Shown one piece after another: positions 1 through 64,000 of a stretch of DNA of 64,000 bases. Under the pieces are notes generated by a model, which was not told the origin of the DNA, did no database searches, and was given only the letters and a program-made list of their open reading frames with translations. Source of the stretch: Alcaligenaceae bacterium (lineage in GTDB: Bacteria; Pseudomonadota; Gammaproteobacteria; Burkholderiales; Burkholderiaceae_B); the NCBI GenBank assembly GCA_013416405.1, contig JACCET010000006.1, forward strand, positions 248,001-312,000. Reading direction: 5' to 3'. Made by a program: the position numbers and the translations under genes. Positions within the stretch are counted from its first letter, which is position 1. Every line of letters starts with the position of its first letter.

Positions 1-44
1 GGCGGCTTAGCATGATGCCGGCAGCGGTGTGCCATGGGAAGACG

Positions 45-569
45 TCAGGGCTGACCCGAAGCCGATTGCGGTTTAGCAGTAGCGGCGCTGGCCGCGGGCG
101 TGACTGCGTGAGCGGGTGCACCTGAAGATGCGCCATTTTCAGCCTGCGCATCAGAACCGGGCCGAGTAATAAAGCCCAGCCGTTTCATGCCTGCACCGCG
201 TGCGTTACTCATGACTTGGGCCAGCACTTCATAGCGTGTGTTCAGATCGGCGCGTATGCGTAGATCGGGCTGTGGATCAAGCGCTGCTTCAGCGGCAAAA
301 CGCTCTTTGAGCTGATCCATGCCTATAGCCTGCTCGTTCCAGAACAGCATACCGTGTGCATCCACTGCAAGATCAATAATTTTGGGCTCTTGCTCGACGG
401 GCTGCGCCGTAGCCTGAGGGATATTGATCTTGATGGAATGACTGAGTAAAGGCGCGGTGATGATGAAAATCACCAGCAGAACCAGCATTACATCTATGAG
501 CGGCACCATGTTGATCTCGGAGACCGCATGGCTACGCCCGTTTCCATTATCGAAGCTGCCGAATGCCAT
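45..569 (-). CDS. exbD: Biopolymer transport protein ExbD
   Basis: Inner-membrane component of the TonB-ExbB-ExbD complex that uses the proton gradient to energise outer-membrane receptors. The 174-residue protein has a short cytoplasmic N-terminus, one membrane segment at about 22-43 that carries Asp26 in the pattern PLIDVMLVLLVIF (the family's proton-coupling aspartate), and a periplasmic domain to about residue 140. The last 35 residues are Ala/Ser/Pro rich and look like a disordered tail longer than usual. Its ATG directly follows the exbB TAA with no spacer, so translation is probably coupled. It is the last gene of tonB-exbB-exbD. Confidence 0.95.
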   Translation of the reverse strand: MAFGSFDNGNGRSHAVSEINMVPLIDVMLVLLVIFIITAPLLSHSIKINIPQATAQPVEQEPKIIDLAVDAHGMLFWNEQAIGMDQLKERFAAEAALDPQPDLRIRADLNTRYEVLAQVMSNARGAGMKRLGFITRPGSDAQAENGASSGAPAHAVTPAASAATAKPQSASGQP

Positions 570-1448
570 TTATTCACCCTTGGATGCAGGAATTGCTACA
601 CGACGCGTCTTTCCTGACGTTTCGTATACCTGCTGCCCTGTGGACAGGAAAGTAAACAAATCGTGTGCAAAGGCATCGAGACGAGCCAGGTAAACACGAT
701 TGCCACGCACAAAACCGTTATAAGCCAACACCGCGGGAATCGCGACTGCCAGCCCCAACCCGGTCATGATAAGGGCCTCGCCTACAGGGCCCGCAATACG
801 GTTGACGGTAACGCCGTCAGACAGGCCTATGCCTATCAGCGCATGGTACACCCCCCAAACCGTGCCGAACAAGCCTACGAACGGCGCCGTGGATCCTATG
901 GAGGCCAGCACGGTCAGACCATTTTCCAGCCTGGCGGTCTCCTCATCGATCACCTTGCGTATCGTGCGCGTGATGAATGCACTGGTGGACCCTTTCTCTT
1001 CGAGCTTGAGCGCACCGTATTTGGCATGATGATTGCGTGCATGGATGGCGTGGCTGGCCAGGTGGGCGAACGGCTCGTTTGCACCATGGGTGGCAATCTC
1101 ATTTTCGACTTGTTCCAGTGAGCTGGCAGCCCAGAACTCACGCAAAAACTTGTTGGACCGGATCTGCACGCGCATATTCATGAACGACTTCACGAAGATC
1201 AGATACCAGCTGATCAACGACATGAGCACCAGGATTCCAAAGAGGGTTTTCCCCACGATATCGCTGCCGGCAATAAAGTGCAACATGCCGCCCTGAGCCA
1301 CGTCGGCGGCCGTGGTGCCTACCGTGGCGGCCGACGGCGCTGCAGAAACAGCCAGACCTGCGGCCTCGGTTGCGCCCGACTGCACGGCGGGTGCTACTTC
1401 CCCCACCTGTGCAAGCACATGCATCGCGCTGTTTAATAAATCGAACAT
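570..1448 (-). CDS. exbB: Biopolymer transport protein ExbB (MotA/TolQ/ExbB family)
   Basis: Proton-channel scaffold subunit that surrounds ExbD and drives TonB. The 292-residue protein has an N-terminal Ala-rich stretch that may be a cleaved or periplasmic extension, a first membrane helix near residues 64-88, and the family's paired helices near 180-210 and 225-250 with the typical STAPFVGLFGTVWG and LIMTGLGLAVAIPAV signatures. It sits 13 bases after tonB and abuts exbD, as in a single operon. The order tonB-exbB-exbD is common in Alcaligenaceae. Confidence 0.95.
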   Translation of the reverse strand: MFDLLNSAMHVLAQVGEVAPAVQSGATEAAGLAVSAAPSAATVGTTAADVAQGGMLHFIAGSDIVGKTLFGILVLMSLISWYLIFVKSFMNMRVQIRSNKFLREFWAASSLEQVENEIATHGANEPFAHLASHAIHARNHHAKYGALKLEEKGSTSAFITRTIRKVIDEETARLENGLTVLASIGSTAPFVGLFGTVWGVYHALIGIGLSDGVTVNRIAGPVGEALIMTGLGLAVAIPAVLAYNGFVRGNRVYLARLDAFAHDLFTFLSTGQQVYETSGKTRRVAIPASKGE

Positions 1449-1461
1449 GATTCCTTAGGTC

Positions 1462-2388
1462 CTATAAAACAAAATCGAAAGGGATATCGGCCATGGCCTG
1501 ATAGGCAATGCCATTTTCCGTGTAAGGCTTGAAGCGTGCCGAACGTGCGGCCTTGAGCGCGGCTTCGTCCAGCCTGCTGTAGCCCGATGACGAGCGTACA
1601 GACGCATTAACCACCCCGCCCTGGGCAGAGATCAGCACACGTACCACGACCCTCCCCTGCTCACCACGCCGCTCGGAAGCGCGAGGATAGACAGGCATGG
1701 GCCGCTTGCCCTGATAATCAACCTTGCCTATCATGCGCGGCCGGTTTGGATCGACCGGCTTGGGTGGTGCCTTGGGAACGGCCGGTGCTGCAGCCTTGCC
1801 AGACGGCGGCTCGGCCTTGGGCGCGGGTGCCGGCTTAAGCACTGGTTTAACCACTGGCTTGGGTTTAGGTTTGGGCTTAGGTTCCGGCTTAGGCTTAGGT
1901 TTGGGCGGCGGAGGCGGAGGCGAAGGCGGCTCGGACTTGGGCTTGGGCTCTACGATAGCTTCGGGCTCGGGTTCCGGCTCCGGAATGATTTCAGGCTCTG
2001 GCGGTGGATAGGGAATATCTTCAGGCGGAGGAATCTCGGCCTCTACAGGTTCGGGTTCGGGTTCTGGCTCTGGCTCTGGCTCTGGTTCGGGCGGTTCCGG
2101 AACAATATCGGGCTCTGGAGGCGGATAAGGCACCTCTTCTGGCGGGGGAATTTCGGCCTCTACAGGCTCTTGCGGCTGTTCGATATTAGGGGCAGCATCG
2201 ACAACTTCATCGGCGATTTCAACAAAGCGTACCTCTACCATTTCAGGCAGCTCAAGCTCTGGCTTGACAGCAGGCTTTGCCGAAACAATAGCGGCAATCA
2301 CTGCCAAATGCAGGCCCACCACAACAATAGCCCCCGATACTTTGACAAGCATGGTCGAGGACTTGGGTTGAACACGAAAACGCGACAT
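1462..2388 (-). CDS. tonB: Energy transducer TonB
   Basis: Periplasm-spanning protein that transfers energy from ExbBD to TonB-dependent receptors for siderophores and haem. Of the 308 residues, about 15-37 form the membrane anchor, about 60-210 form a very long Pro/Glu then Pro/Lys rich spacer, and about 220-308 form the C-terminal TonB domain (pattern YPRASERRGEQGRVVVRV and the late FDFVL end). The spacer contains a near-exact duplication of a roughly 24-residue unit starting VEAEIPPPE. The spacer is longer than in E. coli TonB (239 residues in total). A Fur-like palindrome lies about 85 bases upstream. Confidence 0.95.
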   Translation of the reverse strand: MSRFRVQPKSSTMLVKVSGAIVVVGLHLAVIAAIVSAKPAVKPELELPEMVEVRFVEIADEVVDAAPNIEQPQEPVEAEIPPPEEVPYPPPEPDIVPEPPEPEPEPEPEPEPEPVEAEIPPPEDIPYPPPEPEIIPEPEPEPEAIVEPKPKSEPPSPPPPPPKPKPKPEPKPKPKPKPVVKPVLKPAPAPKAEPPSGKAAAPAVPKAPPKPVDPNRPRMIGKVDYQGKRPMPVYPRASERRGEQGRVVVRVLISAQGGVVNASVRSSSGYSRLDEAALKAARSARFKPYTENGIAYQAMADIPFDFVL

Positions 2389-2469
2389 GTATCCAGCAAT
2401 AGTAAAGGTTGAACAGCGTCGGCGTCGTGGACTAACAGCTGCTACTTATTCAAGATCTATATATTAACA

Positions 2470-2492
2470 ATAATGCGAATTGTTCGCAATAA
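2470..2492 (-). promoter_or_regulatory. Candidate Fur box upstream of tonB
   Basis: An AT-rich palindrome with arms TGCGAA and TTCGCA (2474-2479 and 2483-2488) around a 3-base centre, flanked by AATAA/ATAAT. It resembles the beta-proteobacterial Fur site (AATGCGAATnnTTCGCATT type). It lies 86-104 bases upstream of the tonB ATG in a 90-base AT-rich stretch, where an iron-regulated promoter is expected. The assignment is inferred from pattern and context only. Confidence 0.5.
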
Positions 2493-2569
2493 TATATCTT
2501 GTATCTATTGTGATCAGAACTTGCGTTTTATCAACGCCTCTGTGGGCTCATAGCGACTGCGAAGTCAGG

Positions 2570-2606
2570 CAAAACAAAAAAGGCACTTAAGTTGCCCTAA
2601 GTGCCT
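2570..2606 (-). terminator. Rho-independent terminator after tRNA-Val
   Basis: Perfect 9-bp stem (2581-2589 with 2598-2606, arm AGGCACTTA) and an 8-base loop. Read on the minus strand it is followed by a T-rich run (2570-2580). It ends the tRNA-Val transcript. Confidence 0.75.
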
Positions 2607-2625
2607 GATTTTGTTTGCAGTGTAG

Positions 2626-2701
2626 TGGTGGGTGCTGACGGGTTCGAACCGCCGACCTACGCCTTGTAAGGGCGCCGCTCTACCAGCTGAGCTAAGCACC
2701 C
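2626..2701 (-). tRNA. tRNA-Val (anticodon TAC)
   Basis: A 76-base cloverleaf on the minus strand. The 5' GGGTGCT pairs with AGCACCC at the 3' end, followed by an encoded ACCA. The D arm contains AGCTCAGCTGGTAGAGC, the anticodon loop is CTTACAA with anticodon TAC, and the T arm contains GGTTCGAACC. CCA is genomically encoded. It stands alone between tonB and hup with its own terminator. Confidence 0.97.
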
Positions 2702-2843
2702 TTTTTGCAATTACATAAACTACTGTTCATGTTTGGCGGCCAAGCCGCAAACTAACTGCAAATTCGGGTTAGTGCACTTGCTGCAAAACGCGATAAGAAG
2801 AAAATTATATATGATCGCGCTGCAAAATGCAATTGCCCTACCC

Positions 2844-3116
2844 TTAGTTGACGGCGTCTTTCAAGGCTTTGCCAGGACGGAACTTGGGCACCTTGGCTTT
2901 CTTGATTTTGATGGCTTCGCCAGTGCGTGGATTACGGCCTGTGCGGGCTGCGCGTTCGGAAACAGCAAATGTGCCAAAACCGACCAACGTAACGCTGCCC
3001 TTCTTCTTAAGCGTGGTTTTAACGGCGCCAATGAATGCTTCAAGTGCGCGGCCTGCATCAGCCTTCGACAAATCTGCTTTGGTGGAAATGTGTTCGATAA
3101 GCTCGGTTTTGTTCAT
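2844..3116 (-). CDS. hupB: DNA-binding protein HU-beta type
   Basis: Small histone-like protein that bends DNA and compacts the nucleoid as a dimer. The 90 residues match the family length: N-terminal helices start [10 protein letters not shown], and the beta-arm motif [12 protein letters not shown] at about 60-71 contains the Pro that intercalates into DNA. The gene is monocistronic. Its 5' leader (3117 onwards) contains an 8-bp stem (3145-3152 with 3166-3173) that could affect mRNA stability. HU and IHF are related, but the absence of the IHF-specific extensions favours HU. Confidence 0.96.
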
Positions 3117-3451
3117 TAAGGTTTACCCCTAAAAATTATTTTTAGCCAACTTCCGCATGACGGCCAAGTTGGCATTTGATTGAAAAATACCTAAGGATGC
3201 AATTCGTACTACTCACAACAGATCCTGTGAGCACAACCAGCTTGCTTTACTGCTAAGCAGTCTTGGATGGCTACCGCGTATTAAGCCTTCGAATAAAGGG
3301 CGTGTCAAGCGAAAAAGCTCCCAAAACCCGCATCATTGCTGACTTTTGTGTTTTTGCGTAGCAACATTGACGATTTTTGACATCGCTGCCGAAGCGGCGT
3401 ATCACTACATTTTCGCATCGGGCGGAACTGCGTAAAACTTAAGTGGGCCGG
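3117..3451. other. Intergenic region between hup and the Cys/Met PLP enzyme
   Basis: 335 bases without a credible gene. Visible structure: an inverted repeat GCCAACTT / AAGTTGGC (3145-3152 / 3166-3173) in the hup leader, and a short inverted repeat CTCACA / TGTGAG (3212-3217 / 3226-3231). The hup promoter should lie here; no consensus -35/-10 pair is clear. Confidence 0.4.
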
Positions 3452-4681
3452 CTACGCCAAAGCTTGATGGAAATCTTCAATTAGATCCTGTACATCTTCA
3501 ATACCTATTGATACACGCAAAAAGTTATCTGAAATGCCCATCGAGGCACGCGTCTGGGCCCCCATTTCATAATAAATCGTATGCGCCATCGGCAAGACCA
3601 GCGTTCTGTTATCGCCCAGATGGGTTGCCAGCGCAAGAACTTGCAAGCGATTCAAAAAGTCGAAAACATCAAGGTCATCAATCAGCTCAATACCCATCAG
3701 GCCACCATACAAGCCGCCGAACAGCTTCTGGGCACGCTCGTGCTGAGGATGCTCGGGCAAGCCCGGGTAATGTATTTTTGCAACCTTGGGATGCTGGCTC
3801 AAATTCTGAGCCAGCGTCAGGGCATTATCGCAAATCCGGTGCATGCGCAAAGACAAGGTTTCCGCACCCGTCGCCAGACGGTGCGCCGCTTCCGACGACA
3901 ATGTGCCCCCCATATCGCGCAGGCCTTTCTTCTTGATTTGAGTTAAGCCCCAAGATGTAGGATTGCCCTTACGATAGGGCTCTGCGATATTTGGATAGTC
4001 AGACCAGTCGTAAAGGCCGGTGTCGGTGACTGCACCACCCAGTGCGTTGCCGTGCCCGCCAATATGCTTGGACAGGGAGTTCATCACCAGCGATGCGCCT
4101 ACATTTTTACCCTGGCACAACAAGGGTGTGGCCAGCGTGCTGTCCACCACATACACCAGTCCCTTGCGCTTGCACCATTCACCTATTGCCGCCAGATCCG
4201 CTATTTGCGTGCCCGGATTTGCCAGCACCTCGGTGAATACCATGCGGGTTTCAGCGCACCAGGCCCGCTCAACATTGCGCACATCGGTGGCATCGACCAA
4301 CGTCACCTGAACACCCAGGCCCGCAAGCGTTCCCAATAAGCTATTTGTATTACCGAAAATATGCTTGCTGCTGATCAGGTGATCCCCCGATTTAAGCAGA
4401 GTGAAAAAAATAGCTGTCAGTGCAGCCATGCCGGTTGCAAAGCTGACCGTGCCCGTGCCACCTTCCATCTGGGTAACCTTGGATTCCAGGGCCGTCGTGG
4501 TGGGTGTGCCCTGACGCGCATAGGTGAAGCCCGCCTTGCCCTGAAACACTGCGGCCAATTCACGTGAATCAGCGAAAGCGTATTCGGATGAAGGGTGCAT
4601 GGGCTTGTGAATAGCGCCATGCTCGACCGAAGCGCGTCGGTCGGAATGAACAATCGTCGTGGTAAAGCCGTTTTTAGCCAT
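3452..4681 (-). CDS. Cystathionine gamma-synthase family PLP-dependent enzyme
   Basis: Member of the Cys/Met metabolism PLP enzyme family, which performs gamma-replacement or gamma-elimination on activated homoserine or cysteine substrates. The 409 residues show the family landmarks: YARQGTPTTTALE near residues 55-67 (phosphate-binding Tyr/Arg region), FATGMAALTA near 82, VDSTLATPLL near 185, and the Schiff-base lysine in MNSLSKHIGGHGNALGG near 210-226. It could be an O-succinylhomoserine sulfhydrylase or a related synthase/lyase; substrate cannot be decided from sequence. It follows rlmB by 42 bases on the same strand and may be cotranscribed with rnr-rlmB. Confidence 0.88.
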   Translation of the reverse strand: MAKNGFTTTIVHSDRRASVEHGAIHKPMHPSSEYAFADSRELAAVFQGKAGFTYARQGTPTTTALESKVTQMEGGTGTVSFATGMAALTAIFFTLLKSGDHLISSKHIFGNTNSLLGTLAGLGVQVTLVDATDVRNVERAWCAETRMVFTEVLANPGTQIADLAAIGEWCKRKGLVYVVDSTLATPLLCQGKNVGASLVMNSLSKHIGGHGNALGGAVTDTGLYDWSDYPNIAEPYRKGNPTSWGLTQIKKKGLRDMGGTLSSEAAHRLATGAETLSLRMHRICDNALTLAQNLSQHPKVAKIHYPGLPEHPQHERAQKLFGGLYGGLMGIELIDDLDVFDFLNRLQVLALATHLGDNRTLVLPMAHTIYYEMGAQTRASMGISDNFLRVSIGIEDVQDLIEDFHQALA

Positions 4682-4723
4682 GATGCGAAGTAGAAATAAT
4701 TAATTATTGGATAGCGAATACAT

Positions 4724-5473
4724 TCAGACGACGGTACGCTGGCGCACCGACTCATAAAGGCACACTGCGCTGGCTACACTGACGTTAAGGCTTTCGACCG
4801 AGCCCAGCATGGGTATCGTTACCAGCTCGTCGCAAGTCTCACGCGTAAGACGCCGCATGCCCTCTCCTTCGGCCCCCATCACCCAGGCCATTGCCCTGCG
4901 GGCCTGAACCTGATGTACGCTGGCCGTCGCCTGGTCATCGGTACCCACCAACCAGACATCGCGTGACTTCAGTGCACGCATCGTCCGGGCCAGATTGGTC
5001 ACCATAATATAAGGGACTGTTTCGGCCGCCCCGCAGGCTACGCGCTGCACGGTACTGTTCAGCCCGACAGAGCGATCGCGCGGAGCGATTACCGCATGCA
5101 CACCGGCGGCATCGGCGGTTCGCAGGCAGGCGCCCAGATTATGCGGATCAGTCACACCGTCCAGTATCAACAATAATGCGGGCTCAGACTTGTCTTCAAG
5201 CAGATCCAACACCTCGTCGACATCAGCTGCTATTTCACGGGCCTCGGCCAGGGCCACCACACCTTGATGACGGGTACCACGCGCCAGCCCATCCAGCCGA
5301 TCGGCAGCGACCGGGCGCACGCGGATATTGGCCGCTTGAGCCTGTTCAATAAACGATTGCATGCGCTTATCACGCCGGGACGCTTCGACATACAGTTCTT
5401 TGATGGAGTCTGGTGCATGGCGCAAGCGCGCAACCACGGCATGAAAACCGGCCAGAACCTGGTGAGACGACAT
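4724..5473 (-). CDS. rlmB: 23S rRNA (guanosine(2251)-2'-O)-methyltransferase RlmB
   Basis: SPOUT-class methyltransferase that 2'-O-methylates G2251 in the P loop of 23S rRNA using SAM. The 249-residue length is typical. The N-terminal substrate-binding domain (about 1-75) is followed by the knotted catalytic domain with the three SpoU motifs: [20 protein letters not shown] near 105-125, [10 protein letters not shown] near 195, and [18 protein letters not shown] near 215-233. It lies downstream of rnr on the same strand, the conserved rnr-rlmB pairing. Confidence 0.95.
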
Positions 5474-5618
5474 TGCTTTCCTTTGAAATAGGCTTGGTAC
5501 GTGCCTGGTACGCTGCCCGTATCAGGGGCGGCGCGACCATGCGAGCTTAAGCGGGCGGCTATATTTTATCGCGCTTGTTCACCGTTGCCGATGCAGCCCT
5601 GGCCAGCGGCTGCACTAT

Positions 5619-8078
5619 TCAACGACTACGGCTGGTTTTACCTGCCTTGCCAGACCTGCTGGTTTTGCCCGGTGTGGCCGCCTTGGCGCTGCGCTTGGCC
5701 GCTGCCCTGCGCTGTTGCGCAGTTGTGCCCTGGAGCGCCGTCGGCTTGGTTGAGGCGGCTCGCTTGACTCGCTTGGCACCGGGCGCTTCAGGCTCCATTG
5801 AAGCTTTGAGCTCTTTGAAGCCCGTACCCTTGACCAGGCGAAACTCGATACGCCTGGCTTCCAGATCAACGCGTGAAACCTGTACCTGCACGGCATCGGT
5901 CAGGCGATAGCGTATGCCGGTGCGCTCGCCGCGCAACTCGTGCATGGCTTCGTTGTACTGGAAATAGTCGGATCCCAGTTCAGACACATGCACCATGCCT
6001 TCGACAAACAGCGTATCCAGGGTGATGAATACGCCAAAGCTGGCTACGCCCGTGACACGGCCACTGAACACTTCGCCCACGTGTTCCTTGACAAACCAAC
6101 ACTTAAGCCATGCCTCGACATCGCGCGAGGCATCGTCGGCCCGTCGCTCGCGGGCCGACAGGAGCAGGCCCAGCTTTTCCCAAAGGGCGTGTTCGCGTTC
6201 GCCTTTGGGCAGTGCTGCCGCAGCGGCGATATCGTCTAGCTTCGGTACATAACGCTTGCCGTGCAATACGCTCTTGATGACACGGTGCGTGAGCAGATCG
6301 GGATAGCGCCGTATGGGTGATGTGAAATGCGCGTAGTTATCGTAGGACAAACCAAAGTGGCCCGCTTGTTCAGGGCTGTAAATGGCTTGCTGCAGCGAGC
6401 GCAAGCACATGGTTTGTATGACTTCAAAGTCGGGGCGGGCGCGCACTGCCTTGATCAGGCGGGCGTAATCGGTCGTTGTCGGATCGTCGCCGCCATCGAG
6501 CGTCAGGCCCAGGTTACGCAAATAGTCGCGCAACGATTTCAGCTTTTCCGGTGTAGGCCCTTCGTGTACGCGATACAGCCCCAAGCGCTTATTGCGCTTC
6601 ATGAACTCGGCCGCGCAAGTATTGGCCGCCAGCATGCACTCTTCAATGAGCTTGTGCGCATCATTGCGCGAGTAAGCTTCTATGCGTTCGATTTTGCCCA
6701 AGGGATTGCAGACGATGCGGGTTTCCAGCGTATCGAAGTCTATGGCCCCACGCTTGATGCGCGCCTGTGCGAACAACTGATATAGCTGATACAGATTCTG
6801 TATATAAGGCAAAACGGGTTGCATGGCCTGCCCCGCCGGACCGCTGGGTTGCTGCAGAGCTGCCCAGACGTCGGTGTAGGTGGTGCGAGCGTGTGAATGT
6901 ATGACCGCTTCGTAAAACTGATAGGCGGTAATACTGCCCGCCTTGGTACCGCTGGCCGCGATCACCATATCGCAAACCAGCACCAGCCGGTCAGCATCGG
7001 GATTCAGCGAGCAAATGCCGTTGGACAAGGACTCGGGCAGCATGGGAATGACCCGGCGCGGAAAATATACGCTGGTGCCACGATCGATAGCATCGTCATC
7101 AAGGCTGTCGCCCGGCCGCACATAGTGGCTGACATCGGCAATGGCAACCAGCAAGCGCCAACCCGGCCGCTTACGCTTTTCCGTACCCATATCTACCGGT
7201 GTGCAAAATACGGCATCGTCGAAATCGCGCGCGTCTTCGCCATCGATAGTCACGAATGGAACATCGCGCAAGTCGATACGACCCTTCAGTTCCGACGGCT
7301 TCACCGTGGCAGGAATCTTTGCCGCCTGCTGCAGGGTTGCCTGTGAAAACTCGTGCGGGACATCAAACTTGCGTACCGCAATTTCAATTTCCATGCCTGG
7401 GTCGTCAATTTCGCCCAGCACTTCTATCACGCGGCCTAAAGGCTGCGTATGACGCGTAGGCTGCTGCAAAATTTCTATTGTTACGACTTGGCCATGCTCG
7501 GCTTCGCCCGTATCGGACGAAGCAATCAGTATGTCGTGCTTGATGCGTTGGTCTTCGGGCGCAACGATAAAAGCGCCACGCTCTTTAAGAAAGCGCCCAA
7601 CCAGCTTATTGGTACGCCGCTCAACCACTTCAACAATAGTGGCTTCGGGCTTGCCCCGATACTCTCCGTCGGGTTTGGCCAGCACGCGATCGCCGTGCAA
7701 GACCTTGAGCATTTCGCGAGGCGAAAGGAATAGATCGGGCCCACCGTCGTCGCGCAACAAAAAACCAAAGCCATCACGATGGCCTTGGACCTTGCCTGCG
7801 ATGAATTCCAGCTGGTTGTTCAGGAGCACCTGCCCCTGGGCATTGAAGAAGGCCTGGCCATCACGCTCCATGGCTTTCAAGCGACGGTCGAAACCGATGG
7901 ATGCAGCCGAACTGCCCAACGCCGTTGCCAGCGTCTCGGGACTTATGGGCGCCGGATTGGCGCGCAAATACTGCAAAATGACTTCTCGACTGGGCACTTC
8001 AGGATCAAAATCCGGCGGCAACGCATGCCTGGAGCCACTTTCGTTGTTATTTGTGTCTTTTTTAGATCGTTTGATCAA
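5619..8078 (-). CDS. rnr: Ribonuclease R
   Basis: Processive 3'-5' exoribonuclease that degrades structured RNA and takes part in rRNA/tmRNA quality control. The 819 residues contain a winged-helix N-terminus (about 25-80), cold-shock domains (about 85-260), the RNB catalytic domain with the acidic cluster DGEDARDFDDAVF near 275-290, an S1 domain near 665-745, and a Lys/Arg/Ala-rich tail. The start is TTG (8076-8078) preceded by GGAAATCACC; no in-frame ATG exists before about residue 67, so a rare start codon is likely. rlmB follows. Confidence 0.95.
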   Translation of the reverse strand: MIKRSKKDTNNNESGSRHALPPDFDPEVPSREVILQYLRANPAPISPETLATALGSSAASIGFDRRLKAMERDGQAFFNAQGQVLLNNQLEFIAGKVQGHRDGFGFLLRDDGGPDLFLSPREMLKVLHGDRVLAKPDGEYRGKPEATIVEVVERRTNKLVGRFLKERGAFIVAPEDQRIKHDILIASSDTGEAEHGQVVTIEILQQPTRHTQPLGRVIEVLGEIDDPGMEIEIAVRKFDVPHEFSQATLQQAAKIPATVKPSELKGRIDLRDVPFVTIDGEDARDFDDAVFCTPVDMGTEKRKRPGWRLLVAIADVSHYVRPGDSLDDDAIDRGTSVYFPRRVIPMLPESLSNGICSLNPDADRLVLVCDMVIAASGTKAGSITAYQFYEAVIHSHARTTYTDVWAALQQPSGPAGQAMQPVLPYIQNLYQLYQLFAQARIKRGAIDFDTLETRIVCNPLGKIERIEAYSRNDAHKLIEECMLAANTCAAEFMKRNKRLGLYRVHEGPTPEKLKSLRDYLRNLGLTLDGGDDPTTTDYARLIKAVRARPDFEVIQTMCLRSLQQAIYSPEQAGHFGLSYDNYAHFTSPIRRYPDLLTHRVIKSVLHGKRYVPKLDDIAAAAALPKGEREHALWEKLGLLLSARERRADDASRDVEAWLKCWFVKEHVGEVFSGRVTGVASFGVFITLDTLFVEGMVHVSELGSDYFQYNEAMHELRGERTGIRYRLTDAVQVQVSRVDLEARRIEFRLVKGTGFKELKASMEPEAPGAKRVKRAASTKPTALQGTTAQQRRAAAKRSAKAATPGKTSRSGKAGKTSRSR

Positions 8079-8132
8079 AGGTGATTTCCATTTATTAAAA
8101 ATATCCGTTATACTTTGCGCCTCTTAAAGATG

Positions 8133-8160
8133 TTGTGCAACGCGCAAACAGCAGTATTAT
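8133..8160 (+). promoter_or_regulatory. Candidate sigma-70 promoter for tRNA-Leu
   Basis: TTGTGC (8133-8138), a 16-base spacer and TATTAT (8155-8160). Transcription would begin near 8167, about 28 bases before the tRNA. It is the best -35/-10 pair in the gap; this is inference from pattern. Confidence 0.4.
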
Positions 8161-8194
8161 CGCAAACACGGTAAAGCGTTAGCATACACTTTAT

Positions 8195-8279
8195 GCCCAG
8201 GTGGCGGAATTGGTAGACGCGCATGGTTCAGGTCCATGTGCCGCAAGGTGTGGAGGTTCGAGTCCTCTCCTGGGCACCA
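8195..8279 (+). tRNA. tRNA-Leu (anticodon CAG)
   Basis: An 85-base class II tRNA. Acceptor GCCCAGG pairs with CCTGGGC, then ACCA. The anticodon stem CATGG/CCATG encloses TTCAGGT with anticodon CAG, a long variable arm TGCCGCAAGGTGT follows, and the T arm contains GGTTCGAGTCC. The long variable arm and the UUCAGGU loop identify leucine. A strong terminator follows at once. Confidence 0.97.
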
Positions 8280-8297
8280 CTAAGGATTAGCAGATTG

Positions 8298-8328
8298 CCC
8301 CGTAAATCATTGATTTACGGGGTTTTTT
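8298..8328 (+). terminator. Rho-independent terminator after tRNA-Leu
   Basis: A perfect 12-bp inverted repeat (8298-8309 with 8311-8322, arm CCCCGTAAATCA) followed by six T (8323-8328). Because the spacer is one base, the innermost pairs must open to form the loop. It ends the monocistronic tRNA transcript. Confidence 0.9.
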
Positions 8329-8370
8329 GTTTTCTGCTGGGGACGGATTTCGATAAATCGCCTATTCTTT

Positions 8371-8805
8371 TCAAGCCGTCAGCGCATGCCGCATGGTTAC
8401 GTGCTTAATGCCCGCATCTATATATACAGCGCCTTCCGCCACAAATCCGTGGCGGGCGTAAAAATCTTGCGCATGCAGTTGCGCCGACAACACCACTTCC
8501 AGGTAATTACGCAGCCGTGCTTCATCAACTAGCGCCTGCAACAGCATGGAACCGACTCCCAAACCACGGCAGTGTGCCTGAACTGCCATCCGGCCTATAT
8601 GACCGTCAGGCAGCAAGCGGCCGGTACCTAAGGCCAGTCCTTGTTCGTTGTAAGCGACGGCATGCACACAATAAGGATCTTTTTCATCCAGCTCGATTTC
8701 GGCGGGAACCTGCTGCTCTTGCACAAACACCGCATGACGTATGGCGGCCGCATCAGCCTTGCACGCTTCCCAGTCGCCTACGATGATATTGATATTCTTG
8801 TTCAC
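8371..8805 (-). CDS. GNAT family N-acetyltransferase
   Basis: Acetyl-CoA dependent N-acetyltransferase of unknown substrate. The chosen start is GTG at 8803-8805, preceded by GGAG with 7-base spacing, giving 144 residues; a longer open frame to 9384 only overlaps sugE out of frame. The GNAT acetyl-CoA motif A is seen as RMAVQAHCRGLGVGSMLL near residues 74-91, and the C-terminal pattern AQDFYARHGFVAEG near 110-125 is typical of the ElaA/YjcF-like subgroup. It lies 74 bases after sugE on the same strand, so it may share the guanidine-II riboswitch leader. Whether it acetylates a guanidine-related compound is speculation. Confidence 0.85.
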   Translation of the reverse strand: MNKNINIIVGDWEACKADAAAIRHAVFVQEQQVPAEIELDEKDPYCVHAVAYNEQGLALGTGRLLPDGHIGRMAVQAHCRGLGVGSMLLQALVDEARLRNYLEVVLSAQLHAQDFYARHGFVAEGAVYIDAGIKHVTMRHALTA

Positions 8806-8879
8806 GTGTTGTCTCCGGATGCAGCAAGGCAAGAATGCCTGAACAACCCGCACCCTGCCTTGCCGGCTTGACTGGCTCT

Positions 8880-9206
8880 TTAGCCAGCCAGTTTCAGGCC
8901 AATAATACCCAGTATGATGAACCCTAAGCTGAGCAGGCGAGGCAGGCTGGCGGATTCGCCCAGCATGAAGATACCCAATACCACAGTACCCACAGCACCT
9001 ACACCAACCCACACTGCGTAGGCAGTGCCCAACGGCAACTGCTTCATGGCCACACCCAGCAAGCCCAAACTGATTACCATGGACACCGCAGTGCCCACGG
9101 AAGGCCACAATCTTGTAAAACCTTCGGTGTACTTCAGGCCTATGGCCCAACCCACTTCGAACAGACCTGCAATAATCAATACCAGCCAGGACATCGATGT
9201 CGACAT
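8880..9206 (-). CDS. sugE: SMR-family guanidinium exporter (SugE/Gdx)
   Basis: Four-helix small multidrug resistance protein that works as an antiparallel dimer; the Gdx (SugE) branch exports guanidinium in exchange for protons. Start is ATG at 9204-9206 with GGAG 8 bases upstream (108 residues). The catalytic Glu sits in the first helix ([20 protein letters not shown], near residue 17); GWAxGLKYTxGF and a Lys/Gly-ending fourth helix are typical of SugE rather than EmrE. The preceding leader carries two ACGR-loop hairpins typical of a guanidine-II riboswitch, which independently supports the guanidinium assignment. Confidence 0.92.
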
Positions 9207-9220
9207 AACGCTTGCTCCGA

Positions 9221-9279
9221 CAGGGGCCGTCCCCAGAAATGGATGCACCCCGAAACCGAAGTGGCAAGGTCGTCCTTGC
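9221..9279 (-). promoter_or_regulatory. Guanidine-II (mini-ykkC) riboswitch
   Basis: Read on the minus strand, the sugE leader holds two GC-rich hairpins whose four-base loops both match ACGR. Hairpin 1 is GCAAGG-ACGA-CCTTGC (9264-9279) and hairpin 2 is GGGG-ACGG-CCCC (9223-9234). They are separated by about 27 bases, and the GGAG ribosome-binding site (9215-9218) lies just after the second hairpin. This is the defining architecture of the guanidine-II class, known to control translation of sugE/gdx genes. Two independent ACGR loops plus the right downstream gene make the call strong. Confidence 0.88.
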
Positions 9280-9358
9280 TGTTAGTAACGCAGCTATTTT
9301 ACTATCCCCTGCATGATAGCAACCCGGTACGCGCAAGCAACCGCAGCAATGGAATGAT

Positions 9359-11044
9359 ATGGACCGACTACTTACCCGCCACACCGCCTTTTACATCGCT
9401 ATTGCCGGAACCGTTTTCTTCACCATACTGGGGCTTGCCGTCAATGCCTGGTGGCTGTTGCCAGCACTGGTCATGGCGGGCCTGACGGCGCTTGGATACT
9501 ACGACCTGCATCAAACCCGCCATGCAATTCGCCGCAATTATCCGATAATCGGCAACTTGCGATTCTTCTTCGAATTCATACGCCCGGAGATGCGGCAGTA
9601 TTTCATCGAAGACGACACCACAGAACTGCCCTTCTCTCGCGTAGACCGCTCGCTGGTCTATCAGCGTGCCAAGCGCCAGGAAGACAAGCGCCCATTCGGC
9701 ACGCAGGGTAATGTCTACGAAGCCGACTACGAATGGATCAATCACTCCATGGAGCCATCACACCCAGATCCTGCAGGATTTCGCATCACAGTAGGCGGCC
9801 CTCAATGCACACAGCCTTATGACCTGTCGGTGTTCAATATTTCCGCCATGAGCTTCGGCGCGCTATCGGCCAATGCGGTACGAGCGCTGAACAAAGGCGC
9901 AGCCGACGGCGGATTTGCCCACGACACCGGCGAAGGCGGGATTAGTGTCTACCATCTTGAGCACCGGGGCGATCTGATCTGGAACATTGGTTCAGGCTAC
10001 TTCGGCTGTAATGACGGCAAAGGCAGCTTTTCAGAAGAACGCTTTGCCCAGCGCGCTGGGCAGGACAGCGTCAAGATGATAGAGATCAAACTGTCGCAAG
10101 GGGCCAAGCCAGGTCACGGGGGCATCCTTCCCGGCGCCAAGGTCACACAGGAAATTGCGCATGCACGCGACGTTCCTGTAGGCGTTGACTGCAACTCGCC
10201 AGCCAAACATAGCGCCTTCACCACGCCTATCGAGCTCATGCATTTCGTGGCCCGCCTGCGTGAACTGTCCGGTGGCAAGCCAGTAGGATTCAAATTGTGC
10301 ATAGGCCACCCCTGGGAGTGGTTCGCGATTGCCAAGGCCATGCTGCACACTGGCATCACGCCCGACTTCATTGTGATCGACGGCGCAGAAGGCGGCACCG
10401 GTGCAGCGCCCATAGAACTTGTCGACCATGTGGGCACACCACTGCAGGAAGGCCTGCGCCTGGTGCACAATACCCTGGTCGGCATAGGCCTGCGCGAGCA
10501 TATCAAGCTGGGCGCATCGGGAAAAATCATTACCGCTTTTCATATGGCTCGCGCCATGGCACTGGGCGCCGATTGGTGCAACAGCGCACGCGGCTTCATG
10601 TTTGCCGTGGGTTGCATACAGGCCCAGGTTTGCCACACCGGGAAGTGCCCTACCGGCGTCACCACTCAAGACCCCAAACGCCAGGCCGCACTGGATGTTC
10701 CCGACAAGGGTCAACGGGTAGCCAGTTTTCATAAAAACACGCTCAAGGCGCTGGCCGAACTGCTTGGCGCTGCAGGAGTAAAGCACCCGTGCGAATTACG
10801 CCCGCATCATATTGCGCGACGCATACCCAGCGGAGAAGTGCGCGTACTGTCAGCCGTCTTTCCCGATCTGGAAAAAGGCGAATTGCTAGAAGGGAAGTTT
10901 CGTAACACGATTTTCAGGACTGCCTGGCCCATGGCGCAGGCCGAGTCATTTGCGCCGCTGTACAGCCTGAGCGCTGCATTGTCGGGTAATACCAACAGCC
11001 CTTTGCCGGAAGAGGCTAGCGAGGCCAATAAAACCAATGCCTAA
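9359..11044 (+). CDS. FMN-binding glutamate synthase family protein
   Basis: Membrane-anchored relative of the FMN/Fe-S synthase domain of glutamate synthase (GltB domain 2). The 561 residues start with two membrane helices (about 8-45). The barrel follows, with SAMSFGALSANAVRALNKGA near 165, HDTGEGGIS near 194, GHGGILPGAKV near 258, DGAEGGTGAAP near 341, and a cysteine cluster GCIQAQVCHTGKCPTGV near 419-435 that matches the 3Fe-4S ligands of glutamate synthase. It lacks the glutaminase domain, so it is not a full GOGAT. The physiological reaction is unknown. It is divergent from sugE and shares about 80 bases of promoter region with it. Confidence 0.85.
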   Translation: MDRLLTRHTAFYIAIAGTVFFTILGLAVNAWWLLPALVMAGLTALGYYDLHQTRHAIRRNYPIIGNLRFFFEFIRPEMRQYFIEDDTTELPFSRVDRSLVYQRAKRQEDKRPFGTQGNVYEADYEWINHSMEPSHPDPAGFRITVGGPQCTQPYDLSVFNISAMSFGALSANAVRALNKGAADGGFAHDTGEGGISVYHLEHRGDLIWNIGSGYFGCNDGKGSFSEERFAQRAGQDSVKMIEIKLSQGAKPGHGGILPGAKVTQEIAHARDVPVGVDCNSPAKHSAFTTPIELMHFVARLRELSGGKPVGFKLCIGHPWEWFAIAKAMLHTGITPDFIVIDGAEGGTGAAPIELVDHVGTPLQEGLRLVHNTLVGIGLREHIKLGASGKIITAFHMARAMALGADWCNSARGFMFAVGCIQAQVCHTGKCPTGVTTQDPKRQAALDVPDKGQRVASFHKNTLKALAELLGAAGVKHPCELRPHHIARRIPSGEVRVLSAVFPDLEKGELLEGKFRNTIFRTAWPMAQAESFAPLYSLSAALSGNTNSPLPEEASEANKTNA

Positions 11045-11218
11045 CCAGCCATCTTAATAAAAATACTGTGTGAAGTATGCAGTATTTTCCCTCACTTGCT
11101 TCCAACAGCGCCGAGGACTATAGTTGAATCACTGCCTCCGATGGCAGCTACAGGCTTACCTTACTTGGTAGCCATCCAGTACGGCAAACCGCCGTGCTTA
11201 CTGCCCAAGCGGCAGTAA

Positions 11219-11240
11219 GGCCCCGCCAAAAGGCGGGGCC
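11219..11240 (+). terminator. Terminator hairpin between the GltS-like gene and tRNA-Met
   Basis: A perfect 9-bp GC-rich stem (GGCCCCGCC / GGCGGGGCC) with loop AAAA, followed by TTTGAGTTT. It lies 175 bases after the upstream stop codon, so it may end the gltS-like transcript or a small untranslated RNA. The 11045-11218 stretch has no gene that can be supported. Confidence 0.7.
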
Positions 11241-11315
11241 TTTGAGTTTCTGCACCCTCTAACTACAGCGCTCCACTACACAAGCCAAAAAAAATATGCT
11301 AAAGTCTCGTGCTTT

Positions 11316-11392
11316 GGCGCATTAGCTCAGCCGGTTAGAGCGACGGAATCATAATCCGCAGGTCCCCTGTTCGAATCAGGGATGCGCCACCA
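11316..11392 (+). tRNA. tRNA-Met (anticodon CAT, elongator type)
   Basis: A 77-base cloverleaf: GGCGCAT pairs with ATGCGCC, ACCA is encoded, the D arm is GCTCAGCCGGTTAGAGC, the anticodon loop is ATCATAA with CAT, and the T arm is CCCTG-TTCGAAT-CAGGG. The first acceptor pair is G-C, so it is not the initiator. A lysidine-modified tRNA-Ile2 has the same anticodon and cannot be fully excluded. Position 27-43 would be an A-C mismatch. The accessory patch begins just downstream. Confidence 0.93.
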
Positions 11393-11401
11393 AAGAATAT
11401 C

Positions 11402-11436
11402 AAGGGCTTACGAGAAATCGTAGGCCCTTACTTTTT
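11402..11436 (+). terminator. Terminator after tRNA-Met
   Basis: A 12-bp stem with one G-T pair (11402-11413 with 11418-11429), loop GAAA, then CTTTTT. It follows the tRNA 3' end by 9 bases. Confidence 0.85.
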
Positions 11437-11558
11437 GGCTATATGTGATGTTTCATGTGAGGCATCGCATATCCAGTTGAAACTCACTGACTAGCACTTC
11501 GAGCAAAGACACTACGTGAGCGATATCGAGAACACGCATGGCCTCCGCTCTTGGCAAA

Positions 11559-11858
11559 TCAGAATCCATGAAACAAAAAGTCAACGGCGGCCACGATTTC
11601 GTCGTGCCGATGCTGAAGGCTGAATGCGGCGCTTTTGAGCTCATTGGCCGGCACTGCAGCCATGTACTGGGTGACCATCACGTGCTGAACGCCATCAATA
11701 TCGAACAAAGGGTTGAGTGTCTTCGCAGGCTTAGGCGCTTCGCTTAGCAGCAGCAATGGAACAACAACCCGCGTGTTGAACGGCTGCATGATGCCTGCCT
11801 GGACATTGAGAAAATACCCAAGGCCTGACGGGTTCGCATAAACGTCGTAGCGGCTCAT
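11559..11858 (-). CDS. ccdB: CcdB-type toxin (gyrase poison)
   Basis: Type II toxin that traps DNA gyrase by binding GyrA. The 99 residues match CcdB length and pattern: start MSRYDVYANP, a middle RVVVPLLLLSEA (CcdB has RMVIPLASA), MVTQYMAAVPANEL (MTTDMASVPVSV in F-plasmid CcdB), and HRHDEIVAAVDFLFHGF at the end. The F-plasmid C-terminal Trp-Gly-Ile that contacts gyrase is here His-Gly-Phe, a pattern closer to chromosomal homologues. Its ATG shares one base with the ccdA TGA (TGATG), so the pair is translationally coupled. Activity is not shown. Confidence 0.85.
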   Translation of the reverse strand: MSRYDVYANPSGLGYFLNVQAGIMQPFNTRVVVPLLLLSEAPKPAKTLNPLFDIDGVQHVMVTQYMAAVPANELKSAAFSLQHRHDEIVAAVDFLFHGF

Positions 11859-12106
11859 CAGAACATCCGGTACTTTGCCAGTGGAAGGCCGTGTTTTTCA
11901 ACAAAAGCGTTGGAGCTTTCAATGGCTTCTTGGTTCTCTGCCAACCAGAGCTCTGACCGCCTGCGTGCGATAGCTTGGGTTACGCCGGCTTCAGCCGCTT
12001 GCGAGATGTTGATGTGCAGCGCTTTGGCCTCCGAGAGGAGGTCTTCAGCCAGCGACACATTGGTGGCGCGCTTTGTCGCGCTACGGGAACGGCTTGCCGT
12101 GAGCAT
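11858..12106 (-). CDS. ccdA: CcdA-type antitoxin
   Basis: The 82-residue antitoxin partner of CcdB. The N-terminal half (about 1-40) is the ribbon-helix-helix DNA-binding part, with TNVSLAEDLLSEAKALHINI resembling TNLSLSxxLLxEAKxLxIN of the family. The C-terminal half (WLAENQEAIESSNAFVEKHG, near 54-73) is the toxin-neutralising segment found across CcdA proteins. It precedes and overlaps ccdB by one base. An AT-rich leader with a GCATAC/GTATGC inverted repeat is a likely autoregulatory operator. Confidence 0.88.
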   Translation of the reverse strand: MLTASRSRSATKRATNVSLAEDLLSEAKALHINISQAAEAGVTQAIARRRSELWLAENQEAIESSNAFVEKHGLPLAKYRMF

Positions 12107-12136
12107 AGTTGGTTCCTTAAAGAGATAATTTAATTA

Positions 12137-12169
12137 ATATGCATACTATTAAATATATTGTATGCGCAT
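12137..12169 (-). promoter_or_regulatory. Candidate ccdAB operator/promoter
   Basis: AT-rich stretch 35-60 bases upstream of ccdA with inverted repeat GCATAC (12141-12146) / GTATGC (12160-12165) around a TATTAAATATATT centre. CcdAB-type complexes bind such sites in their own promoter. Inference from position and symmetry. Confidence 0.4.
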
Positions 12170-12350
12170 AGCAGCCTGTAATCCCATGCTTTTGAGTTGC
12201 GGGAATTTCATAATTAAATTTATTTCGTGCTGGCACACAACGCTGATACACTAGCATCAAGCAGCTTGTAAACCATTGAAGTCAATACGTATTTTCTATA
12301 TTCAGGCGCAAAATTCAAGCATTAGGGATATCAAGCTGCCCCGACACCGT

Positions 12351-12891
12351 ATGATTCCAACCCTGCTCACCCGCTATCCGTCACAGACCGTCAGCTTCAG
12401 CGACGCGCAAAAAGTGGGGAGTTTGTAAGCGGCATTACGCCGTCCAATGAAATTGTCATCTCTCATCCCACCCGCTTTAATCGACGCATTGGGTACCCGG
12501 GTTTGACATCGACACCGAGCGCCTAGCGCTGTTCGACGTGCTGGCCACTACGCTACGAGTGGCCGTACTTCCCGATATCCCCGAGGTTGCCGCTCAAGGC
12601 GATGCGCGCATCCATTTTGCGTTTCTCGAGTCCTACTTTTCGAACTATGTAGAAGGTACCAAGTTTTCTCTTGAGGAAGCGGAAGATATTGTTTTGCGTA
12701 ACAAGATTGTGGCGCAACGCCCCAAGGACTCTCACGACATTCTGGGTGTATTTGAGCTAGCCAACCGTACCGAAACGCGTGGTGCAGTACCGCCAGTGGG
12801 TGAGGATTTCGTCGAAGAGCTAAGCGCGCGGGATAAGCTTCTTGCTCAGTTGCGAAGGGCTCGGCGCTGGTACATTGAATTGGTACACTAA
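12351..12891 (+). pseudogene. Decayed Fic-family-like gene
   Basis: Reading frames on the plus strand join only through frameshifts. A short frame starts at 12351 (MIPTLLTRYPSQTV) and stops at 12426-12428. A second frame runs SGITPSNEIVISHPTRFN to about 12497. A third frame continues GFDIDTERLALFDVLATTLR and then the ESYFSNYVEGTKFSLEEAE and RPKDSHDILGVFEL blocks to a stop at 12889-12891. These two blocks resemble the N-terminal part of Fic/DOC-family proteins, but the catalytic HPFxxGNGR motif is absent. It is read as a truncated and frameshifted remnant. The family call rests on recalled motif patterns. Confidence 0.5.
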
Positions 12892-12974
12892 CCCCTCGGT
12901 TCCTTATAGGAGATGGCCTAGCTAATGCGCATTTTATAAAACAAATTATATGCGCATGACAGCCAAGTTAACGC

Positions 12975-13310
12975 TTACTCTGTGAATGTAAACTCCCCGA
13001 CCTTACAGACATTCAAATTCTGCTGAATCGTGTTGCTTCCGTCGCTGAATTCGGCTTTCAAATCAAACCGGCATGCGCCAGACCCGTCGTCCATGTCGAT
13101 GTCGACCGATTCGCCCGGTTCAAGCATATCTTCACCGAGAATGTCCTCTTCCCAAGTGCGAGCGCCAACGCTCGAAGCATAGATCGCTGACATCGTTGTT
13201 TTTGTTTTATTTACCACCGTCACAGTTCTGTCAGCGGCAAAAGCTGCACTAGAAACGGTGGCGGCTATACCCAATACTGCGGTTAATACAAGCGAACGCA
13301 TTACAAACAT
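12975..13310 (-). CDS. Small exported protein of unknown function
   Basis: About 111 residues with a clear signal peptide (hydrophobic core VLTAVLGIAATVSSAAF, cleavage after AFA-A) and an acidic mature domain: TVTVVNKTKTTMSAIYAS, WEEDILGEDMLEPGESVDIDM, then CRFDLKAEFSDG and NLNVCKVGEFTF. The two Cys could form a disulphide in the periplasm. This beta-rich pattern (W-x-D-x-LG ... L-x-x-GESV-I) recurs in small periplasmic proteins of many proteobacteria, sometimes annotated wrongly as an argininosuccinate lyase. Start is uncertain: GTG 13319, ATG 13310 or ATG 13301. No function is known to me. Confidence 0.7.
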   Translation of the reverse strand: MFVMRSLVLTAVLGIAATVSSAAFAADRTVTVVNKTKTTMSAIYASSVGARTWEEDILGEDMLEPGESVDIDMDDGSGACRFDLKAEFSDGSNTIQQNLNVCKVGEFTFTE

Positions 13311-13472
13311 ATTAGACACCCGGAAGACGAAATCGTTTTAACCATCAAATAATGGTCGATCGGAATATAGCACGATTCGTATCTATATATGTCATCTTGT
13401 AACTCGTAATATTATGGCTGAAAAAGCATGCAGTAGGAGTCGAGCGAAGGTTAAATATATAGGCATATATAG

Positions 13473-13694
13473 GCACCCGCACGTGCCGAGCCCGCTTCCA
13501 CACGGGCGTTCGATACCATGTACGTAAATCGTATTGGCGTCGCCTCCCATGAGTCGACGGTCACCCTGTTCGAGAAGGCGGCTCAAGAAGGTCAGGACCC
13601 CGATGTCAAGGCTATGGCCACTAAAGCGCTGCCCAAACTCCAGAAGCATTTGAAGATGGCCAATTCTTTGAACGAAAAGCAGGATAAAAACTAG
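13473..13694 (+). pseudogene. C-terminal remnant of a DUF4142 protein
   Basis: An open frame from 13473 with no proper start; the only internal ATG is at 13518 (58 residues to the TAG at 13692-13694). The sequence from TRAFDTMYVNRIGVASHE through LPKLQKHLKMANSL matches the C-terminal half of DUF4142 (ferritin-like four-helix, periplasmic) proteins. Similarity begins upstream of the ATG, so the N-terminal half and signal peptide have been lost. It overlaps the 3' end of the converging PaiB-like gene by 4 bases. It is probably a left-over from a deletion at the edge of the accessory patch. Confidence 0.6.
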
Positions 13695-14338
13695 CGGCCT
13701 GACCGCGCTGCGATACTGGCTGAAAGCAGCATGGCATCGCCGATCAGGTGATCACCCTGTGCCTTCAACGCCTCACCTGCCCCTCGTATGTCGTTGGACT
13801 CTTTGTTCTGGCTCAGTTTGGATTTCCCCACGAGGCGAGTGATCTCGACTTCGAGTCCCACTATGGCCTTGAGCATTGTGTCGATGTAATCCTTGGGGCT
13901 GTCGGTCATCTTCCATGGCACGGGCTGAGCGGCCTCATGGATGCGTGTCAGGCGAGCAACCACGCCACGCACATAGCGCTCATCGTCACGGATGGTAATT
14001 CGGCCGTAGGCGTGGGCCACGATGTAATTCCAGGATGGGACCTGTTTGTGAAACTCATGCTTGCTGGGGTACCACTGTGGGGAAATATAGGCATCGCCCG
14101 CACGGAACACCACCAGCACTTCATCGCCGTCGCCAACATCCTGCCATACCGTGTTGTTTCGAGCCACGTGGGCATGCAGCACCCCTAGGCTGCCTTCGTC
14201 CCGGTGCAGCTCGAAAGGAATGTGGTTGGCATCCAAACCGCTTTTCCCGTGAGTGCACAGGATACCCATAGGATGTTTATCCATAAGATCATGAAGCACC
14301 TCGGCACGCGACTCTTCAAAATGGGCGGGCACATACAT
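13691..14338 (-). CDS. PaiB-like FMN-binding negative transcriptional regulator
   Basis: 215-residue member of the PaiB/FMN-binding split-barrel family, described in Bacillus as a repressor of sporulation and degradative enzymes and in other bacteria as an FMN-binding protein. Visible family features: start MYVPAHFEE, GILCTHGKSGLDANHIPFEL near 25-44, HAHVARNNTVW near 55-65, and AYISPQWYPSKHE near 83-95. It stands alone. Function as a regulator is from the family name; an enzymatic role (flavin reductase-like) is possible. Confidence 0.88.
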   Translation of the reverse strand: MYVPAHFEESRAEVLHDLMDKHPMGILCTHGKSGLDANHIPFELHRDEGSLGVLHAHVARNNTVWQDVGDGDEVLVVFRAGDAYISPQWYPSKHEFHKQVPSWNYIVAHAYGRITIRDDERYVRGVVARLTRIHEAAQPVPWKMTDSPKDYIDTMLKAIVGLEVEITRLVGKSKLSQNKESNDIRGAGEALKAQGDHLIGDAMLLSASIAARSGR

Positions 14339-14485
14339 TCAAAGCTCCTGGGGCGAAATGCGGGCATGTCACCCGCGGCAAGTTCGATATTTTGACAGCA
14401 AATCAGGCTAATGAAAGAATGGGATGCCGATACTGGCATTATGGCTATTTCGTGGCCATGATGCGAATCCAGTATTCAACCATTT

Positions 14486-14512
14486 TAAGGCCATGACACC
14501 GGCATGGCCTTA
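14486..14512. terminator. Inverted repeat downstream of yceI
   Basis: Perfect 10-bp stem TAAGGCCATG / CATGGCCTTA with a 7-base loop, 12 bases after the yceI stop. There is no T-run on either side, so it may be a 3'-end stabilising hairpin and only a weak terminator. Confidence 0.45.
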
Positions 14513-14524
14513 CTGAGAAGTCCT

Positions 14525-15094
14525 TCATTGTTTTTTCAAGGCTTCAATCTGTATAAGAATACGCACCGCATCAGGAATGCCCGGCAGGCCGAAATTCATG
14601 CCGAAGTCGCTGCGCTTGAGCGTGGTCTCGAAGTCTCCACCGCAGGCTTGCGCTTTCGCACGGGGGTTGTCGTAGCAATTGAAACGCAGGGCATTCAGCG
14701 TTACTGGCTGCGTTTTACCCAGCAAGGTCAACACACCAGTAACGGACTTGACCTTGCCCTCTTCAAAAACAAATTCGTCGCCCACGAACGTGGCCGTTGG
14801 ATGCACCGATGCATTCAGAAAATCGGCATTGAGCAGATGGTCGTTGTAGGATTGAATGCCGGTGTTTACTGAAGTTGGATGCACCACAATGTTGGCCTTG
14901 CCTGTTTTGGCTTTAGGGTCCAGCGCAATCTCACCTTCTACCGTATCAAAACGCCCTCGATTGGTGGAGGTGCCGGCATGCAGGACTTCAAAATGAACAA
15001 AAGTATGGGTGGGTTCGACGACGTATACGGCTTCCTGCGCATGGGCCAACCCGGAAGCTGCAAGGATGGCGGCGCCCAGCAAGATTTTCTTCAT
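14525..15094 (-). CDS. yceI: YceI family periplasmic protein
   Basis: Periplasmic lipocalin-like beta-barrel that binds an isoprenoid (polyprenyl or ubiquinone-like) ligand in the family's crystal structures. The start is ATG 15092-15094, which gives a standard signal peptide (MKKILLGAAILAASGLAHA, cleavage before Q). The mature part shows the family pattern YVVEPTHTFVHFEVLHAG near 24-41, a central VTGVLTLLGKTQPVTL near 117-132, and the ending GLPGIPDAVRILIQIEA. 189 residues is typical. A candidate promoter (TTGCGA, about 18 bases, TAATAA) lies between the upstream terminator and the start. Confidence 0.93.
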   Translation of the reverse strand: MKKILLGAAILAASGLAHAQEAVYVVEPTHTFVHFEVLHAGTSTNRGRFDTVEGEIALDPKAKTGKANIVVHPTSVNTGIQSYNDHLLNADFLNASVHPTATFVGDEFVFEEGKVKSVTGVLTLLGKTQPVTLNALRFNCYDNPRAKAQACGGDFETTLKRSDFGMNFGLPGIPDAVRILIQIEALKKQ

Positions 15095-15139
15095 GGAATA
15101 GTTTCCTTTATTAGAGCGGCTGCCACTGCAGTCGCAAGC

Positions 15140-15174
15140 AAAAAAACACGGCGAACGTGAAATGCCCGCCGTGT
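15140..15174 (-). terminator. Terminator of the proXVW-like operon
   Basis: On the minus strand an 8-bp stem (ACACGGCG at 15167-15174 with CGCCGTGT at 15146-15153) and a 13-base loop are followed by seven T (15140-15146). It lies about 105 bases after the permease stop and just before the yceI promoter. Confidence 0.8.
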
Positions 15175-15279
15175 CCGATGCCTTGACTCTAGCCAGTTTG
15201 CAGCTTGGCACGCCAGGCCCAAGCTGCATGCAGCTGATTTAAATCAACAAAGTAAAGCGTGAGGAAACTTCAATGTGTT

Positions 15280-17364
15280 TCAAGCTGCCGTCAAACCCAA
15301 ATCGACCTTCTTGCGCTTGACCCATGCGCCGATCAGGCGATCTGCGGCAATACCCAGAAATGCAATACACAGGCCCGCAACCAGCGCTTTGCCGATTTCA
15401 TTGCCCGAGCGTGCCGCATTGATTTCGGCGCCCAGGTCCTGGGTGCCTATCAGCGCAGTAATGGCAACCATGAACAAGGCCATGAAAATGACTTGATTCA
15501 CGCCCAACATGATTTCAGGCAGCGCTATTGGCAGTTCCACTTTCAACAGACGTTGGCGCGGGGTTGTGCCCTGCTGTGTCGCGGCTTCAATAATATGCGC
15601 GGGTACGCCACGCAAGCCCAGTATCGTGTAGCGTATCATCGGCACCACGGCAAACAGCAGTACGGCAATAATCGCCGATAAATCACTGACCTTGAACAGC
15701 ATCACCACCGGAATCAGATAAATGAACGATGGGAAGGTTTGGAAGAAGTCGCACACGCCCGAGGCAAAGCGCGACCATGCCGCAGTACGCGATGCGATCA
15801 AACCTATTACAAAGCCTGTGCTTATGCACACCACGGCTGCCGTTCCTATCATGTACAGCGTGGTCATGGCCTCGGTCCACAAACCGGTCGCAGCCGGAAA
15901 CCACACCAGCAAACCCGCAATCAAGGCCACGCTCCAGCCACCCAGCCTGTAGCCCAGCAACGCAATCAGGGCAACAAAGGTGGGCCAGGGTATTGCTTGA
16001 AAGAAGTTACGGATGGGAATCAGGATTTCCATCAGTGTGAAGTTGCGAAATGCCTGAACGTGGTCATACAGATGCAGGTTGACCCAGTCTATGCCAGCGT
16101 TCCAGTATGGCGCAGTCGTGACGCTGTATTTGTCAGTCAGCAGCACCAGCTCGGGCAATATGCTGGCAACCCCTATGCTCGCAAGCAGAAACGCCAGCGC
16201 AAGCGATAGATAAGGGTGGCGCCGCCACCAGCTCAGGCTGGGGTCTACATACACCGGTTGCTTTAATGCATAAGCACGACTCATGCGGTCGAGCACGACG
16301 GCAATCACGACGATGGCTATCCCTTGCTCCAGGGCTTCGCCCAAACGCAAGGACTGCAGCGACGTCAGTAGCTCACTGCCTAGGCCGGCGGCCCCGATCA
16401 GCGCCGCAAGCACTATCATGGCCAGCGTTTGCATGACACCTTGATTCAGACCAACCAATAGTGCCGAGCGGGAAGCCGGTATTTGCACGCGCCACAATAA
16501 CTGCCAGCGCGTGCAACCCATCATCTGTCCAGCCTCGATCACGCCTTTGTTGACGCTACTCAATCCCAACGCTATGCAACGGGCTACAGGGGGAATGGCG
16601 AACAATGCGGTCGCGATCATGGCAGGCACATTGCCGACCCCATACAACACGACTATAGGCACCAGGTAGGCAAAGGGCGGCATGCTCTGCAGCACATCGA
16701 ACAAGGGGGTAATCACACTCTTGAAGCGAGGGCTCTTGCTCATGAATATTCCGGCTGCCAGACCCAGCACGAAAACCAGGGGCACGGTGATAAGCACCAG
16801 TGAAAACGTCTGCATCGAAGCCTGCCAGACGCCAAACAATGCCAAATATGTAAATGAAGCCGCACCCAGCAAGGCTATACGCCAGCCGCCCAGCCAATGC
16901 CCCAGGATTGTGGCAAAACCAACCACGCTAATCCACGGCAAGGCGGGAACAGTTTTGGAAAAACCGTCGAAAAACAGTGATTCGGTCAGATTCAGCGGAT
17001 AGGCCAGCAGCGCCGAAATACCCCTCGTAACGTCACGCGGCGTAAATGCAAACGAGGTGTCTTCAAAAAAACGTATCCCATATACCAGCCATTCAAAAAA
17101 GGAATCAATCCACTCTTTGAGCGGCAAGATCCAGCCGGATGGATAGTCTGCAGCCCAGTCGTACCGGCCCACCATGAATTGGCCCAGGGCAATCAAGGCG
17201 ATGGCGGCCGCCCAGTAGAATGGCCACGAACCCACTGTCTTGGCGCTACCGCCAGACGGCTGCTTGTTGACTGGACCGACTGCGGCGACCCTTGCGGCAG
17301 ACTGCTTTGCCTTGGGCTGCTGTGGGCTCAACTTGCCATTCGATAAGCTTGCTGTCTGTGTCAT
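15280..17364 (-). CDS. Glycine betaine/proline-type ABC transporter permease (double-length)
   Basis: A 694-residue inner-membrane protein made of two ProW-like permease modules in one chain. The first (about 50-355) ends with the coupling segment GQMMGCTRWQLLWRVQIPASR and LGAAGLGSELLTSLQ; the second (about 375-680) has IEAATQQGTTPRQRLLKVELPIALPEI and LIGTQDLGAEI. Each carries the EAA-type loop that contacts the ATPase. Ordinary ProW/OpuAB proteins are 280-350 residues, so this is a tandem fusion that would supply both halves of the pore. Its ATG overlaps the stop of the ATPase gene (ATGA). Substrate (betaine, choline or proline) is inferred from partners. Confidence 0.9.
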   Translation of the reverse strand: MTQTASLSNGKLSPQQPKAKQSAARVAAVGPVNKQPSGGSAKTVGSWPFYWAAAIALIALGQFMVGRYDWAADYPSGWILPLKEWIDSFFEWLVYGIRFFEDTSFAFTPRDVTRGISALLAYPLNLTESLFFDGFSKTVPALPWISVVGFATILGHWLGGWRIALLGAASFTYLALFGVWQASMQTFSLVLITVPLVFVLGLAAGIFMSKSPRFKSVITPLFDVLQSMPPFAYLVPIVVLYGVGNVPAMIATALFAIPPVARCIALGLSSVNKGVIEAGQMMGCTRWQLLWRVQIPASRSALLVGLNQGVMQTLAMIVLAALIGAAGLGSELLTSLQSLRLGEALEQGIAIVVIAVVLDRMSRAYALKQPVYVDPSLSWWRRHPYLSLALAFLLASIGVASILPELVLLTDKYSVTTAPYWNAGIDWVNLHLYDHVQAFRNFTLMEILIPIRNFFQAIPWPTFVALIALLGYRLGGWSVALIAGLLVWFPAATGLWTEAMTTLYMIGTAAVVCISTGFVIGLIASRTAAWSRFASGVCDFFQTFPSFIYLIPVVMLFKVSDLSAIIAVLLFAVVPMIRYTILGLRGVPAHIIEAATQQGTTPRQRLLKVELPIALPEIMLGVNQVIFMALFMVAITALIGTQDLGAEINAARSGNEIGKALVAGLCIAFLGIAADRLIGAWVKRKKVDLGLTAA

Positions 17365-18389
17365 TGGAATAGGGCCCTCGCCAAGTGCTGACGGCTTACC
17401 TGCCCCACCAGCACGCCTGCAGCATCAACAACCGGCAAGGCGCGCTCCGATTCAATAACACGCTGTGCAATTTTTTCCAGCACGTCAGTGCTCTTGATCA
17501 CATTTTGATCTTCGGCGAGACTGATATCCCCCGCTTGTGCAGGCATCATGATCTGACGTGTGGTGATCAGTTTGGCACGCGGCGCATGCTCCACGAATTT
17601 TTTGACGTAGTCATTGGCCGGGTTCAGGAGCAGCTCTTCCGCCGTACCTATCTGGGACAGACGGCCATCTTTCATGATGGCGATACGGTCACCCAGGCGC
17701 ACCGCTTCGTCAAAGTCGTGCGTCACGAACACGATCGATTTGTTCAACCGAGATTGCAGGCTTATGAATTCATCTTGCATCTCGCGTCGTATCAATGGAT
17801 CCAGCGCCGAGAACGGCTCATCCAGGAACCAGACATCGCATTCGCCAATAAGGCTGCGGGCAATGCCCACACGTTGCTGCTGCCCGCCGGACAGCTGGCG
17901 CGGAAAATCATGCTCACGCCCTTCCAGGCCCACCGTCGCCACCAGCTCGCGCGCCTTGGCCAAGCGGGTTTCCTTCGGTACGTTCTGTATTTCCAGCGGG
18001 AAAGCGACATTATCCAGGACGGTGCGGTGCGGCAGCAACCCAAAGTTCTGAAACACCATGCCCATCTTGCGTCGGCGGATATCGGTCAGGCTGGCGGCGG
18101 AAGCTTGCAACAAGTCGATGCCGTCGAACATGATCTGTCCGGCGACAGGCTCAACCAACCTGGTCATGCAACGTACCAGCGTGGACTTGCCCGAACCGCT
18201 CAAGCCCATGACGACCAGTATCTCGTTGGCATGAACATCAAAGCTGACATCGCGGATTGCCGCAATCAGACCGGCAGACTCGAGATCCGCGTCGCTTGGA
18301 TTGTATTGATGCTTTTCCAGGAAGCCAGCGCTACCCTTGCCAAACAGCTGCCAAAGATTTTTGCATGAAATTTTTACCGTATCGCTCAT
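17361..18389 (-). CDS. proV: Quaternary-amine ABC transporter ATP-binding protein (ProV-like)
   Basis: Cytoplasmic ATPase that powers osmoprotectant import. The 342 residues have Walker A GLSGSGKSTLVRC near 58-70, signature LSGGQQQRVGIARSL near 167-181, Walker B VWFLDEPFSALDP near 188-200, and the switch His in FVTHDFDEA near 224. The N-terminal extension with LWQLFGKG and the interval before Walker A are typical of ProV/OpuAA. The C-terminus (about 285-342) holds a partial CBS-like domain ending in GQVSRQHLARALFQ, shorter than the paired CBS of OpuAA that senses ionic strength. Confidence 0.93.
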   Translation of the reverse strand: MSDTVKISCKNLWQLFGKGSAGFLEKHQYNPSDADLESAGLIAAIRDVSFDVHANEILVVMGLSGSGKSTLVRCMTRLVEPVAGQIMFDGIDLLQASAASLTDIRRRKMGMVFQNFGLLPHRTVLDNVAFPLEIQNVPKETRLAKARELVATVGLEGREHDFPRQLSGGQQQRVGIARSLIGECDVWFLDEPFSALDPLIRREMQDEFISLQSRLNKSIVFVTHDFDEAVRLGDRIAIMKDGRLSQIGTAEELLLNPANDYVKKFVEHAPRAKLITTRQIMMPAQAGDISLAEDQNVIKSTDVLEKIAQRVIESERALPVVDAAGVLVGQVSRQHLARALFQ

Positions 18390-18552
18390 AAACAGACCTG
18401 TCGGTTAAAGTGCGCGCGTGCGCGCAGCCACTCTCCGACGGATCAGCAGTGTTGAACAGATCAGGCTGGTTCAGGAAAACCTATGCGATGTCGGAAAAGT
18501 GTAGGGTTGAACAGACAAGCGACGCACACACAGTGCGAATGCTCGTGCAATC

Positions 18553-18582
18553 GTGCGCAGCCGAGTGGATATGGCTGCGCAC
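18553..18582 (-). other. Intercistronic stem-loop between proX-like and proV-like genes
   Basis: Perfect 10-bp inverted repeat GTGCGCAGCC / GGCTGCGCAC with a 10-base loop, 10 bases after the binding-protein stop. No T-run follows. Such hairpins between a binding-protein gene and the membrane genes often protect the upstream mRNA and reduce downstream expression. The rest of the 202-base gap (18390-18591) shows no gene. Confidence 0.55.
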
Positions 18583-18591
18583 AAACGCGCT

Positions 18592-19557
18592 CTATTTAGC
18601 GCAATCAGGCATCCAGGCTGCTACCTGTTCCTGGTTTTTTTCTATCCATGCGGTAGCCGCGGCTTCATGCGCCATGCCCTCAACGTCGGCCAACGCTGCA
18701 GCCTGATCTATCATGGGCCCGGTAAAGTCAATGTTCTTGATCAACTGATAGCCGCAAGACCATTTTTCTTCGAAGCCAGACCAGGCGGCCTTCTTCAGGT
18801 AGCCGCCTGTGGGCGAGCCGCAATCGTAGGTTTTATCGGGGTTGACACCCCATGCCGGATCTTCGGTACACGCTGGCTCGTTAGCGGGAAATTCAACGAA
18901 CTTGCCGGGGAACGCAGCACCCACCCAGTTAGGTGACCAGTTGAACAAAACGATAGGCTCTTTACGCGCTGCAGCTGACTTGAGCTCACCAAACAGAGCT
19001 GCGGCAGAACCAGCATTGACCACGGTAAAGTTCAGACCCAAGGCTTCGATTTTTTCTTTATCGTGCTTGATCCAGTCAACGGGACCTGCCAGATAGCGGC
19101 CTTTGGGCGCGGTCTCGGGTGCTGCGAATTTTCCCGCGCACGCATTAAGCGCTTCCCAGTCAGGTAAGCCAGGGCAAATTTCTTCCATGTAATTGGGGTA
19201 CCACCAGTCTTCACGCGTCGTTGCCGTGTGGCTGCCCATGTCAACCATGCGGCCGGCCTTGACCTCTTTCATGAAGCTGTCATGCATCGTGCCTTCCCAG
19301 ACTTCCATTTGCAAATGCAGGTCACCCAAGCCCATTGCCGCAAATTGCCCTTGGCTGTCCGACGGTACGACGTCGGTTTCATAGCCGATTTTTTCAAGCA
19401 GTTGCTGTGCAACACGGGCAAGCACTTTTTGGCTGGACCAGTTGTTATCGACGATCTTGATGGGGTCGCTTGATTCGGGCACGGCTGCCAGGACGGGCGC
19501 GCCAATCACGCTGGCGGCCAGCAACATACTGACGCTGAGTTGGTTGAGTGTTTTCAA
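18592..19557 (-). CDS. proX: ABC transporter substrate-binding protein, glycine betaine/proline type
   Basis: Periplasmic binding protein of the OpuAC/ProX family that delivers a quaternary amine to the permease. The 321 residues begin with a signal peptide (cleavage near VLA-A, residue 24) and contain DPIKIVDNNWSSQKVLARV near 31-49, LHLQMEVWEGTMHDSF near 80-95, and later many Trp/Tyr residues of the family's aromatic cage. Start is TTG (19555-19557) with GGAG about 10 bases upstream; the next ATG would cut into the signal peptide. It is the first gene of the operon, followed by ATPase and permease. Confidence 0.9.
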   Translation of the reverse strand: MKTLNQLSVSMLLAASVIGAPVLAAVPESSDPIKIVDNNWSSQKVLARVAQQLLEKIGYETDVVPSDSQGQFAAMGLGDLHLQMEVWEGTMHDSFMKEVKAGRMVDMGSHTATTREDWWYPNYMEEICPGLPDWEALNACAGKFAAPETAPKGRYLAGPVDWIKHDKEKIEALGLNFTVVNAGSAAALFGELKSAAARKEPIVLFNWSPNWVGAAFPGKFVEFPANEPACTEDPAWGVNPDKTYDCGSPTGGYLKKAAWSGFEEKWSCGYQLIKNIDFTGPMIDQAAALADVEGMAHEAAATAWIEKNQEQVAAWMPDCAK

Positions 19558-19993
19558 TGGAATTTTTCTCCGTTATGTTGAACAAGCGACAAATCCACTC
19601 GTTACAAGGGTTGATAAACGACACAGCCGTGCCTATGACAGCAGCGGCCCATTCATCTGGACGGGGCGCAAGGCGCGCGCAAGACGATGCATGGGCGAGA
19701 TTGCCTATGCTGCCAAACCGCGGGGTTCAGAATGCTGGTGTTATTTCAGACACATCGAATAGAACTGCACTTTCCAGCGCTACCCACGACGCAGTTTTTT
19801 ATTGCCGTTAGTAACGGACTTTTAGCTGCGTGAAACTTGCGGGTACGTAGATGATTTTGAAAACAACAATTTGCCGCGTACGCTGCGTTTGACCGGTTTT
19901 ACTTAAACCGTTAACTGACATGAAGTGGCCTATTGTACTTGAAACCGACCATTTTAGAAATAGACAATTCCATTTTACTAATACAAATGCCCG
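19558..19993. other. Intergenic region upstream of the proX-like gene
   Basis: 436 bases with no credible gene on either strand. It must hold the promoter of the osmoprotectant operon (minus strand) and the 3' end of the DUF2894 transcript. The part near 19900-19990 is AT rich. I see no clear operator or terminator. Confidence 0.4.
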
Positions 19994-20656
19994 CTAAGCC
20001 TTGCGCTGCGCGGGTTTGCGCTTGCCAGCCGCAGCGGATTTTCCATCGACTCTGGACCTATCGTCGTTCAGCTGTTCCATCCACGACAAGGCATCCATGT
20101 AAGACAGGAAATGCCGCAGATAGCCAGGCGACAGCGTTTGCATCAAAATCAGCGAGCGATGGGCCAGACCACTGGAGTTAAGCGGGCCGGCATTATCAGG
20201 TACCTGATCACCCGACTGCCTGAGCATGCGATTGGCACTGACGCTTGCCCAGGTATTGCGGAAATAATCGATTAGGGCGGGCTCAAGACTTAATTCACCT
20301 TGCCCCGCTTTGCTTTGTGAGGCACGATGGCCAGCATTGGACTGGGGAACCTGGCTGGCCGCATAATCCAGCAACTCAGCCAAAGGCCCGCCAGTCATCT
20401 GGGTCTCGCGTTGGATCCGGGTCTCATCCTGGCATTGGCCAGATAGGCGCGCCGGCTCAACAATCTCGTCTTGATAGGCTTGTAATTGCCTGGACAGGCG
20501 CTCTTGCAGCACACGCAAGGCATCGCCGTCTTGCCTGGCCATGCGTTTGGACAAGGCCTCAATAAAATAAAAACGTGATGGCGCCAGAGCATCCTCGCCG
20601 CGCTCACGCCAGTCGGCCAGTTGCTTGGCTGCGCAATCGAACGCTTCTTTATTCAT
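19994..20656 (-). CDS. DUF2894 domain protein (motor-cluster accessory)
   Basis: 220-residue predicted soluble protein, rich in Gln/Arg/Ala with a basic C-terminal tail (KSAAAGKRKPAQRKA). Start is ATG 20654-20656, inside the end of the OmpA-like gene (8-base overlap). Visible segments are a helical N-terminus (FDCAAKQLADWRERG), an Arg/Gln-rich middle and a conserved-looking LIDYFRNTWASVSANRMLRQ block near 142-161, followed by LSPGYLRHFLSYMDALSWM near 182-200. It matches DUF2894, known only as the last gene of this cluster. No enzymatic motif can be seen. Confidence 0.8.
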   Translation of the reverse strand: MNKEAFDCAAKQLADWRERGEDALAPSRFYFIEALSKRMARQDGDALRVLQERLSRQLQAYQDEIVEPARLSGQCQDETRIQRETQMTGGPLAELLDYAASQVPQSNAGHRASQSKAGQGELSLEPALIDYFRNTWASVSANRMLRQSGDQVPDNAGPLNSSGLAHRSLILMQTLSPGYLRHFLSYMDALSWMEQLNDDRSRVDGKSAAAGKRKPAQRKA

Positions 20657-21320
20657 AGTTCGGCTGCGCTGCCGGGGCGCCAGGCTGAGCCGCAACAGCC
20701 GACATGCTGGGCACGGGTGAAATTTCTACCCGCCGATTCCTGGCTCGCCCTTCTTCGTTGGCATTCGAGGCAACGGGCTGCTGTTCGCCAAATGCCGCAG
20801 CAAATACCGACGACGAGGGAATGCCCGCCTCGATCAAGGCACGCGTGACCATCAGTGCGCGCTGCGCCGACAGATCCCAGTTATCGTCAAACTTGCGGTT
20901 GCCCTCAAGCACTTGCTGATCATCGGTAAAACCGCTGATCATCAGGATTTGGTCATGTGACTGAAGGTAATCGGTCAGTGGCGCCACCAACGACTGCAAT
21001 ACTTGCCGGCCTTCATCTTGCAATTGCGCCGAGTTCAAGGCAAACAGCACGCTGCCACTAATGCCTATGCGTCCGTCGACCAGCGTCACACTGCCCTCGG
21101 CCAGCGGCCTGGCCAGCGCCTGCTCCAGGCTGATGCGTCGCTGTGTTTCTTCCTGGCGCTGCACCATCTCTTGCTCCAGCCTGGCCGACAGCTCCAGCTG
21201 CAGGCCTATGGCCCCCACCAGAACCAGGACAAAGGCGCCCAGCAGCACGGACATTAAATCGCCGAATACCGCCCATACCGGCGCCGTCGGTTCAATGCCG
21301 GTGTCCAGATCGTCGTTCAT
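20649..21320 (-). CDS. OmpA/MotB-like membrane protein (ZorB-like stator subunit)
   Basis: 223 residues: a short cytoplasmic N-terminus, a single membrane helix at about 15-40 that carries Asp21 in the pattern VFGDLMSVLLGAF (as the proton-carrying Asp of MotB/ExbD), a coiled segment to about 75, and a C-terminal OmpA/MotB peptidoglycan-binding domain (FALNSAQLQDEG, ISGFTDDQQV, LSAQRALMVTRALIEAG, RARNRRVEI). Its ATG overlaps the stop of the DUF802 gene (ATGA). Together with that MotA-like partner it should form a proton-driven stator unit in the inner membrane. Confidence 0.88.
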   Translation of the reverse strand: MNDDLDTGIEPTAPVWAVFGDLMSVLLGAFVLVLVGAIGLQLELSARLEQEMVQRQEETQRRISLEQALARPLAEGSVTLVDGRIGISGSVLFALNSAQLQDEGRQVLQSLVAPLTDYLQSHDQILMISGFTDDQQVLEGNRKFDDNWDLSAQRALMVTRALIEAGIPSSSVFAAAFGEQQPVASNANEEGRARNRRVEISPVPSMSAVAAQPGAPAAQPNYE

Positions 21321-23290
21321 GACGTTGCGGCATCAGACGACACGCGCTTGCCGGCCGCGTACTGAAGCTCTTCAATGATCTGCTTTTGCGACATCACACT
21401 CAGGTCTATGACTTCTTTGGCCTGCGCCACATAGTAGGCAAGCTGCTCATCGCTACGCGTCATGGACTTATCCAGCGCGGCCTCGATACGTTGCAGATGT
21501 TCGATCAATACCGCATTGGATGCGCCGAAGGTATGGACGGCGGAGCCAAACGCATCGCCCAGGCTGGCGACCTCGATGGCGCTGCCGGTGATCTGGCTGG
21601 CTGCATAGGCCAGCCTTTCCGTTTCAATCCGGGCCTGATCGGTAAACCGGGTACCTACGCGCTCAAGCACATCGGCCGACTTGACCAGCAAGGCATCGAT
21701 GGCCTCGCGCTGTTCTGTCGAAGCATGCCTCATGGCATCAAGCAAGCTGGCCGAGGTCTGCAGCAGACTGTTGCGCTCCTCCAGCATGGCGTTCTCACGG
21801 GCCATACTGTCGGAAAATGCCTGACGTACCTCGGCAACCAGGCCCGCCGCCGCTTTGGGTGCATCGCCTGAGATAGCAGCCAGCTTGGCCATTTCCGCAA
21901 TCGTGCCGTCAGCGTGTTGCTTGGTCTGCGTCGAGAGATCGTCTGCGGCCTGAACCAAGGCAGCGCAGATTTCCCGTTGCTGGTCCTTGGCATGCTCTCC
22001 TGCTTGCTGCCACTGCACACGCAAGACGGTGGCCGTTTCAGCCAGGCTGGCAGTCAGGGCCTTCAGGCGTTCTTCGTCCTGGGTGGCCAGATCGGCCCTC
22101 AGCGCCTGGTGCGACTGATCCACAGCATTTACCAAGTCGCTGGCCTGCTGCTCCAGAGCCGATACTGCCGCAGACAAGGCACGCTGGTTGTCAGCCGACA
22201 GCTGCTCGCTGCCTGCTTGCTGGGTGGAAAGCGCCTGTTTCCAGGCATCTGACAGGCTGCCCGCTGTTTCCTCCAAACGCGCCGACACGCCATCCAGCAG
22301 GGTGGCCGATCGCTGCTCGAACGTTGACGCCACACCCTCCAGCTGTCGCTGCGCAGCTTGCGTGATGCCGTCACGCAAGGCGGCCGTATCCCGCGCAAGG
22401 CCAGCCATCGTCGTTTCCACCAGTGGCTGGATAGCCGCTCCTGCGCTGCGCACGCCTTCCGTGATACTGCCCTTCAATGATTGCGCGACCGAGTCGGCAA
22501 GGCGCAGGTAAGCCGTCTCGGCATTTGCGTGAAATTGTTCTTGTCGGGTTTGCAACTGCTCATCCAAGCGCTCGCTCTGTTGTGCCATGGCCTTCATCAG
22601 CACCTGCAGTTGATCGGCTACGGCGCTCATGCCCTGCGTCTGCTGTTGCAACAGGCGATGGCCTTCTTCACGCTGGTATGCCGGCGAATGGGCACGCAAT
22701 ACGCCCGAAACCTTGGCATCCAGCACCTGCGACACATGGATGCGGTCACGGGTAATCAGGGCGGAGAGCAAACCCAGCATCGCCGAGGTCGCCACACCGG
22801 CAACCGAGGTGCCAAAAGCAAAACCCAGGCCCTGAACGGGTGCCGCCAGCGAGGCCCGGATCGCGGCCAGGTCGGTAGAGCTTTCCAGCGCCAGGCCAGT
22901 TCCCCGCAGCGTCGCTATCATGCCCAGAAATGTCCCCAGCATGCCCAGCAATACCAGCAACCCCACCAGGTAAGGCGTCAGGACCGGCCTGGGCAGGCCT
23001 GCGCGCGCGCCCTGAATCCGCTGTTCGACCGGAGTTTTAAGGCTGGCATGCACCGAACTTAGCCATTCGTTCAGATCAGCCGGCGGCTCAGACAAGGCTG
23101 CAAGCGCCCGTGCCAGACTGGTCGTGGCCTGCTGATAGCGAAACAGCTCCAGGGAACCAGCCAGGTAAACAACGACGATCAGCGCAATAACGGCCAAGGC
23201 CAGGGAACTGGAAGCCAGGTAGTGCGAGCCTATCCAGCCGGCAACGATAAGCCCGGCAAGGAATACAAGAAATTGAAGAAGTCGATTCAT
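21317..23290 (-). CDS. DUF802 protein: MotA/ExbB-like membrane domain with long coiled-coil tail
   Basis: 657 residues. Two helices near 5-22 and 28-48, then a MotA/TolQ/ExbB-like helix pair near 107-130 (VGLLVLLGMLGTFLGMIATL) and 152-177 (GLGFAFGTSVAGVATSAMLG). The remaining 470 residues are a continuous Ala/Gln/Glu-rich helical coiled coil with repeated segments (DUF802 repeats) and no enzymatic domain. This plan, an ion-channel domain plus a very long cytoplasmic tail, is that of ZorA of the Zorya anti-phage system. In this cluster it is paired with the OmpA/MotB-like protein. The function of DUF802 proteins is not established to my knowledge. Confidence 0.88.
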   Translation of the reverse strand: MNRLLQFLVFLAGLIVAGWIGSHYLASSSLALAVIALIVVVYLAGSLELFRYQQATTSLARALAALSEPPADLNEWLSSVHASLKTPVEQRIQGARAGLPRPVLTPYLVGLLVLLGMLGTFLGMIATLRGTGLALESSTDLAAIRASLAAPVQGLGFAFGTSVAGVATSAMLGLLSALITRDRIHVSQVLDAKVSGVLRAHSPAYQREEGHRLLQQQTQGMSAVADQLQVLMKAMAQQSERLDEQLQTRQEQFHANAETAYLRLADSVAQSLKGSITEGVRSAGAAIQPLVETTMAGLARDTAALRDGITQAAQRQLEGVASTFEQRSATLLDGVSARLEETAGSLSDAWKQALSTQQAGSEQLSADNQRALSAAVSALEQQASDLVNAVDQSHQALRADLATQDEERLKALTASLAETATVLRVQWQQAGEHAKDQQREICAALVQAADDLSTQTKQHADGTIAEMAKLAAISGDAPKAAAGLVAEVRQAFSDSMARENAMLEERNSLLQTSASLLDAMRHASTEQREAIDALLVKSADVLERVGTRFTDQARIETERLAYAASQITGSAIEVASLGDAFGSAVHTFGASNAVLIEHLQRIEAALDKSMTRSDEQLAYYVAQAKEVIDLSVMSQKQIIEELQYAAGKRVSSDAATS

Positions 23291-23308
23291 AGGGTAATAG
23301 GTTAGCGG

Positions 23309-24049
23309 CTAAGGCCGACGGGTCAGCGCCGCCTGCAATCCTTGAGCCGGTTGCAGGCGAATATCCAACTCCGCGAATAATACATTCTGCATATCCTCGT
23401 GAAATGCATTCAGCCAGGCATTTGCCTGGCCGGCCGATTCCAGGCGAGGTTCAACCTCATGGTCCAGCGCTGCCTGCTTCAAGCGCTTGAAGTGGCCCTC
23501 AAGCAAAACGGGGATACGGGCCAGCACGCAAAACTCGCGCTCATTCAGCGCCTGCTCCATGACAGCATCGACCGCAGCAAGGCGAGCCATAGCAGAAGAT
23601 CGGCTCGCCAGCATCTTACGCAAACGAGCTCGTAGATCAGTGCAACGCGTCTCCATGGTTTGTTGCAACGCAATATAACGCTGGCGATACGTTGAAAACT
23701 CGATGGTGGCTGCCGACACGGTACCGCCGGGTCGGGCCGCCGGAGGCTGCCTGGTGCGATGCCTGGCCGGCGCCGGAGCGTTGACAGCGACAATCAAATC
23801 ACTCAGGGCTTTGTGAACACGGTCGTATTCCTGCGTTCCGTTGAGCGATGAGGCCGTATGGGAAACGACTGGCGCGGCGCCGCCCAATGCCCCTGCCAGT
23901 GCAATCGCGTCAGACCAGCCTAACCAGTGACTCAAGCGATCCGGAGGTGATTGCGACGGCCCCCGGACATCGGTATCGTTCAGGCGCGCCAGCAAGCGAA
24001 CGAGCGCGGGCCCGCTGAAACTTGTACGTCGTGCCATTTCTTTCGCCAT
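23309..24049 (-). CDS. DUF3348 family protein (first gene of the motor cluster)
   Basis: 246-residue predicted cytoplasmic protein with no membrane helix. The start is ATG 24047-24049 (a second ATG at 24037 is possible). The N-terminus FSGPALVRLLARLNDTDV and LSHWLGWSDAIALAGAL are recognisable for DUF3348, followed by a Pro/Arg linker and a helical C-terminus (YRQRYIALQQTMETRCTDLR, then a second helical block with FKRLKQAA). It lies 18 bases before the DUF802 gene. The family occurs with DUF802, OmpA-like and DUF2894 genes in Burkholderiales. No function can be given. Confidence 0.82.
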   Translation of the reverse strand: MAKEMARRTSFSGPALVRLLARLNDTDVRGPSQSPPDRLSHWLGWSDAIALAGALGGAAPVVSHTASSLNGTQEYDRVHKALSDLIVAVNAPAPARHRTRQPPAARPGGTVSAATIEFSTYRQRYIALQQTMETRCTDLRARLRKMLASRSSAMARLAAVDAVMEQALNEREFCVLARIPVLLEGHFKRLKQAALDHEVEPRLESAGQANAWLNAFHEDMQNVLFAELDIRLQPAQGLQAALTRRP

Positions 24050-24173
24050 AGCCTCGGGACAAAACGTGCAAGTTTACACGCTGGCGGCCAAGCTGCTGCT
24101 TTCGTCATGCCATGCTGGGGGCCAACCTGTTACCACGCCGCGCGACTCTGTAACAGTTGCTGGTACCGTCGGC

Positions 24174-24521
24174 TTAATCATCGTCATCGTCGAGGTGGAA
24201 CTTGTGAATGATACGATGGGCAAGCGGGGCCAGCACGAGACCCAGCGTGGCAACGAAAACCAGACCCACCAGAATGCTGTACAAGGAAAAAAAGATTTTT
24301 CCCATTACGCTCGCTGGTACGATATACGGCCCAATACCCACAAGAATCAGCGCAGTGTTCAAAATGGCATCGTGCCACTCGACAGGTTCAAGCAACAGGT
24401 GCCCCAACACGCCGATGGCCAGGGTGAATGCCACGACCAGCAAGGCCAGGCCCACATGCGAAAAAATTCGATACGTAAAATCGCGCGGATGCAATAAAGA
24501 TTCGTTTTTCGACTCGTACAT
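24174..24521 (-). CDS. Small membrane protein resembling a two-helix K+ channel without the selectivity filter
   Basis: 115 residues from ATG 24519-24521, chosen because GGAAGGGG lies 8 bases upstream. There are three hydrophobic segments (about 19-40, 49-66, 73-97). The block DAILNTALILVGIGPYIVPASVMGKIF aligns by pattern with the pore region of two-helix K+ channels, but the TVGYGD filter is replaced by LVGIGPY. The C-terminus ends in a run of Asp. It may be a degenerate ion-channel-fold protein with another role. It lies 124 bases before the DUF3348 gene on the same strand; cotranscription is possible but not shown. Confidence 0.65.
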   Translation of the reverse strand: MYESKNESLLHPRDFTYRIFSHVGLALLVVAFTLAIGVLGHLLLEPVEWHDAILNTALILVGIGPYIVPASVMGKIFFSLYSILVGLVFVATLGLVLAPLAHRIIHKFHLDDDDD

Positions 24522-24978
24522 TGCCCACCCCTTCCGGTTGCATGAACAAACAGCCATTACGCCAGTGACCGCATCCTAGCCCAGTTCAGGCAGAATTGGT
24601 ACTAATACGGAATTATTGGTCAGGGTCAGGACATCCCAATAAAGTAAACCGGTTTCATAACCGAAACGAAATCAGGCACGCGAGCGTCTTGAACGAGCAA
24701 AAATCGCACAAAAAGTACTACGTGATAACCCTGCTCAAGCAGTGTTCAAAACCATTTGAAATCCAAACGAAATACGCCGCAACAATTATAAAGACCCGCA
24801 TGGAATATGGGCTGCGGCCCGCCAAAGCGCTTTATTTATTAAGTTCAAAGCCTCTTTTTCATGGGTTTATGGCTTGTTGACGTGAGTTTTTGTATAGCCT
24901 ATAAAAGCACCGGCAGTTAGAAGTTTGCATTCTGTTGCAAGCCACAAAAACTTCATCGCATAAAGCCAGGAGACACAA
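24522..24978. other. Divergent regulatory region before the TRAP operon
   Basis: 457 bases without a supported gene. It includes the TRAP promoter (24877-24905) and a small inverted repeat CGGTT-TCAT-AACCG (24650-24663). A 94-codon open frame in this region has no ribosome-binding site or family resemblance and was rejected. Confidence 0.45.
24877..24905 (+). promoter_or_regulatory. Sigma-70 promoter of the TRAP operon
   Basis: TTGACG (24877-24882), exactly 17 bases, TATAAA (24900-24905). Transcription would start near 24912, giving a leader of about 67 bases; the GGAG ribosome-binding site (AGGAGACACAAATG) follows. This is the closest match to consensus in the window. Confidence 0.7.
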
Positions 24979-26133
24979 ATGAAAAGTAGTGCAAAAGTGG
25001 ACGCTAAATCCGTTCAGCCCAAATCGTCGCGCCGCCAGTTCTTGGGTGGTGCAGCAGCCGGTACCGCCGCTGCAGTCGGCATGGGATTCCCTGCCATTGT
25101 CAGCGCGCAAGCCCCCACTAACCTCAGGTTCCAAAGCACGTGGCCCACCGTGGACATCTTCCACGAGTATGCACTTGACTTCGCCAAGAAAGTCAACGAC
25201 ATGACGGGCGGCGAGCTCAAGATCGAGGTCTTGCCGGCCGGCGCGGTCGTTCCCGCCTTCGCCCTGCTCGACGCGGTCTCCAAAGGCACGCTGGACGGCG
25301 GTCATGGTGTGTTGGGCTACAACTACGGCAAGCAAAACGCCCTGGCACTGTATTCATCGGGCCCTGCCTACGGCATGGACGCCAATATGGTCCTGGCCTG
25401 GCACAAATACGGCGGCGGTAAAGAACTGCTCGACGAACTCTACGCTGAAATCGGCGGCAACGTCGTGACCTTCCTGAGCGGCCCCATGCCCACCCAGGCA
25501 TTCGGCTGGTTCAAGAACCCCATTACCAAGACCGAAGACCTCAAAGGCCTGAAGTTCCGTACCAACGGCCTGGCCATTGACTTGTTCACAGCCATGGGCG
25601 CAGCCGTTAACGCCCTGCCCGGCGGCGAAATCGTTCCGGCACTTGACCGTGGTCTGCTCGACGGCGCCGAGTTCAACAATGCGTCTTCCGACCGCCTGCT
25701 GGGCTTCCCCGACGTATCCAAGGTGTGCATGCTGCAAAGCTTCCACCAGTCGTCGGAAACCTTTGAAATCACCTTCAACAAAGACAAGTACAACGCCTTG
25801 CCCGATAAGATGAAGGCGATTATTGCCAATGCGGTGGAAGCTGCTTCGGCCGATATGTCGTGGAAAGCGGTCAGCCGCTATTCGGAAGACTACATCAAGC
25901 TGCAGCAAGACGGCGTCAAGTTCTACAAAACGCCCGATGCCATCTTGCAAGAACAGCTGGTTGTCTGGGACAAGATCATCAACGAAAAAGCCAAGACCAA
26001 CCCCATGTTCAAGAAAATCGAAGAATCGCAACGGGCCTTCGCTGCACGCGCGGTAGCCTGGGACATGGACACCAACAACAATCGGCGCATGGCCTACAAC
26101 CACTACCGCAAAGCAGCTCAAAACAAGAGCTAA
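24979..26133 (+). CDS. TRAP transporter substrate-binding protein (DctP family, Tat-exported)
   Basis: Periplasmic binding component for a carboxylate-type ligand. The 384 residues start with a twin-arginine signal (SRRQFLGGAAAG near 17-28, cleavage near VSA-Q). The mature protein has the DctP-family pattern: LRFQSTWPTVDIFHEYALDFA near the start, GLKFRTNGLAIDLFTAMGAAV near 191-211 (the conserved Arg that binds the carboxylate), and an ALDRGLLDGAEFNN block near 222-235. It resembles the TakP/2-oxoacid branch in length and motifs; the ligand is not determined. It is followed by the DctQ and DctM genes in the same operon. Confidence 0.93.
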   Translation: MKSSAKVDAKSVQPKSSRRQFLGGAAAGTAAAVGMGFPAIVSAQAPTNLRFQSTWPTVDIFHEYALDFAKKVNDMTGGELKIEVLPAGAVVPAFALLDAVSKGTLDGGHGVLGYNYGKQNALALYSSGPAYGMDANMVLAWHKYGGGKELLDELYAEIGGNVVTFLSGPMPTQAFGWFKNPITKTEDLKGLKFRTNGLAIDLFTAMGAAVNALPGGEIVPALDRGLLDGAEFNNASSDRLLGFPDVSKVCMLQSFHQSSETFEITFNKDKYNALPDKMKAIIANAVEAASADMSWKAVSRYSEDYIKLQQDGVKFYKTPDAILQEQLVVWDKIINEKAKTNPMFKKIEESQRAFAARAVAWDMDTNNNRRMAYNHYRKAAQNKS

Positions 26134-26255
26134 GCCGACACGCAGCAACCAACAATACCACCCTTAAGCAGTACGGGTGGTGTTTTTAAATCGGCTACGC
26201 AGGGCAACGCACACCCTGTGCTGCGCCCTGCAGTTACCTCCCCAGCAGGTTCACC

Positions 26256-26885
26256 ATGCAAAAATTATTATTGACCATAGACCGGTTCAATACCTGGCTC
26301 GGTCAGCTATTTGGCTGGCTCGTCCTGGCACTGACGCTATTCGTCACTTACGAAGTTTTTTCACGCTACGCGCTGGGCAACCCACACTCATGGTCATTTG
26401 ACGCCATGAACATGATGTACGGCGGACTGTTCATGATGGCGGGTGCCTATACCTTGTCCAAGAATGGACACGTACGCGGCGATGTGCTTTACGGCTTTTT
26501 CCCGCCTCGCCTGCAGGCCGGACTGGATCTGACCCTATACATTCTATTTTTCTTTCCAGGCGTCATAGCCCTCGTCTGGGCCGGCTACACCTACGCCTTT
26601 GAGTCCTGGATGATCAACGAACACTCGACCATCACTGCTGACGGCCCCCCTATTTATCCGTTCAAGGCCATCATTCCCCTGGCCGGCTTCGCCTTGCTGC
26701 TGCAGGGTTTTGTTGAAGTGGTCTATTGCGTCCAGTGCTTGAAACGCGGCCAATGGCCCAAGCGCGAAAAAGACGTGGAAGAAGTCGACGTGGATAAACT
26801 CAAAAACATGGTTCACGTAGACGATGCAGACATCAAAGAGCTCGACAAACTGGTTGTCGAGCAAGAAAAAGGGAAGCAACCATGA
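26256..26885 (+). CDS. TRAP transporter small permease (DctQ family)
   Basis: Four-helix membrane subunit needed for TRAP function. The 209 residues have the family pattern: first helix near 16-36 (GWLVLALTLFVTYEVFSRYALGNPHSWSFD), KNGHVRGDVLYGF near 69-81, then two more helices near 88-112 and 137-157. It is longer than the typical 160-180 residues because of an acidic C-terminal tail (residues 165-209, rich in Asp/Glu/Lys), probably cytoplasmic. Its TGA overlaps the ATG of the large permease (ATGA). Confidence 0.92.
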   Translation: MQKLLLTIDRFNTWLGQLFGWLVLALTLFVTYEVFSRYALGNPHSWSFDAMNMMYGGLFMMAGAYTLSKNGHVRGDVLYGFFPPRLQAGLDLTLYILFFFPGVIALVWAGYTYAFESWMINEHSTITADGPPIYPFKAIIPLAGFALLLQGFVEVVYCVQCLKRGQWPKREKDVEEVDVDKLKNMVHVDDADIKELDKLVVEQEKGKQP

Positions 26886-28789
26886 GAAAAGAGATATGGT
26901 TTGGCCTCTCTATATTAGTGGCCGTCGTCATCGCGCTGATTGTGTTGATGCCGTCACCGGCAGATCTCACTAACGGTCACCTGGGCCTGCTCATGCTGGG
27001 CCTGATTGTCGTCACCATCATGCTGGGTTTTCCCACCGCCTTCACGCTCATGGGCATGGGAGTGATGTTTACCTACATGGCCTATCGGGGCATGGGGCCG
27101 CAGATAGCCATAGAGCAAACACTCGATCTGATGGTGCTGCGTACCTACGCCGTCATGACCAACGATGTACTGATCGCGGTGCCTTTGTTCATTTTCATGG
27201 GTTACCTGGTCGAGCGTGCCAACTTGGTCGAAAGGCTGTTCAAAAGCATGCACCTGGCCATGGCCCGCTTGCCGGGTTCACTGGCCGTGGCCACTGTCAT
27301 TACTTGCGCCGTATTCGCTACCGCAACGGGCATCGTGGGTGCAGTGGTTACACTGATGGGGCTGCTGGCCATGCCGGCCATGATGAAAGCCGGTTATAGC
27401 GTGCGCCTGACCGCCGGCGCCATTACCGCGGGCGGCTGCCTGGGCATCATGATTCCACCGTCAGTGCTGCTGATTGTGTATGGTGCGGTGGCGGGTGTGT
27501 CGGTGGTCAAGCTGTACGCCGGGGCCTTCTTCCCGGGCCTTATGTTGGCGCTGCTGTACGTGTTTTACATCATGATCGTCGCCAAGATCAGCCCCAAGTC
27601 GGCCCCGCCGCTGTCTGAAGAGGAACGCCGCGTAACTCTGCCCGAGTTCGCCGAGACCATCAAGAACTCCATTAGCAACCGTGTGATACCGGGGGTGCTC
27701 GGCGCCATGAAAGGCCGGCGCAACGTCAACGTGCCCATGAGCACCTTGCTGTACACCATGGTCGTCGCACTGTTGCCCGCTTTGGTCTTTACGGCCGCCA
27801 TGGCGCTCACCTACAACATTGTTACCGAACCCGATCCAGTACAGGATAGCGGTCTCGTTGAAATGGGCTCGTTCTCCATGGGTAGCGAAACTCAGTTTTC
27901 GGGTGGTTTAGCCGAACCCGAAGGCTCGGCCGGACTATCAGAACCGTTGGGCGCACAACCCATGGGTGCAGACGCTGCAGCTGACGCAAGCGAACCTACG
28001 GCCGCCAACGCTGCAGAAGTCGACCCCGAGGCAAGGCTGGCCGCCCCAATGGCGTTCTGGATCACCTTGCTCATCGGCGCAGCCCTGCTGTTTATTTACT
28101 ACGCTTTCTTCACCTTTGCCCGCCTTGAAATCTTCAAGATGCTGCTCAGCTCGTTCTTCCCGCTGGCACTCATGATTCTGGCGGTGCTGGGCAGTATCGT
28201 GTTCGGCTTTGCAACGCCATCGGAAGCGGCTGCCATGGGTTCCTTCGGGGGACTGGTACTGGCGCTCGCCTATCGGCGCCTGAATCTACCCATGCTCAAG
28301 GAATCTGTGTATCTGGCGGCCAAGACCAGCGCCATGGTGTGCTGGCTGTTCGTCGGATCCAGCATTTTCTCGGCGGCATTTGCACTTCTGGGCGGGCAGG
28401 CAATCATTAACGACTGGGTTCTGGGCATGGACCTGACCCCGGTTGAATTCATGATCCTGGCACAGGTCGTCATCTTCTTGCTGGGATGGCCACTGGAATG
28501 GACGGAAATCATCGTGATTTTCATGCCTATCTTCCTGCCGCTGCTGGCCCATTACCAGATCGATCCGCTGTTCTTCGGTTTGTTGGTGGCCCTGAACCTG
28601 CAAACGGCCTTCCTGTCACCGCCAGTTGCCATGTCGGCCTTCTATCTGAAAGGGGTATCGCCGCCACACGTGACACTGAATCAGATCTTTGCCGGGATGC
28701 TGCCATTCATGGGCATACAGATCATAGCCATCGTGTTGCTGTATACATTCCCCGGCATTGGCCTGTGGCTGCCCGAGGTTCTGTACTGA
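26882..28789 (+). CDS. TRAP transporter large permease (DctM family) with central insertion
   Basis: The transport subunit that couples Na+ to substrate uptake. At 635 residues it is about 200 longer than the usual 425-440. The family signatures are present: FMGYLVERANLVERL near 103, ITCAVFATATGIVGAVVTLMG near 140-160, GGCLGIMIPPSVLLIVYG near 182-199, and TPSEAAAMGSFGG near 446. The extra sequence lies between about 240 and 405: a basic stretch, a helix near 285-308, a hydrophilic Ala/Glu/Gly-rich segment near 312-384, and another helix near 385-410. Two added helices keep the topology of the second half unchanged. Members of the 2-oxoacid/mannitol TRAP branch are long too. Confidence 0.92.
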   Translation: MRKEIWFGLSILVAVVIALIVLMPSPADLTNGHLGLLMLGLIVVTIMLGFPTAFTLMGMGVMFTYMAYRGMGPQIAIEQTLDLMVLRTYAVMTNDVLIAVPLFIFMGYLVERANLVERLFKSMHLAMARLPGSLAVATVITCAVFATATGIVGAVVTLMGLLAMPAMMKAGYSVRLTAGAITAGGCLGIMIPPSVLLIVYGAVAGVSVVKLYAGAFFPGLMLALLYVFYIMIVAKISPKSAPPLSEEERRVTLPEFAETIKNSISNRVIPGVLGAMKGRRNVNVPMSTLLYTMVVALLPALVFTAAMALTYNIVTEPDPVQDSGLVEMGSFSMGSETQFSGGLAEPEGSAGLSEPLGAQPMGADAAADASEPTAANAAEVDPEARLAAPMAFWITLLIGAALLFIYYAFFTFARLEIFKMLLSSFFPLALMILAVLGSIVFGFATPSEAAAMGSFGGLVLALAYRRLNLPMLKESVYLAAKTSAMVCWLFVGSSIFSAAFALLGGQAIINDWVLGMDLTPVEFMILAQVVIFLLGWPLEWTEIIVIFMPIFLPLLAHYQIDPLFFGLLVALNLQTAFLSPPVAMSAFYLKGVSPPHVTLNQIFAGMLPFMGIQIIAIVLLYTFPGIGLWLPEVLY

Positions 28790-28812
28790 TCTTTTGCTTG
28801 CAACCATCAAAA

Positions 28813-28860
28813 AGGCCGCTCGCGCGGCCTGCTATCGGCTCCTTCGGGAGCCGATTTTTT
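28813..28860. terminator. Tandem bidirectional terminator between dctM and ugd
   Basis: Two hairpins in series. The first (AGGCCGC-TCGC-GCGGCCT, 28813-28830) has a T-run only when read on the minus strand and so serves ugd. The second (TCGGCTCC-TTCG-GGAGCCGA, 28835-28854) is followed by six T on the plus strand and serves the TRAP operon. The T-run overlaps the TAA of ugd (28859-28861). Confidence 0.9.
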
Positions 28861-30190
28861 ATACCTGACGACCGATGGCGTAGTAGGTAAAGCCATGAGC
28901 CTGCATTCTGGCCGGCTCGAAGAGATTGCGCCCATCGAAAATCACCGGCTGCGCCAAGCGCTCTTTGAGGCAATCGAAATCGGGCGCCTTGAACGCCTGC
29001 CAATCGGTCACAATGACCAATGCATCGGCCCCTTTCAACGCAGCCTCTTTGGTGTCGCACAGCGTCAAGGCTTCAGCGCCGGCACCATACAAACGCCGCG
29101 CCTCGTTCACGGCTACCGGATCATAAGCCTGAACTTTGGCACCGGCCTTCCAGAGGGCATCCATCAACACCCGGCTGGGCGCATCGCGCATATCGTCGGT
29201 ATTGGGCTTGAAACTCAAGCCCCAGAGAGCAAAGGTTCTGCCTTGCAGCTGGCCCTGGTAGTGCCGATGTATTTTTTGGAACAGCAGCGTTTTCTGCTCG
29301 TTATTGCGCGCCTCCACCGCTTTCAGGATTTTGGCGTCAAAATCAATGTGGTCGGCTGTGCGTATCAAGGCGCGTATATCTTTGGGAAAGCATGAGCCTC
29401 CGTAGCCCGCACCAGCGTAGATGAAGTCGTAGCCAATACGCGGATCTGATCCTATGCCCAGGCGCACCATTTCTATGTCGGCACCCAATTTTTCGGCTAG
29501 ATTGGCCATTTCATTCATAAAACTGATTTTGGTGGCCAGCATGCAGTTGGCCGCATACTTGGTCAACTCCGCGCTATGCACATCCATCACTATCATTTTT
29601 TCATGATTGCGATTGAAGGGCGCGTACAACTCACGCATAACGTCTTCGGCATGACGACTACCCGTGCCGACGATAATGCGGTCGGGACGCATGCAGTTTG
29701 CTACGGCAGCGCCTTCTTTCAAGAACTCGGGATTCGATACCACATCAAATGTAAGGCCCGAGAGACCCCGTTGCGCCAGTACGTGTGTCACGCGCTGGGC
29801 GACCCGATCGGCCGTGCCCACGGGCACTGTGGACTTGTCTATGATGATGCGATGGCTTTCCATATGCTGGGCAATGGTCTGCGCCACGGCAAGCACCTGG
29901 GTCAAGTCGGCCGAACCGTCCTCGTCGGGCGGCGTGCCCACCGCTATGAACTGCACTTCGCCATGATGCACGCCCAGGGCGGCATCAACGGTAAAACGCA
30001 GGCGGCCTGCCGCATAATTATCCTGCACGAGGCGGCTTAGCCCTGGCTCGAAAATAGGAATTTGGCCGCGCTGGAGTTGTTCTACTTTTTCCAGGTCGAT
30101 ATCAACGCACACCACATCGTGGCCAACCTCAGCCAGAACGGCAGCTTGGGTCAACCCCACATAACCTATGCCAAAAACCGTAACTTTCAT
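28859..30190 (-). CDS. ugd: UDP-glucose 6-dehydrogenase
   Basis: NAD+-dependent oxidation of UDP-glucose to UDP-glucuronate, a precursor for capsule, LPS or exopolysaccharide. The 443 residues contain the N-terminal Rossmann motif GIGYVGL near 7-13, [15 protein letters not shown] near 80-94, and the catalytic cysteine in [12 protein letters not shown] near 258-269. The C-terminal NAD-binding/oligomer domain has [17 protein letters not shown] near 321-337. The gene is monocistronic here. No neighbouring polysaccharide genes are in the window. Confidence 0.95.
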
Positions 30191-30304
30191 AAACGTGCCG
30201 TGCTCCGTGGACTATCATCGTAATAGGAACATACCGCAATTACTTGAATAATATGTGACACAATAGGCAGTGTTGGCCCTAGAGCCGTCTGAAAAGATGT
30301 CCTC

Positions 30305-30832
30305 ATGATGCAACCTGCCTTGACCATAATCCGGATAAGCCGCCTGCCGCTGGCCCTGTCAGCCGTGCTGCTGCTTGCGGCCTGTGCGGGGCCAGTCCCA
30401 ACAAAAACGCCGCAACCCGGCATGCCCGCCCCCACCATTGCGCTAGATGCCTCGCAGCGCGGCGATATCGTACTGACCGCAGCCGGTCTTATGCAAACCA
30501 ACTATCAATACGGCGGCAGCACCCCGAATACGGGCTTCGATTGCAGCGGCCTGGTTGCCTATGTATTTCAGCATGCTGCCAGCCAGCCCTTGCCGCACAA
30601 CACTGCGGCTATTGCCCGCCTTAGCAGGCCTATTTCCCGCCGCCAGTTGAAAGCGGGCGATTTTGTTTTCTTCAACACCCTGAATCGCCCGTTTTCTCAT
30701 ATGGGAATTTATCTGGGTGAAGGACGCTTCATCAATGCACCCTCTTCCGGTGGCCAGGTCCGTATAGACTCTCTGGACAACCCGTATTACGCCAAACGCT
30801 TTGAGTCGGCCAGAACGCTGTTCAGTTCTTGA
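30305..30832 (+). CDS. NlpC/P60 family lipoprotein (C40 peptidase)
   Basis: Cell-wall hydrolase family that cleaves D-Glu-mDAP type peptide bonds in peptidoglycan. The 175 residues start with a lipoprotein signal whose lipobox is LLLAAC near 22-27. The NlpC/P60 domain (about 55-175) has the catalytic Cys in NTGFDCSGLVAYVF near 76-89 and the catalytic His in FSHMGIYLGEGRFINA near 136-151. The C-terminus NPYYAKRFESARTLF is typical. The gene is monocistronic with a GTG-free ATG start; two consecutive ATG codons exist. Confidence 0.92.
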   Translation: MMQPALTIIRISRLPLALSAVLLLAACAGPVPTKTPQPGMPAPTIALDASQRGDIVLTAAGLMQTNYQYGGSTPNTGFDCSGLVAYVFQHAASQPLPHNTAAIARLSRPISRRQLKAGDFVFFNTLNRPFSHMGIYLGEGRFINAPSSGGQVRIDSLDNPYYAKRFESARTLFSS

Positions 30833-30847
30833 GCATAGCGCAGACAA

Positions 30848-30880
30848 TCCGGAACAGGCGCGTTGCCGGCCTGTTCCGGA
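30848..30880. terminator. Convergent terminator hairpin between nlpC-like and glpD
   Basis: A perfect 12-bp stem TCCGGAACAGGC / GCCTGTTCCGGA with a 9-base loop. T-runs are poor on both sides, so it could end both convergent transcripts with help from Rho or act as a 3' stabiliser. Confidence 0.6.
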
Positions 30881-30889
30881 CTTCCAGCC

Positions 30890-32476
30890 TTAGGCGGGCA
30901 CGTGCTGGTACTGGGCCGCTAACGTCAGGAAGTCATCCAGCCTGGGATCCACCCCAGTTTCTTCCTGCAGTATTTGCGCAACAGTCGGCGCCAATTGCGC
31001 GGCCAGCTTCGCATCCAGAAACAGCAGCCGAATACGCCTGGCCAGCACGTCTTCCACGGTACGGGCGTACTCATAGCGTGCGGCAAAGCGAATCATTGCC
31101 ACGCTAAAGCCTGGCGCCAATTCGATGTCTGCACCTGGCAAACCCTGAACCACGCCAGCTTCAGAGCCATAAGACAGCAGGCCCGGGGTCTGAGCCATGG
31201 AGACCCGTTCCGAAGACGCGCCCACGAGCTTAAGGCTGGCCGTGCGCGAAGGCGGCAGGCGTTCGAGCAAACCATGCTCTACGCATTTTTGCAGCGCATC
31301 TTCCGCCATGGCCCGATAGGTCGTCCATTTACCACCGGTCACCGTGACCAGCCCGGACGGGCTGACCAATACCGTATGCTCGCGACTGATTTTCTTGGTG
31401 TTGTTGCCTTCGTTGTCGGGGGGCCGCACCAGGGGTCGCAAACCCACCCAGATACTTTTGACATCGGCACGTGTGGGGGCCCGCTTCAAATACCTGCCGG
31501 CTTCACCCAGAATAAAATTGACCTCTTCGACAAAGGCATCAGGTTCTCGGGATAGGTCGTGCCGTGGGGTATCGGTGGTGCCCAATATGACCTTACCCAG
31601 CCATGGCACGGCAAACAAAACCCGGCCATCTTGGGTTTTGGGCACTAGCAAGGCATGATCACCCGGGAAAAATTCGCTATCGACAACCAGATGCACGCCC
31701 TGGCTGGGCGCCACCATGGGCTGTACCGTGCGTGCACCGGCCTGCCCGTCTTTCTGGCGGATATCATCGACCCACACTCCGGTCGCGTTCACCACACAGC
31801 GTGCCTTGATGGTGAAGGTCTGGCCAGACTCGGTATCAGTGCAACACAAGCCTACCACCTTGCCCTGCTCGTGCAAGAGTTCGGTAACGGGGCAGTAGTT
31901 GATCAGCAACGCGCCTTGCGCCGCCGCAGTACGGGCCAACGCCAAGGCCAGCCGGGCGTCGTCAAACTGGCCATCCCAGTACTTGACACCCCCTTTCAGG
32001 CCTTGTTCCTTCACGCCCGGCATACATTCCAGCGTGCGTCTGGCGTTCAAAAACTGGGTTGAACCCAGGCCGGCCTTACCTGCCAGGGCATCATAGGCTT
32101 TCAAGCCGACCCCATAAAAGGGTACTTCCCAGCACTTGTAGCCAGGCACGACAAAAGGCAGCGGCCTGGCCAGATGAGGCGCGTTATTCAATAGCGTGGT
32201 GCGCTCGTGCAGCGCCTCTTGAACCAGGGCGATATTGCCTTGGGCAAGATAGCGCACGCCTCCGTGCACCAGTTTGGTTGCTCGCGACGACGTGCCCTTA
32301 GCGAAGTCATGCGACTCAAGCAAGAGCACAGACAAACCGCGCTGGGCGGCGTCCAGTGCAACGCCCAGCCCGGTTGCACCGCCGCCGATGATAGCCAGAT
32401 CGACCTGGCCTAGTCCGGCCAACGCCTGCATCAACTGCGGGCGCCCGGACTCTTGGTGATTAGCTTGATTAGACAT
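30890..32476 (-). CDS. glpD: Aerobic glycerol-3-phosphate dehydrogenase
   Basis: FAD-dependent membrane-associated enzyme that oxidises glycerol-3-phosphate to dihydroxyacetone phosphate and passes electrons to quinone. The 528 residues have the FAD Rossmann motif IIGGGATGLGVALDAA near 29-44, TSSRATKLVHGGVRYLAQG near 62-80, and a C-terminal domain with GGKWTTYRAMAEDAL near 367-381. It closes the operon that starts at glpS, 15 bases after glpV. Confidence 0.96.
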   Translation of the reverse strand: MSNQANHQESGRPQLMQALAGLGQVDLAIIGGGATGLGVALDAAQRGLSVLLLESHDFAKGTSSRATKLVHGGVRYLAQGNIALVQEALHERTTLLNNAPHLARPLPFVVPGYKCWEVPFYGVGLKAYDALAGKAGLGSTQFLNARRTLECMPGVKEQGLKGGVKYWDGQFDDARLALALARTAAAQGALLINYCPVTELLHEQGKVVGLCCTDTESGQTFTIKARCVVNATGVWVDDIRQKDGQAGARTVQPMVAPSQGVHLVVDSEFFPGDHALLVPKTQDGRVLFAVPWLGKVILGTTDTPRHDLSREPDAFVEEVNFILGEAGRYLKRAPTRADVKSIWVGLRPLVRPPDNEGNNTKKISREHTVLVSPSGLVTVTGGKWTTYRAMAEDALQKCVEHGLLERLPPSRTASLKLVGASSERVSMAQTPGLLSYGSEAGVVQGLPGADIELAPGFSVAMIRFAARYEYARTVEDVLARRIRLLFLDAKLAAQLAPTVAQILQEETGVDPRLDDFLTLAAQYQHVPA

Positions 32477-32491
32477 GAAAAAGGTTAGATG

Positions 32492-34222
32492 TTACCGCAC
32501 CTTGCCTTCTTTCCATGCGCTTACCAAAGCCTCGTAGGCAACTGTTTCACCTTTAGGGCTTTCATTGTCAAGCTTCTTCCATGGGGCTTGCGTATCGCTC
32601 AGCCATTTAGAAGGATCACTCTTCTTGTTAAGCTTGGGCGCGCAATGGCTCATACCCGCACGTTCCAGCCTGGCCATGATGTCATCCATTTCTTCGGCCA
32701 GATTATCCATGGCTTGCTGAGGCGTTTTCTCGGCGGTAATGGCGGTCGCCACGTTTTTCCACCAAAGCTGCGCCAGCTTGGGATAATCAGGTACGTTGGT
32801 GCCGGTAGGCGTCCAGGCCACGCGGGCCGGGCTGCGATAAAACTCGATTAGCCCGCCATATTTATCCGCATTCTTGGTGAAGTAATCACTGTGAATATCG
32901 CTATCGCGAATAAAGGTCAGACCCACGATGGACTTCTTGAGCGAGGTCGTTTTAGCCGTTACAAACTGAGCATATAGCCAGGCTGCCGCGACTTTCTTCG
33001 CATCGTGATCTTTGAAGAAGCTCCAGGAGCCGACGTCTTGGTACCCATTCTGCATGCCATCTTTCCAGTACGGACCATGCGGAGCGGGCGCCATACGCCA
33101 TTTGGGGGTGCCGTCTTCGTTCACCACAGGCAGACCCTTCTTGGTCATATCGGCCGTGAATGCGGTGTACCAGAATATCTGCTGGGCAATATGACCTTGC
33201 GCCGGTACCGGACCCGACTCGCTGAATGTCATGCCCTGCGCTTCCTTGGGTGCATATTTTTTCATCCAGTCGATATATTTGGTCAATGCATAGACCGCGG
33301 CCGGCGAGTTGGTTGCGCCCCCACGTTCTACCGATGCGCCAACCGGGGTGCACTTGTCGTCGGCCACGCGTATGCCCCATTCGTCTACCGGCATACCGTT
33401 GGGCGTACCCTTATCGGCGGTACCTGCCATGGACAGCCATGCGTCGGTGAAGCGCCAGCCCAGCGATGGATCTTTCTTGCCGTAATCCATATGCCCGTAT
33501 ATGGGCTTGCCATCGATAGTCTTGACGTCGTTGGTAAAGAAATTAGCAATATCTTCGTAGGCGGTCCAGTTGACCGGCACACCAAGCTCATAGCCATACT
33601 TGGCCTTGAATTGGTCTTTCAGGTCTTGCCTTGCGAACAGATCGGCGCGGAACCAATACAAGTTAGCAAACTGCTGATCGGGCAACTGATAAAGCTTGCC
33701 GTCAGGCGCCGTCGTAAATGACCTGCCTATAAAATCTTCGATATCCAACTCAGGATTGGTCCATTGCTTGCCATCCCCGTTCATGTAATCTGTGAGCGAG
33801 AGCATATTGCCATAGCGGTAGTGCGTGCCGATCAGGTCGGAATCGGAAACCCAGCCATCGTAGATGGATTTTCCCGACTGCATCGACGTTTGCAGCTTCT
33901 CGACCACATCCCCTTCCTGAATCAGGTCGTGGTGCACCGTGATGCCGGTGATTTCAGCGAAGGCCTTAGCCAGCGTCTTGGCCTCGTATTCGTGGGTGGT
34001 AATGGTTTCGGATACCACCGATATCTCGTTGACACCTTGCTCTTTCAGTTTGTTGGCGGCCTCGATGAACCATTTCATTTCAGCCATCTGCTGGTCTTTG
34101 CTCAGGGTCGAAGGCTGAAACTCGTTATCTATCCATTTCTGGGCTTCGGCCTCACCGGCAAATACGTGCCCGGATAGCAGGCATGCTATGGCTAGCCCCA
34201 ATGCGGTACGACGAAATAACAT
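32492..34222 (-). CDS. glpV: Glycerol ABC transporter substrate-binding protein (GlpV-like)
   Basis: Periplasmic binding protein of the GlpSTPQUV glycerol importer described in Rhizobium leguminosarum. The 576 residues begin with a signal peptide (cleavage near VFA-G, residue 22). The mature protein belongs to the family-1 type extracellular binding proteins; the long segment ISVVSETITTHEYEAKTLAK near 63-82 and IYDGWVSDSDLIGTH near 116-130 are typical of the glycerol branch. The glycerol assignment rests on the neighbours (glpD, glpK, DUF2160, two permeases, two ATPases). The 82-base gap upstream contains an inverted repeat GCCACG/CGTGGC (34260-34265/34289-34294) that could separate expression levels. 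Confidence 0.9.
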   Translation of the reverse strand: MLFRRTALGLAIACLLSGHVFAGEAEAQKWIDNEFQPSTLSKDQQMAEMKWFIEAANKLKEQGVNEISVVSETITTHEYEAKTLAKAFAEITGITVHHDLIQEGDVVEKLQTSMQSGKSIYDGWVSDSDLIGTHYRYGNMLSLTDYMNGDGKQWTNPELDIEDFIGRSFTTAPDGKLYQLPDQQFANLYWFRADLFARQDLKDQFKAKYGYELGVPVNWTAYEDIANFFTNDVKTIDGKPIYGHMDYGKKDPSLGWRFTDAWLSMAGTADKGTPNGMPVDEWGIRVADDKCTPVGASVERGGATNSPAAVYALTKYIDWMKKYAPKEAQGMTFSESGPVPAQGHIAQQIFWYTAFTADMTKKGLPVVNEDGTPKWRMAPAPHGPYWKDGMQNGYQDVGSWSFFKDHDAKKVAAAWLYAQFVTAKTTSLKKSIVGLTFIRDSDIHSDYFTKNADKYGGLIEFYRSPARVAWTPTGTNVPDYPKLAQLWWKNVATAITAEKTPQQAMDNLAEEMDDIMARLERAGMSHCAPKLNKKSDPSKWLSDTQAPWKKLDNESPKGETVAYEALVSAWKEGKVR

Positions 34223-34304
34223 TGCTGTCTCCTAATGACAAAGTCCCCGTTCTTATGACGCCACGCACTCGGGGGGATGGTCGAATTACGTGGCTATAAT
34301 TTTT

Positions 34305-34613
34305 TCAACCCTTACGCAGGGTAAATACAAGCACCAGCATCGATACGACAAAACTGATCCAGACACTGGGTTCCTGATCTAGCGCAAACCAGTCTTCCAT
34401 GACTTCACCCAGCCCCAGAAAGCCCAGGTTGATATAGGCTGCAAACAGCAAGCCTATGAACAGTCGATCGCCTCGGGTGGTGCTCATGGGCAGAAAGCCT
34501 TTGCGCAAGGCGGTGGGACACTTCAGCTCCCACACCGTCATGCCCACCAGCATCAGTGCAATGCAAATGAAAAATACAGCGGTTGGCAAAGTCCACATCA
34601 TCCAGCCAAACAT
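34305..34613 (-). CDS. glpU: DUF2160 membrane protein (GlpU-like)
   Basis: 102-residue protein with three hydrophobic segments (about 8-27, 48-68, 84-99), beginning MFGWMMWTLPTAVFFICIAL. DUF2160 proteins occur next to glycerol ABC transporter permeases (GlpU in Rhizobium). The exact role is unknown; it may be an accessory membrane subunit. It starts 25 bases after the downstream permease gene in the operon direction. Confidence 0.87.
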   Translation of the reverse strand: MFGWMMWTLPTAVFFICIALMLVGMTVWELKCPTALRKGFLPMSTTRGDRLFIGLLFAAYINLGFLGLGEVMEDWFALDQEPSVWISFVVSMLVLVFTLRKG

Positions 34614-34637
34614 AACGGTCTCCTTATCGGGCTGTGC

Positions 34638-35453
34638 CTAGACGCGGCCCATGGCAAAGCCTTTTGCGATGTAGTGGCGCACGAACCAGATGACGATGGC
34701 ACCCGGAATGATGGTTAACGTACCTGCTGCCGCCAGCGTTGCCCAGTCCATGCCCGAGGCGGATACGGTGCGGGTCATGGTTGCAACAATAGGTTTGGCA
34801 TTGACGCTGGTCAGGGTGCGCGCGAGCAATAGCTCGACCCAGCTGAACATAAAGCAGAAGAAGGCCGCCACGCCGACGCCCGATTTAATGAGCGGCAGGA
34901 ATATGGTCAGGAAGAATCGGGGGAAACTGTAGCCATCGATATAGGCGGTCTCGTCGATTTCACGCGGAATCCCGCTCATGAAACCTTCGAGTATCCAAAC
35001 CGCCAGCGGCACATTGAATACCAGATGCGCCAATGCCACAGCCCAGTACGTATCCATAAGGCCCATAGTGGAATAAAGCTGGAAAAATGGCAGCAGAAAC
35101 ACCGCCGGAGGTGTCATGCGGTTAGTCAGCAACCAGAAGAACACATGCTTGTCGCCCAAAAAGCGATAGCGCGAAAACGCATAGGCGGCAGGTAGTGCCA
35201 CCGACAGCGAAATAACCATATTGAGCGCGACATAGATCAAGCTGTTGATATAGCCGCTATACCATGACGGGTCAGTAAAGATGGTGATGTAGTTGTCGAG
35301 CGTAAAGTTTTGCGGCAGCAAGGAAAAACTGGACAAAATACCGGAGTTGGTCTTGAAGCTCATGTTGACCATCCAGTAGATGGGCAACATTGCAAACAGC
35401 AGATATAGAACCAGGAAGATCGTGCGCTTGCTGAAGCGTGTTTTTCTATTCAT
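34638..35453 (-). CDS. glpQ: Glycerol ABC transporter permease (GlpQ-like)
   Basis: Inner-membrane permease of the MalG type. The start ATG 35451-35453 gives 271 residues; the open frame extends upstream but overlaps the previous gene. Six membrane helices are predicted, and the EAA loop reads EIDETAYIDGYSFPRFFLTIFL near 180-201, with conserved Gly-Tyr-Ser preceding the proline-containing helix. It overlaps the end of glpP by 8 bases. MalF/MalG-like partner is the preceding gene. Confidence 0.92.
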   Translation of the reverse strand: MNRKTRFSKRTIFLVLYLLFAMLPIYWMVNMSFKTNSGILSSFSLLPQNFTLDNYITIFTDPSWYSGYINSLIYVALNMVISLSVALPAAYAFSRYRFLGDKHVFFWLLTNRMTPPAVFLLPFFQLYSTMGLMDTYWAVALAHLVFNVPLAVWILEGFMSGIPREIDETAYIDGYSFPRFFLTIFLPLIKSGVGVAAFFCFMFSWVELLLARTLTSVNAKPIVATMTRTVSASGMDWATLAAAGTLTIIPGAIVIWFVRHYIAKGFAMGRV

Positions 35454-36339
35454 GGCCGGCCTCTTTGCTTTGCGTGCCCACCCTGAGCATCCAGTTATAC
35501 AAAATGAAGCAGAACACAAGAATAATCAGGAAATAGATCAGTGAAAAAGCCGCCGCTGGGCCCAGGTCGAACTGTCCGACCGCCTTTTGCGTCAGGTACT
35601 GACTTAAGAAGGTGGTGGCATCGCCCGGCCCGCCCCCCGTCAGTACAAAGGGTTCGGTATAAATCATGAAACTGTCCATGAAACGCAAGAGCACCGCAAT
35701 CATCAGCACCCCGCGCATCTTGGGCAGCTGTATATAACGGAACACGGCAAACTTGCTGGCGCCGTCGATGCTGGCGGCCTGGTAGTAAGCTTCTGGAATC
35801 GAGCGCAGACCGGCATAGGCCAGCAGCGCCACCAGCGGCGTCCAGTGCCATACATCCATCAGCAGCACCGTCAGCCAGGCCTGGGTAGGATTGCTGGCAT
35901 AGCTGTAGTCTATGCCCAGCATGGTCAGGGCGCGCCCCATCAGCCCAATATCGGTACGCCCAAAAATCTGCCATATCGTTCCCACGACATTCCAGGGAAT
36001 CAACAATGACAAAGCTACCAACACCAGCACCGCCGAGGCCTTCCAGCCCGAGGCCGGCATGGACAGGGCCAGCAGGATACCCAGCGGAATTTCTATGGCC
36101 AACACCGACAGCGAAAAAATCAATTGGCGCAACAGGGCGGCATGCAGCTCATCATCGCGCATGACCATGGCAAACCACTCAGTTCCCACAAACACAGACC
36201 GCGTAGGGGAAAAAACATCTTGCACCGAGTAATTCACCACCGTCATGAGGGGAATAACGGCAGAGAAGGCGACGCACAGGCACACCGGCAATATCAGCCA
36301 CCATGCCTTTTGATTGACGGGTTTGGAGTCTTGAGTCAT
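35446..36339 (-). CDS. glpP: Glycerol ABC transporter permease (GlpP-like)
   Basis: MalF-type inner-membrane permease, 297 residues with six predicted helices; the EAA-loop pattern AYYQAASIDGASKFAVFRYI lies near 192-211. It follows glpT with an ATGA overlap and precedes glpQ, so the heterodimeric channel is made from one mRNA. The first helix begins LILPVCLCVAFSAVIPLM near 15-32. Confidence 0.92.
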   Translation of the reverse strand: MTQDSKPVNQKAWWLILPVCLCVAFSAVIPLMTVVNYSVQDVFSPTRSVFVGTEWFAMVMRDDELHAALLRQLIFSLSVLAIEIPLGILLALSMPASGWKASAVLVLVALSLLIPWNVVGTIWQIFGRTDIGLMGRALTMLGIDYSYASNPTQAWLTVLLMDVWHWTPLVALLAYAGLRSIPEAYYQAASIDGASKFAVFRYIQLPKMRGVLMIAVLLRFMDSFMIYTEPFVLTGGGPGDATTFLSQYLTQKAVGQFDLGPAAAFSLIYFLIILVFCFILYNWMLRVGTQSKEAGHE

Positions 36340-37412
36340 GCGATGAGCTCCTCGTTCCTGTAAAAGCAGGACTGCGGCCCAAGCAGTGCCAGCCCAACAA
36401 TAGATCCGATTTCGGGCAGGCTGTGTTCCATACCCAGACGGGCGCGCACCAATTGCGTGCCCAGCCTTGCGGTCAGCAACTGGTGAGTACCGACGTCCTG
36501 TATGTTTTCAACGGTAGCGCTCACGACGCCAGGCTCGCCCACTTGTGCTAGGCGTGTGTATTCCGGCCTTATGCCCAACTTCAATTCACCTTGTGCCAAC
36601 GACATGCCGACGGGAATGGAAATGGGCGTTCCAGCAAGTGTGGCCACATCGTTGCCAACGCTTAGCGACAGCAGATTCATGCCTGGCGATCCTATGAAGT
36701 GCCCCACGAACGTATGCGCCGGACGCTCGAACAATTCTTGCGGCGTGCCCATTTGCACCACTTGGCCGCGTGACATCACCATAATCTGTTCGGCAAAGGT
36801 CAGCGCCTCGATCTGATCGTGCGTGACATAGATCAGTGTGAGTTTCAGCTCTTGGTGAATCTGTTTGAGTTTGCGTCGTAGCTGCCACTTAAGGTGCGGG
36901 TCTATGACGGTCAGTGGTTCATCGAACAACACCGCCGAAACGTCGTCGCGCACCAGGCCGCGCCCCAGTGAAATTTTTTGCTTGGCGTCGGCCGACAGGC
37001 CTGCGGCGCGCTGATCAAGCTGATGACTCATTTCAAGCATTTCAGCGATCTTCCCTACCCGCTCTTTAATGCGGGCCTCGGGTATTTTGCGATTGCGCAA
37101 AGGAAAACCCAGGTTCTGTCCCACCGTCATGGTGTCGTACACAACAGGAAACTGGAACACCTGAGCGATATTGCGCGCCTGTGGCGATGCCTGTGTCTGG
37201 TCAACACCATCGAAGTGAACAGTGCCTTGCGACGGCGTAAGCAAGCCCGAAATAATATTGAGCATCGTCGTTTTGCCGCAGCCAGAAGGGCCCAGCAAGG
37301 CATAGGCACCGCCATCTTGAAACGACATTTTCAAAGGCAGCAAGGCGTAGTCTTCGTCGCTTTTCGGATGTGCCACGTAGGAGTGCGAGAGATCGAGGTC
37401 GATACGTGCCAT
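36336..37412 (-). CDS. glpT: Glycerol ABC transporter ATP-binding protein (GlpT-like)
   Basis: One of two ATPases of the importer. The 358 residues contain Walker A LLGPSGCGKTTMLNII near 38-53, the degenerate signature LSADAKQKISLGRGLVRDD near 139-157 (canonical LSGGQ replaced by LSADA), Walker B AVLFDEPLTVIDP near 160-172, and the switch His in VTHDQIEA near 197-204. The C-terminal part (about 240-358) is an MalK-like regulatory OB domain (TOBE). The degenerate signature suggests that the second ATPase partner supplies the hydrolytically competent site. Confidence 0.92.
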   Translation of the reverse strand: MARIDLDLSHSYVAHPKSDEDYALLPLKMSFQDGGAYALLGPSGCGKTTMLNIISGLLTPSQGTVHFDGVDQTQASPQARNIAQVFQFPVVYDTMTVGQNLGFPLRNRKIPEARIKERVGKIAEMLEMSHQLDQRAAGLSADAKQKISLGRGLVRDDVSAVLFDEPLTVIDPHLKWQLRRKLKQIHQELKLTLIYVTHDQIEALTFAEQIMVMSRGQVVQMGTPQELFERPAHTFVGHFIGSPGMNLLSLSVGNDVATLAGTPISIPVGMSLAQGELKLGIRPEYTRLAQVGEPGVVSATVENIQDVGTHQLLTARLGTQLVRARLGMEHSLPEIGSIVGLALLGPQSCFYRNEELIA

Positions 37413-37413
37413 A

Positions 37414-38496
37414 TCAAGCCCCCTTTGTCAGCCGGGGCGCCAGCACCAGGTCGCCGGCTTCGTTAAACAGAAAGGCGGCGGCGGGCGAAAAATACAAGGT
37501 CAGTTCATCACCAATATTGAAATGATGAACGCCGGGGGCCTGGGCCACAATTTCACCGATCTGACTGCTTACGTGCACATAGGTATCGGATCCGGATATC
37601 TCGGCCAGCAGCACTTTGCCCAACAAGACTTGGTCATCCTCGTGGGCCTGCAGCCGCAAGGAGCTGGCACGAAGGCCCACGGTGACCGCTTGCTGACCGG
37701 CTACGGCATCATTGGCCCAGGCCAAGGGCAGCAAACCCACACCGGGCAATTGAATACCGCCGGTTGCTGGCGTTGCCTTGACAAAGTTCATGGGCGGATC
37801 GCTGAAGGCACGGGCAACCTGCATGGATTTGGGAAAATGAAACACTTCAGTGGCGAGGCCATACTGCAGCAATCGCCCTTGATCCAATACGGCGGTATAG
37901 CCGCCCAACAGCAAGGCTTCGCCTGGCTCGGTCGTCGCATAGATAACGGTTGCATCGCTACTGCGAAACACCTGGGTGAGCTCTTCACGCAGCTCTTCCC
38001 GCAGCTTGTAATCGAGATTGACCAGGGGTTCGTCCAGCAGCATCAGGGGCGCGTTCTTTGCCAGTGCACGGGCCAGCGCTACCCGCTGCTGCTGACCACC
38101 GGAAAGCTCGGCGGGCAAGCGATTCAGAAACATGTCTATATGCAGCTTTTCAGCCAGCGCCCGAACGTGCTCATCGACATTCTTTTCACCGCGCAGCTTC
38201 AACGGCGAGGCGATATTTTGCCGCACCGTCAGTGAAGGGTAGTTGATGAACTGCTGATACACCATGGCAACGTTGCGCTTGCGCACCGGCTGGCCCGTGA
38301 CATCGAGATCGTCGATCAGCACTTTGCCGGATGTGGGCGCATCCAGGCCGGCCATGACACGCATCAGCGTGGTTTTTCCGGACTGGGTCGCGCCCAGCAG
38401 AACCGTGACCGCTCCCGGCTGCGGACTAAGGCTCATTTCATAGAGCCAGGTTTCGCTGCCTACCCTCTTGGTGATGCCGTCTAGCTTCAACTGCAT
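37414..38496 (-). CDS. glpS: Glycerol ABC transporter ATP-binding protein (GlpS-like)
   Basis: Second ATPase of the importer; MQLKLDGITKR start taken at 38496 because the upstream ATG at 38511 would overlap a repeat that looks like an operator (38511-38520), although both have weak ribosome-binding sites. The roughly 360 residues hold Walker A LLGATQSGKTTLMRVM near 31-46, signature LSGGQQQRVALARALAKN near 131-148, Walker B LMLLDEPLVNLDY near 151-163. The switch region reads YATTEPGEAL where the canonical His would be, so His is replaced by Glu or Thr. It is first in the glp operon, read away from glpR. Confidence 0.88.
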   Translation of the reverse strand: MQLKLDGITKRVGSETWLYEMSLSPQPGAVTVLLGATQSGKTTLMRVMAGLDAPTSGKVLIDDLDVTGQPVRKRNVAMVYQQFINYPSLTVRQNIASPLKLRGEKNVDEHVRALAEKLHIDMFLNRLPAELSGGQQQRVALARALAKNAPLMLLDEPLVNLDYKLREELREELTQVFRSSDATVIYATTEPGEALLLGGYTAVLDQGRLLQYGLATEVFHFPKSMQVARAFSDPPMNFVKATPATGGIQLPGVGLLPLAWANDAVAGQQAVTVGLRASSLRLQAHEDDQVLLGKVLLAEISGSDTYVHVSSQIGEIVAQAPGVHHFNIGDELTLYFSPAAAFLFNEAGDLVLAPRLTKGA

Positions 38497-38510
38497 GGGC
38501 TTGTCTCGCA

Positions 38511-38540
38511 TTTATTGTTCTATTCTGCGCATTATTGTTC
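38511..38540. promoter_or_regulatory. Candidate GlpR operators in the glpS-glpR intergenic region
   Basis: Two direct copies of TTATTGTTC (in 38511-38520 and 38531-38540), 20 bases apart, i.e. on the same DNA face. They resemble the TTCG/TGTTC half-sites bound by DeoR-family GlpR. A further AAGAACAAAAAATG lies next to the glpR start. The position between the divergent glpS and glpR supports a role as shared control region. Confidence 0.45.
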
Positions 38541-38630
38541 GTTTATAGGCTTATTTCCCTTGCTGATAACCCTAGCTTTAGTTCTTTTTGTTTCGTTGTA
38601 CAGTTATTCACTTGCTATGAAGAACAAAAA

Positions 38631-39398
38631 ATGACTCCAAATCCTCGCCAGCTCAAATTGCTGCAGCATGTGCACAAGCACAGTAGCAGCACTGTCGACC
38701 AGCTTGCCGCTTATCTGGACGTCACGGTGCAAACTGTAAGGCGCGACCTGCAACGCCTATCTGAGGCCGGGCTACTTACCCGCTTTCATGGGGGCGTTCG
38801 CCTGCCCAATTCAACCATAGAGAATATTGGCTACCGCCAGCGTGAAAGTCTACATGCCGAAGGCAAGCACCGCATTGCCCAAGCCGTTGCCCGCGCTGTT
38901 CCCAACGACTGTTCACTGTTGATCAATATCGGCACCACCACGGAAGCCATTGCCAAAGCCTTGTTGCATCACACCGGCCTGCGTGTCATTACCAATAACA
39001 TCAACGTTGCATCTATTCTTAGTCGCAACCCGAATTGCGAGATCATCGTAACGGGCGGCGTAGTAAGACCACGGGACTACGGTATCGTAGGCGAGGCCAC
39101 CGTCGACTTCATACGGCAATTCAAGGTTGATATCGCGCTGATTGGCATATCGGGTATTGAATCCGACGGGTCACTACGGGATTATGACTATCGTGAAGTG
39201 AAAGTTTCACAGGCCATTATTTCGCACGCGCGCGAGGTATGGTTGGCCACCGATGCCAGCAAGTTCAATCGCCCTGCCATGGTGCGGGTGGCCGAGCTCA
39301 AGCAGATAGACCGCCTGTTTACCGACGCACCACCACCCGATCCCTTCCCCGATATGCTGGCTCACGCCCAGGTGCAATGCGATATAGCTGCAGCCTAA
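38631..39398 (+). CDS. glpR: DeoR-family transcriptional regulator, probable glycerol regulator GlpR
   Basis: Repressor of glycerol genes that releases DNA when it binds glycerol-3-phosphate. Start ATG 38631 chosen for alignment to the family (NPRQLKLLQHVHKHSSSTVDQLA); earlier in-frame codons precede it. The 255 residues have an N-terminal winged helix-turn-helix (about 5-57; VTVQTVRRDLQRL near 30-42) and a DeoR C-terminal sensor domain with INIGTTTEAIAKAL near 98-111 (sugar-phosphate binding). It sits between the divergent importer operon and glpK. Confidence 0.92.
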   Translation: MTPNPRQLKLLQHVHKHSSSTVDQLAAYLDVTVQTVRRDLQRLSEAGLLTRFHGGVRLPNSTIENIGYRQRESLHAEGKHRIAQAVARAVPNDCSLLINIGTTTEAIAKALLHHTGLRVITNNINVASILSRNPNCEIIVTGGVVRPRDYGIVGEATVDFIRQFKVDIALIGISGIESDGSLRDYDYREVKVSQAIISHAREVWLATDASKFNRPAMVRVAELKQIDRLFTDAPPPDPFPDMLAHAQVQCDIAAA

Positions 39399-39472
39399 GT
39401 CTCGCTGGCCTAGTTGTGCGGCCGGCATCGTTGCCCGTAAACTCCTGATCAGCCATATTTCCAGAATTCACC

Positions 39473-40966
39473 ATGACCTATCTACTTGCACTCGACCAGG
39501 GCACTTCCAGCACGCGCAGCATTGTTTTCGATCAACAGGGAAACATCGTGGCGCTGGCACAAAAAGAAATCACGCAAATCTACCCGGAACCCGGTTGGGT
39601 CGAGCACGACCCCATGGAGATCTGGCAAACGCAGCTGAGCACCGCTCAAGAAGCTATTGCCAAGGCTGGGCTGCAAGCCAGCGACATACACGCCATCGGC
39701 ATCACCAATCAGCGCGAAACCACCGTTGTATGGAACAAGAAAACAGGCACACCCCTCTACAACGCCATCGTCTGGCAAGACCGCCGCGCCGAACCCACCT
39801 GCGTCACCCTAAGGGAACAAGGCCTTGACGGTGTCATCCAGGAAAAAACCGGCTTGCGCGTGGACGCTTATTTTTCGGGCACCAAGCTCAAATGGATACT
39901 GGATCATGTGCCTGATGCGCGCAATCAGGCCGCCAAAGGTGAATTGGCCTTTGGCACGATAGATAGCTGGCTGATGTGGCAACTGACCCAGGGCGAGAAG
40001 CACATGACCGACGTTAGCAATGCCTCACGCACCATGCTGTTCAATGTGCACAGTAATGAATGGGATGCCGAGCTACTACAGATCCTGAACATTCCTCCCG
40101 CCCTGATGCCCAATGTTTTGCCGTCGAGCGCCGAGTTTGGCGCCGTCAAGGCCAGCCTGCTTGGCCATGCTATTCCCATATGCGGCGTTGCCGGAGACCA
40201 GCAAAGCGCACTGTTCGGCCAGGCGTGCTTCACCGACGGCATGGCCAAGAATACGTACGGCACAGGTTGCTTCATGCTGATGCACACCGGCTCGACTTTC
40301 CAGACCTCACAGAATGGCCTGGTCACCACCAGCGCCGCACAAACCAGCAACCAGGCCCTGTACGCCATGGAAGGCAGCGTGTTTGTGGGAGGCGCCGTAG
40401 TGCAATGGATGCGTGATGGGTTGGACGCCTTCAAGAAAAGCAGCGAAATCGAAGCACTGGCACAAAGCGTACCCGACTCGGGCGGCGTTATGTTGGTGCC
40501 GGCCTTCACGGGCCTGGGCGCCCCCTACTGGAAGCCCGAGGCCAGAGGAACAATCACTGGACTGACGCGCGGCAGCACCATGGCGCACATTGCACGGGCC
40601 GCGCTCGAAAGCATCGCCTATCAAAGCACCGCCCTGCTCCAGGCTATGAGCCGCGATGCCGTCGCAGCGGGCTCTGCACCATTAGCAGAACTGCGTGTCG
40701 ATGGTGGCGCCTGCGTCAATGATTTACTTATGCAGTTCCAGGCTGATCTGCTGGGCATTCCGGTGCTTAGACCCACCATGATAGAAACCACGGCGCTGGG
40801 TGCCGCCTATCTTGCGGGCCTGACCAGCGGTGTTTACCGCGACACCCAAGAGCTGTCGACCCTGTGGAAGGTGGAACGCCGCTTCACGCCGCAAATGCCT
40901 GCGGAACAGGCCCAGGCACTGATGCAGGCCTGGGAGCATGCGATACGCCAGACTTGTGCCGATTGA
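39473..40966 (+). CDS. glpK: Glycerol kinase
   Basis: ATP-dependent phosphorylation of glycerol to glycerol-3-phosphate. The 497 residues match the FGGY family: [15 protein letters not shown] near 6-20, HDPMEIW near 43-49, [12 protein letters not shown] near 82-93, [16 protein letters not shown] near 238-253, and the second FGGY signature [18 protein letters not shown] near 409-426. It follows glpR by 74 bases and is probably in the same transcript. Confidence 0.96.
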
Positions 40967-40978
40967 ACACCACAATAC

Positions 40979-42283
40979 CTAAGCAGCGGTCAAAGCCAGC
41001 CCACCATTGAGCCTGTCCAGAACAGCACGTTGAACAGACGGCGGGCCGCTTTTCAGCAGCGCCGGCCAATCAGCCTGCGCACGCCTGACCACCTGCTTGG
41101 CCAGGGTTAGGTAACGGCCTGGCCGCAAGACTTGCGCCATAACCAGCAGTGCTTCGAGGTCGTTCCAACTAAATTGCCGTACCCGTTGGTCTATAGCCCG
41201 ATTTATGCCGTAGTCGGTTTGGGCCACGCTGTCGAATAGCGCAGTGACGCATACCGGATCGTATACGGGCGCCAGGTGAGGCGTAGTGCCATCCGGATAA
41301 ACCAGCGCCCAGTTTTTCAAATGGGCGTCGGTATTGCCCATCAGCATATAAGCCACCAGGCGCTCGATGAAAGATCGGATATCCTGCACCGGCCTGCCCG
41401 ACAGCCTGTCAAGCACACGCAGCATGGCGGCGTAGTCTGTGTTCAGGTCTTTGCCATATTTGTGCCGTGGCTCGTATTGCAAAACCTGGGCGAATTCTTC
41501 CATATGTATGCGCAGCCCGCTGGGCCCTCGGTCGAACCTGGCCACGGCCAGAATGTGATCAAAAGGCAGGTTCTCAGGCAAATCGGCATCGGCACGCGAA
41601 ATCACCGACGCCGCAGCGCAGTCAAGGTCAAGCGCCGCACACAGGCGATAGCAGGTAAATTCGTTTTCGACCAGATCGCCATGGCGGGTGGACGGCAATT
41701 TCAATATGTAGGAACCAGCCTGACCACGACGCTTGACAGCATAGCGACGCCCATCTTGAACGGCAGAAAACTTGGTCACAGCCCCCGGCAGCGAGGCAGC
41801 ATCTTCGACCGGCATCTCGACGAAGCCGGGTTCCAGGACATCCAGCCCCAAAGCCGTATGCCAATGCCTGACGGTGTCGGGCACCCCCAGTTCAGCCGCC
41901 ACAGGCTCGACTTCCAGCGCCCCCATCAAATCGTGGCCTGCTGCCGCCAATAGCTCGAATTCGTCATCGGGGGCGCAGCCACGTTCGCGGGCCAGGCGTT
42001 CCCGATTATGCCCTTCGGGCAGCAGATTCTGAAAAAAGACAGGCAGGCGGCCATCGTTGCGTACCAACCTGGCATCGCGCATGGATGTCAGAATTTCACG
42101 GGTAGACGCTTCATCAACCCCCTGATAGCTTAATGACAGCAGCGGACGGGCAGGATCATTGACATAGCCCTCATCGAAAGACACTCTGAGAATATCGCCA
42201 TATTGCGACAAGTACCCGATGGCACGCTTTTCGCGCGTGGGCAGGTGCAAGTACATGCGCAGATACTTGATAGAGGTGTTCAT
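40979..42283 (-). CDS. hipA: HipA-family serine/threonine kinase toxin
   Basis: Persistence-related kinase. E. coli HipA phosphorylates glutamyl-tRNA synthetase; others have different targets. The 434 residues show the HipA N-terminal domain (about 1-100, with YLSQYGDILRVSFDEGYV and LPVFFQNLLPEGHNRERLA), the kinase core with SKFSAV-like TKFSAVQDGRRYAVKR near 167-182, the catalytic loop MGNTDAHLKNWAL near 313-325, and the metal-binding Asp in APVYDPV near 336-342. It overlaps hipB by ATGA. All canonical catalytic residues seem present, so it is probably active. Confidence 0.93.
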   Translation of the reverse strand: MNTSIKYLRMYLHLPTREKRAIGYLSQYGDILRVSFDEGYVNDPARPLLSLSYQGVDEASTREILTSMRDARLVRNDGRLPVFFQNLLPEGHNRERLARERGCAPDDEFELLAAAGHDLMGALEVEPVAAELGVPDTVRHWHTALGLDVLEPGFVEMPVEDAASLPGAVTKFSAVQDGRRYAVKRRGQAGSYILKLPSTRHGDLVENEFTCYRLCAALDLDCAAASVISRADADLPENLPFDHILAVARFDRGPSGLRIHMEEFAQVLQYEPRHKYGKDLNTDYAAMLRVLDRLSGRPVQDIRSFIERLVAYMLMGNTDAHLKNWALVYPDGTTPHLAPVYDPVCVTALFDSVAQTDYGINRAIDQRVRQFSWNDLEALLVMAQVLRPGRYLTLAKQVVRRAQADWPALLKSGPPSVQRAVLDRLNGGLALTAA

Positions 42284-42615
42284 GAGCGTGGTTTCTGACC
42301 GACCGCCACATTGGACGAGGTGAGCATATCGACCACCGACGCAGGCGCATCGACCCCTGTTGGCTGGCCCAGCAGCTTACCACCCGACTGTATGAAACCA
42401 TGAACTTCCTGACGCAAAGACTGCGGCACCAGCATTAGCTCCATACCCATGGCGCGTGCCATTTCCATTAAGGTGGACATGCGTGGATCAAGCGCACCAC
42501 TTTCCAGGCGCTGAACAGTCATGCGATTAAGCCCGGCCCGCTCTGCCAGTTGGCTCTGGGTCAGACCCGATGCTTTGCGTATAGCCTCAAGGTTGGCAGC
42601 AAGCGAAATGATCAT
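42280..42615 (-). CDS. hipB: HipB-like antitoxin (XRE family)
   Basis: 111 residues with an N-terminal XRE-type helix-turn-helix (about 6-60: LEAIRKASGLTQSQLAERAG, LNRMTVQRLESGALDPRM). The remaining half contains QSLRQEVHGFIQSGGKLLGQ and a flexible C-terminal tail. It represses its own operon and neutralises HipA in related systems. It starts about 30 bases downstream of an AT-rich operator array, and its gene overlaps hipA. Confidence 0.93.
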   Translation of the reverse strand: MIISLAANLEAIRKASGLTQSQLAERAGLNRMTVQRLESGALDPRMSTLMEMARAMGMELMLVPQSLRQEVHGFIQSGGKLLGQPTGVDAPASVVDMLTSSNVAVGQKPRS

Positions 42616-42643
42616 TTAAATATTCTTTTTTAATTAAAAGATA

Positions 42644-42745
42644 GTTTATAGTAGCTTTTAATATAAAAACAGTCAAGCCTTTGGATGCTTAAAAGTAGCT
42701 TTTATAAATAAAAGCTACTATAAACAATCTTTTTTATAGTAACTT
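42644..42745 (-). promoter_or_regulatory. hipBA operator array
   Basis: A 17-bp perfect inverted repeat with arms at 42644-42660 and 42709-42725 (arm begins GTTTATAGTAGC). Inside it a 24-bp perfect palindrome occupies 42695-42718 (arms start GTAGCTTTTAT), and a weaker related site TATAGTAACTT lies near 42734-42746. So three or four copies of the TAGTAGCTTTTA unit lie directly upstream of hipB, as expected for cooperative HipB binding. Confidence 0.8.
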
Positions 42746-42772
42746 TCTACTGGGTGATGTGTATCGCCTACA

Positions 42773-43984
42773 ATGTTTCCTTCTTCGATCTGGCGCATCT
42801 TCCAACTTGCCATGGCTACAGTTCAACCATCCATCGCTTGCACCACAGTTTCCTGGAGCGAAAGCGACAGTACGCGCCAAGCCTTATGGCTTACGGAAAT
42901 ACTAGGTGCTGCTCCTTTGCGCATTATCCCGGTCGACGATACCCTGAGCGCCGATGCTGCATATCGACTGATCAGCCAAGGCACATCACTGCTATGGCGA
43001 GGCGATTTCCAGAATGCACGGCAGTTGCTGCAGGCGCTTGCCCGCCGGATAGATGGCAAGCCTTCTTCAAAAAAAAACCGCAAGACCAGCCCTGCTGCGA
43101 CGGCAGGCCCGCTAGCTATTTTTAATCGGTATCGCCAGCAACAGTCACAGCGGGCAACCTTGCTGAACCGCCTGCTGATAGAACTGGATGCCGATGCAGG
43201 CATAGCGCTGCGACGCGCACCCGACGTGCAAGCCGCTAGTCAGGCGGCAGTGGGAGACACAGGCGCCCCGTTTCTGCTGCCCCTGCGAGCGCTGCAAGGT
43301 TTCATAGGCGCTTATGAGTGGCGCAAGAAAGGCGTTGCCGCAGCAGGCCTGCCTGACAAAATTCATGTGCACTATGGCGTGTTTTCGCCCAACCGAGGCG
43401 AGTACCTTGATTTGGTGGCACAAGCCCCCTTGCCCGCAACTGACCTGGCCTTTGACATCGGGACAGGCAGCGGCGTACTGGCTGCGATACTGGCACAGCG
43501 CGGCGTACGCAAGATCATTGCCACCGATCAGGACGAGCGTGCACTGGTCTGCGCGCGCGAGAACATCGATCGCCTGGGCTTCAGCACCACCATAACGCTG
43601 GAACAGACCGACTTATTTCCGGCGGGCAAAAGCCCCTTGATAGTTTGCAACCCGCCGTGGCTACCCGCGCGCCCAACCACCGCAATAGAATATGCCATCT
43701 ATGATCCAGAGAACCGCATGTTGCTGGGCTACCTGCAGGGTCTGACCACACATCTGCAAGCCAGCGGCGAGGCCTGGCTGATCATGTCTGACCTGGCCGA
43801 GCACTTGGGTTTGCGCAGCCCCGGCTTCCTGCATGAAGCCTTTGCCAACGCGGGGCTACGCGTCATAGAACAACATACCGCCAAGCCCAGGCACCCCAAG
43901 GCTACAGACCTTGCAGACCCATTGCACTTTGCGCGGCAAGCTGAAGTCACCTCTTTATGGCGCCTGGGCCTGCAGACACATTGA
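42773..43984 (+). CDS. SAM-dependent methyltransferase (HemK/RlmG-like, N-terminally extended)
   Basis: 403-residue cytoplasmic methyltransferase. The start is uncertain: ATG at 42773 or 42812 (MATVQPS), neither with a good ribosome-binding site. The C-terminal half is class I: SAM motif DLAFDIGTGSGVLAAILAQRG near 223-243, motif II IIATDQDERAL near 247, and the amino-methyltransferase signature CNPPWLPARPTT near 292-303. NPPW is characteristic of enzymes that methylate exocyclic or amide nitrogen (PrmC, RlmG). The N-terminal 190 residues have no recognised fold. The substrate is unknown. Confidence 0.8.
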   Translation: MFPSSIWRIFQLAMATVQPSIACTTVSWSESDSTRQALWLTEILGAAPLRIIPVDDTLSADAAYRLISQGTSLLWRGDFQNARQLLQALARRIDGKPSSKKNRKTSPAATAGPLAIFNRYRQQQSQRATLLNRLLIELDADAGIALRRAPDVQAASQAAVGDTGAPFLLPLRALQGFIGAYEWRKKGVAAAGLPDKIHVHYGVFSPNRGEYLDLVAQAPLPATDLAFDIGTGSGVLAAILAQRGVRKIIATDQDERALVCARENIDRLGFSTTITLEQTDLFPAGKSPLIVCNPPWLPARPTTAIEYAIYDPENRMLLGYLQGLTTHLQASGEAWLIMSDLAEHLGLRSPGFLHEAFANAGLRVIEQHTAKPRHPKATDLADPLHFARQAEVTSLWRLGLQTH

Positions 43985-44103
43985 ATAGTCGACAACGAGG
44001 CATGATCTAACTAAACCGCACACTTGATACATATAAACTCATTACACTATGAGCGTCTGAATCATTGCGCTTTTTTCAGGGCGCGGGAGCTCCAATACAC
44101 ACC

Positions 44104-44571
44104 ATGCTGCAGAAAATCATTCTGGCAATCGCCGTCTTCATCATTATTCTGGTTGCGCTGACTTTTGGCGAAACCATAGCCCACGATGCTTTTGTGTGGA
44201 TATCGCATCTGACCGGCCTGGTCATAGAAAACTTCTCGGATATCTACTACGCCGTACACGACTACGTGCGTACACACGCCGTCAAAGTCCTGATTGCCCT
44301 GGCACTGACGGTACCCATCAGTTTATGGATAATCAAAAGCAAGAGCGATGAGCTTGAAAAGCCCACCAACCATAGAAAAATCGCCATTGTGCTGGCTTTG
44401 TTCCTGGGCTGGCTAGGCGCGCACCGCTTCTATCTGGGGCAAATAGGCTGGGGAGTTTTTTATCTGATTGTTTTCTATTTCTTTGCCCCGCTGGTTATCA
44501 TACTGGGGCTGATCGACGCCATACGCTATATGTTCATGAGCGACGAAGACTTCGCGCAAGCACGCCTCTAA
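44104..44571 (+). CDS. TM2 domain membrane protein
   Basis: 155-residue protein. ATG 44104 chosen over an upstream in-frame start. There are helices near 1-22, 30-48 and 57-76, then the TM2 domain (about 93-145) with RKIAIVLALFLGWLGAHRFYLGQ, GVFYLIVFYFFAPLVIILGLIDAIRYMFM. In TM2 domains the two helices are joined by a short loop with an Asp/Gly-rich pattern. Function unknown. It lies 12 bases before the lipoate-ligase-like gene. Confidence 0.85.
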   Translation: MLQKIILAIAVFIIILVALTFGETIAHDAFVWISHLTGLVIENFSDIYYAVHDYVRTHAVKVLIALALTVPISLWIIKSKSDELEKPTNHRKIAIVLALFLGWLGAHRFYLGQIGWGVFYLIVFYFFAPLVIILGLIDAIRYMFMSDEDFAQARL

Positions 44572-44583
44572 GGCTGGCGCCCC

Positions 44584-45309
44584 ATGCCGTTCACATTGCT
44601 GCCCTATGCCGGAAATGAGCCGCAACACGCCCGTTTTGATGAGTCGCTGATCGCCCTGGCCGCCCAGCAAGGCCCCAGCGCCAGCATCTGGGATGCCGAG
44701 CAAGGGCTGGTGGTGCCACGCACCTATCAGCGCTATGCGGGCTTTGAACACGCCTGCGAGCAGTCGGAACAGGCGAGCTGGCCTGTAACGGTACGCCAGT
44801 CCGGCGGAGGTATCGTGCCTCAGGGGCCGGGCATCATTAATCTGAGCCTGGCTTACTCTGCACACGGCAAGCCGCTGGATCACTCCGATGCGGCTTATCA
44901 GTTAATTTGCGATGTCGTCAGCCATGCGCTGCAGGAATTCGGCATAGCTTCCCATCCGCAAGCCGTGGAAGGGTCGTTTTGCGATGGCCGCTACAACCTG
45001 GCTGTTGGCCAAGGTGCTCAGGCAAGAAAAATCGCCGGAACGGCACAGGTATGGCGCAAACATCCGCAAGCAGTAGGGTCAGATCAACAAATCGTTCTGG
45101 TTCATGCACTGATACTGGCCCGGGTCGACATACAGAACATCTGCTCGCTGGCCAATCATTTTGAGCAACTGCTAGGCAGCAACAAATGCTATGACAGCGA
45201 GCGCGTGGCATCCTTGCATACGCTTTCAGATAATCCTGAGCTGACATCGAGTTCATGGCTGGCTGCGTTACGCCAGGCCTTGGCGCAGCAGATAAAGCAG
45301 CTGCCATAA
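44584..45309 (+). CDS. Lipoate-protein ligase A family protein
   Basis: 241 residues of the BPL/LplA/LipB fold. The signature RQSGGGIVPQGPGIINLSL near 76-94 corresponds to RRSGGGAVYHDxGNLN of LplA, and the catalytic lysine motif is ARKIAGTAQ near 150-158. It could transfer lipoate or octanoate to carrier proteins. The usual C-terminal accessory domain is missing, as in short LplA-like/LipM-like proteins. Substrate is not determinable from sequence. Confidence 0.85.
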   Translation: MPFTLLPYAGNEPQHARFDESLIALAAQQGPSASIWDAEQGLVVPRTYQRYAGFEHACEQSEQASWPVTVRQSGGGIVPQGPGIINLSLAYSAHGKPLDHSDAAYQLICDVVSHALQEFGIASHPQAVEGSFCDGRYNLAVGQGAQARKIAGTAQVWRKHPQAVGSDQQIVLVHALILARVDIQNICSLANHFEQLLGSNKCYDSERVASLHTLSDNPELTSSSWLAALRQALAQQIKQLP

Positions 45310-45351
45310 GGGTCAGCGCAAGCGCTGCAGCCGAGCGTGCCCCTTTAAAGA

Positions 45352-46983
45352 CTACAAGCGAGCCAGAGCTTCAGCCAGACTCAAGCTGATGTCTGCGCCG
45401 CCCAGCTTGCTGATCAAACCCATTTTCTGCAGCTTGGAACGCACACGATCATTGGCTTCCACCAAAATCACGCGAATACCTCTGCCCTGCATGATCATGA
45501 CGGCATCTTCCAGCGCTTCAAGGCCTGTGGCATCGATGAAAGGCACGTGTCCCAGCCGTATCAGCAGCACCTTGGGATCGGTATGCGTTTCAACCAAGAC
45601 CCTTTGAAACGCGTCGGCTGCAGCAAAGAAGAAAGGCCCCTCAATGGTGTAGACCAGGACGCCTGGCGGCACTTCGGCAATACCTTCGTGCGCAAGCTCC
45701 TTGTGCAGTGATCCGTCGTCTTGCCGGCGTACCACCACGCTTTCAGACATGCGGCGCAAGAAATGCAGCATGGCCAGCACGACACCTATATTCACCGCAA
45801 CCACCAGATCGGCAAAAACCGTCAGGCAAAATGTCACCAGCAAAATAACCACGTCGGCACGAGGTGCGCGCTTTATCATTCCCACGACATGCCGCAGGTT
45901 GCTCATGTTCCAGGCCACAACGAACAGAATGGCCGCCAGGGTTGCCAGTGGAATGCTGCTGGCCAGCGGCGCCAGAAACAACAAGACCAGAATCAGTACA
46001 ACAGCGTGAACAACGCCCGCGATCGGGCTGTTGCCACCGTTGCGGATATTGGTTGCCGTACGCGCAATCGCACCGGTTGCGGCAATGCCTCCAAACAACG
46101 GTGACAGCACGTTTGCCAGGCCCTGCCCCACCAATTCCCGATTGGAATTGTGACGCGTGCCCGTCATGCCATCGGCCACCACTGCAGACAGCAAAGATTC
46201 AATGGCACCCAGCATGGCAATGGCGAATGCCGGACCGATAAGCTCGACCAATCGGGTCAGAGTAATGTTGGGCCACGCGAAAGATGGCAGGCCCCGGGGT
46301 ATTTCACCAAAAGTACTGCCTATGGTGGCCACGCTCTCAAAGTTGAACAGCGCCTGGATCATCGTTATGAGTACCAAGGCGCACAGAGGGCCCGGAACGC
46401 GCGACATACGCGGGATGCGCGAGGTAAAGACGACCAGCAGCAACGAAGCAATGGCCATCAGGGTAGTGGCCCAGTCAAACTGGGGCAACACCTGTACCAG
46501 CTGCCAGAGCTTTTCGTGAAAGTGCGTGCCTTGCACATCTGGCAAACCGAAGAAATCCTTCCATTGGCCGACCCAGATGATGACGCCTATACCGGCGGTA
46601 AACCCCACAATGACAGGCGCCGGAATGAACTTGATGACTGCGCCCATGCGGGCCAGGCCGAACAGCAGCAGAATAACCCCAGCCATCAGGGTCGCAATTT
46701 GCAGTCCCTCAACACCGTGCTGTGCCACAACGCCCGACAAGATGACAATGAATGCGCCCGTTGGCCCGGCAATCTGCACGCGGCTGCCACCGAACAAGGA
46801 AACGGCAATGCCGGCAATGATGGCGGTGTATAAGCCCTGCTCGGGTTTGACCCCCGAAGCGATGGCAAAGGCCATGGCCAAGGGCAAGGCGACAATACCG
46901 ACCACAATGCCGGCAACAATATTGGCCAGCCAATGCTGACGCCCCAACAAGCCCGCGCGCTTGGCGTCGAGAATTGCAAACAT
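45352..46983 (-). CDS. SulP family anion transporter with STAS domain
   Basis: 543-residue inner-membrane transporter for sulfate, bicarbonate or a related anion. About 12 helices occupy residues 20-410, with the family's AGITVG-like start VGIVALPLAMAFAIASGVKPEQGLYTA near 30-56 (split here by the shown blocks) and a C-terminal STAS domain (about 435-543: VLVYTIEGPFFFAAADAFQRV and FIDATGLEALEDAVM). Sulfate versus bicarbonate cannot be told. A palindromic operator is found directly upstream at 47008-47025. Confidence 0.92.
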   Translation of the reverse strand: MFAILDAKRAGLLGRQHWLANIVAGIVVGIVALPLAMAFAIASGVKPEQGLYTAIIAGIAVSLFGGSRVQIAGPTGAFIVILSGVVAQHGVEGLQIATLMAGVILLLFGLARMGAVIKFIPAPVIVGFTAGIGVIIWVGQWKDFFGLPDVQGTHFHEKLWQLVQVLPQFDWATTLMAIASLLLVVFTSRIPRMSRVPGPLCALVLITMIQALFNFESVATIGSTFGEIPRGLPSFAWPNITLTRLVELIGPAFAIAMLGAIESLLSAVVADGMTGTRHNSNRELVGQGLANVLSPLFGGIAATGAIARTATNIRNGGNSPIAGVVHAVVLILVLLFLAPLASSIPLATLAAILFVVAWNMSNLRHVVGMIKRAPRADVVILLVTFCLTVFADLVVAVNIGVVLAMLHFLRRMSESVVVRRQDDGSLHKELAHEGIAEVPPGVLVYTIEGPFFFAAADAFQRVLVETHTDPKVLLIRLGHVPFIDATGLEALEDAVMIMQGRGIRVILVEANDRVRSKLQKMGLISKLGGADISLSLAEALARL

Positions 46984-47007
46984 GCTTGTACGCTTCCTAT
47001 ATGTGTT

Positions 47008-47025
47008 TTCACATCAACATGTGAA
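47008..47025 (-). promoter_or_regulatory. Palindromic operator upstream of the SulP gene
   Basis: Perfect palindrome TTCACAT-CAAC-ATGTGAA, 25-42 bases upstream of the SulP ATG and so over its promoter. The pattern is like the winged-helix ArsR/SmtB family sites, but the cognate regulator is not in the window. Confidence 0.55.
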
Positions 47026-47066
47026 TATAGTACTTCCACGGAACGTCGGCAGAACCGGCGCAGTAG

Positions 47067-47096
47067 AAAAAAGGGCCGCCATCTCGGGCGACCCTT
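47067..47096 (-). terminator. Terminator of dnrN-norZ
   Basis: Stem AAGGGTCGCC / GGCGGCCCTT (10 bp with one G-T), 6-base loop, then T-run on the minus strand (complement of 47067-47072). It lies 36 bases after the norZ stop. Confidence 0.85.
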
Positions 47097-47131
47097 GTAC
47101 TCAAGCGCCTAAGCGCCTGTTAATGCCAGCC

Positions 47132-49411
47132 TTATTCGGCGGCGGCCGTTGCAGCGTAGCCAATATTGGCAGCGTAGCTTTTAGGGCGGAACACACCCAG
47201 AACGACTTGCCAGAAGATGGCCAGGGCGCCAATGATGAACACGACGTCACCAAAGGTACGGATCCAGCGCAGGGTTTCGAACAGCGGCTGCTGCATGAAC
47301 TCTTCACTACGCGCATACCACATGCCTTCCGACACACTGGCGTAGAACTGCATGATGCCGATAGGCAGCAGGCTGGTGAAAATCATCAACACCAGACCGC
47401 CATTCAGCCCCCAGAAACCGGTACGCATGACTTTTTCGTTGAAACTGAAACCAGGCACGATGTAGCGCAGCACCAGCAAGGTGAAGCCTATGGCCAAGAA
47501 GCCATACACGCCAAACAGGGCGGCGTGTGCGTGAACCGCGGTGGTATTCAAGCCCTGGATGTAGTACAGCGAGATGGGTGGGTTCACCATGAAACCAAAC
47601 ACACCAGCGCCCAACATATTCCAGAAAGCCACTGCCACGAAGCACATCAGGGGCCAGCGAACGGCTTCCATCCAGGGAGCACGCTCTTTAAGGCGCCAGT
47701 TCTCCCATGCCTCGTAACCCAGCACAATCAGAGGCACCACTTCCAGCGCACTGAAGCTCGCGCCTATGGCCATGATGGGGGTGGTCGTCCCCGAAAAGTA
47801 CATGTGATGCAGGGTGCCAGGCACACCGCCCAGCATGAACAGCGATGCCGATGCCAGGCTGGCCACCGTTGCGCCGCGCTTGGAAACCAGGCCCATGCTG
47901 GAGAAGATGAAAGCCAGTGCCGTTGTGGCGAATACTTCAAAGAAGCCTTCTACCCACAGGTGCACCACCCACCAGCGCCAGTACTCCATGATGGTGATAT
48001 GGGTGCGTTCGCCGTAGAACAAGCCGGTGCCATAGAACAGACCGATGGCAATCGTGGAGGCCGCCAGCAAGGCCAGCAGGTTTTTGTCGCCCTCTTTCTT
48101 GAAGGCAGGCAACATGCCACGCAACATAAGAACCAGCCAAAAAGCCAAGCCAGCAAACTTCACAAGCTGCCAGATGCGACCCAACTCAAGGTATTCGTAG
48201 CCTTGGTGACCCAGCCAAAAATTCAGGTGCTCCGGCATGATGTGCTTGATGGCCAGGAAGTTGCCGATGTAGGAACCGACCACCAGCACCACCAGCGCCC
48301 AGAACAGAATATCGACCCCCAGTTTTTGATACTTGGGATCTTTACCTCCATTGATCATGGGGGCCAGGAACAGACCTGCAGACAGAAAGCCTGTGGCGAT
48401 CCAGAACAAAGCTGTCTGTAAGTGCCAGGTGCGCGTCAGCGAATAGGGGAACCACTGCGAAACATCTATACCATAGAAGGACTGTCCCTCGATCGTGTAG
48501 TGGGCGGTAAAGCCGCCAAGCAACACCTGGAACATGAACAGCGCCACCACCAGGAACAGATACTTGCCCAGCGCGCGCTGCGAAGGTGTCAGCGGCCCGA
48601 CGCCCAGCGGATCCTTCTTGGGCGCGACGGGCTCAGGCTCTTCGCGATGCGTGAATGCCCAACCCCAGACCAGGAAGGCAATACCGGCGATCAGGAAGAT
48701 CACACTGGCAATCGACCACAGCACGTTGGCTGTCGACGGCTTGTTGTCGATCAGCGGCTCGTGCGGCCAGTTGTTGGTGTAGGTAACCTGGCTGTTGGGC
48801 CGTTCCGTAGAAGCTGCCCACGCCGTCCAGAAATAGAAGTTGGTCAGATCCTGGCGGCGCTCAAGGCTGGGCAAGGTATCTTCCTTCATGGCAAAGTTAT
48901 CGCGTGTTTGGCGGAACTCTGGATCAGAGCCATACAGCTTGACGTAGTAGTCGGCCGTTTGCGCCATGGCTTGCGCACGCCGGTCGGTGACCGTAACAAT
49001 TCCAGTGTCAGGATCGAGCGTATTCGTGCGGTACTCGTTCTTGAGCTGATTCTTCAAGATAACCTGTCTGTCGGAATGAAGCTGCTCGAACGGAACGCCG
49101 GCCTCTTCCTGGGCAGCCAGATCCAGCCAGGCCAGCAATTCGCGGTGCAGCCAGTCTGACGACCAGTCAGGCGCCTGATAAGAGCCATGCCCCCAAACCG
49201 AACCGACCTGCATACCACCTGTACTTTGCCAGGCCGTTTGACCGTCGAGAATTTCTTCCTTGGTCATCAACACCTTGTTGGAGGTAGTGATTACCTGCTC
49301 AGGAATAGGCGGCACTTGTCGATAAACTTCGACCCCGCTCCAACCCAGAACCGCAAAGGTAAGGGCCAGAACAGCCAACAATACCCACCATAACTTCTTA
49401 TACTCGCGCAT
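47132..49411 (-). CDS. norZ: Quinol-dependent nitric oxide reductase (qNor)
   Basis: Single-subunit enzyme that reduces NO to N2O with quinol, in the inner membrane. The ATG at 49409-49411 follows AGGAG by 6 bases and gives 759 residues; a TTG two codons earlier is less likely. The N-terminal extension (about 1-220) replaces NorC, and the 12-13 helix core follows with metal ligands visible in WHLQTALFWIATGFLS, YWRWWVVHLWVEGFFEVF, TLHHMYFSGTTT and HAHAALFGVYG. A length of about 760 residues is standard for qNor. The gene overlaps dnrN by 14 bases. Confidence 0.95.
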   Translation of the reverse strand: MREYKKLWWVLLAVLALTFAVLGWSGVEVYRQVPPIPEQVITTSNKVLMTKEEILDGQTAWQSTGGMQVGSVWGHGSYQAPDWSSDWLHRELLAWLDLAAQEEAGVPFEQLHSDRQVILKNQLKNEYRTNTLDPDTGIVTVTDRRAQAMAQTADYYVKLYGSDPEFRQTRDNFAMKEDTLPSLERRQDLTNFYFWTAWAASTERPNSQVTYTNNWPHEPLIDNKPSTANVLWSIASVIFLIAGIAFLVWGWAFTHREEPEPVAPKKDPLGVGPLTPSQRALGKYLFLVVALFMFQVLLGGFTAHYTIEGQSFYGIDVSQWFPYSLTRTWHLQTALFWIATGFLSAGLFLAPMINGGKDPKYQKLGVDILFWALVVLVVGSYIGNFLAIKHIMPEHLNFWLGHQGYEYLELGRIWQLVKFAGLAFWLVLMLRGMLPAFKKEGDKNLLALLAASTIAIGLFYGTGLFYGERTHITIMEYWRWWVVHLWVEGFFEVFATTALAFIFSSMGLVSKRGATVASLASASLFMLGGVPGTLHHMYFSGTTTPIMAIGASFSALEVVPLIVLGYEAWENWRLKERAPWMEAVRWPLMCFVAVAFWNMLGAGVFGFMVNPPISLYYIQGLNTTAVHAHAALFGVYGFLAIGFTLLVLRYIVPGFSFNEKVMRTGFWGLNGGLVLMIFTSLLPIGIMQFYASVSEGMWYARSEEFMQQPLFETLRWIRTFGDVVFIIGALAIFWQVVLGVFRPKSYAANIGYAATAAAE

Positions 49412-49925
49412 TCTCAACTCCTTTTGCTGCGTTCGAGCCCTTTAAAAACAACACCTCGTTTTCCAAATGAATGTGTTGCGACAAATCTTCGGTAAAATTT
49501 TTCAGACCGCTATATAACCCTTGCCATGTGTTGCAAGCTCTATCGGGCAAGGTAAGGCCATACGTAAGATCATGAATCTGCGCCAGGGCCTGATCCTGCC
49601 CGGTGTGCTCGAAACGCATGACAGCAACGGGACCACGCGCCAGAGCTCCCATGCCTTTGAGCAACATGGGAAACAGCACTTGCTCTTCCTTGAGCATGTG
49701 GCTTTCCAGAGCCTGCTGCAGGCCTTCGAGCGTATCGGCCAAACCTGCCGGACACGCCGGATCGGTTGCATGCACATGCTCAACCTTGCGCGCCAGGCGG
49801 ATCAGTTCGGGTAGCTGCTCCCGATGACGCTCGTGAAATCGCTTCACGATATAGGCGACCAGGTCTTCGACGGGAGCCGCATGCCAATCGGCCAGCTCTG
49901 TCGCCCCTGGAACTAGGGTGTTCAT
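49398..49925 (-). CDS. dnrN: Hemerythrin-like iron-sulfur cluster repair protein (DnrN/YtfE/ScdA type)
   Basis: Di-iron protein that repairs NO-damaged iron-sulfur clusters or senses NO. The 175 residues form a hemerythrin domain: IVKRFHERHREQLPEL near 26-41, HVHATDPACPAG near 49-60, ESHMLKEEQVLFPML near 73-87, RFEHTGQDQALAQIHDL near 102-118, and HIHLENEVLFLKG near 151-163. It lacks the N-terminal ScdA domain seen in E. coli YtfE. It is first in the operon, behind a sigma-54 promoter controlled by NorR. Confidence 0.92.
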   Translation of the reverse strand: MNTLVPGATELADWHAAPVEDLVAYIVKRFHERHREQLPELIRLARKVEHVHATDPACPAGLADTLEGLQQALESHMLKEEQVLFPMLLKGMGALARGPVAVMRFEHTGQDQALAQIHDLTYGLTLPDRACNTWQGLYSGLKNFTEDLSQHIHLENEVLFLKGSNAAKGVENARV

Positions 49926-49964
49926 TTGCTCAGTCCTTCTAAAAGTTGATCATGCCAGGCTTAA

Positions 49965-49980
49965 AGCAATAGTTATGCCA
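49965..49980 (-). promoter_or_regulatory. Sigma-54 promoter of dnrN-norZ
   Basis: On the minus strand TGGCAT-AACTA-TTGCT, a full match to the -24/-12 consensus TGGCAy-N5-TTGCw. It lies about 40-55 bases upstream of the dnrN ATG. A NorR-type sigma-54 activator is encoded divergently. Confidence 0.85.
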
Positions 49981-50018
49981 ACTTTATTTCCCTATGAATC
50001 AATGGTATTTTTATATAG

Positions 50019-50076
50019 GGTATAATTAACCCTAGGCTAAAATGGTGTTTTTAACCCTATGTAGGTAGTTAATACC
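50019..50076. promoter_or_regulatory. Three NorR boxes (GGT-N7-ACC)
   Basis: GGT-N7-ACC occurs at 50019-50031, 50044-50056 and 50064-50076, with centres 25 and 20 bases apart. This matches the three-site arrangement described for Ralstonia eutropha NorR. They lie upstream of the sigma-54 promoter, and the third reaches within 4 bases of the norR ATG, so NorR may also repress itself. Confidence 0.85.
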
Positions 50077-50079
50077 CTG

Positions 50080-51741
50080 ATGGACCAACTGATCCTTGCA
50101 GACCTGATAACTGATCTGCCCAACGGCATCCGCCTGCAACGCGCCGTACAGACGTTGCGCGAGCATTTTGAATGCGATGCGGTCGGCCTGCTCAGTCTGG
50201 ACGACGACAGTCTGCGCCTGGTTGCCGCGGCCGGCTTGGCGCACGAAGCGCTGGGCCGCCGTTTCGTCGTGGCACAGCACCCTCGTTTTGCCACCATACT
50301 TTCACGACGTGAACCCACCTGGTTCGATCCAGGCAGCATGCTGGCCGACCCCTACGACGGCTTGCTCGACGATAAAAAAGGGCTGCCGCTGCCCGTGCAC
50401 GACTGCCTGGGCATGAGCCTGTACACCGAAGGACGGCCCTGGGGCATCGTCACGCTCGACGCCCTGGAAATTGGCGCCTTCGACAGCGCCGCACTGGACG
50501 AGCTGCAACGCTATGCCCTCATGCTCGAAGCTGCCGTGCGTGTCACCGCGCTTGAAAAGGAGAACCGCAGCCTGAAGCTATTGGGCAGTTCCAACAGCGG
50601 TACGCTGCAAATCATGGATGAAAGCGAAATCGTAGGCGCCAGTGATGCCATCACGCAGCTGCTGCACGAGCTCGATGTCGTGGCTGACTCAGATCTGCCC
50701 GTGCTCTTGACCGGGGAAACCGGCGTGGGCAAAGAGCTCTTTGCCCGCAGGCTGCATCGACGATCCCGGCGCAGCCAGCAGCCCATGGTTCATGTCAACT
50801 GTGCGGCCCTGCCCGAATCCCTGGCCGAAAGTGAGCTGTTCGGACACGTCAAGGGTGCATTTTCCGGCGCGAGCAGTGAACGCGCAGGCCGCTTTGAAGC
50901 CGCCCAAGGCGGCACGCTGTTTCTGGATGAGGTCGGCGAGCTGCCGCTTTCGGTTCAGGCCAAACTGCTGCGAGCCCTGCAAAACGGGGAAATCCAGCGA
51001 CTGGGCACCGATCAGGTCATCAAGACTGACGTTCGCATTATTGCCGCCACCAACCGACAGCTAAAAAAAAGCACCTCAGCCGGGAATTTCCGCGCCGACT
51101 TATATCACCGCCTATCGGTGTACCCGGTTCATATTCCGCCCTTGCGCGAGCGTGGGCAAGATGTATTGATATTGGCCGGCCATTTCATGGAGCTTAGCAG
51201 GGCGCGTCTGGGCTTGCGCGGACTACGTCTGTCGTATGCGGCCGAGCGCGCACTGCTGCACTACAACTGGCCCGGCAATGTGCGCGAACTGGAACACGTT
51301 ATCAGTCGCGCCGCCCTGAAAACACTAAGCCGAGGCACCTCGCGCGACCAGATCCTGACGCTAGATCCGGATGTATTGGATGTGGAAACACCCCATGTAT
51401 CGCTTGCCGAAGCGCTACATCAAGACGACGACGCCCTAGACAGCTACGCGGGGGGCCTTGGCGCCAAGGCGCCAAGGCCCGAAGCACACCTTTACGCCGC
51501 CGAACCCTTTTATGGCCCCGGTCCCGATCACAGCACCGTTGCCACCCCAGACACCACCAGTGCCCAGCCCGCCGTCGCGCAAAAAATCATTCCGTTGCGC
51601 ATAGCGATGGAAAACTGCCAGCGCCAGGCCGTTCAAAACGCCCTGATCCAAACACACGATAACTGGGCACAAGCCGCCAGATTGCTGCAGCTGGACAGCA
51701 GCAATCTGCACAAGCTTGCCAAAAAGCTGGGGCTGAAATAA
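50080..51741 (+). CDS. norR: Nitric-oxide-responsive sigma-54 activator NorR
   Basis: Regulator that binds NO through a mononuclear iron in its N-terminal GAF domain and then activates sigma-54 transcription. The 553 residues have GAF (about 15-165), AAA+ domain (about 190-420) with Walker [15 protein letters not shown] near 212-225 and Walker [13 protein letters not shown], and a Fis-type helix-turn-helix at the C-terminus (about 510-553: [20 protein letters not shown]). The sigma-54 contact loop reads GAFSGA (residues 259-264) where GAFTGA is canonical. About 70 residues of a Pro/Ala-rich linker precede the helix-turn-helix. It is divergent from dnrN-norZ. Confidence 0.94.
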
Positions 51742-51770
51742 GCCTGCGGGCCTGCCATGGCCATACGGTT

Positions 51771-52322
51771 TTAGCCCGCAAAGCCCCCGTCGCTCAGAAA
51801 CTGCAGCTCATCTGCGGTGCTTGGTCGGCCCAGCACATCGTTGCGATGAGGGAAACGGCCAAACCGCGCAATGATGTCGCAGTGATCAATTGCAAAGCTG
51901 ATATTACCAGCGGCGAACTCACGATACAGCTCGACACCGTAGCGCTGATCATCGATGGCTTCCGAATGTATGAAGGGTACGCAGTAGAACAGCGAAAGCG
52001 ATGGATCTACCTGTTCGATGTGACCCGCAGCAATGGCGTGCCGGGCATACTGGCTTGCCTGCGCATCGGTGGCAAACATATCGGGGGTGCCGCGAAAAGC
52101 ATTGCGCGGGAACTGATCCAACAACAGAACCAGTGCCAGGCTGCCCACAGGCTGTTCCATCCAGCTATCGAGCTCGCCACGCACGGCAGCCATATGCAGG
52201 CTTAAAAAGCGCTGCTTGAAATCGGCGTCGAAATCAGGATTCTTGGCAAACCAGGCCTCGGGCCCGGCCTTGAGCCAGAAGTCGACCAACTCCTGCGCTT
52301 GTTGAATTTGCGCTGTGGTCAT
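51771..52322 (-). CDS. DUF924 family protein
   Basis: 183-residue all-helical cytoplasmic protein. Start ATG 52320-52322 gives a good N-terminus (MTTAQIQQAQELVDFWLKAG). The DUF924 signature LVLLLDQFPRNAFRGTPDMFATDAQA lies near 68-93, followed by a FYCVPFIHSEAIDDQ block near 121-135 and FGRFPHRNDVLGR near 162-174. TPR-like structure in family members; function unknown. It follows the tautomerase gene by 8 bases. Confidence 0.88.
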   Translation of the reverse strand: MTTAQIQQAQELVDFWLKAGPEAWFAKNPDFDADFKQRFLSLHMAAVRGELDSWMEQPVGSLALVLLLDQFPRNAFRGTPDMFATDAQASQYARHAIAAGHIEQVDPSLSLFYCVPFIHSEAIDDQRYGVELYREFAAGNISFAIDHCDIIARFGRFPHRNDVLGRPSTADELQFLSDGGFAG

Positions 52323-52330
52323 GCCCGCAC

Positions 52331-52705
52331 CTATCGCCCCATGGCTTTCGCGCTGACTCCGCCGGCCATGCCCATATTGCCCTTGGGGAAGTCGACCAGA
52401 CGCACGCGAACTTCGCTTTCGGGAATCCCCGAAATGTCGCAACCCGTTTTGCTCAGCGCAGCAATAAGCGCCGTTTTTTGCTCTTCGGTACGACCTTCGA
52501 TGAAGTCCACCACAAACATAAGTCCAGGAGTATTGAACTGGCCAGCATTCAAATAATATCCATGCGGCAGTTCATGCAGCATGACCCGAACGCTGGCCAG
52601 AGGCGCGCCTATGCTTTGCACAATTGCATCGCTGCTGCGTTCCAGCAATTGTTTTTTCTGTTCGGCGGACAGCCCTTCGGTGGCAGAAATCGTGATGTAC
52701 GGCAT
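52331..52705 (-). CDS. Tautomerase-superfamily protein (4-oxalocrotonate tautomerase-like tandem)
   Basis: 124 residues from ATG 52703-52705, so that Pro immediately follows Met as the catalytic Pro1 of the superfamily (MPYITISATEGLSAEQKKQL). Two similar beta-alpha-beta units are seen (about 1-62 and 63-124), as in fused tautomerases such as MSAD or cis-CaaD, although the second has no Pro start. The GYYLNAGQF block near 60-68 and GRTEEQKTALIAAL near 81-94 are typical. Substrate unknown. The gene is just before the DUF924 gene. Confidence 0.82.
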   Translation of the reverse strand: MPYITISATEGLSAEQKKQLLERSSDAIVQSIGAPLASVRVMLHELPHGYYLNAGQFNTPGLMFVVDFIEGRTEEQKTALIAALSKTGCDISGIPESEVRVRLVDFPKGNMGMAGGVSAKAMGR

Positions 52706-52830
52706 GGTGACCTCGTGATAAACAAATAGAATTGCCAATTATCGCTGTACGATGGCTAGCTGCACAAGCACTGCGTGTAACATCAGGATCAGGCCACGCT
52801 TGCCTTCGTCATCTCTTTCAGGGACGCTTT

Positions 52831-53697
52831 ATGACCACTGCCCAAGTCCAAGCCTTCTTCGACAAACAGACCGCCACGTTTTCCTATGTGGTTTATCACT
52901 CGCAAGACAGCGCCTGCGCCGTGATTGACTCCGTTCTGGACTATGACCCGAAATCAGGCCGCGTCAGCACCACGTCGGCAGATGACATCATAGACTTCAT
53001 CAATACAAAGCAATTGCAGGTGCAATGGCTGCTGGAAACGCACGCGCATGCCGATCATCTTTCCGCCGCAAGCTATATTCGCACCAAGCTGGGCGGAAAG
53101 ATCGCCATAGGCGAGCATATTGTCCAGGTACAGCAAGTCTTTTCAGACATCTTCAATCTTAAAGATACCCTACAGCCTTACGGTTCACAATTTGATCATC
53201 TATTCAAGGATGACGAGGTCTTTCAAATTGGTCGCCTGTCAGCCAGGGTGATGCATGTGCCGGGTCACACGCCGGCAGACGTGGCCTACCAGATAGAGGG
53301 GCTAGACGTGTTCATTGGCGACACATTATTCATGCCCGATGTCGGCACGGCGCGCTGCGACTTTCCGGGCGGCGACGCCGGCCAACTATATGCATCCATT
53401 CATAAGTTGCTGAACCTGGGCGACGGCACACGCTTGTACCTGTGCCACGATTACCCGCCTGACACACGCTCACATGAGTGTGTTTGCACAGCGGGCGAGC
53501 AGCGCACCAGCAATATACATATTCATGACGGCGTCAGTGCCAGCGAATTTATCGCCATGCGCAACACACGCGACAAAACCCTGGATATGCCCGTACTGAT
53601 CCTGCCTGCCATACAGATCAATATCCGGGCAGGCCAATTGCCGGAGCCGGACGACAACGGCGTGCACTACTTGAAGATTCCCCTTAATCAGTTTTAG
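52831..53697 (+). CDS. MBL-fold hydrolase, persulfide dioxygenase-like (Blh/ETHE1 type)
   Basis: 288-residue metallo-beta-lactamase-fold enzyme. Start ATG 52831 with GGGA upstream. Metal-binding motif HAHADHLSAA near 67-76 (HxHxDH), His in VMHVPGHTPADVAYQIEG near 141-158, and Asp/His in LYLCHDYPPD near 202-211. The pattern matches ETHE1-like persulfide dioxygenases and the Blh protein of sulfur metabolism, which oxidise glutathione persulfide or related compounds to sulfite. A hydroxyacylglutathione hydrolase activity is an alternative. There is no regulator nearby. Confidence 0.85.
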   Translation: MTTAQVQAFFDKQTATFSYVVYHSQDSACAVIDSVLDYDPKSGRVSTTSADDIIDFINTKQLQVQWLLETHAHADHLSAASYIRTKLGGKIAIGEHIVQVQQVFSDIFNLKDTLQPYGSQFDHLFKDDEVFQIGRLSARVMHVPGHTPADVAYQIEGLDVFIGDTLFMPDVGTARCDFPGGDAGQLYASIHKLLNLGDGTRLYLCHDYPPDTRSHECVCTAGEQRTSNIHIHDGVSASEFIAMRNTRDKTLDMPVLILPAIQINIRAGQLPEPDDNGVHYLKIPLNQF

Positions 53698-53791
53698 GCG
53701 GAAACGCAGACCGGCACGCAAGGGAACGTTTCCGATGAAATATGGTCTGCAAGATTACCGAAAAATAAAACGACGAACAAGAAAGCAGAAA

Positions 53792-55783
53792 ATGAATTGG
53801 ACAGACGCATTAGTTGAAAGCGGCATATGGATCATGCAGGCCTACGCCATTACCTTGGTACTGGCCTCTGCCACCATAGGAATACTGGCCAGGCGCACCG
53901 TCTGGGGCAGGCAGTTCTGGGCATTGGCATCTGGCTACTTTTCACCACGGCGCAGCTGGAAGCCGCTGGTTACGCTGGCACTGATACTGCTGCTTACCCT
54001 GGCCGGCGTAAGGCTGGAAGTCCTGTTTTCGAACTGGTACAACACCATGTACACCGCACTGCAAAAGCTGGACGAGTCCGGCTTTTGGGGCGCCATGGTG
54101 CTGTTTGCCGTTCTGGCCACCATACACGTGGTGCGCTCCTTGCTCGATTTCTATGTACAAAATGCGTTCACAATACGCTGGCGTGTATGGCTGAATGAAC
54201 AATTGCTGGGCAGTTGGCTGGACAAGCAAGCGTATTACCGCAGCCAATATCTGGACACCCCCGTCGATAACCCCGATCAACGTATACAGCAAGACGTCAC
54301 GGTATTCGCCGAGATGTCGCTGTCGCTGTGCATGGGCGTGATCAATGCATTGGTATCTACTTTTGCCTTCACGCTGATCTTGTGGAATTTGTCGGGGCCG
54401 ATATCGCTTTTTGGCCTGGAGGTTCCACGCGGCATGGTCTTCCTGGTGTTTGTCTACGTTATCGTGGCCACCGTCTTTGCCATCAAGATCGGGCGCCCCC
54501 TGATTTTGCTGAACTTTCTTAACGAACGCTTTAACGCCGACTATCGTTATGCACTGGTTCGCTTACGCGAGTATGCCGAAAGCATAGCCTTTTATGCCGG
54601 CGAAAAAGTCGAAGGCACCATACTGCGTGGCCGCTTTGCCAATGTCATCAACAACGCCTGGGCCATTGTGTATCGATCCCTGAAGTTCCTGGGATTCAAC
54701 TTTTCGGTCAGCCAGGCCGCCGTGGTTTTTCCCTTCATCATCCAGGCCCAGCGCTTTTTTTCCAAGCAAATCAGCCTGGGCGATTTGATGCAAACCGCGC
54801 AGGCCTTTGGCCGATTGCAAGACAACCTGTCGTTCTTTCGAAATGCCTACGACAACTTCGCCACTTACCGCGCCACGCTCGATCGTTTAAGCGGTTTCAC
54901 CAAGGCGATTGCCGATGCCCGCGCGCTGCCCGAACCCGACGTCCAGGCACAGGGGCCACGCATAGCCCTGCAATCGCTTACGGTGCGCACACCTTCGGGC
55001 ACCCTGTTGCTCAAGGATTTAAGTGTGGAAGTCTTGCCCGACGCGCCCTTGTTGATACGCGGGCCTTCGGGCTCGGGTAAAACCACCCTACTACGAGCCG
55101 TCGCCGGATTGTGGCCCTATTGTGATGGCCACATCATCCGACCCGAGCACGAAGCCCTGTTTTTATCGCAAAAGCCTTATCTGCCATTGGGCAGTCTGCG
55201 TTCAGCCTTGTATTACCCCCATGCACTGCCCGAAGGCACAGGTCAGCAACCCACCACAGACGTTCGGCATCAGGAACAGGCCGCCCTGGCCAGCGCACAT
55301 CGCGTGCCCAGCAATCTTGATGGCCTAATCAATAGCCACAAAAACCAGGTCTCCAGGCCCCACGCTGCCCAAGACGCCCAGGCAAGCAACGAACAGAGTG
55401 GCCCAGACGGCAGCGCATCGGCGACGCTGGATCAGCGCGCCATCGATGTCCTGCGTGCGGTGCAACTTGGACACCTGGCTGACAAACTGGACATGACAGC
55501 CGACTGGGGCCGTATCTTGTCACTGGGAGAGCAGCAACGTTTGGCCTTTGGCCGTGTATTGCTGGCCGAGCCCGATGCCATATTCCTGGATGAAGCCACC
55601 TCGGCCATGGACGAAGGTCTGGAAGATGCCATGTATCGGCTGGTTCGCGAACGCTTGCCCGCCACCATACTGCTCAGCGTTGGGCATCGCAGCACACTGT
55701 TTGCGCATCATCCCCGCCAACTCGTGTTGAAGGGCGACGGAACCGGCGCCTGGGAAATCACCGATACAGACCTGCTACGATAG
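53792..55783 (+). CDS. SbmA/BacA/YddA-type ABC transporter, fused permease and ATPase
   Basis: 663 residues from the ATG at 53792 (MNWTDALVESG), chosen because the upstream ATG at 53735 gives a basic extension; either is possible. The permease part (about 15-370) has six helices in the ABC_membrane_2 pattern with RIQQDVTVFAEMSLSLCMG. The ATPase has Walker A RGPSGSGKTTLLRAVAG near 430-446, an insertion of about 65 residues near 486-555, signature LSLGEQQRLAFGRVLL near 571-586 and Walker B DAIFLDEATSAMD. Related proteins take up or export peptides, or act on vitamin B12-type substrates. Confidence 0.88.
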   Translation: MNWTDALVESGIWIMQAYAITLVLASATIGILARRTVWGRQFWALASGYFSPRRSWKPLVTLALILLLTLAGVRLEVLFSNWYNTMYTALQKLDESGFWGAMVLFAVLATIHVVRSLLDFYVQNAFTIRWRVWLNEQLLGSWLDKQAYYRSQYLDTPVDNPDQRIQQDVTVFAEMSLSLCMGVINALVSTFAFTLILWNLSGPISLFGLEVPRGMVFLVFVYVIVATVFAIKIGRPLILLNFLNERFNADYRYALVRLREYAESIAFYAGEKVEGTILRGRFANVINNAWAIVYRSLKFLGFNFSVSQAAVVFPFIIQAQRFFSKQISLGDLMQTAQAFGRLQDNLSFFRNAYDNFATYRATLDRLSGFTKAIADARALPEPDVQAQGPRIALQSLTVRTPSGTLLLKDLSVEVLPDAPLLIRGPSGSGKTTLLRAVAGLWPYCDGHIIRPEHEALFLSQKPYLPLGSLRSALYYPHALPEGTGQQPTTDVRHQEQAALASAHRVPSNLDGLINSHKNQVSRPHAAQDAQASNEQSGPDGSASATLDQRAIDVLRAVQLGHLADKLDMTADWGRILSLGEQQRLAFGRVLLAEPDAIFLDEATSAMDEGLEDAMYRLVRERLPATILLSVGHRSTLFAHHPRQLVLKGDGTGAWEITDTDLLR

Positions 55784-55824
55784 CAAGCGTTCTACCCCGT
55801 AATTAATATTAGGCAACACCACCC

Positions 55825-56199
55825 ATGAACTACCTTGCTATCAAGCACCTGCACACGACAGCCGCCGCGCTGAGCATACTTTTCTTTGTAATACGCGCCT
55901 ACTGGTCGGTCACCGAATCGTCTCGTTTGCAGCACCGGCTGGTTAAAACACTGCCGCATGTTGTCGACACCATATTGCTGCTGGCCGGCGTGACCCTGGC
56001 GGCCATGATGGGCGCCAATCAGCCCTGGATACTGGTCAAGATCGTGGCTCTGATTGCTTACATAGGTGTAGGCACCATCGCCATCAAGCACGGCAAAACC
56101 CCCAAGACGCGCGCCATTGCAGCGGTGGTGGCTGTTTTGATTTTTGCGTATATCGTAGGTGTGGCCATTACCAAGCACCCACTTTCGTGGTTTCTGTAA
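55825..56199 (+). CDS. SirB2-like membrane protein
   Basis: 124 residues, four predicted helices (about 10-28, 42-62, 68-88, 98-118). The pattern YLAIKHLHTTAAALSILFFV at the N-terminus, SSRLQHRLVKTLPHVVDTILLL near 32-53 and HPLSWFL at the C-terminus fit SirB2, which is often next to sirB1/invasion regulators, but not here. Function unknown. Confidence 0.88.
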   Translation: MNYLAIKHLHTTAAALSILFFVIRAYWSVTESSRLQHRLVKTLPHVVDTILLLAGVTLAAMMGANQPWILVKIVALIAYIGVGTIAIKHGKTPKTRAIAAVVAVLIFAYIVGVAITKHPLSWFL

Positions 56200-56231
56200 T
56201 GGCAAGCTGTTAACGCGCCTGTTCTAATGCC

Positions 56232-57293
56232 TTACCAAGCGCCCAATAGGCGCTGTACCAGCAAGCTGCTGCCCGCCACCGCTATCCATACACCCAGCCC
56301 CAACAAGATGGGACGTATGCCAGCAATGGCCATGCGCCGCAGGTCGGACGACAGACCGATGGCGGTAAGTGCAACGACGATCAGGAACTGGGCCAGCAAG
56401 TGCAGGCTTGCATGCATGGCTTCGGGAATCAGCCCGCTTGAGCGCAGCGCCGAAGCGACCAGAAACCAAAGGATGAACCAGGGGAAGATGCGCCGCAGGC
56501 TAAAGCCGGCGCTGCCTTGCTTTTTCTCGCGCCAGGCGACCCATACGGCCAGCACCAGGCAGATCGGTATGATCAAGGTTGCCCGTGTGAGTTTGACTAT
56601 GGTGGCGTAGTCGCCCGCTGCCGTGCTGTAGCTATAGCCGGCCGCCACCACCGACGAGGTATCGTTGATGGCCGTACCGGCCCACATGCCAAACCCGGCA
56701 TCCGACATATTCAACCAGTGTCCCATTGCCGGGAAGGCCAGCACCGCCACAACGTTAAAGAGAAAAATGGTGGAGATGGCAAAAGCCGTTTCATGCTCGT
56801 CGGGTTTGATAATAGGCGTGACCGCCGCAATAGCCGAGCCGCCGCATATGGCGGTGCCCACACCAATCAGCGTTTTGAGCTTGGCTGGAATGCCCAGCCA
56901 TTTGCCCAGTACATAAGCCGACACAAAGGCCACGACAATAGTCACCAGGGTGACCCACAGCGACTCCATGCCGGTCTTGGCTACCTGCTGGATGCTTAGC
57001 CCAAAACCAAGCGCAATAATAGACCACTGCAATATTTGCTTGGAGGCAAACTGCAGGCCAGGCTTGAATACCGGCCCGACCCCCACAGTATTGCGTATGG
57101 CTATGCCCAGCAGTATGCCAAACACCGGCCCACCAATAATCGGCATCCAACGCCCCAGCATCATTGCAAAAATGCCCACCACCACGGCCAGTGCCAAACC
57201 ATACAGGGGCGATGGCGCGCGGGGTGATGCATCTTGACGACTGGCCGACGCCGGTTGAGTGGCTGACGATAATATAGTGTTGCCTGATGACAT
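56232..57293 (-). CDS. YeiH family putative sulfate exporter (UPF0324)
   Basis: 353-residue membrane protein with about 10-11 helices. Family landmarks: MLGRWMPIIGGPVFGILLGIAI near 40-61, KTLIGVGTAICGGSAIAAVTPII near 140-162, and AGTAINDTSSVVAAGYSYS near 210-228. E. coli YeiH is controlled by the LysR regulator YeiE; here a LysR gene is divergent, which supports the same arrangement. The transported compound is unproven. Confidence 0.92.
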   Translation of the reverse strand: MSSGNTILSSATQPASASRQDASPRAPSPLYGLALAVVVGIFAMMLGRWMPIIGGPVFGILLGIAIRNTVGVGPVFKPGLQFASKQILQWSIIALGFGLSIQQVAKTGMESLWVTLVTIVVAFVSAYVLGKWLGIPAKLKTLIGVGTAICGGSAIAAVTPIIKPDEHETAFAISTIFLFNVVAVLAFPAMGHWLNMSDAGFGMWAGTAINDTSSVVAAGYSYSTAAGDYATIVKLTRATLIIPICLVLAVWVAWREKKQGSAGFSLRRIFPWFILWFLVASALRSSGLIPEAMHASLHLLAQFLIVVALTAIGLSSDLRRMAIAGIRPILLGLGVWIAVAGSSLLVQRLLGAW

Positions 57294-57399
57294 GTTTTAT
57301 ACACGGGTAGTTGAATATATAAATAACTTTTAGTTATTTTAAATAGCCCCATCATATAAATAAATTCATTAAATCTTATCAATACTATAAAATAAACTG

Positions 57400-58332
57400 A
57401 TGCTTGGAATCAGCCTTAAACAACTCGAAGTATTTGTCGCCATCGCCTCGGCCGGCACCGTACGCGCCGCCGCGGAACGTCTGTTCGTCACGCAGCCCGC
57501 TGTCAGCATGGCCTTGGCCGAACTCGAACGGCAGATGGGCGTCCAGCTATTCGACCGTGAACGCGGCCGACTGCGGCTAAGTACACGCGGCAAAGAAGTC
57601 CTGCCCATGGCACTGGAAGTCATAGAACGTGTCCAGGAAATGCTGCGACAGGCCGGCCAGCAGCCGATGATACTGACTGGCGAACTGCATGTAGGCGCCA
57701 GCAACACCATAGGCAATTATTTGGTCGGCGAGCTCCTGGGTCCATTCATCAGTCAGCATCCGCAGGTTTCCCTGCAGGTCAGCGTGGAAAACACCGAGGC
57801 CATAGTTCGGGCATTGCTGGAGCATCGTGTCGATATCGGCTGCGTGGAAGGCCCGGTCAATCATCCCCAGCTTGAAGTGCTGCCCTGGCGGGACGATGCG
57901 CTGGTCGTATGCGCGGCCCCTACGCATCCGCTGGCGCAACAATCCGGGCTCAAGCCGCGCCACTTCAAAGGTGCAAAATGGATACTGCGTGAACACGGCT
58001 CTGCCATGCGCATACAAGCTGAACAAGTACTCAATCTTTTGCCGTCAGGGCAAATAGTGCTGGAGCTTGGGCAGGTCGAGGCCATTAAACAAGCCGTCAT
58101 CGCAGGGCTGGGCATCGCCTGCCTACCCTATGCCGCCGCCATTGAATCCATGTCAACTGGCCGACTCAAAGTACTGGATACGCCATTTCTTGAGCTGCAC
58201 AGGCGTCTATCGCTGATTTTGCACAAATCGCGTTATCGCGGTGCACTTATCGACGCCTTTGTCGCCAGCCTGTCCGATACATCAGTTAGCATGACAGTTG
58301 AAGACACGCTCAAAACAGGATCACAGCCATGA
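57400..58332 (+). CDS. LysR-family regulator (YeiE/CysB-like)
   Basis: 310 residues: an N-terminal winged helix-turn-helix (about 1-60; LKQLEVFVAIASAGTVRAAAERLFVTQPAVSMALAELE, broken here at natural positions) and a LysR effector-binding domain (about 90-295). It is divergent from yeiH with a 106-base gap, so it most likely controls it. Its TGA overlaps the ATG of the patatin gene (ATGA), which is unusual for this regulator. Confidence 0.92.
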   Translation: MLGISLKQLEVFVAIASAGTVRAAAERLFVTQPAVSMALAELERQMGVQLFDRERGRLRLSTRGKEVLPMALEVIERVQEMLRQAGQQPMILTGELHVGASNTIGNYLVGELLGPFISQHPQVSLQVSVENTEAIVRALLEHRVDIGCVEGPVNHPQLEVLPWRDDALVVCAAPTHPLAQQSGLKPRHFKGAKWILREHGSAMRIQAEQVLNLLPSGQIVLELGQVEAIKQAVIAGLGIACLPYAAAIESMSTGRLKVLDTPFLELHRRLSLILHKSRYRGALIDAFVASLSDTSVSMTVEDTLKTGSQP

Positions 58333-59594
58333 ACTCGCTACCCACTCAAGCCAGTACCGAAGCGGCCGCGCAAGAAAAGACCAAGGCACCGGCCAATATT
58401 CCGCCCGGCCTGCCACCTTACGAAACCATAGCACTGGTGTTGCAAGGCGGCGGCGCGCTGGGTGCCTATCAGGCGGGCGTTTTTCAAGGCCTGCACGAAG
58501 CGGGCATCGAACCAGGCTACCTTTCCGGGATATCCATCGGTGCGCTGAACACGGCCATTATTGCGGGCAACCCACCCGAAACCCAAGTGGCCCGCCTTAC
58601 CGAATTTTGGGAAACCATTTGTCAGCCCAACTTCGGACTAAGCCTGAATCCCTTCGTGGAACAGTCCTTGTTCAACCTGAATGACACCATGCGCCAGACG
58701 CTGAGCGCGCTACACGCCGGCAGCGCCTTGCTCAATGGACAAAAAGGCTTCTTTCAGCCCCGGTTCCCTCCTCCGCCCAATACCACACCGGGCGAGCCGG
58801 CCACCGCCAGCTATTACGACACCAGCGCCTTGAAAGACACACTCGAGCGTCTGTGCGACTTCGACCGTATCAACAGCCAGGCTCAGCATGTCTCGGTGGG
58901 GGCCGTCAACGTGCGCAACGGCAACCTTGTCTACTTTGATAATTTCAAGATCAAACTCAGGGCCGAGCACTTCATGGCCTCGGGCGCCTTGCCGCCCGCT
59001 TTCGCAGCGGTTGAAATCGATGGCGAATACTATTGGGACGGCGGTCTGGTATCGAATACCCCACTAACGGAAATACTGGACTCACGTCCCTTGCGCGACA
59101 CCCTGGTCTTTCAGGTCGACCTATGGAGTGCGCGGGGCCGCGCGCCCTCCAATATGAGCGAGGTGTCCGACCGCATAAAAGATATCCGTTATTCCAGCCG
59201 CACCCGCATGGTGACCGATCAATTGCGCTGGTCACAATACCTGCGGCACATGCTGCAGCATATTCTTAAAGACCTGCCTGAAGAGGCCCGCACCACCAAC
59301 CCCTATTTCCACATTGCGCAAGACCTGGCCTGCAGCAAACGCTACAACGTCATCCACCTGATTTACCGCAATCAGGCCTATGAAAAGCACTATAAAGACT
59401 TTCAGTTCGGACTGGCCACCATGCGCGGTCACTGGGACAGCGGCTTGGAAGACATACGCCATACATTGGCCAATCCCGAGCGGCTGGCCATGCCGGAAAA
59501 TGCTTCCGGCTTTGTCACGCACGATGTCCACCGAGAAGAAATCGAACAGCTCATGGATATCGCGAAGCACAAAATACCGCAGGGGGCCAGCTAA
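58329..59594 (+). CDS. Patatin-like phospholipase
   Basis: Lipid acyl hydrolase, Ser-Asp dyad. The 421 residues contain the oxyanion motif QGGGALGAYQAGVFQGL near 39-55, the nucleophile elbow in YLSGISIGALNTAI near 63-76 (GxSxG = GISIG), and the catalytic Asp in YYWDGGLVSNTPL near 236-248. A C-terminal extension (about 290-421) fits the DUF3734 type of patatin proteins. No signal peptide is seen, so it is probably cytoplasmic or delivered otherwise. Coupled by ATGA to the LysR gene. Confidence 0.9.
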   Translation: MNSLPTQASTEAAAQEKTKAPANIPPGLPPYETIALVLQGGGALGAYQAGVFQGLHEAGIEPGYLSGISIGALNTAIIAGNPPETQVARLTEFWETICQPNFGLSLNPFVEQSLFNLNDTMRQTLSALHAGSALLNGQKGFFQPRFPPPPNTTPGEPATASYYDTSALKDTLERLCDFDRINSQAQHVSVGAVNVRNGNLVYFDNFKIKLRAEHFMASGALPPAFAAVEIDGEYYWDGGLVSNTPLTEILDSRPLRDTLVFQVDLWSARGRAPSNMSEVSDRIKDIRYSSRTRMVTDQLRWSQYLRHMLQHILKDLPEEARTTNPYFHIAQDLACSKRYNVIHLIYRNQAYEKHYKDFQFGLATMRGHWDSGLEDIRHTLANPERLAMPENASGFVTHDVHREEIEQLMDIAKHKIPQGAS

Positions 59595-59623
59595 GCTTAG
59601 GTCAGGCTGACGGCGTCAGTCGG

Positions 59624-60553
59624 CTAGCGGCGACGGCTCAGCACCACCGCCCCCGCCAGCACGAAGGCGGTGCCCAGCAACTGTATGACGGTAATCGGCT
59701 CATCCAGCAGCCAGGCTGCCAAAAACAGTACGGACACCGGCCCCAGCAAACCCAGTTGCGCCGTCATGGGTGCGCCTATTCTGGCCACCGCCCACATCGT
59801 CATGAAGGTGGGTACCACCGTATTGAATACAGCGTGGAACATGGACAACTGATATACCTGGCGGACTTGATTCAGGCCATCCAGGCCATACACAGTAAAA
59901 AAATGCACCATGCTGACCACCGCTGACACGGTCATGGCATAAGCCACCAGACGGGTGGCGCCCACTCGCTTGATGAGTTCTCCGGAACCTATAAGGTAAA
60001 TCGCATAGGTCAAGGCGCTGGCCAATACGAGCAGCGCACCCAGCATGACCTCATCGCCGCTAAACGAAAGGTCTTGCAAAAAGACAAACATCACACCCAG
60101 GTAGGACAGCCCCAGGGCCGCCCACTGACCGGGCTTAATGGATCGCTTCAGAAATACCGCCGATATCAGCAATACGAAAGTAGGAGACAAAAACAGTATC
60201 AGGCGCTCGAGACCAGCGGAGATATATTGCAGTCCCATGAAATCGAGATAGCTGGACAGGTAATAACCAATGACCCCCAGGAAAACCAGCTGCAGACGCT
60301 CCTTGCCAGTCAATATGGGTAGCTTGCCCAGCTTTGCCTGGCGCGCCTGAAAATAGGCAATGACCAAAAAAAAGGGCAGTGACAACATCATGCGAAAACC
60401 GATCACCGTCAGGGCATCCACCCCGTAACGGTAGGTCAGCTTGGCCACGATGGCCTTGGCCGAGAAGCAGACAGCCCCCAGACCGGCCAATAGAAACCCT
60501 GCCCAAAATTCCTGGCTTCTGCTTCTATCGGTAGTACGGGAAATGGAATCCAT
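59624..60553 (-). CDS. DMT-superfamily transporter (EamA domains)
   Basis: 309-residue protein with ten predicted helices in two EamA repeats (about 18-150 and 165-300). Patterns YLSSYLDFMGLQYISAGLERL near 95-115 and PMTAQLGLLGPVSVLFLAAWLLDEPIT near 255-280 are typical. The substrate, possibly amino acids or metabolites, is unknown. It converges with the patatin gene and has no neighbours on its strand. Confidence 0.88.
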   Translation of the reverse strand: MDSISRTTDRSRSQEFWAGFLLAGLGAVCFSAKAIVAKLTYRYGVDALTVIGFRMMLSLPFFLVIAYFQARQAKLGKLPILTGKERLQLVFLGVIGYYLSSYLDFMGLQYISAGLERLILFLSPTFVLLISAVFLKRSIKPGQWAALGLSYLGVMFVFLQDLSFSGDEVMLGALLVLASALTYAIYLIGSGELIKRVGATRLVAYAMTVSAVVSMVHFFTVYGLDGLNQVRQVYQLSMFHAVFNTVVPTFMTMWAVARIGAPMTAQLGLLGPVSVLFLAAWLLDEPITVIQLLGTAFVLAGAVVLSRRR

Positions 60554-60673
60554 GAAATAAGGTCAGCCAAGAAAGGTGAAAGTGCTATTTTGCCTGAAAC
60601 GCCCGACGGCGGGTTCAGCGCAAGGATGCTCAAGCGCAACGATGCCCATTCAGCCGGCATGCAGTTCAAAGTA

Positions 60674-60688
60674 TTTGCCTAGGCAGAT
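60674..60688. promoter_or_regulatory. MarR-type operator copy upstream of marR
   Basis: TTTGCCTAGGCAGA with palindromic core TGCCTAGGCA at 60676-60685, 25-35 bases before the marR ATG. The same core recurs in the larger palindrome at 61313-61328, suggesting autoregulation. Confidence 0.65.
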
Positions 60689-60709
60689 AAATGGAACTAG
60701 AATGCGCAG

Positions 60710-61261
60710 ATGACCAAGCCCGCCACCGCCCGCACAAGCCGCAAGAACACCACTGCGCCCAAGTCCGGCGACCAACAGGCCTACTACTCAGCTGACATGC
60801 TGGCAAGCAGTCGCGACAACAACATCGGCATATTGATAAAGCTGGTGCAGGGCTCTCTGAACCGCATGATAGACCAGCGCGTTTCGCCACTTGGCCTTAC
60901 CGCCATGCAATGGCGGCCGCTGGTCATCATTCATCACTTGGGCGTCAACACGCCCGCCGAACTCTCGCGCCACAGCCATGTCGATACCGGTGCCATGACG
61001 CGCACGCTGGACAGACTCGAAGCCAAAAGCTTCATTACGCGCCAGCGCTCTCCCGACGATCGTCGCGTAGTCATCATCGAACTGACAGAAAGCGGTCTGC
61101 AGGTTGCCAGACAGATTCTGCCGATTATCGCCGCGAGCCTGAATGACCACCTGCACGGCTTCAGCAAGACGGAAATACAGAACCTGATCAGTGGGCTGCA
61201 ACGCATGCTGGTCAATGGCAACATACCGGTCGACACACAGGCCCTGCCCGAGCAGTCTTAA
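60710..61261 (+). CDS. MarR-family repressor of the efflux operon
   Basis: 183 residues; an N-terminal basic extension of about 40 residues precedes a MarR winged helix (QRVSPLGLTAMQWRPLVII near 57-75, LSRHSHVDTGAMTRTLDRLE near 84-103, SPDDRRVVIIELTESGLQVA near 113-132). It is followed by the efflux operon, with a palindrome in the gap that it probably binds. The induced ligand is unknown; homologues release DNA on binding phenolics or drugs. Confidence 0.9.
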   Translation: MTKPATARTSRKNTTAPKSGDQQAYYSADMLASSRDNNIGILIKLVQGSLNRMIDQRVSPLGLTAMQWRPLVIIHHLGVNTPAELSRHSHVDTGAMTRTLDRLEAKSFITRQRSPDDRRVVIIELTESGLQVARQILPIIAASLNDHLHGFSKTEIQNLISGLQRMLVNGNIPVDTQALPEQS

Positions 61262-61304
61262 CCTTTGAATCAGTGCGTCCGTTTTTTGAAGATCGCAACA
61301 AATT

Positions 61305-61328
61305 TATAATATAATTGCCTAGGCAATT
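61305..61328 (+). promoter_or_regulatory. MarR operator and -10 of the efflux operon
   Basis: TATAAT (61305-61310) followed at once by the perfect 16-bp palindrome AATTGCCTAGGCAATT (61313-61328). A repressor bound here would cover the -10 and start site. The -35 is not clear (TTGAAG at 61286-61291 has only 13 bases spacing). Confidence 0.75.
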
Positions 61329-61396
61329 ACAGACTAGACAGCTACATTCAGCTTGATGTAAGCAAATCAGCCAACCCACTCCATTTCTCCATCAAC

Positions 61397-62797
61397 ATGA
61401 AATCATTGCTACCCATTTTGCTTGTCGCCATCCTGACGGGATGCGCCGCCATCAAGCCGGGCGTGCCAGCTGTGGCCACAATAGACGCGACGCAACTGGG
61501 CCTGCGGGACAGCGCCATAGCCTGGCCTACCGACCTATGGTGGCAGCGCTATGGCGATTCACAACTGAACCAACTGCTTACCGAGGCACTCTCTGGCAGC
61601 CCCTCGCTGGACGCAGCCCAGGCCAGACTGAATCTGGCCAATGCCACTGTCGGTAGCGCCCGTGCCGTACGGCTTCCACAGGCTAATGCCAGCTACCAGC
61701 TGACACGTGAGCGGTTCTCGGAGAACTATATTTATCCGCCCCCCTATGGGGGCTCCATGCAGACCGATACCAATCTCACACTGGACATCGGGTTTGACCT
61801 GGACTTATGGGGCCGGAATCAGGCGCGCTATGCAGCGGCTGTCTCTCGGCAACAAGCCGCCGGAGCGGATACGCAAATGGCACGCAACACTTTGGTCAGC
61901 GCAGTCATACAAAGCTACTTCAATTTGCAGAATGCGCTCGCCCAGCAACAAGTGCTGGGCGAACTCGTGACGCAGCTGGAAAATGTACTGGACATTACCC
62001 GCCAGCGTGTCGCGGCCGGCCTGGATACCACCATCGAAGCCAACCAGGCCGACTCGGCCGTGTCAGCAGCACGCGTCGAGCTAAGCCAGGCCGCCACCAA
62101 CGCAGATCTGCTGCGCAATCAGATAGCTGCCCTGATTGGCACAGGGCCACAACGCGGACGTAATATCCAGCCAGCCGCGCTGACACATACCTTCACCAGT
62201 GCGCCCGATAGCATCCCCCTGGCACTGCTGGGCCGGCGGCCCGATGTGGTGTCCGCACGTCTAAGAGTGGAGGCCAGCGCCAGCGACGTTTCCGTTGCCA
62301 AAGCCGAGTTCTATCCGAATATAAACTTGACCGCTTTTGCGGGCTTCATGTCACTGGGCTTGAGCAATCTGCTTGACGGCAACAGCCAGGCCTACGGGGT
62401 CGGCCCAGCCATTACCCTGCCCATTTTCCATGGCGGCTCGCTTAATGCGCAGCTTGATGCCCGGAACGCCGAGCGCGACCTGGCCATTGCAGACTATAAC
62501 CAAACGCTGCTGACAGCCGTCCGGGAAGTGGCCGACGCCACCACCGCCATGCAGGCGCTAAGGCAGCAGACTCTGGATCAGGCCGCCAGCTTGCGCGCCA
62601 TTACGTCAGCCTACGAGATCGCCGTCCAACGCTACAAATCCGGGCTGGGCAACTTTGTGCAAGTCCTGCTGGCCCAGAACGAAGTGCGTCGCCAAGCCAT
62701 TCTAAATACCGATATGCGCACCCGCGCCTACAAACTTGATGCCCAACTGGCAACAGCACTGGGCGGCGGTTACGACAAACACATATCGCCAAAATAA
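61397..62797 (+). CDS. Outer-membrane efflux lipoprotein, NodT/OprM family
   Basis: TolC-like channel of a tripartite efflux pump. The 466 residues start with a lipoprotein signal (lipobox LTGC near 14-17). Two efflux repeats (about 55-250 and 255-460) contain AWPTDLWWQRYGDSQLNQLL near 43-62, LGRRPDVVSARLRVEAS near 276-292, and the typical LDxGFDLDLWGR and KSGLGNFVQVLLAQNEVRRQ ends. It is first in the operon with the periplasmic adaptor and the MFS pump. Confidence 0.92.
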   Translation: MKSLLPILLVAILTGCAAIKPGVPAVATIDATQLGLRDSAIAWPTDLWWQRYGDSQLNQLLTEALSGSPSLDAAQARLNLANATVGSARAVRLPQANASYQLTRERFSENYIYPPPYGGSMQTDTNLTLDIGFDLDLWGRNQARYAAAVSRQQAAGADTQMARNTLVSAVIQSYFNLQNALAQQQVLGELVTQLENVLDITRQRVAAGLDTTIEANQADSAVSAARVELSQAATNADLLRNQIAALIGTGPQRGRNIQPAALTHTFTSAPDSIPLALLGRRPDVVSARLRVEASASDVSVAKAEFYPNINLTAFAGFMSLGLSNLLDGNSQAYGVGPAITLPIFHGGSLNAQLDARNAERDLAIADYNQTLLTAVREVADATTAMQALRQQTLDQAASLRAITSAYEIAVQRYKSGLGNFVQVLLAQNEVRRQAILNTDMRTRAYKLDAQLATALGGGYDKHISPK

Positions 62798-62813
62798 ATT
62801 CCAGGCATTCATC

Positions 62814-63986
62814 ATGACGACCTCCACACCCTCCTCCCGACGCAAACCCCTGCTGATACTGGCCACCCTTGTTTTCATTGCGATCGGCGCAGCCTATGCA
62901 ATATGGTGGTTCATCTACGCTTCCGGCTACGAAGACACTGAAGACGCTTATGTGCACGGCAACCTAGTCCAGGTCACTTCGCAGATTCCTGGAACCGTCG
63001 TTTCCATCGCTGCGGACAACACCCAGACGGTCAACAAAGGCAGCCTGCTGGTGGAACTGGACGACAGCGACACCGGCATAGCCTTGAAACAAGCCGAGGC
63101 GACGCTCGCGCAAGCAGTCAGGAAGACCCGCACGATTTTTGTGCAGAACAGCGCACTGGAAGCCGACATCGCCATGCAAACGGCCAATATCAAGCGCGCA
63201 GAAGTCGATCTGGCCAAAGCCCGCAACGACCTGAAGCGTCGTCAGGCGCTGGCCAGTTCAGGCGGCATCAGCGGTGAAGAGATTTTGCATGCCAAGACCG
63301 CCGTCAAAGCCGCCGAATCTGGCCTGGCGCAGGCACAGGCCGCCCATGCAGCCTCAGAGGCCAAGCTGCAAATCAACCTTGCCCTGACGTCGGGCACCAG
63401 CATCAAAGCCCACCCTGACGTCATGCAGGCCGCCGACCAACTGCGACAGGCATGGCTGGCCAATTCGCGCACCCGGCTTCCGGCACCGGTGGACGGCATG
63501 ATCGCACAGCGTTCCGTGCAGGTTGGCCAGCATGTCGCACCAGGCACGCCCCTAATGACCATCGTTCCCTTGCAGCAGGTGTGGGTAGAAGCGAACTTCA
63601 AGGAAAGCCAGGTGCGCCGCATGACACCCGGTCAGCAAGCCACGCTGACCGCCGATCTGTACGGCGACGACGTTCTCTATCACGGTACCGTACAAGGTCT
63701 GGCTGCCGGCACAGGCAGCGCCTTCGCCCTGCTGCCCGCACAAAATGCCAGTGGTAACTGGATCAAGGTCGTCCAGCGCATTCCCGTTCGCATCATGCTG
63801 GATCCGGAAGAGTTGGCCGCCCATCCTTTGCGTGTTGGCCTGTCCATGCACGTTGAAGTGGACTTGTCAGAACCGAAGCAAAGCATCACCACCGTAAACA
63901 GCGGCTTCAAGACCACGGTGTTCAGCGCAAGCCATGAGGCCGATGCACTGATCCAGCGCATCGTAAATGAAAATCTGGGCTCATGA
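62814..63986 (+). CDS. emrA: EmrA-like membrane-fusion protein (HlyD family)
   Basis: Adaptor between the MFS pump and the outer-membrane channel. ATG 62814 (16 bases after the NodT-like stop) gives 390 residues. There is a single N-terminal helix (about 15-37), a lipoyl-like start GYEDTEDAYVHGNLVQVTSQ near 41-60, a long alpha-helical hairpin (about 95-195) and a beta-barrel domain ending with QQATLTADLYGDDVLYHGTV. The TGA overlaps the ATG of the next gene (ATGA). Confidence 0.93.
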   Translation: MTTSTPSSRRKPLLILATLVFIAIGAAYAIWWFIYASGYEDTEDAYVHGNLVQVTSQIPGTVVSIAADNTQTVNKGSLLVELDDSDTGIALKQAEATLAQAVRKTRTIFVQNSALEADIAMQTANIKRAEVDLAKARNDLKRRQALASSGGISGEEILHAKTAVKAAESGLAQAQAAHAASEAKLQINLALTSGTSIKAHPDVMQAADQLRQAWLANSRTRLPAPVDGMIAQRSVQVGQHVAPGTPLMTIVPLQQVWVEANFKESQVRRMTPGQQATLTADLYGDDVLYHGTVQGLAAGTGSAFALLPAQNASGNWIKVVQRIPVRIMLDPEELAAHPLRVGLSMHVEVDLSEPKQSITTVNSGFKTTVFSASHEADALIQRIVNENLGS

Positions 63987-64000
63987 GCAATACCAAAAAC
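63983..64000 (+). CDS. emrB: Start of an MFS efflux pump (EmrB-like), cut by the window edge
   Basis: ATG at 63983 overlaps the emrA stop (ATGA); the frame reads MSNTKN before the window ends. Operon order NodT-like, EmrA-like, then a DHA2-type EmrB is standard, so the gene is inferred from context and not from its own sequence. Confidence 0.5.

What the first reader, a model, noticed from the sequence alone, without database searches (positions are those of the whole stretch)
19994..24049. Motor-like four-gene cluster resembling the ZorAB core, with DUF3348 and DUF2894 as unknown partners
Seen: a MotA/ExbB-type channel domain with a 470-residue coiled-coil tail (21317-23290), an OmpA/MotB-like protein with a membrane Asp (20649-21320), and two soluble proteins in one overlapping operon. 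Known: ZorA/ZorB of Zorya defence share exactly this plan, a proton-driven stator with a long cytoplasmic tail, while the ZorC/D effectors differ. Inference: this is a stator-driven machine whose cytoplasmic tail signals to DUF3348 and/or DUF2894. No function is described for this cluster to my knowledge. The alternative is a cell-envelope or polysaccharide-related motor, since it is core in Burkholderiales and defence genes usually are not.
Basis: partly seen in the sequence, partly recalled or inferred. Interest (0 to 1): 0.65.

Follow-up and report, generated by a model that had tools for sequence, protein, structure and literature searches.

The report
Type III Zorya anti-phage motor operon
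The four genes are a type III Zorya system, an already named bacterial anti-virus machine built on an ion-driven membrane motor; the unusual part is that in this bacterial family it is kept like a core gene instead of being gained and lost like most defence genes.

Summary
All four proteins hit the PADLOC-DB models for Zorya type III (ZorA3 1.6e-298, ZorB3 2.8e-111, DUF3348 2.1e-80, DUF2894 2.7e-63). That type was named in 2021, and one copy reduced phage plaquing in E. coli (PMC8565338, passages). The motor parts check out: membrane Asp and peptidoglycan motifs in 58 of 58 ZorB, and profile matches to solved ZorAB-type chains. The two partners model as all-helical without a significant PDB fold match.

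Three further results. (1) It is not core across the order (20 of 300 genomes) but nearly all-or-none by genus in the window's family: differentiation 0.895, against 0.088 for HSDR_N hits (0.080 with strong hits only). (2) Of 72 flanking proteins scanned, 1 matched PADLOC-DB, a homing endonuclease. (3) The ZorA tail varies about 2.5-fold in length, largely through tandem blocks, often of 87 residues, between conserved ends. Whether it defends its natural host is unproven. Known kind; modest interest.

The parts
23309..24049 (-). DUF3348 protein, 246 aa (ZorF in the PADLOC paper's text, ZorG in PADLOC-DB)
   Evidence: Pfam PF11828 5e-71; PADLOC-DB PDLC00658 2.1e-80; all-helical model, pLDDT 82.6, no PDB fold match at E<=0.001
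21317..23290 (-). ZorA type III, 657 aa: four-helix channel head (about 1-205), long coiled-coil tail, conserved tip (about 595-643)
   Evidence: PADLOC-DB ZorA3 1.6e-298; head against ZorA1 1e-8 and ZorA2 4e-6; head profile against PDB 8vvn_C 1.1e-5; helix count read from the sequence
21320..22675 (-). Cytoplasmic tail of ZorA (residues about 206-657) with two DUF802 stretches; the hydrophobic period near 11/3 is a family average
   Evidence: Pfam DUF802; mean power spectrum of 135 ZorA tails peaks at period 3.66; no long block repeat in this copy
20649..21320 (-). ZorB type III, 223 aa: one membrane helix with D21, OmpA-type peptidoglycan-binding domain
   Evidence: PADLOC-DB ZorB3 2.8e-111; OmpA 1.6e-18; profile against PDB 8vvn_B 1.4e-9 and 8qyd_F 1.1e-7; motifs in 58 of 58 ZorB, this one included
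19994..20656 (-). DUF2894 protein, 220 aa (ZorG in the paper's text, ZorF in PADLOC-DB), with a basic C-terminal end
   Evidence: Pfam PF11445 1.4e-51; PADLOC-DB PDLC00652 2.7e-63; all-helical model, pLDDT 75, pTM 0.40; net charge of last 25 aa positive in 80 of 80 relatives, median +5.5

Best explanation
It is a complete Zorya type III system and most likely works as an envelope-anchored, ion-driven rotary anti-phage machine. Shown by sequence: ZorA3 and ZorB3 are homologues of the ZorA5B2 stator, with the membrane Asp, the conserved Thr/Ser positions in the channel helices and an OmpA-type peptidoglycan-binding domain. Inferred from types I and II: envelope disturbance during phage entry lets ZorB grip peptidoglycan, ions flow past D21, and the ZorA pentamer turns with its coiled-coil shaft. 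Inferred here: the conserved tip of the shaft docks DUF3348 and/or DUF2894, and the basic end of DUF2894 touches nucleic acid or the acidic shaft, so the output is mechanical or regulatory rather than a nuclease. In this family the system is kept like a core gene, so it probably acts as a standing, lineage-specific defence.
For: PADLOC-DB matches for all four proteins. The head matches ZorA1 and ZorA2 models and PDB chain 8vvn_C, 696 aa, a length that agrees with the Shewanella ZorA rod numbering 237-696 in PMC11890865 (passages). ZorB matches 8vvn_B and 8qyd_F over membrane helix plus OmpA domain. D21 and peptidoglycan motifs in 58 of 58 ZorB, both channel motifs in 57 of 58 ZorA. In types I and II the equivalent Asp, peptidoglycan binding and the ZorA tail are needed for defence (PMC11890865, abstract and passages). 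A type III system lowered plaquing in E. coli (PMC8565338, passages). Head and tip of ZorA are both conserved (mean commonest-residue frequency 0.80 and 0.78 over 125 sequences) around a middle of 264-886 aa.
Against: No phage test of this locus. In B. cenocepacia K56-2 CRISPRi knock-down of the predicted defence systems, which include a Zorya III, did not change fitness against phage Bcep176, although the first one or two genes of Zorya I and Zorya III changed in transcription (PMC12584637, passages). Inheritance and neighbours are unlike typical defence genes. No enzymatic effector was recognised. No type III complex was predicted here, so the 5:2 assembly rests on homology. The tip motif as I wrote it matched 47 of 58 ZorA.
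Confidence: 0.6

Rival explanations
1. A lineage-specific housekeeping stator of the envelope (peptidoglycan-linked sensing, division or chromosome positioning), whose anti-phage effect in E. coli is a side effect of overexpression.
For: Nearly all-or-none by genus: differentiation 0.895 against 0.088 for HSDR_N in the same 229 genomes (0.080 with the 60 genomes whose HSDR_N hit is below 1e-20). Partial agreement with the rpoB tree: Mantel rho 0.59 over 58 genomes, 0.47 over the 46 in the family, above all 999 shuffles; 8 of 11 multi-genome genera one clade. Of 72 flanking proteins 1 matched PADLOC-DB. No effector fold recognised. No fitness effect of predicted defence systems in the K56-2 CRISPRi screen (PMC12584637, passages).
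Against: None found in 16 of the 27 genera with two or more genomes, so it is dispensable for many relatives. Plaquing reduction by a cloned type III system (PMC8565338, passages). Core defence systems exist (PMC13064858, section 7 part 1). Zorya proteins diverge much faster than RpoB, and some transfers are likely.
Confidence: 0.22
2. An abortive-infection ion channel: ZorA3B3 opens on infection and depolarises the membrane, with DUF3348 and DUF2894 as regulators (close to the view of the PADLOC authors).
For: [quoted passage not shown] No enzyme fold recognised in the partners.
Against: The long tail with a conserved tip and the need for the tail in types I and II (PMC11890865, abstract) suggest an output through the shaft; a channel alone does not need it. 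The same abstract names the ZorE nickase as the effector in type II.
Confidence: 0.15
3. An ordinary MotAB, ExbBD or TolQR-type complex unrelated to Zorya.
For: The ZorB OmpA domain resembles MotB and PomB.
Against: Best matches are the ZorA3 and ZorB3 models by far; Pfam MotA_ExbB reaches only E 0.063 at best, in 12 of 23 heads; fixed association with DUF3348 and DUF2894; a long coiled-coil tail.
Confidence: 0.02

Closest known systems
Zorya type III (PADLOC; ZorA3, ZorB3, ZorF, ZorG)
   Same: All four genes; matches to every component model. In the loci read, gene order DUF3348-zorA-zorB-DUF2894
   Different: Nothing at family level. This copy is near the short end of tail lengths (head-to-tip 458 residues; 407-1029 in 125 proteins) and lacks the long block repeats of longer tails
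Zorya types I and II (ZorABCD, ZorABE)
   Same: Stator core ZorA5B2 with cytoplasmic rod, membrane Asp, peptidoglycan-binding ZorB (by homology)
   Different: No ZorC, ZorD or ZorE match among the four proteins; partners are helical proteins without a recognised fold instead of helicase/nuclease parts. Inherited in genus blocks, whereas the ZorA type I model gave 5 genomes with hits above 60 bits of 229, each in a different genus, and none over its cut-off
MotAB/PomAB, ExbBD, TolQR stators
   Same: Channel helices with the conserved Thr, B subunit with one membrane helix and Asp; MotB-like OmpA domain
   Different: Tail of about 450 aa in this copy; no flagellar, TonB or TolA partner among the ten neighbours given to Pfam

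Membership tests
Zorya type III | zorA and zorB of the type III kind | tested here: met
   PADLOC-DB ZorA3 1.6e-298, ZorB3 2.8e-111
Zorya type III | Flanking DUF3348 and DUF2894 genes | tested here: met
   also in 58 of 61 and 75 of 80 loci, the rest cut by contig ends
Zorya type III | Ion-coupling Asp in the ZorB membrane helix | tested here: met
   D21; W..F.D in 58 of 58 ZorB of the window and of loci found through DUF3348, so not selected for the Asp
Zorya type III | Peptidoglycan-binding OmpA-type domain in ZorB | tested here: met
   Pfam OmpA 1.6e-18; (D/N)N.(E/D)LS..RA and NRR(V/I)E in 58 of 58
Zorya type III | ZorA5B2 assembly with a bundled cytoplasmic rod | not testable with these tools
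   No complex prediction on hand; homology to solved chains only
Zorya type III | Anti-phage activity of this locus | not testable with these tools
   Activity in print for the Stenotrophomonas nitritireducens copy in E. coli (PMC8565338, passages)
Defence systems in general (typical, not defining) | Accessory, patchy presence among close relatives | tested here: not met
   Within-genus heterozygosity 0.026 against 0.245 in shuffles; HSDR_N control 0.229 against 0.251, strong hits only 0.179 against 0.195
Defence systems in general (typical, not defining) | Defence-island neighbourhood | tested here: not met
   1 of 72 flanking proteins from 36 loci matched PADLOC-DB at 1e-10, a homing endonuclease model; 72 of the 142 picked flanking frames were scanned and no background set was scanned
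Zorya type I or II | ZorC and ZorD, or ZorE, beside zorAB | tested here: not met
   The four proteins match none of these; the ten neighbours given to Pfam are transporter parts, enzymes, a YceI-like protein and a small protein without a match; they were not given to PADLOC-DB
Flagellar MotAB | MotA family channel protein | tested here: not met
   The window's ZorA head has no Pfam MotA_ExbB match at E<=1; 12 of 23 heads match weakly, best E 0.063

The most novel reading that the evidence does not exclude
Type III Zorya is a lineage-core machine rather than an accessory defence module: a peptidoglycan-anchored, ion-driven motor kept largely by descent in several Burkholderiales genera, whose cytoplasmic shaft is lengthened and shortened by tandem duplication of sequence blocks between a fixed motor head and a fixed tip. 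Its output would be mechanical, through DUF3348 and the basic-ended DUF2894, and its main role would be constitutive immunity or a cell function not yet recognised.
Probability: 0.3. Interest if true: 0.6.

Novelty: already known. Interest (0 to 1): 0.3.

Why it matters
It corrects an apparent discovery: the cluster has had a name and a heterologous phage phenotype since 2021. What remains open is worth stating. Two of its four proteins show no recognisable fold or enzyme activity, no structure of a type III complex turned up in these searches, and its inheritance in this family contradicts the statement in PMC11890865 that the Zorya subtypes are distributed in the way typical of anti-phage systems (passage), at least for type III here. 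Tail lengths that differ about 2.5-fold with both ends conserved form a natural series for asking what the Zorya shaft does: if length is a reach or a torque arm, protection should change with block number.

Tried and rejected
Tail length in steps of 11 (whole hendecads): rejected. Over 50 distinct head-to-tip distances the modulo-11 signal is absent (R 0.13, p about 0.41); the counts over 103 unique sequences looked significant, probably because related sequences repeat. The hydrophobic period of 3.66 is a separate result.

The 87-residue step: 498 (17), 585 (10), 672 (8), 759 (7), 846 (4) and 933 (2) recur among 119 unique sequences, and 87 is the best identity offset (mean 0.164, median over offsets 0.096, sd 0.011). 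Against it: other frequent distances, 898 (9), 458 (4) and 663 (4), do not lie on this ladder, and as a modulus 87 is not among the best ten, over unique or over distinct lengths; 29 (one third of 87) ranks first (R 0.47 and 0.25). Other lineages use other blocks: in single examples 62/124, 102, 153, and over 81 tails 87 (31), 131 (13), 55 (7) and more. I claim block duplication, not a universal 87-residue ruler. These counts are not corrected for relatedness.

Fold of the partners: Foldseek against PDB gave 0 hits at E<=0.001 for DUF3348 and for DUF2894; profile searches gave only weak matches. DUF2894 has pTM 0.40, so its model is weak. The viral fold library was not searched. The full-length ZorA profile found no solved ZorA; the head-only profile did.

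The HSDR_N control counts every genome with a hit at E<=0.001, short and partial hits included; with only the 60 genomes below 1e-20 the differentiation is 0.080.

First rpoB tree was wrong because the longest ORF was antisense in some genomes; replaced by tblastn-based frames (shortest kept 934 residues). One search's neighbour drawing contains spurious antisense ORFs and was used only for the shared flanks within g1 and the lack of consistent flanks between genera.

Flank scan: one search picked up to two frames on each side in 36 loci (142 in all) by length and codon-position GC, so genes can be missed. I chose 72 of them by hand for A6: usually the nearest on each side, in about a dozen places the second one, and in L093 two from the same side. 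They are flanking, not strictly nearest, proteins.

Rows dropped: one search left out 3 of 61 loci lacking zorA or zorB on the contig; one search used 135 of 138 ZorA; one search measured 125 of 138, 119 unique; searches used 125 each; A2 and A3 used 49 of 73 and 49 of 80 listed relatives plus the window protein; A5 used 22 of 73 heads plus the window's.

Literature: searches, of which several lists were longer than what was shown. The papers in which I saw type III named are PMC8565338, PMC11890865, PMC12584637 and PMC13064858. PMC12645576 was opened for a possible deletion; the passages only list Zorya in Cupriavidus necator H16 without type or test. PMC12505986 (passages) treats ZorAB as a remote stator homologue.
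Full report
What is there. Four minus-strand genes lie end to end: DUF3348 (23309-24049), a 657-residue ZorA-like protein (21317-23290), a 223-residue ZorB-like protein (20649-21320) and DUF2894 (19994-20656). The last three overlap by 4 and 8 bases. Pfam names DUF3348, DUF802 (in the tail), OmpA and DUF2894.

What it is. PADLOC-DB gives all four proteins as Zorya type III: ZorA3 1.6e-298, ZorB3 2.8e-111, DUF3348 2.1e-80, DUF2894 2.7e-63. The type was proposed in the PADLOC paper (PMC8565338, passages read), which counts 6,401 gene pairs flanked by DUF3348 and DUF2894 and reports that a Stenotrophomonas nitritireducens copy cloned in E. coli BL21-AI was one of three systems that each reduced plaquing of at least one phage. 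The statement that no function is described is therefore wrong. The paper's text calls DUF3348 ZorF and DUF2894 ZorG, while PADLOC-DB labels them the other way round, and the text writes zorBC where zorAB seems meant.

The motor. A profile of 23 ZorA heads matches PDB chain 8vvn_C at 1.1e-5 over profile positions 106-180, the two channel helices; the window's head alone reaches ZorA1 models at 1e-8 and ZorA2 models at 4e-6. The ZorB profile matches 8vvn_B at 1.4e-9 and 8qyd_F at 1.1e-7 across membrane helix and OmpA domain. That these entries are ZorAB structures is recalled and fits the 696-residue Shewanella ZorA of PMC11890865 (passage). In the window and the loci found through DUF3348, 58 of 58 ZorB carry W..F.D and both peptidoglycan motifs, and 57 of 58 ZorA carry both channel motifs. 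PMC11890865 (abstract and passages) reports that ion flow, peptidoglycan binding and the ZorA tail matter for defence in types I and II and that the ZorB Asp D24 is crucial. By homology the same scheme is the likeliest here.

The tail. Over 135 ZorA sequences the mean hydrophobic power spectrum peaks at a period of 3.66, close to 11/3, the mark of a hendecad coiled coil. Between a fixed motif in channel helix 4 and a fixed tip motif the distance runs from 407 to 1029 residues in 125 proteins; the window's copy has 458. The head and the last stretch are both well conserved (mean commonest-residue frequency 0.80 and 0.78) while the middle runs from 264 to 886 residues. Of 125 tails, 81 contain a strong internal repeat, most often at 87 residues (31), and repeat strength rises with length (Spearman 0.81; not corrected for relatedness). 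Lengths are not simple multiples of 11, not all common lengths fit the 87-residue ladder, and the window's own tail shows no long repeat. A fixed head, a fixed tip and a shaft whose length changes by block duplication suggest that the tip docks something; this is inference.

The partners. DUF3348 models as all-helical (pLDDT 82.6, pTM 0.77) and DUF2894 likewise (75.0, pTM 0.40). Neither finds a PDB fold at E<=0.001. So the helicase and nuclease parts of types I and II have no visible counterpart. The last 25 residues of DUF2894 are net positive in 80 of 80 relatives (median +5.5), while the window's ZorA beyond residue 205 carries a net charge of -22. Binding of DUF2894 to DNA or to the shaft is a guess from charge alone.

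Inheritance. In the order, 20 of 300 genomes have DUF3348 over the cut-off, and in the phylum 23 of 397, all in the window's class, with one weaker hit outside it, so it is not core in Burkholderiales. In the window's family it is in 96 of 229 genomes. By genus, with labels, it is in 41 of 41, 9 of 9, 6 of 6, 5 of 5, 4 of 4, 2 of 2 and 2 of 2 in seven genera, 10 of 13, 10 of 11, 2 of 3 and 1 of 5 in four, and in none of 16, of the 27 genera with two or more genomes. Within-genus heterozygosity is 0.026 against a shuffled mean of 0.245, a differentiation of 0.895. The restriction gene family HSDR_N, at similar frequency (112 of 229), gives 0.088, and 0.080 when only hits below 1e-20 count (60 of 229). 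A genus of another family has DUF3348 in 50 of 57 genomes. The ZorA type I model found no genome over its cut-off; five genomes had hits above 60 bits, each in a different genus.

Descent. A tree of ZorA head, ZorB and DUF3348 agrees in part with rpoB: Mantel rho 0.59 over 58 genomes (largest of 999 shuffles 0.46) and 0.47 over the 46 in the family (0.29); between genera only, rho is 0.36. Of 11 genera with two or more sampled genomes, 8 form one clade, and of the other 3, two are not one clade with rpoB either. Sequences of another family (f30) sit inside the window family's part of the tree, so some transfer is likely. In a rough ORF comparison flanks are shared by all four genomes of the window's genus, but no consistent flank is shared between genera. 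Among 72 flanking proteins in 36 loci, 1 matched PADLOC-DB, a homing endonuclease model; the first 25 of 83 Pfam families found there are mostly transporters, regulators and metabolic enzymes. Around the window's copy lie a glycine betaine-type ABC transporter, a TRAP transporter and a UDP-sugar dehydrogenase.

What this means. By parts it is Zorya type III; by inheritance in this family it behaves like a genus-core gene. The idea of core defence systems is in print, with type III Zorya of Ralstonia solanacearum as an example (PMC13064858, section 7 part 1), so that part is extended here, not discovered. In B. cenocepacia K56-2 only the first one or two genes of the Zorya I and III operons changed in transcription on infection, and knock-down of the predicted defence systems had no effect against one phage (PMC12584637, passages); that is weak evidence against defence, since that phage infects productively. 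I put 0.6 on a motor-driven anti-phage role as the main function, 0.22 on a housekeeping role and 0.15 on a pure ion-leak mechanism.

Verdict. Observation confirmed; interpretation partly supported; a known kind of system. Interest 0.3, mainly for the inheritance pattern and the block-built shaft.

Noticed in passing
ZorA of other genomes, e.g. L041 (1133 aa): Tails with strong internal tandem repeats: identity 0.46 at offset 87 in L041; other lineages repeat at 62/124, 102 or 153 residues.
   Followed up: partly
Zorya tree, loci L086-L090 (family f30): Zorya proteins of another family of the order sit inside the window family's part of the tree, unlike in rpoB, which suggests transfer between families.
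   Followed up: no
Genomes G371, G372, G374 (genus g144), G457 (g164) and G475 (g166): Genomes without a DUF3348 match in genera where most sampled members have it; probable losses.
   Followed up: no
G473 and G474, loci L081 and L082: DUF3348 there is matched as three separate stretches in a 386-404 residue frame, as if it carried insertions.
   Followed up: no
window 24174-24557, minus strand: Small 127-residue probable membrane protein just upstream of the operon with no Pfam match at E<=1e-5.
   Followed up: no
PADLOC paper text against PADLOC-DB: ZorF and ZorG are swapped between the paper's text (ZorF = DUF3348) and the database labels (ZorG = DUF3348).
   Followed up: yes
window 50080-51741, 36336-37412 and 53735-55783: PADLOC-DB matches to RtcR-type regulators and to mad3/mad8; not examined further.
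   Followed up: no
Locus L174 (Pusillimonas sp. MFBS29) and G478: The two contigs have the same length (76,960 bases), so the window's genus g1 probably includes Pusillimonas sp. MFBS29.
   Followed up: no
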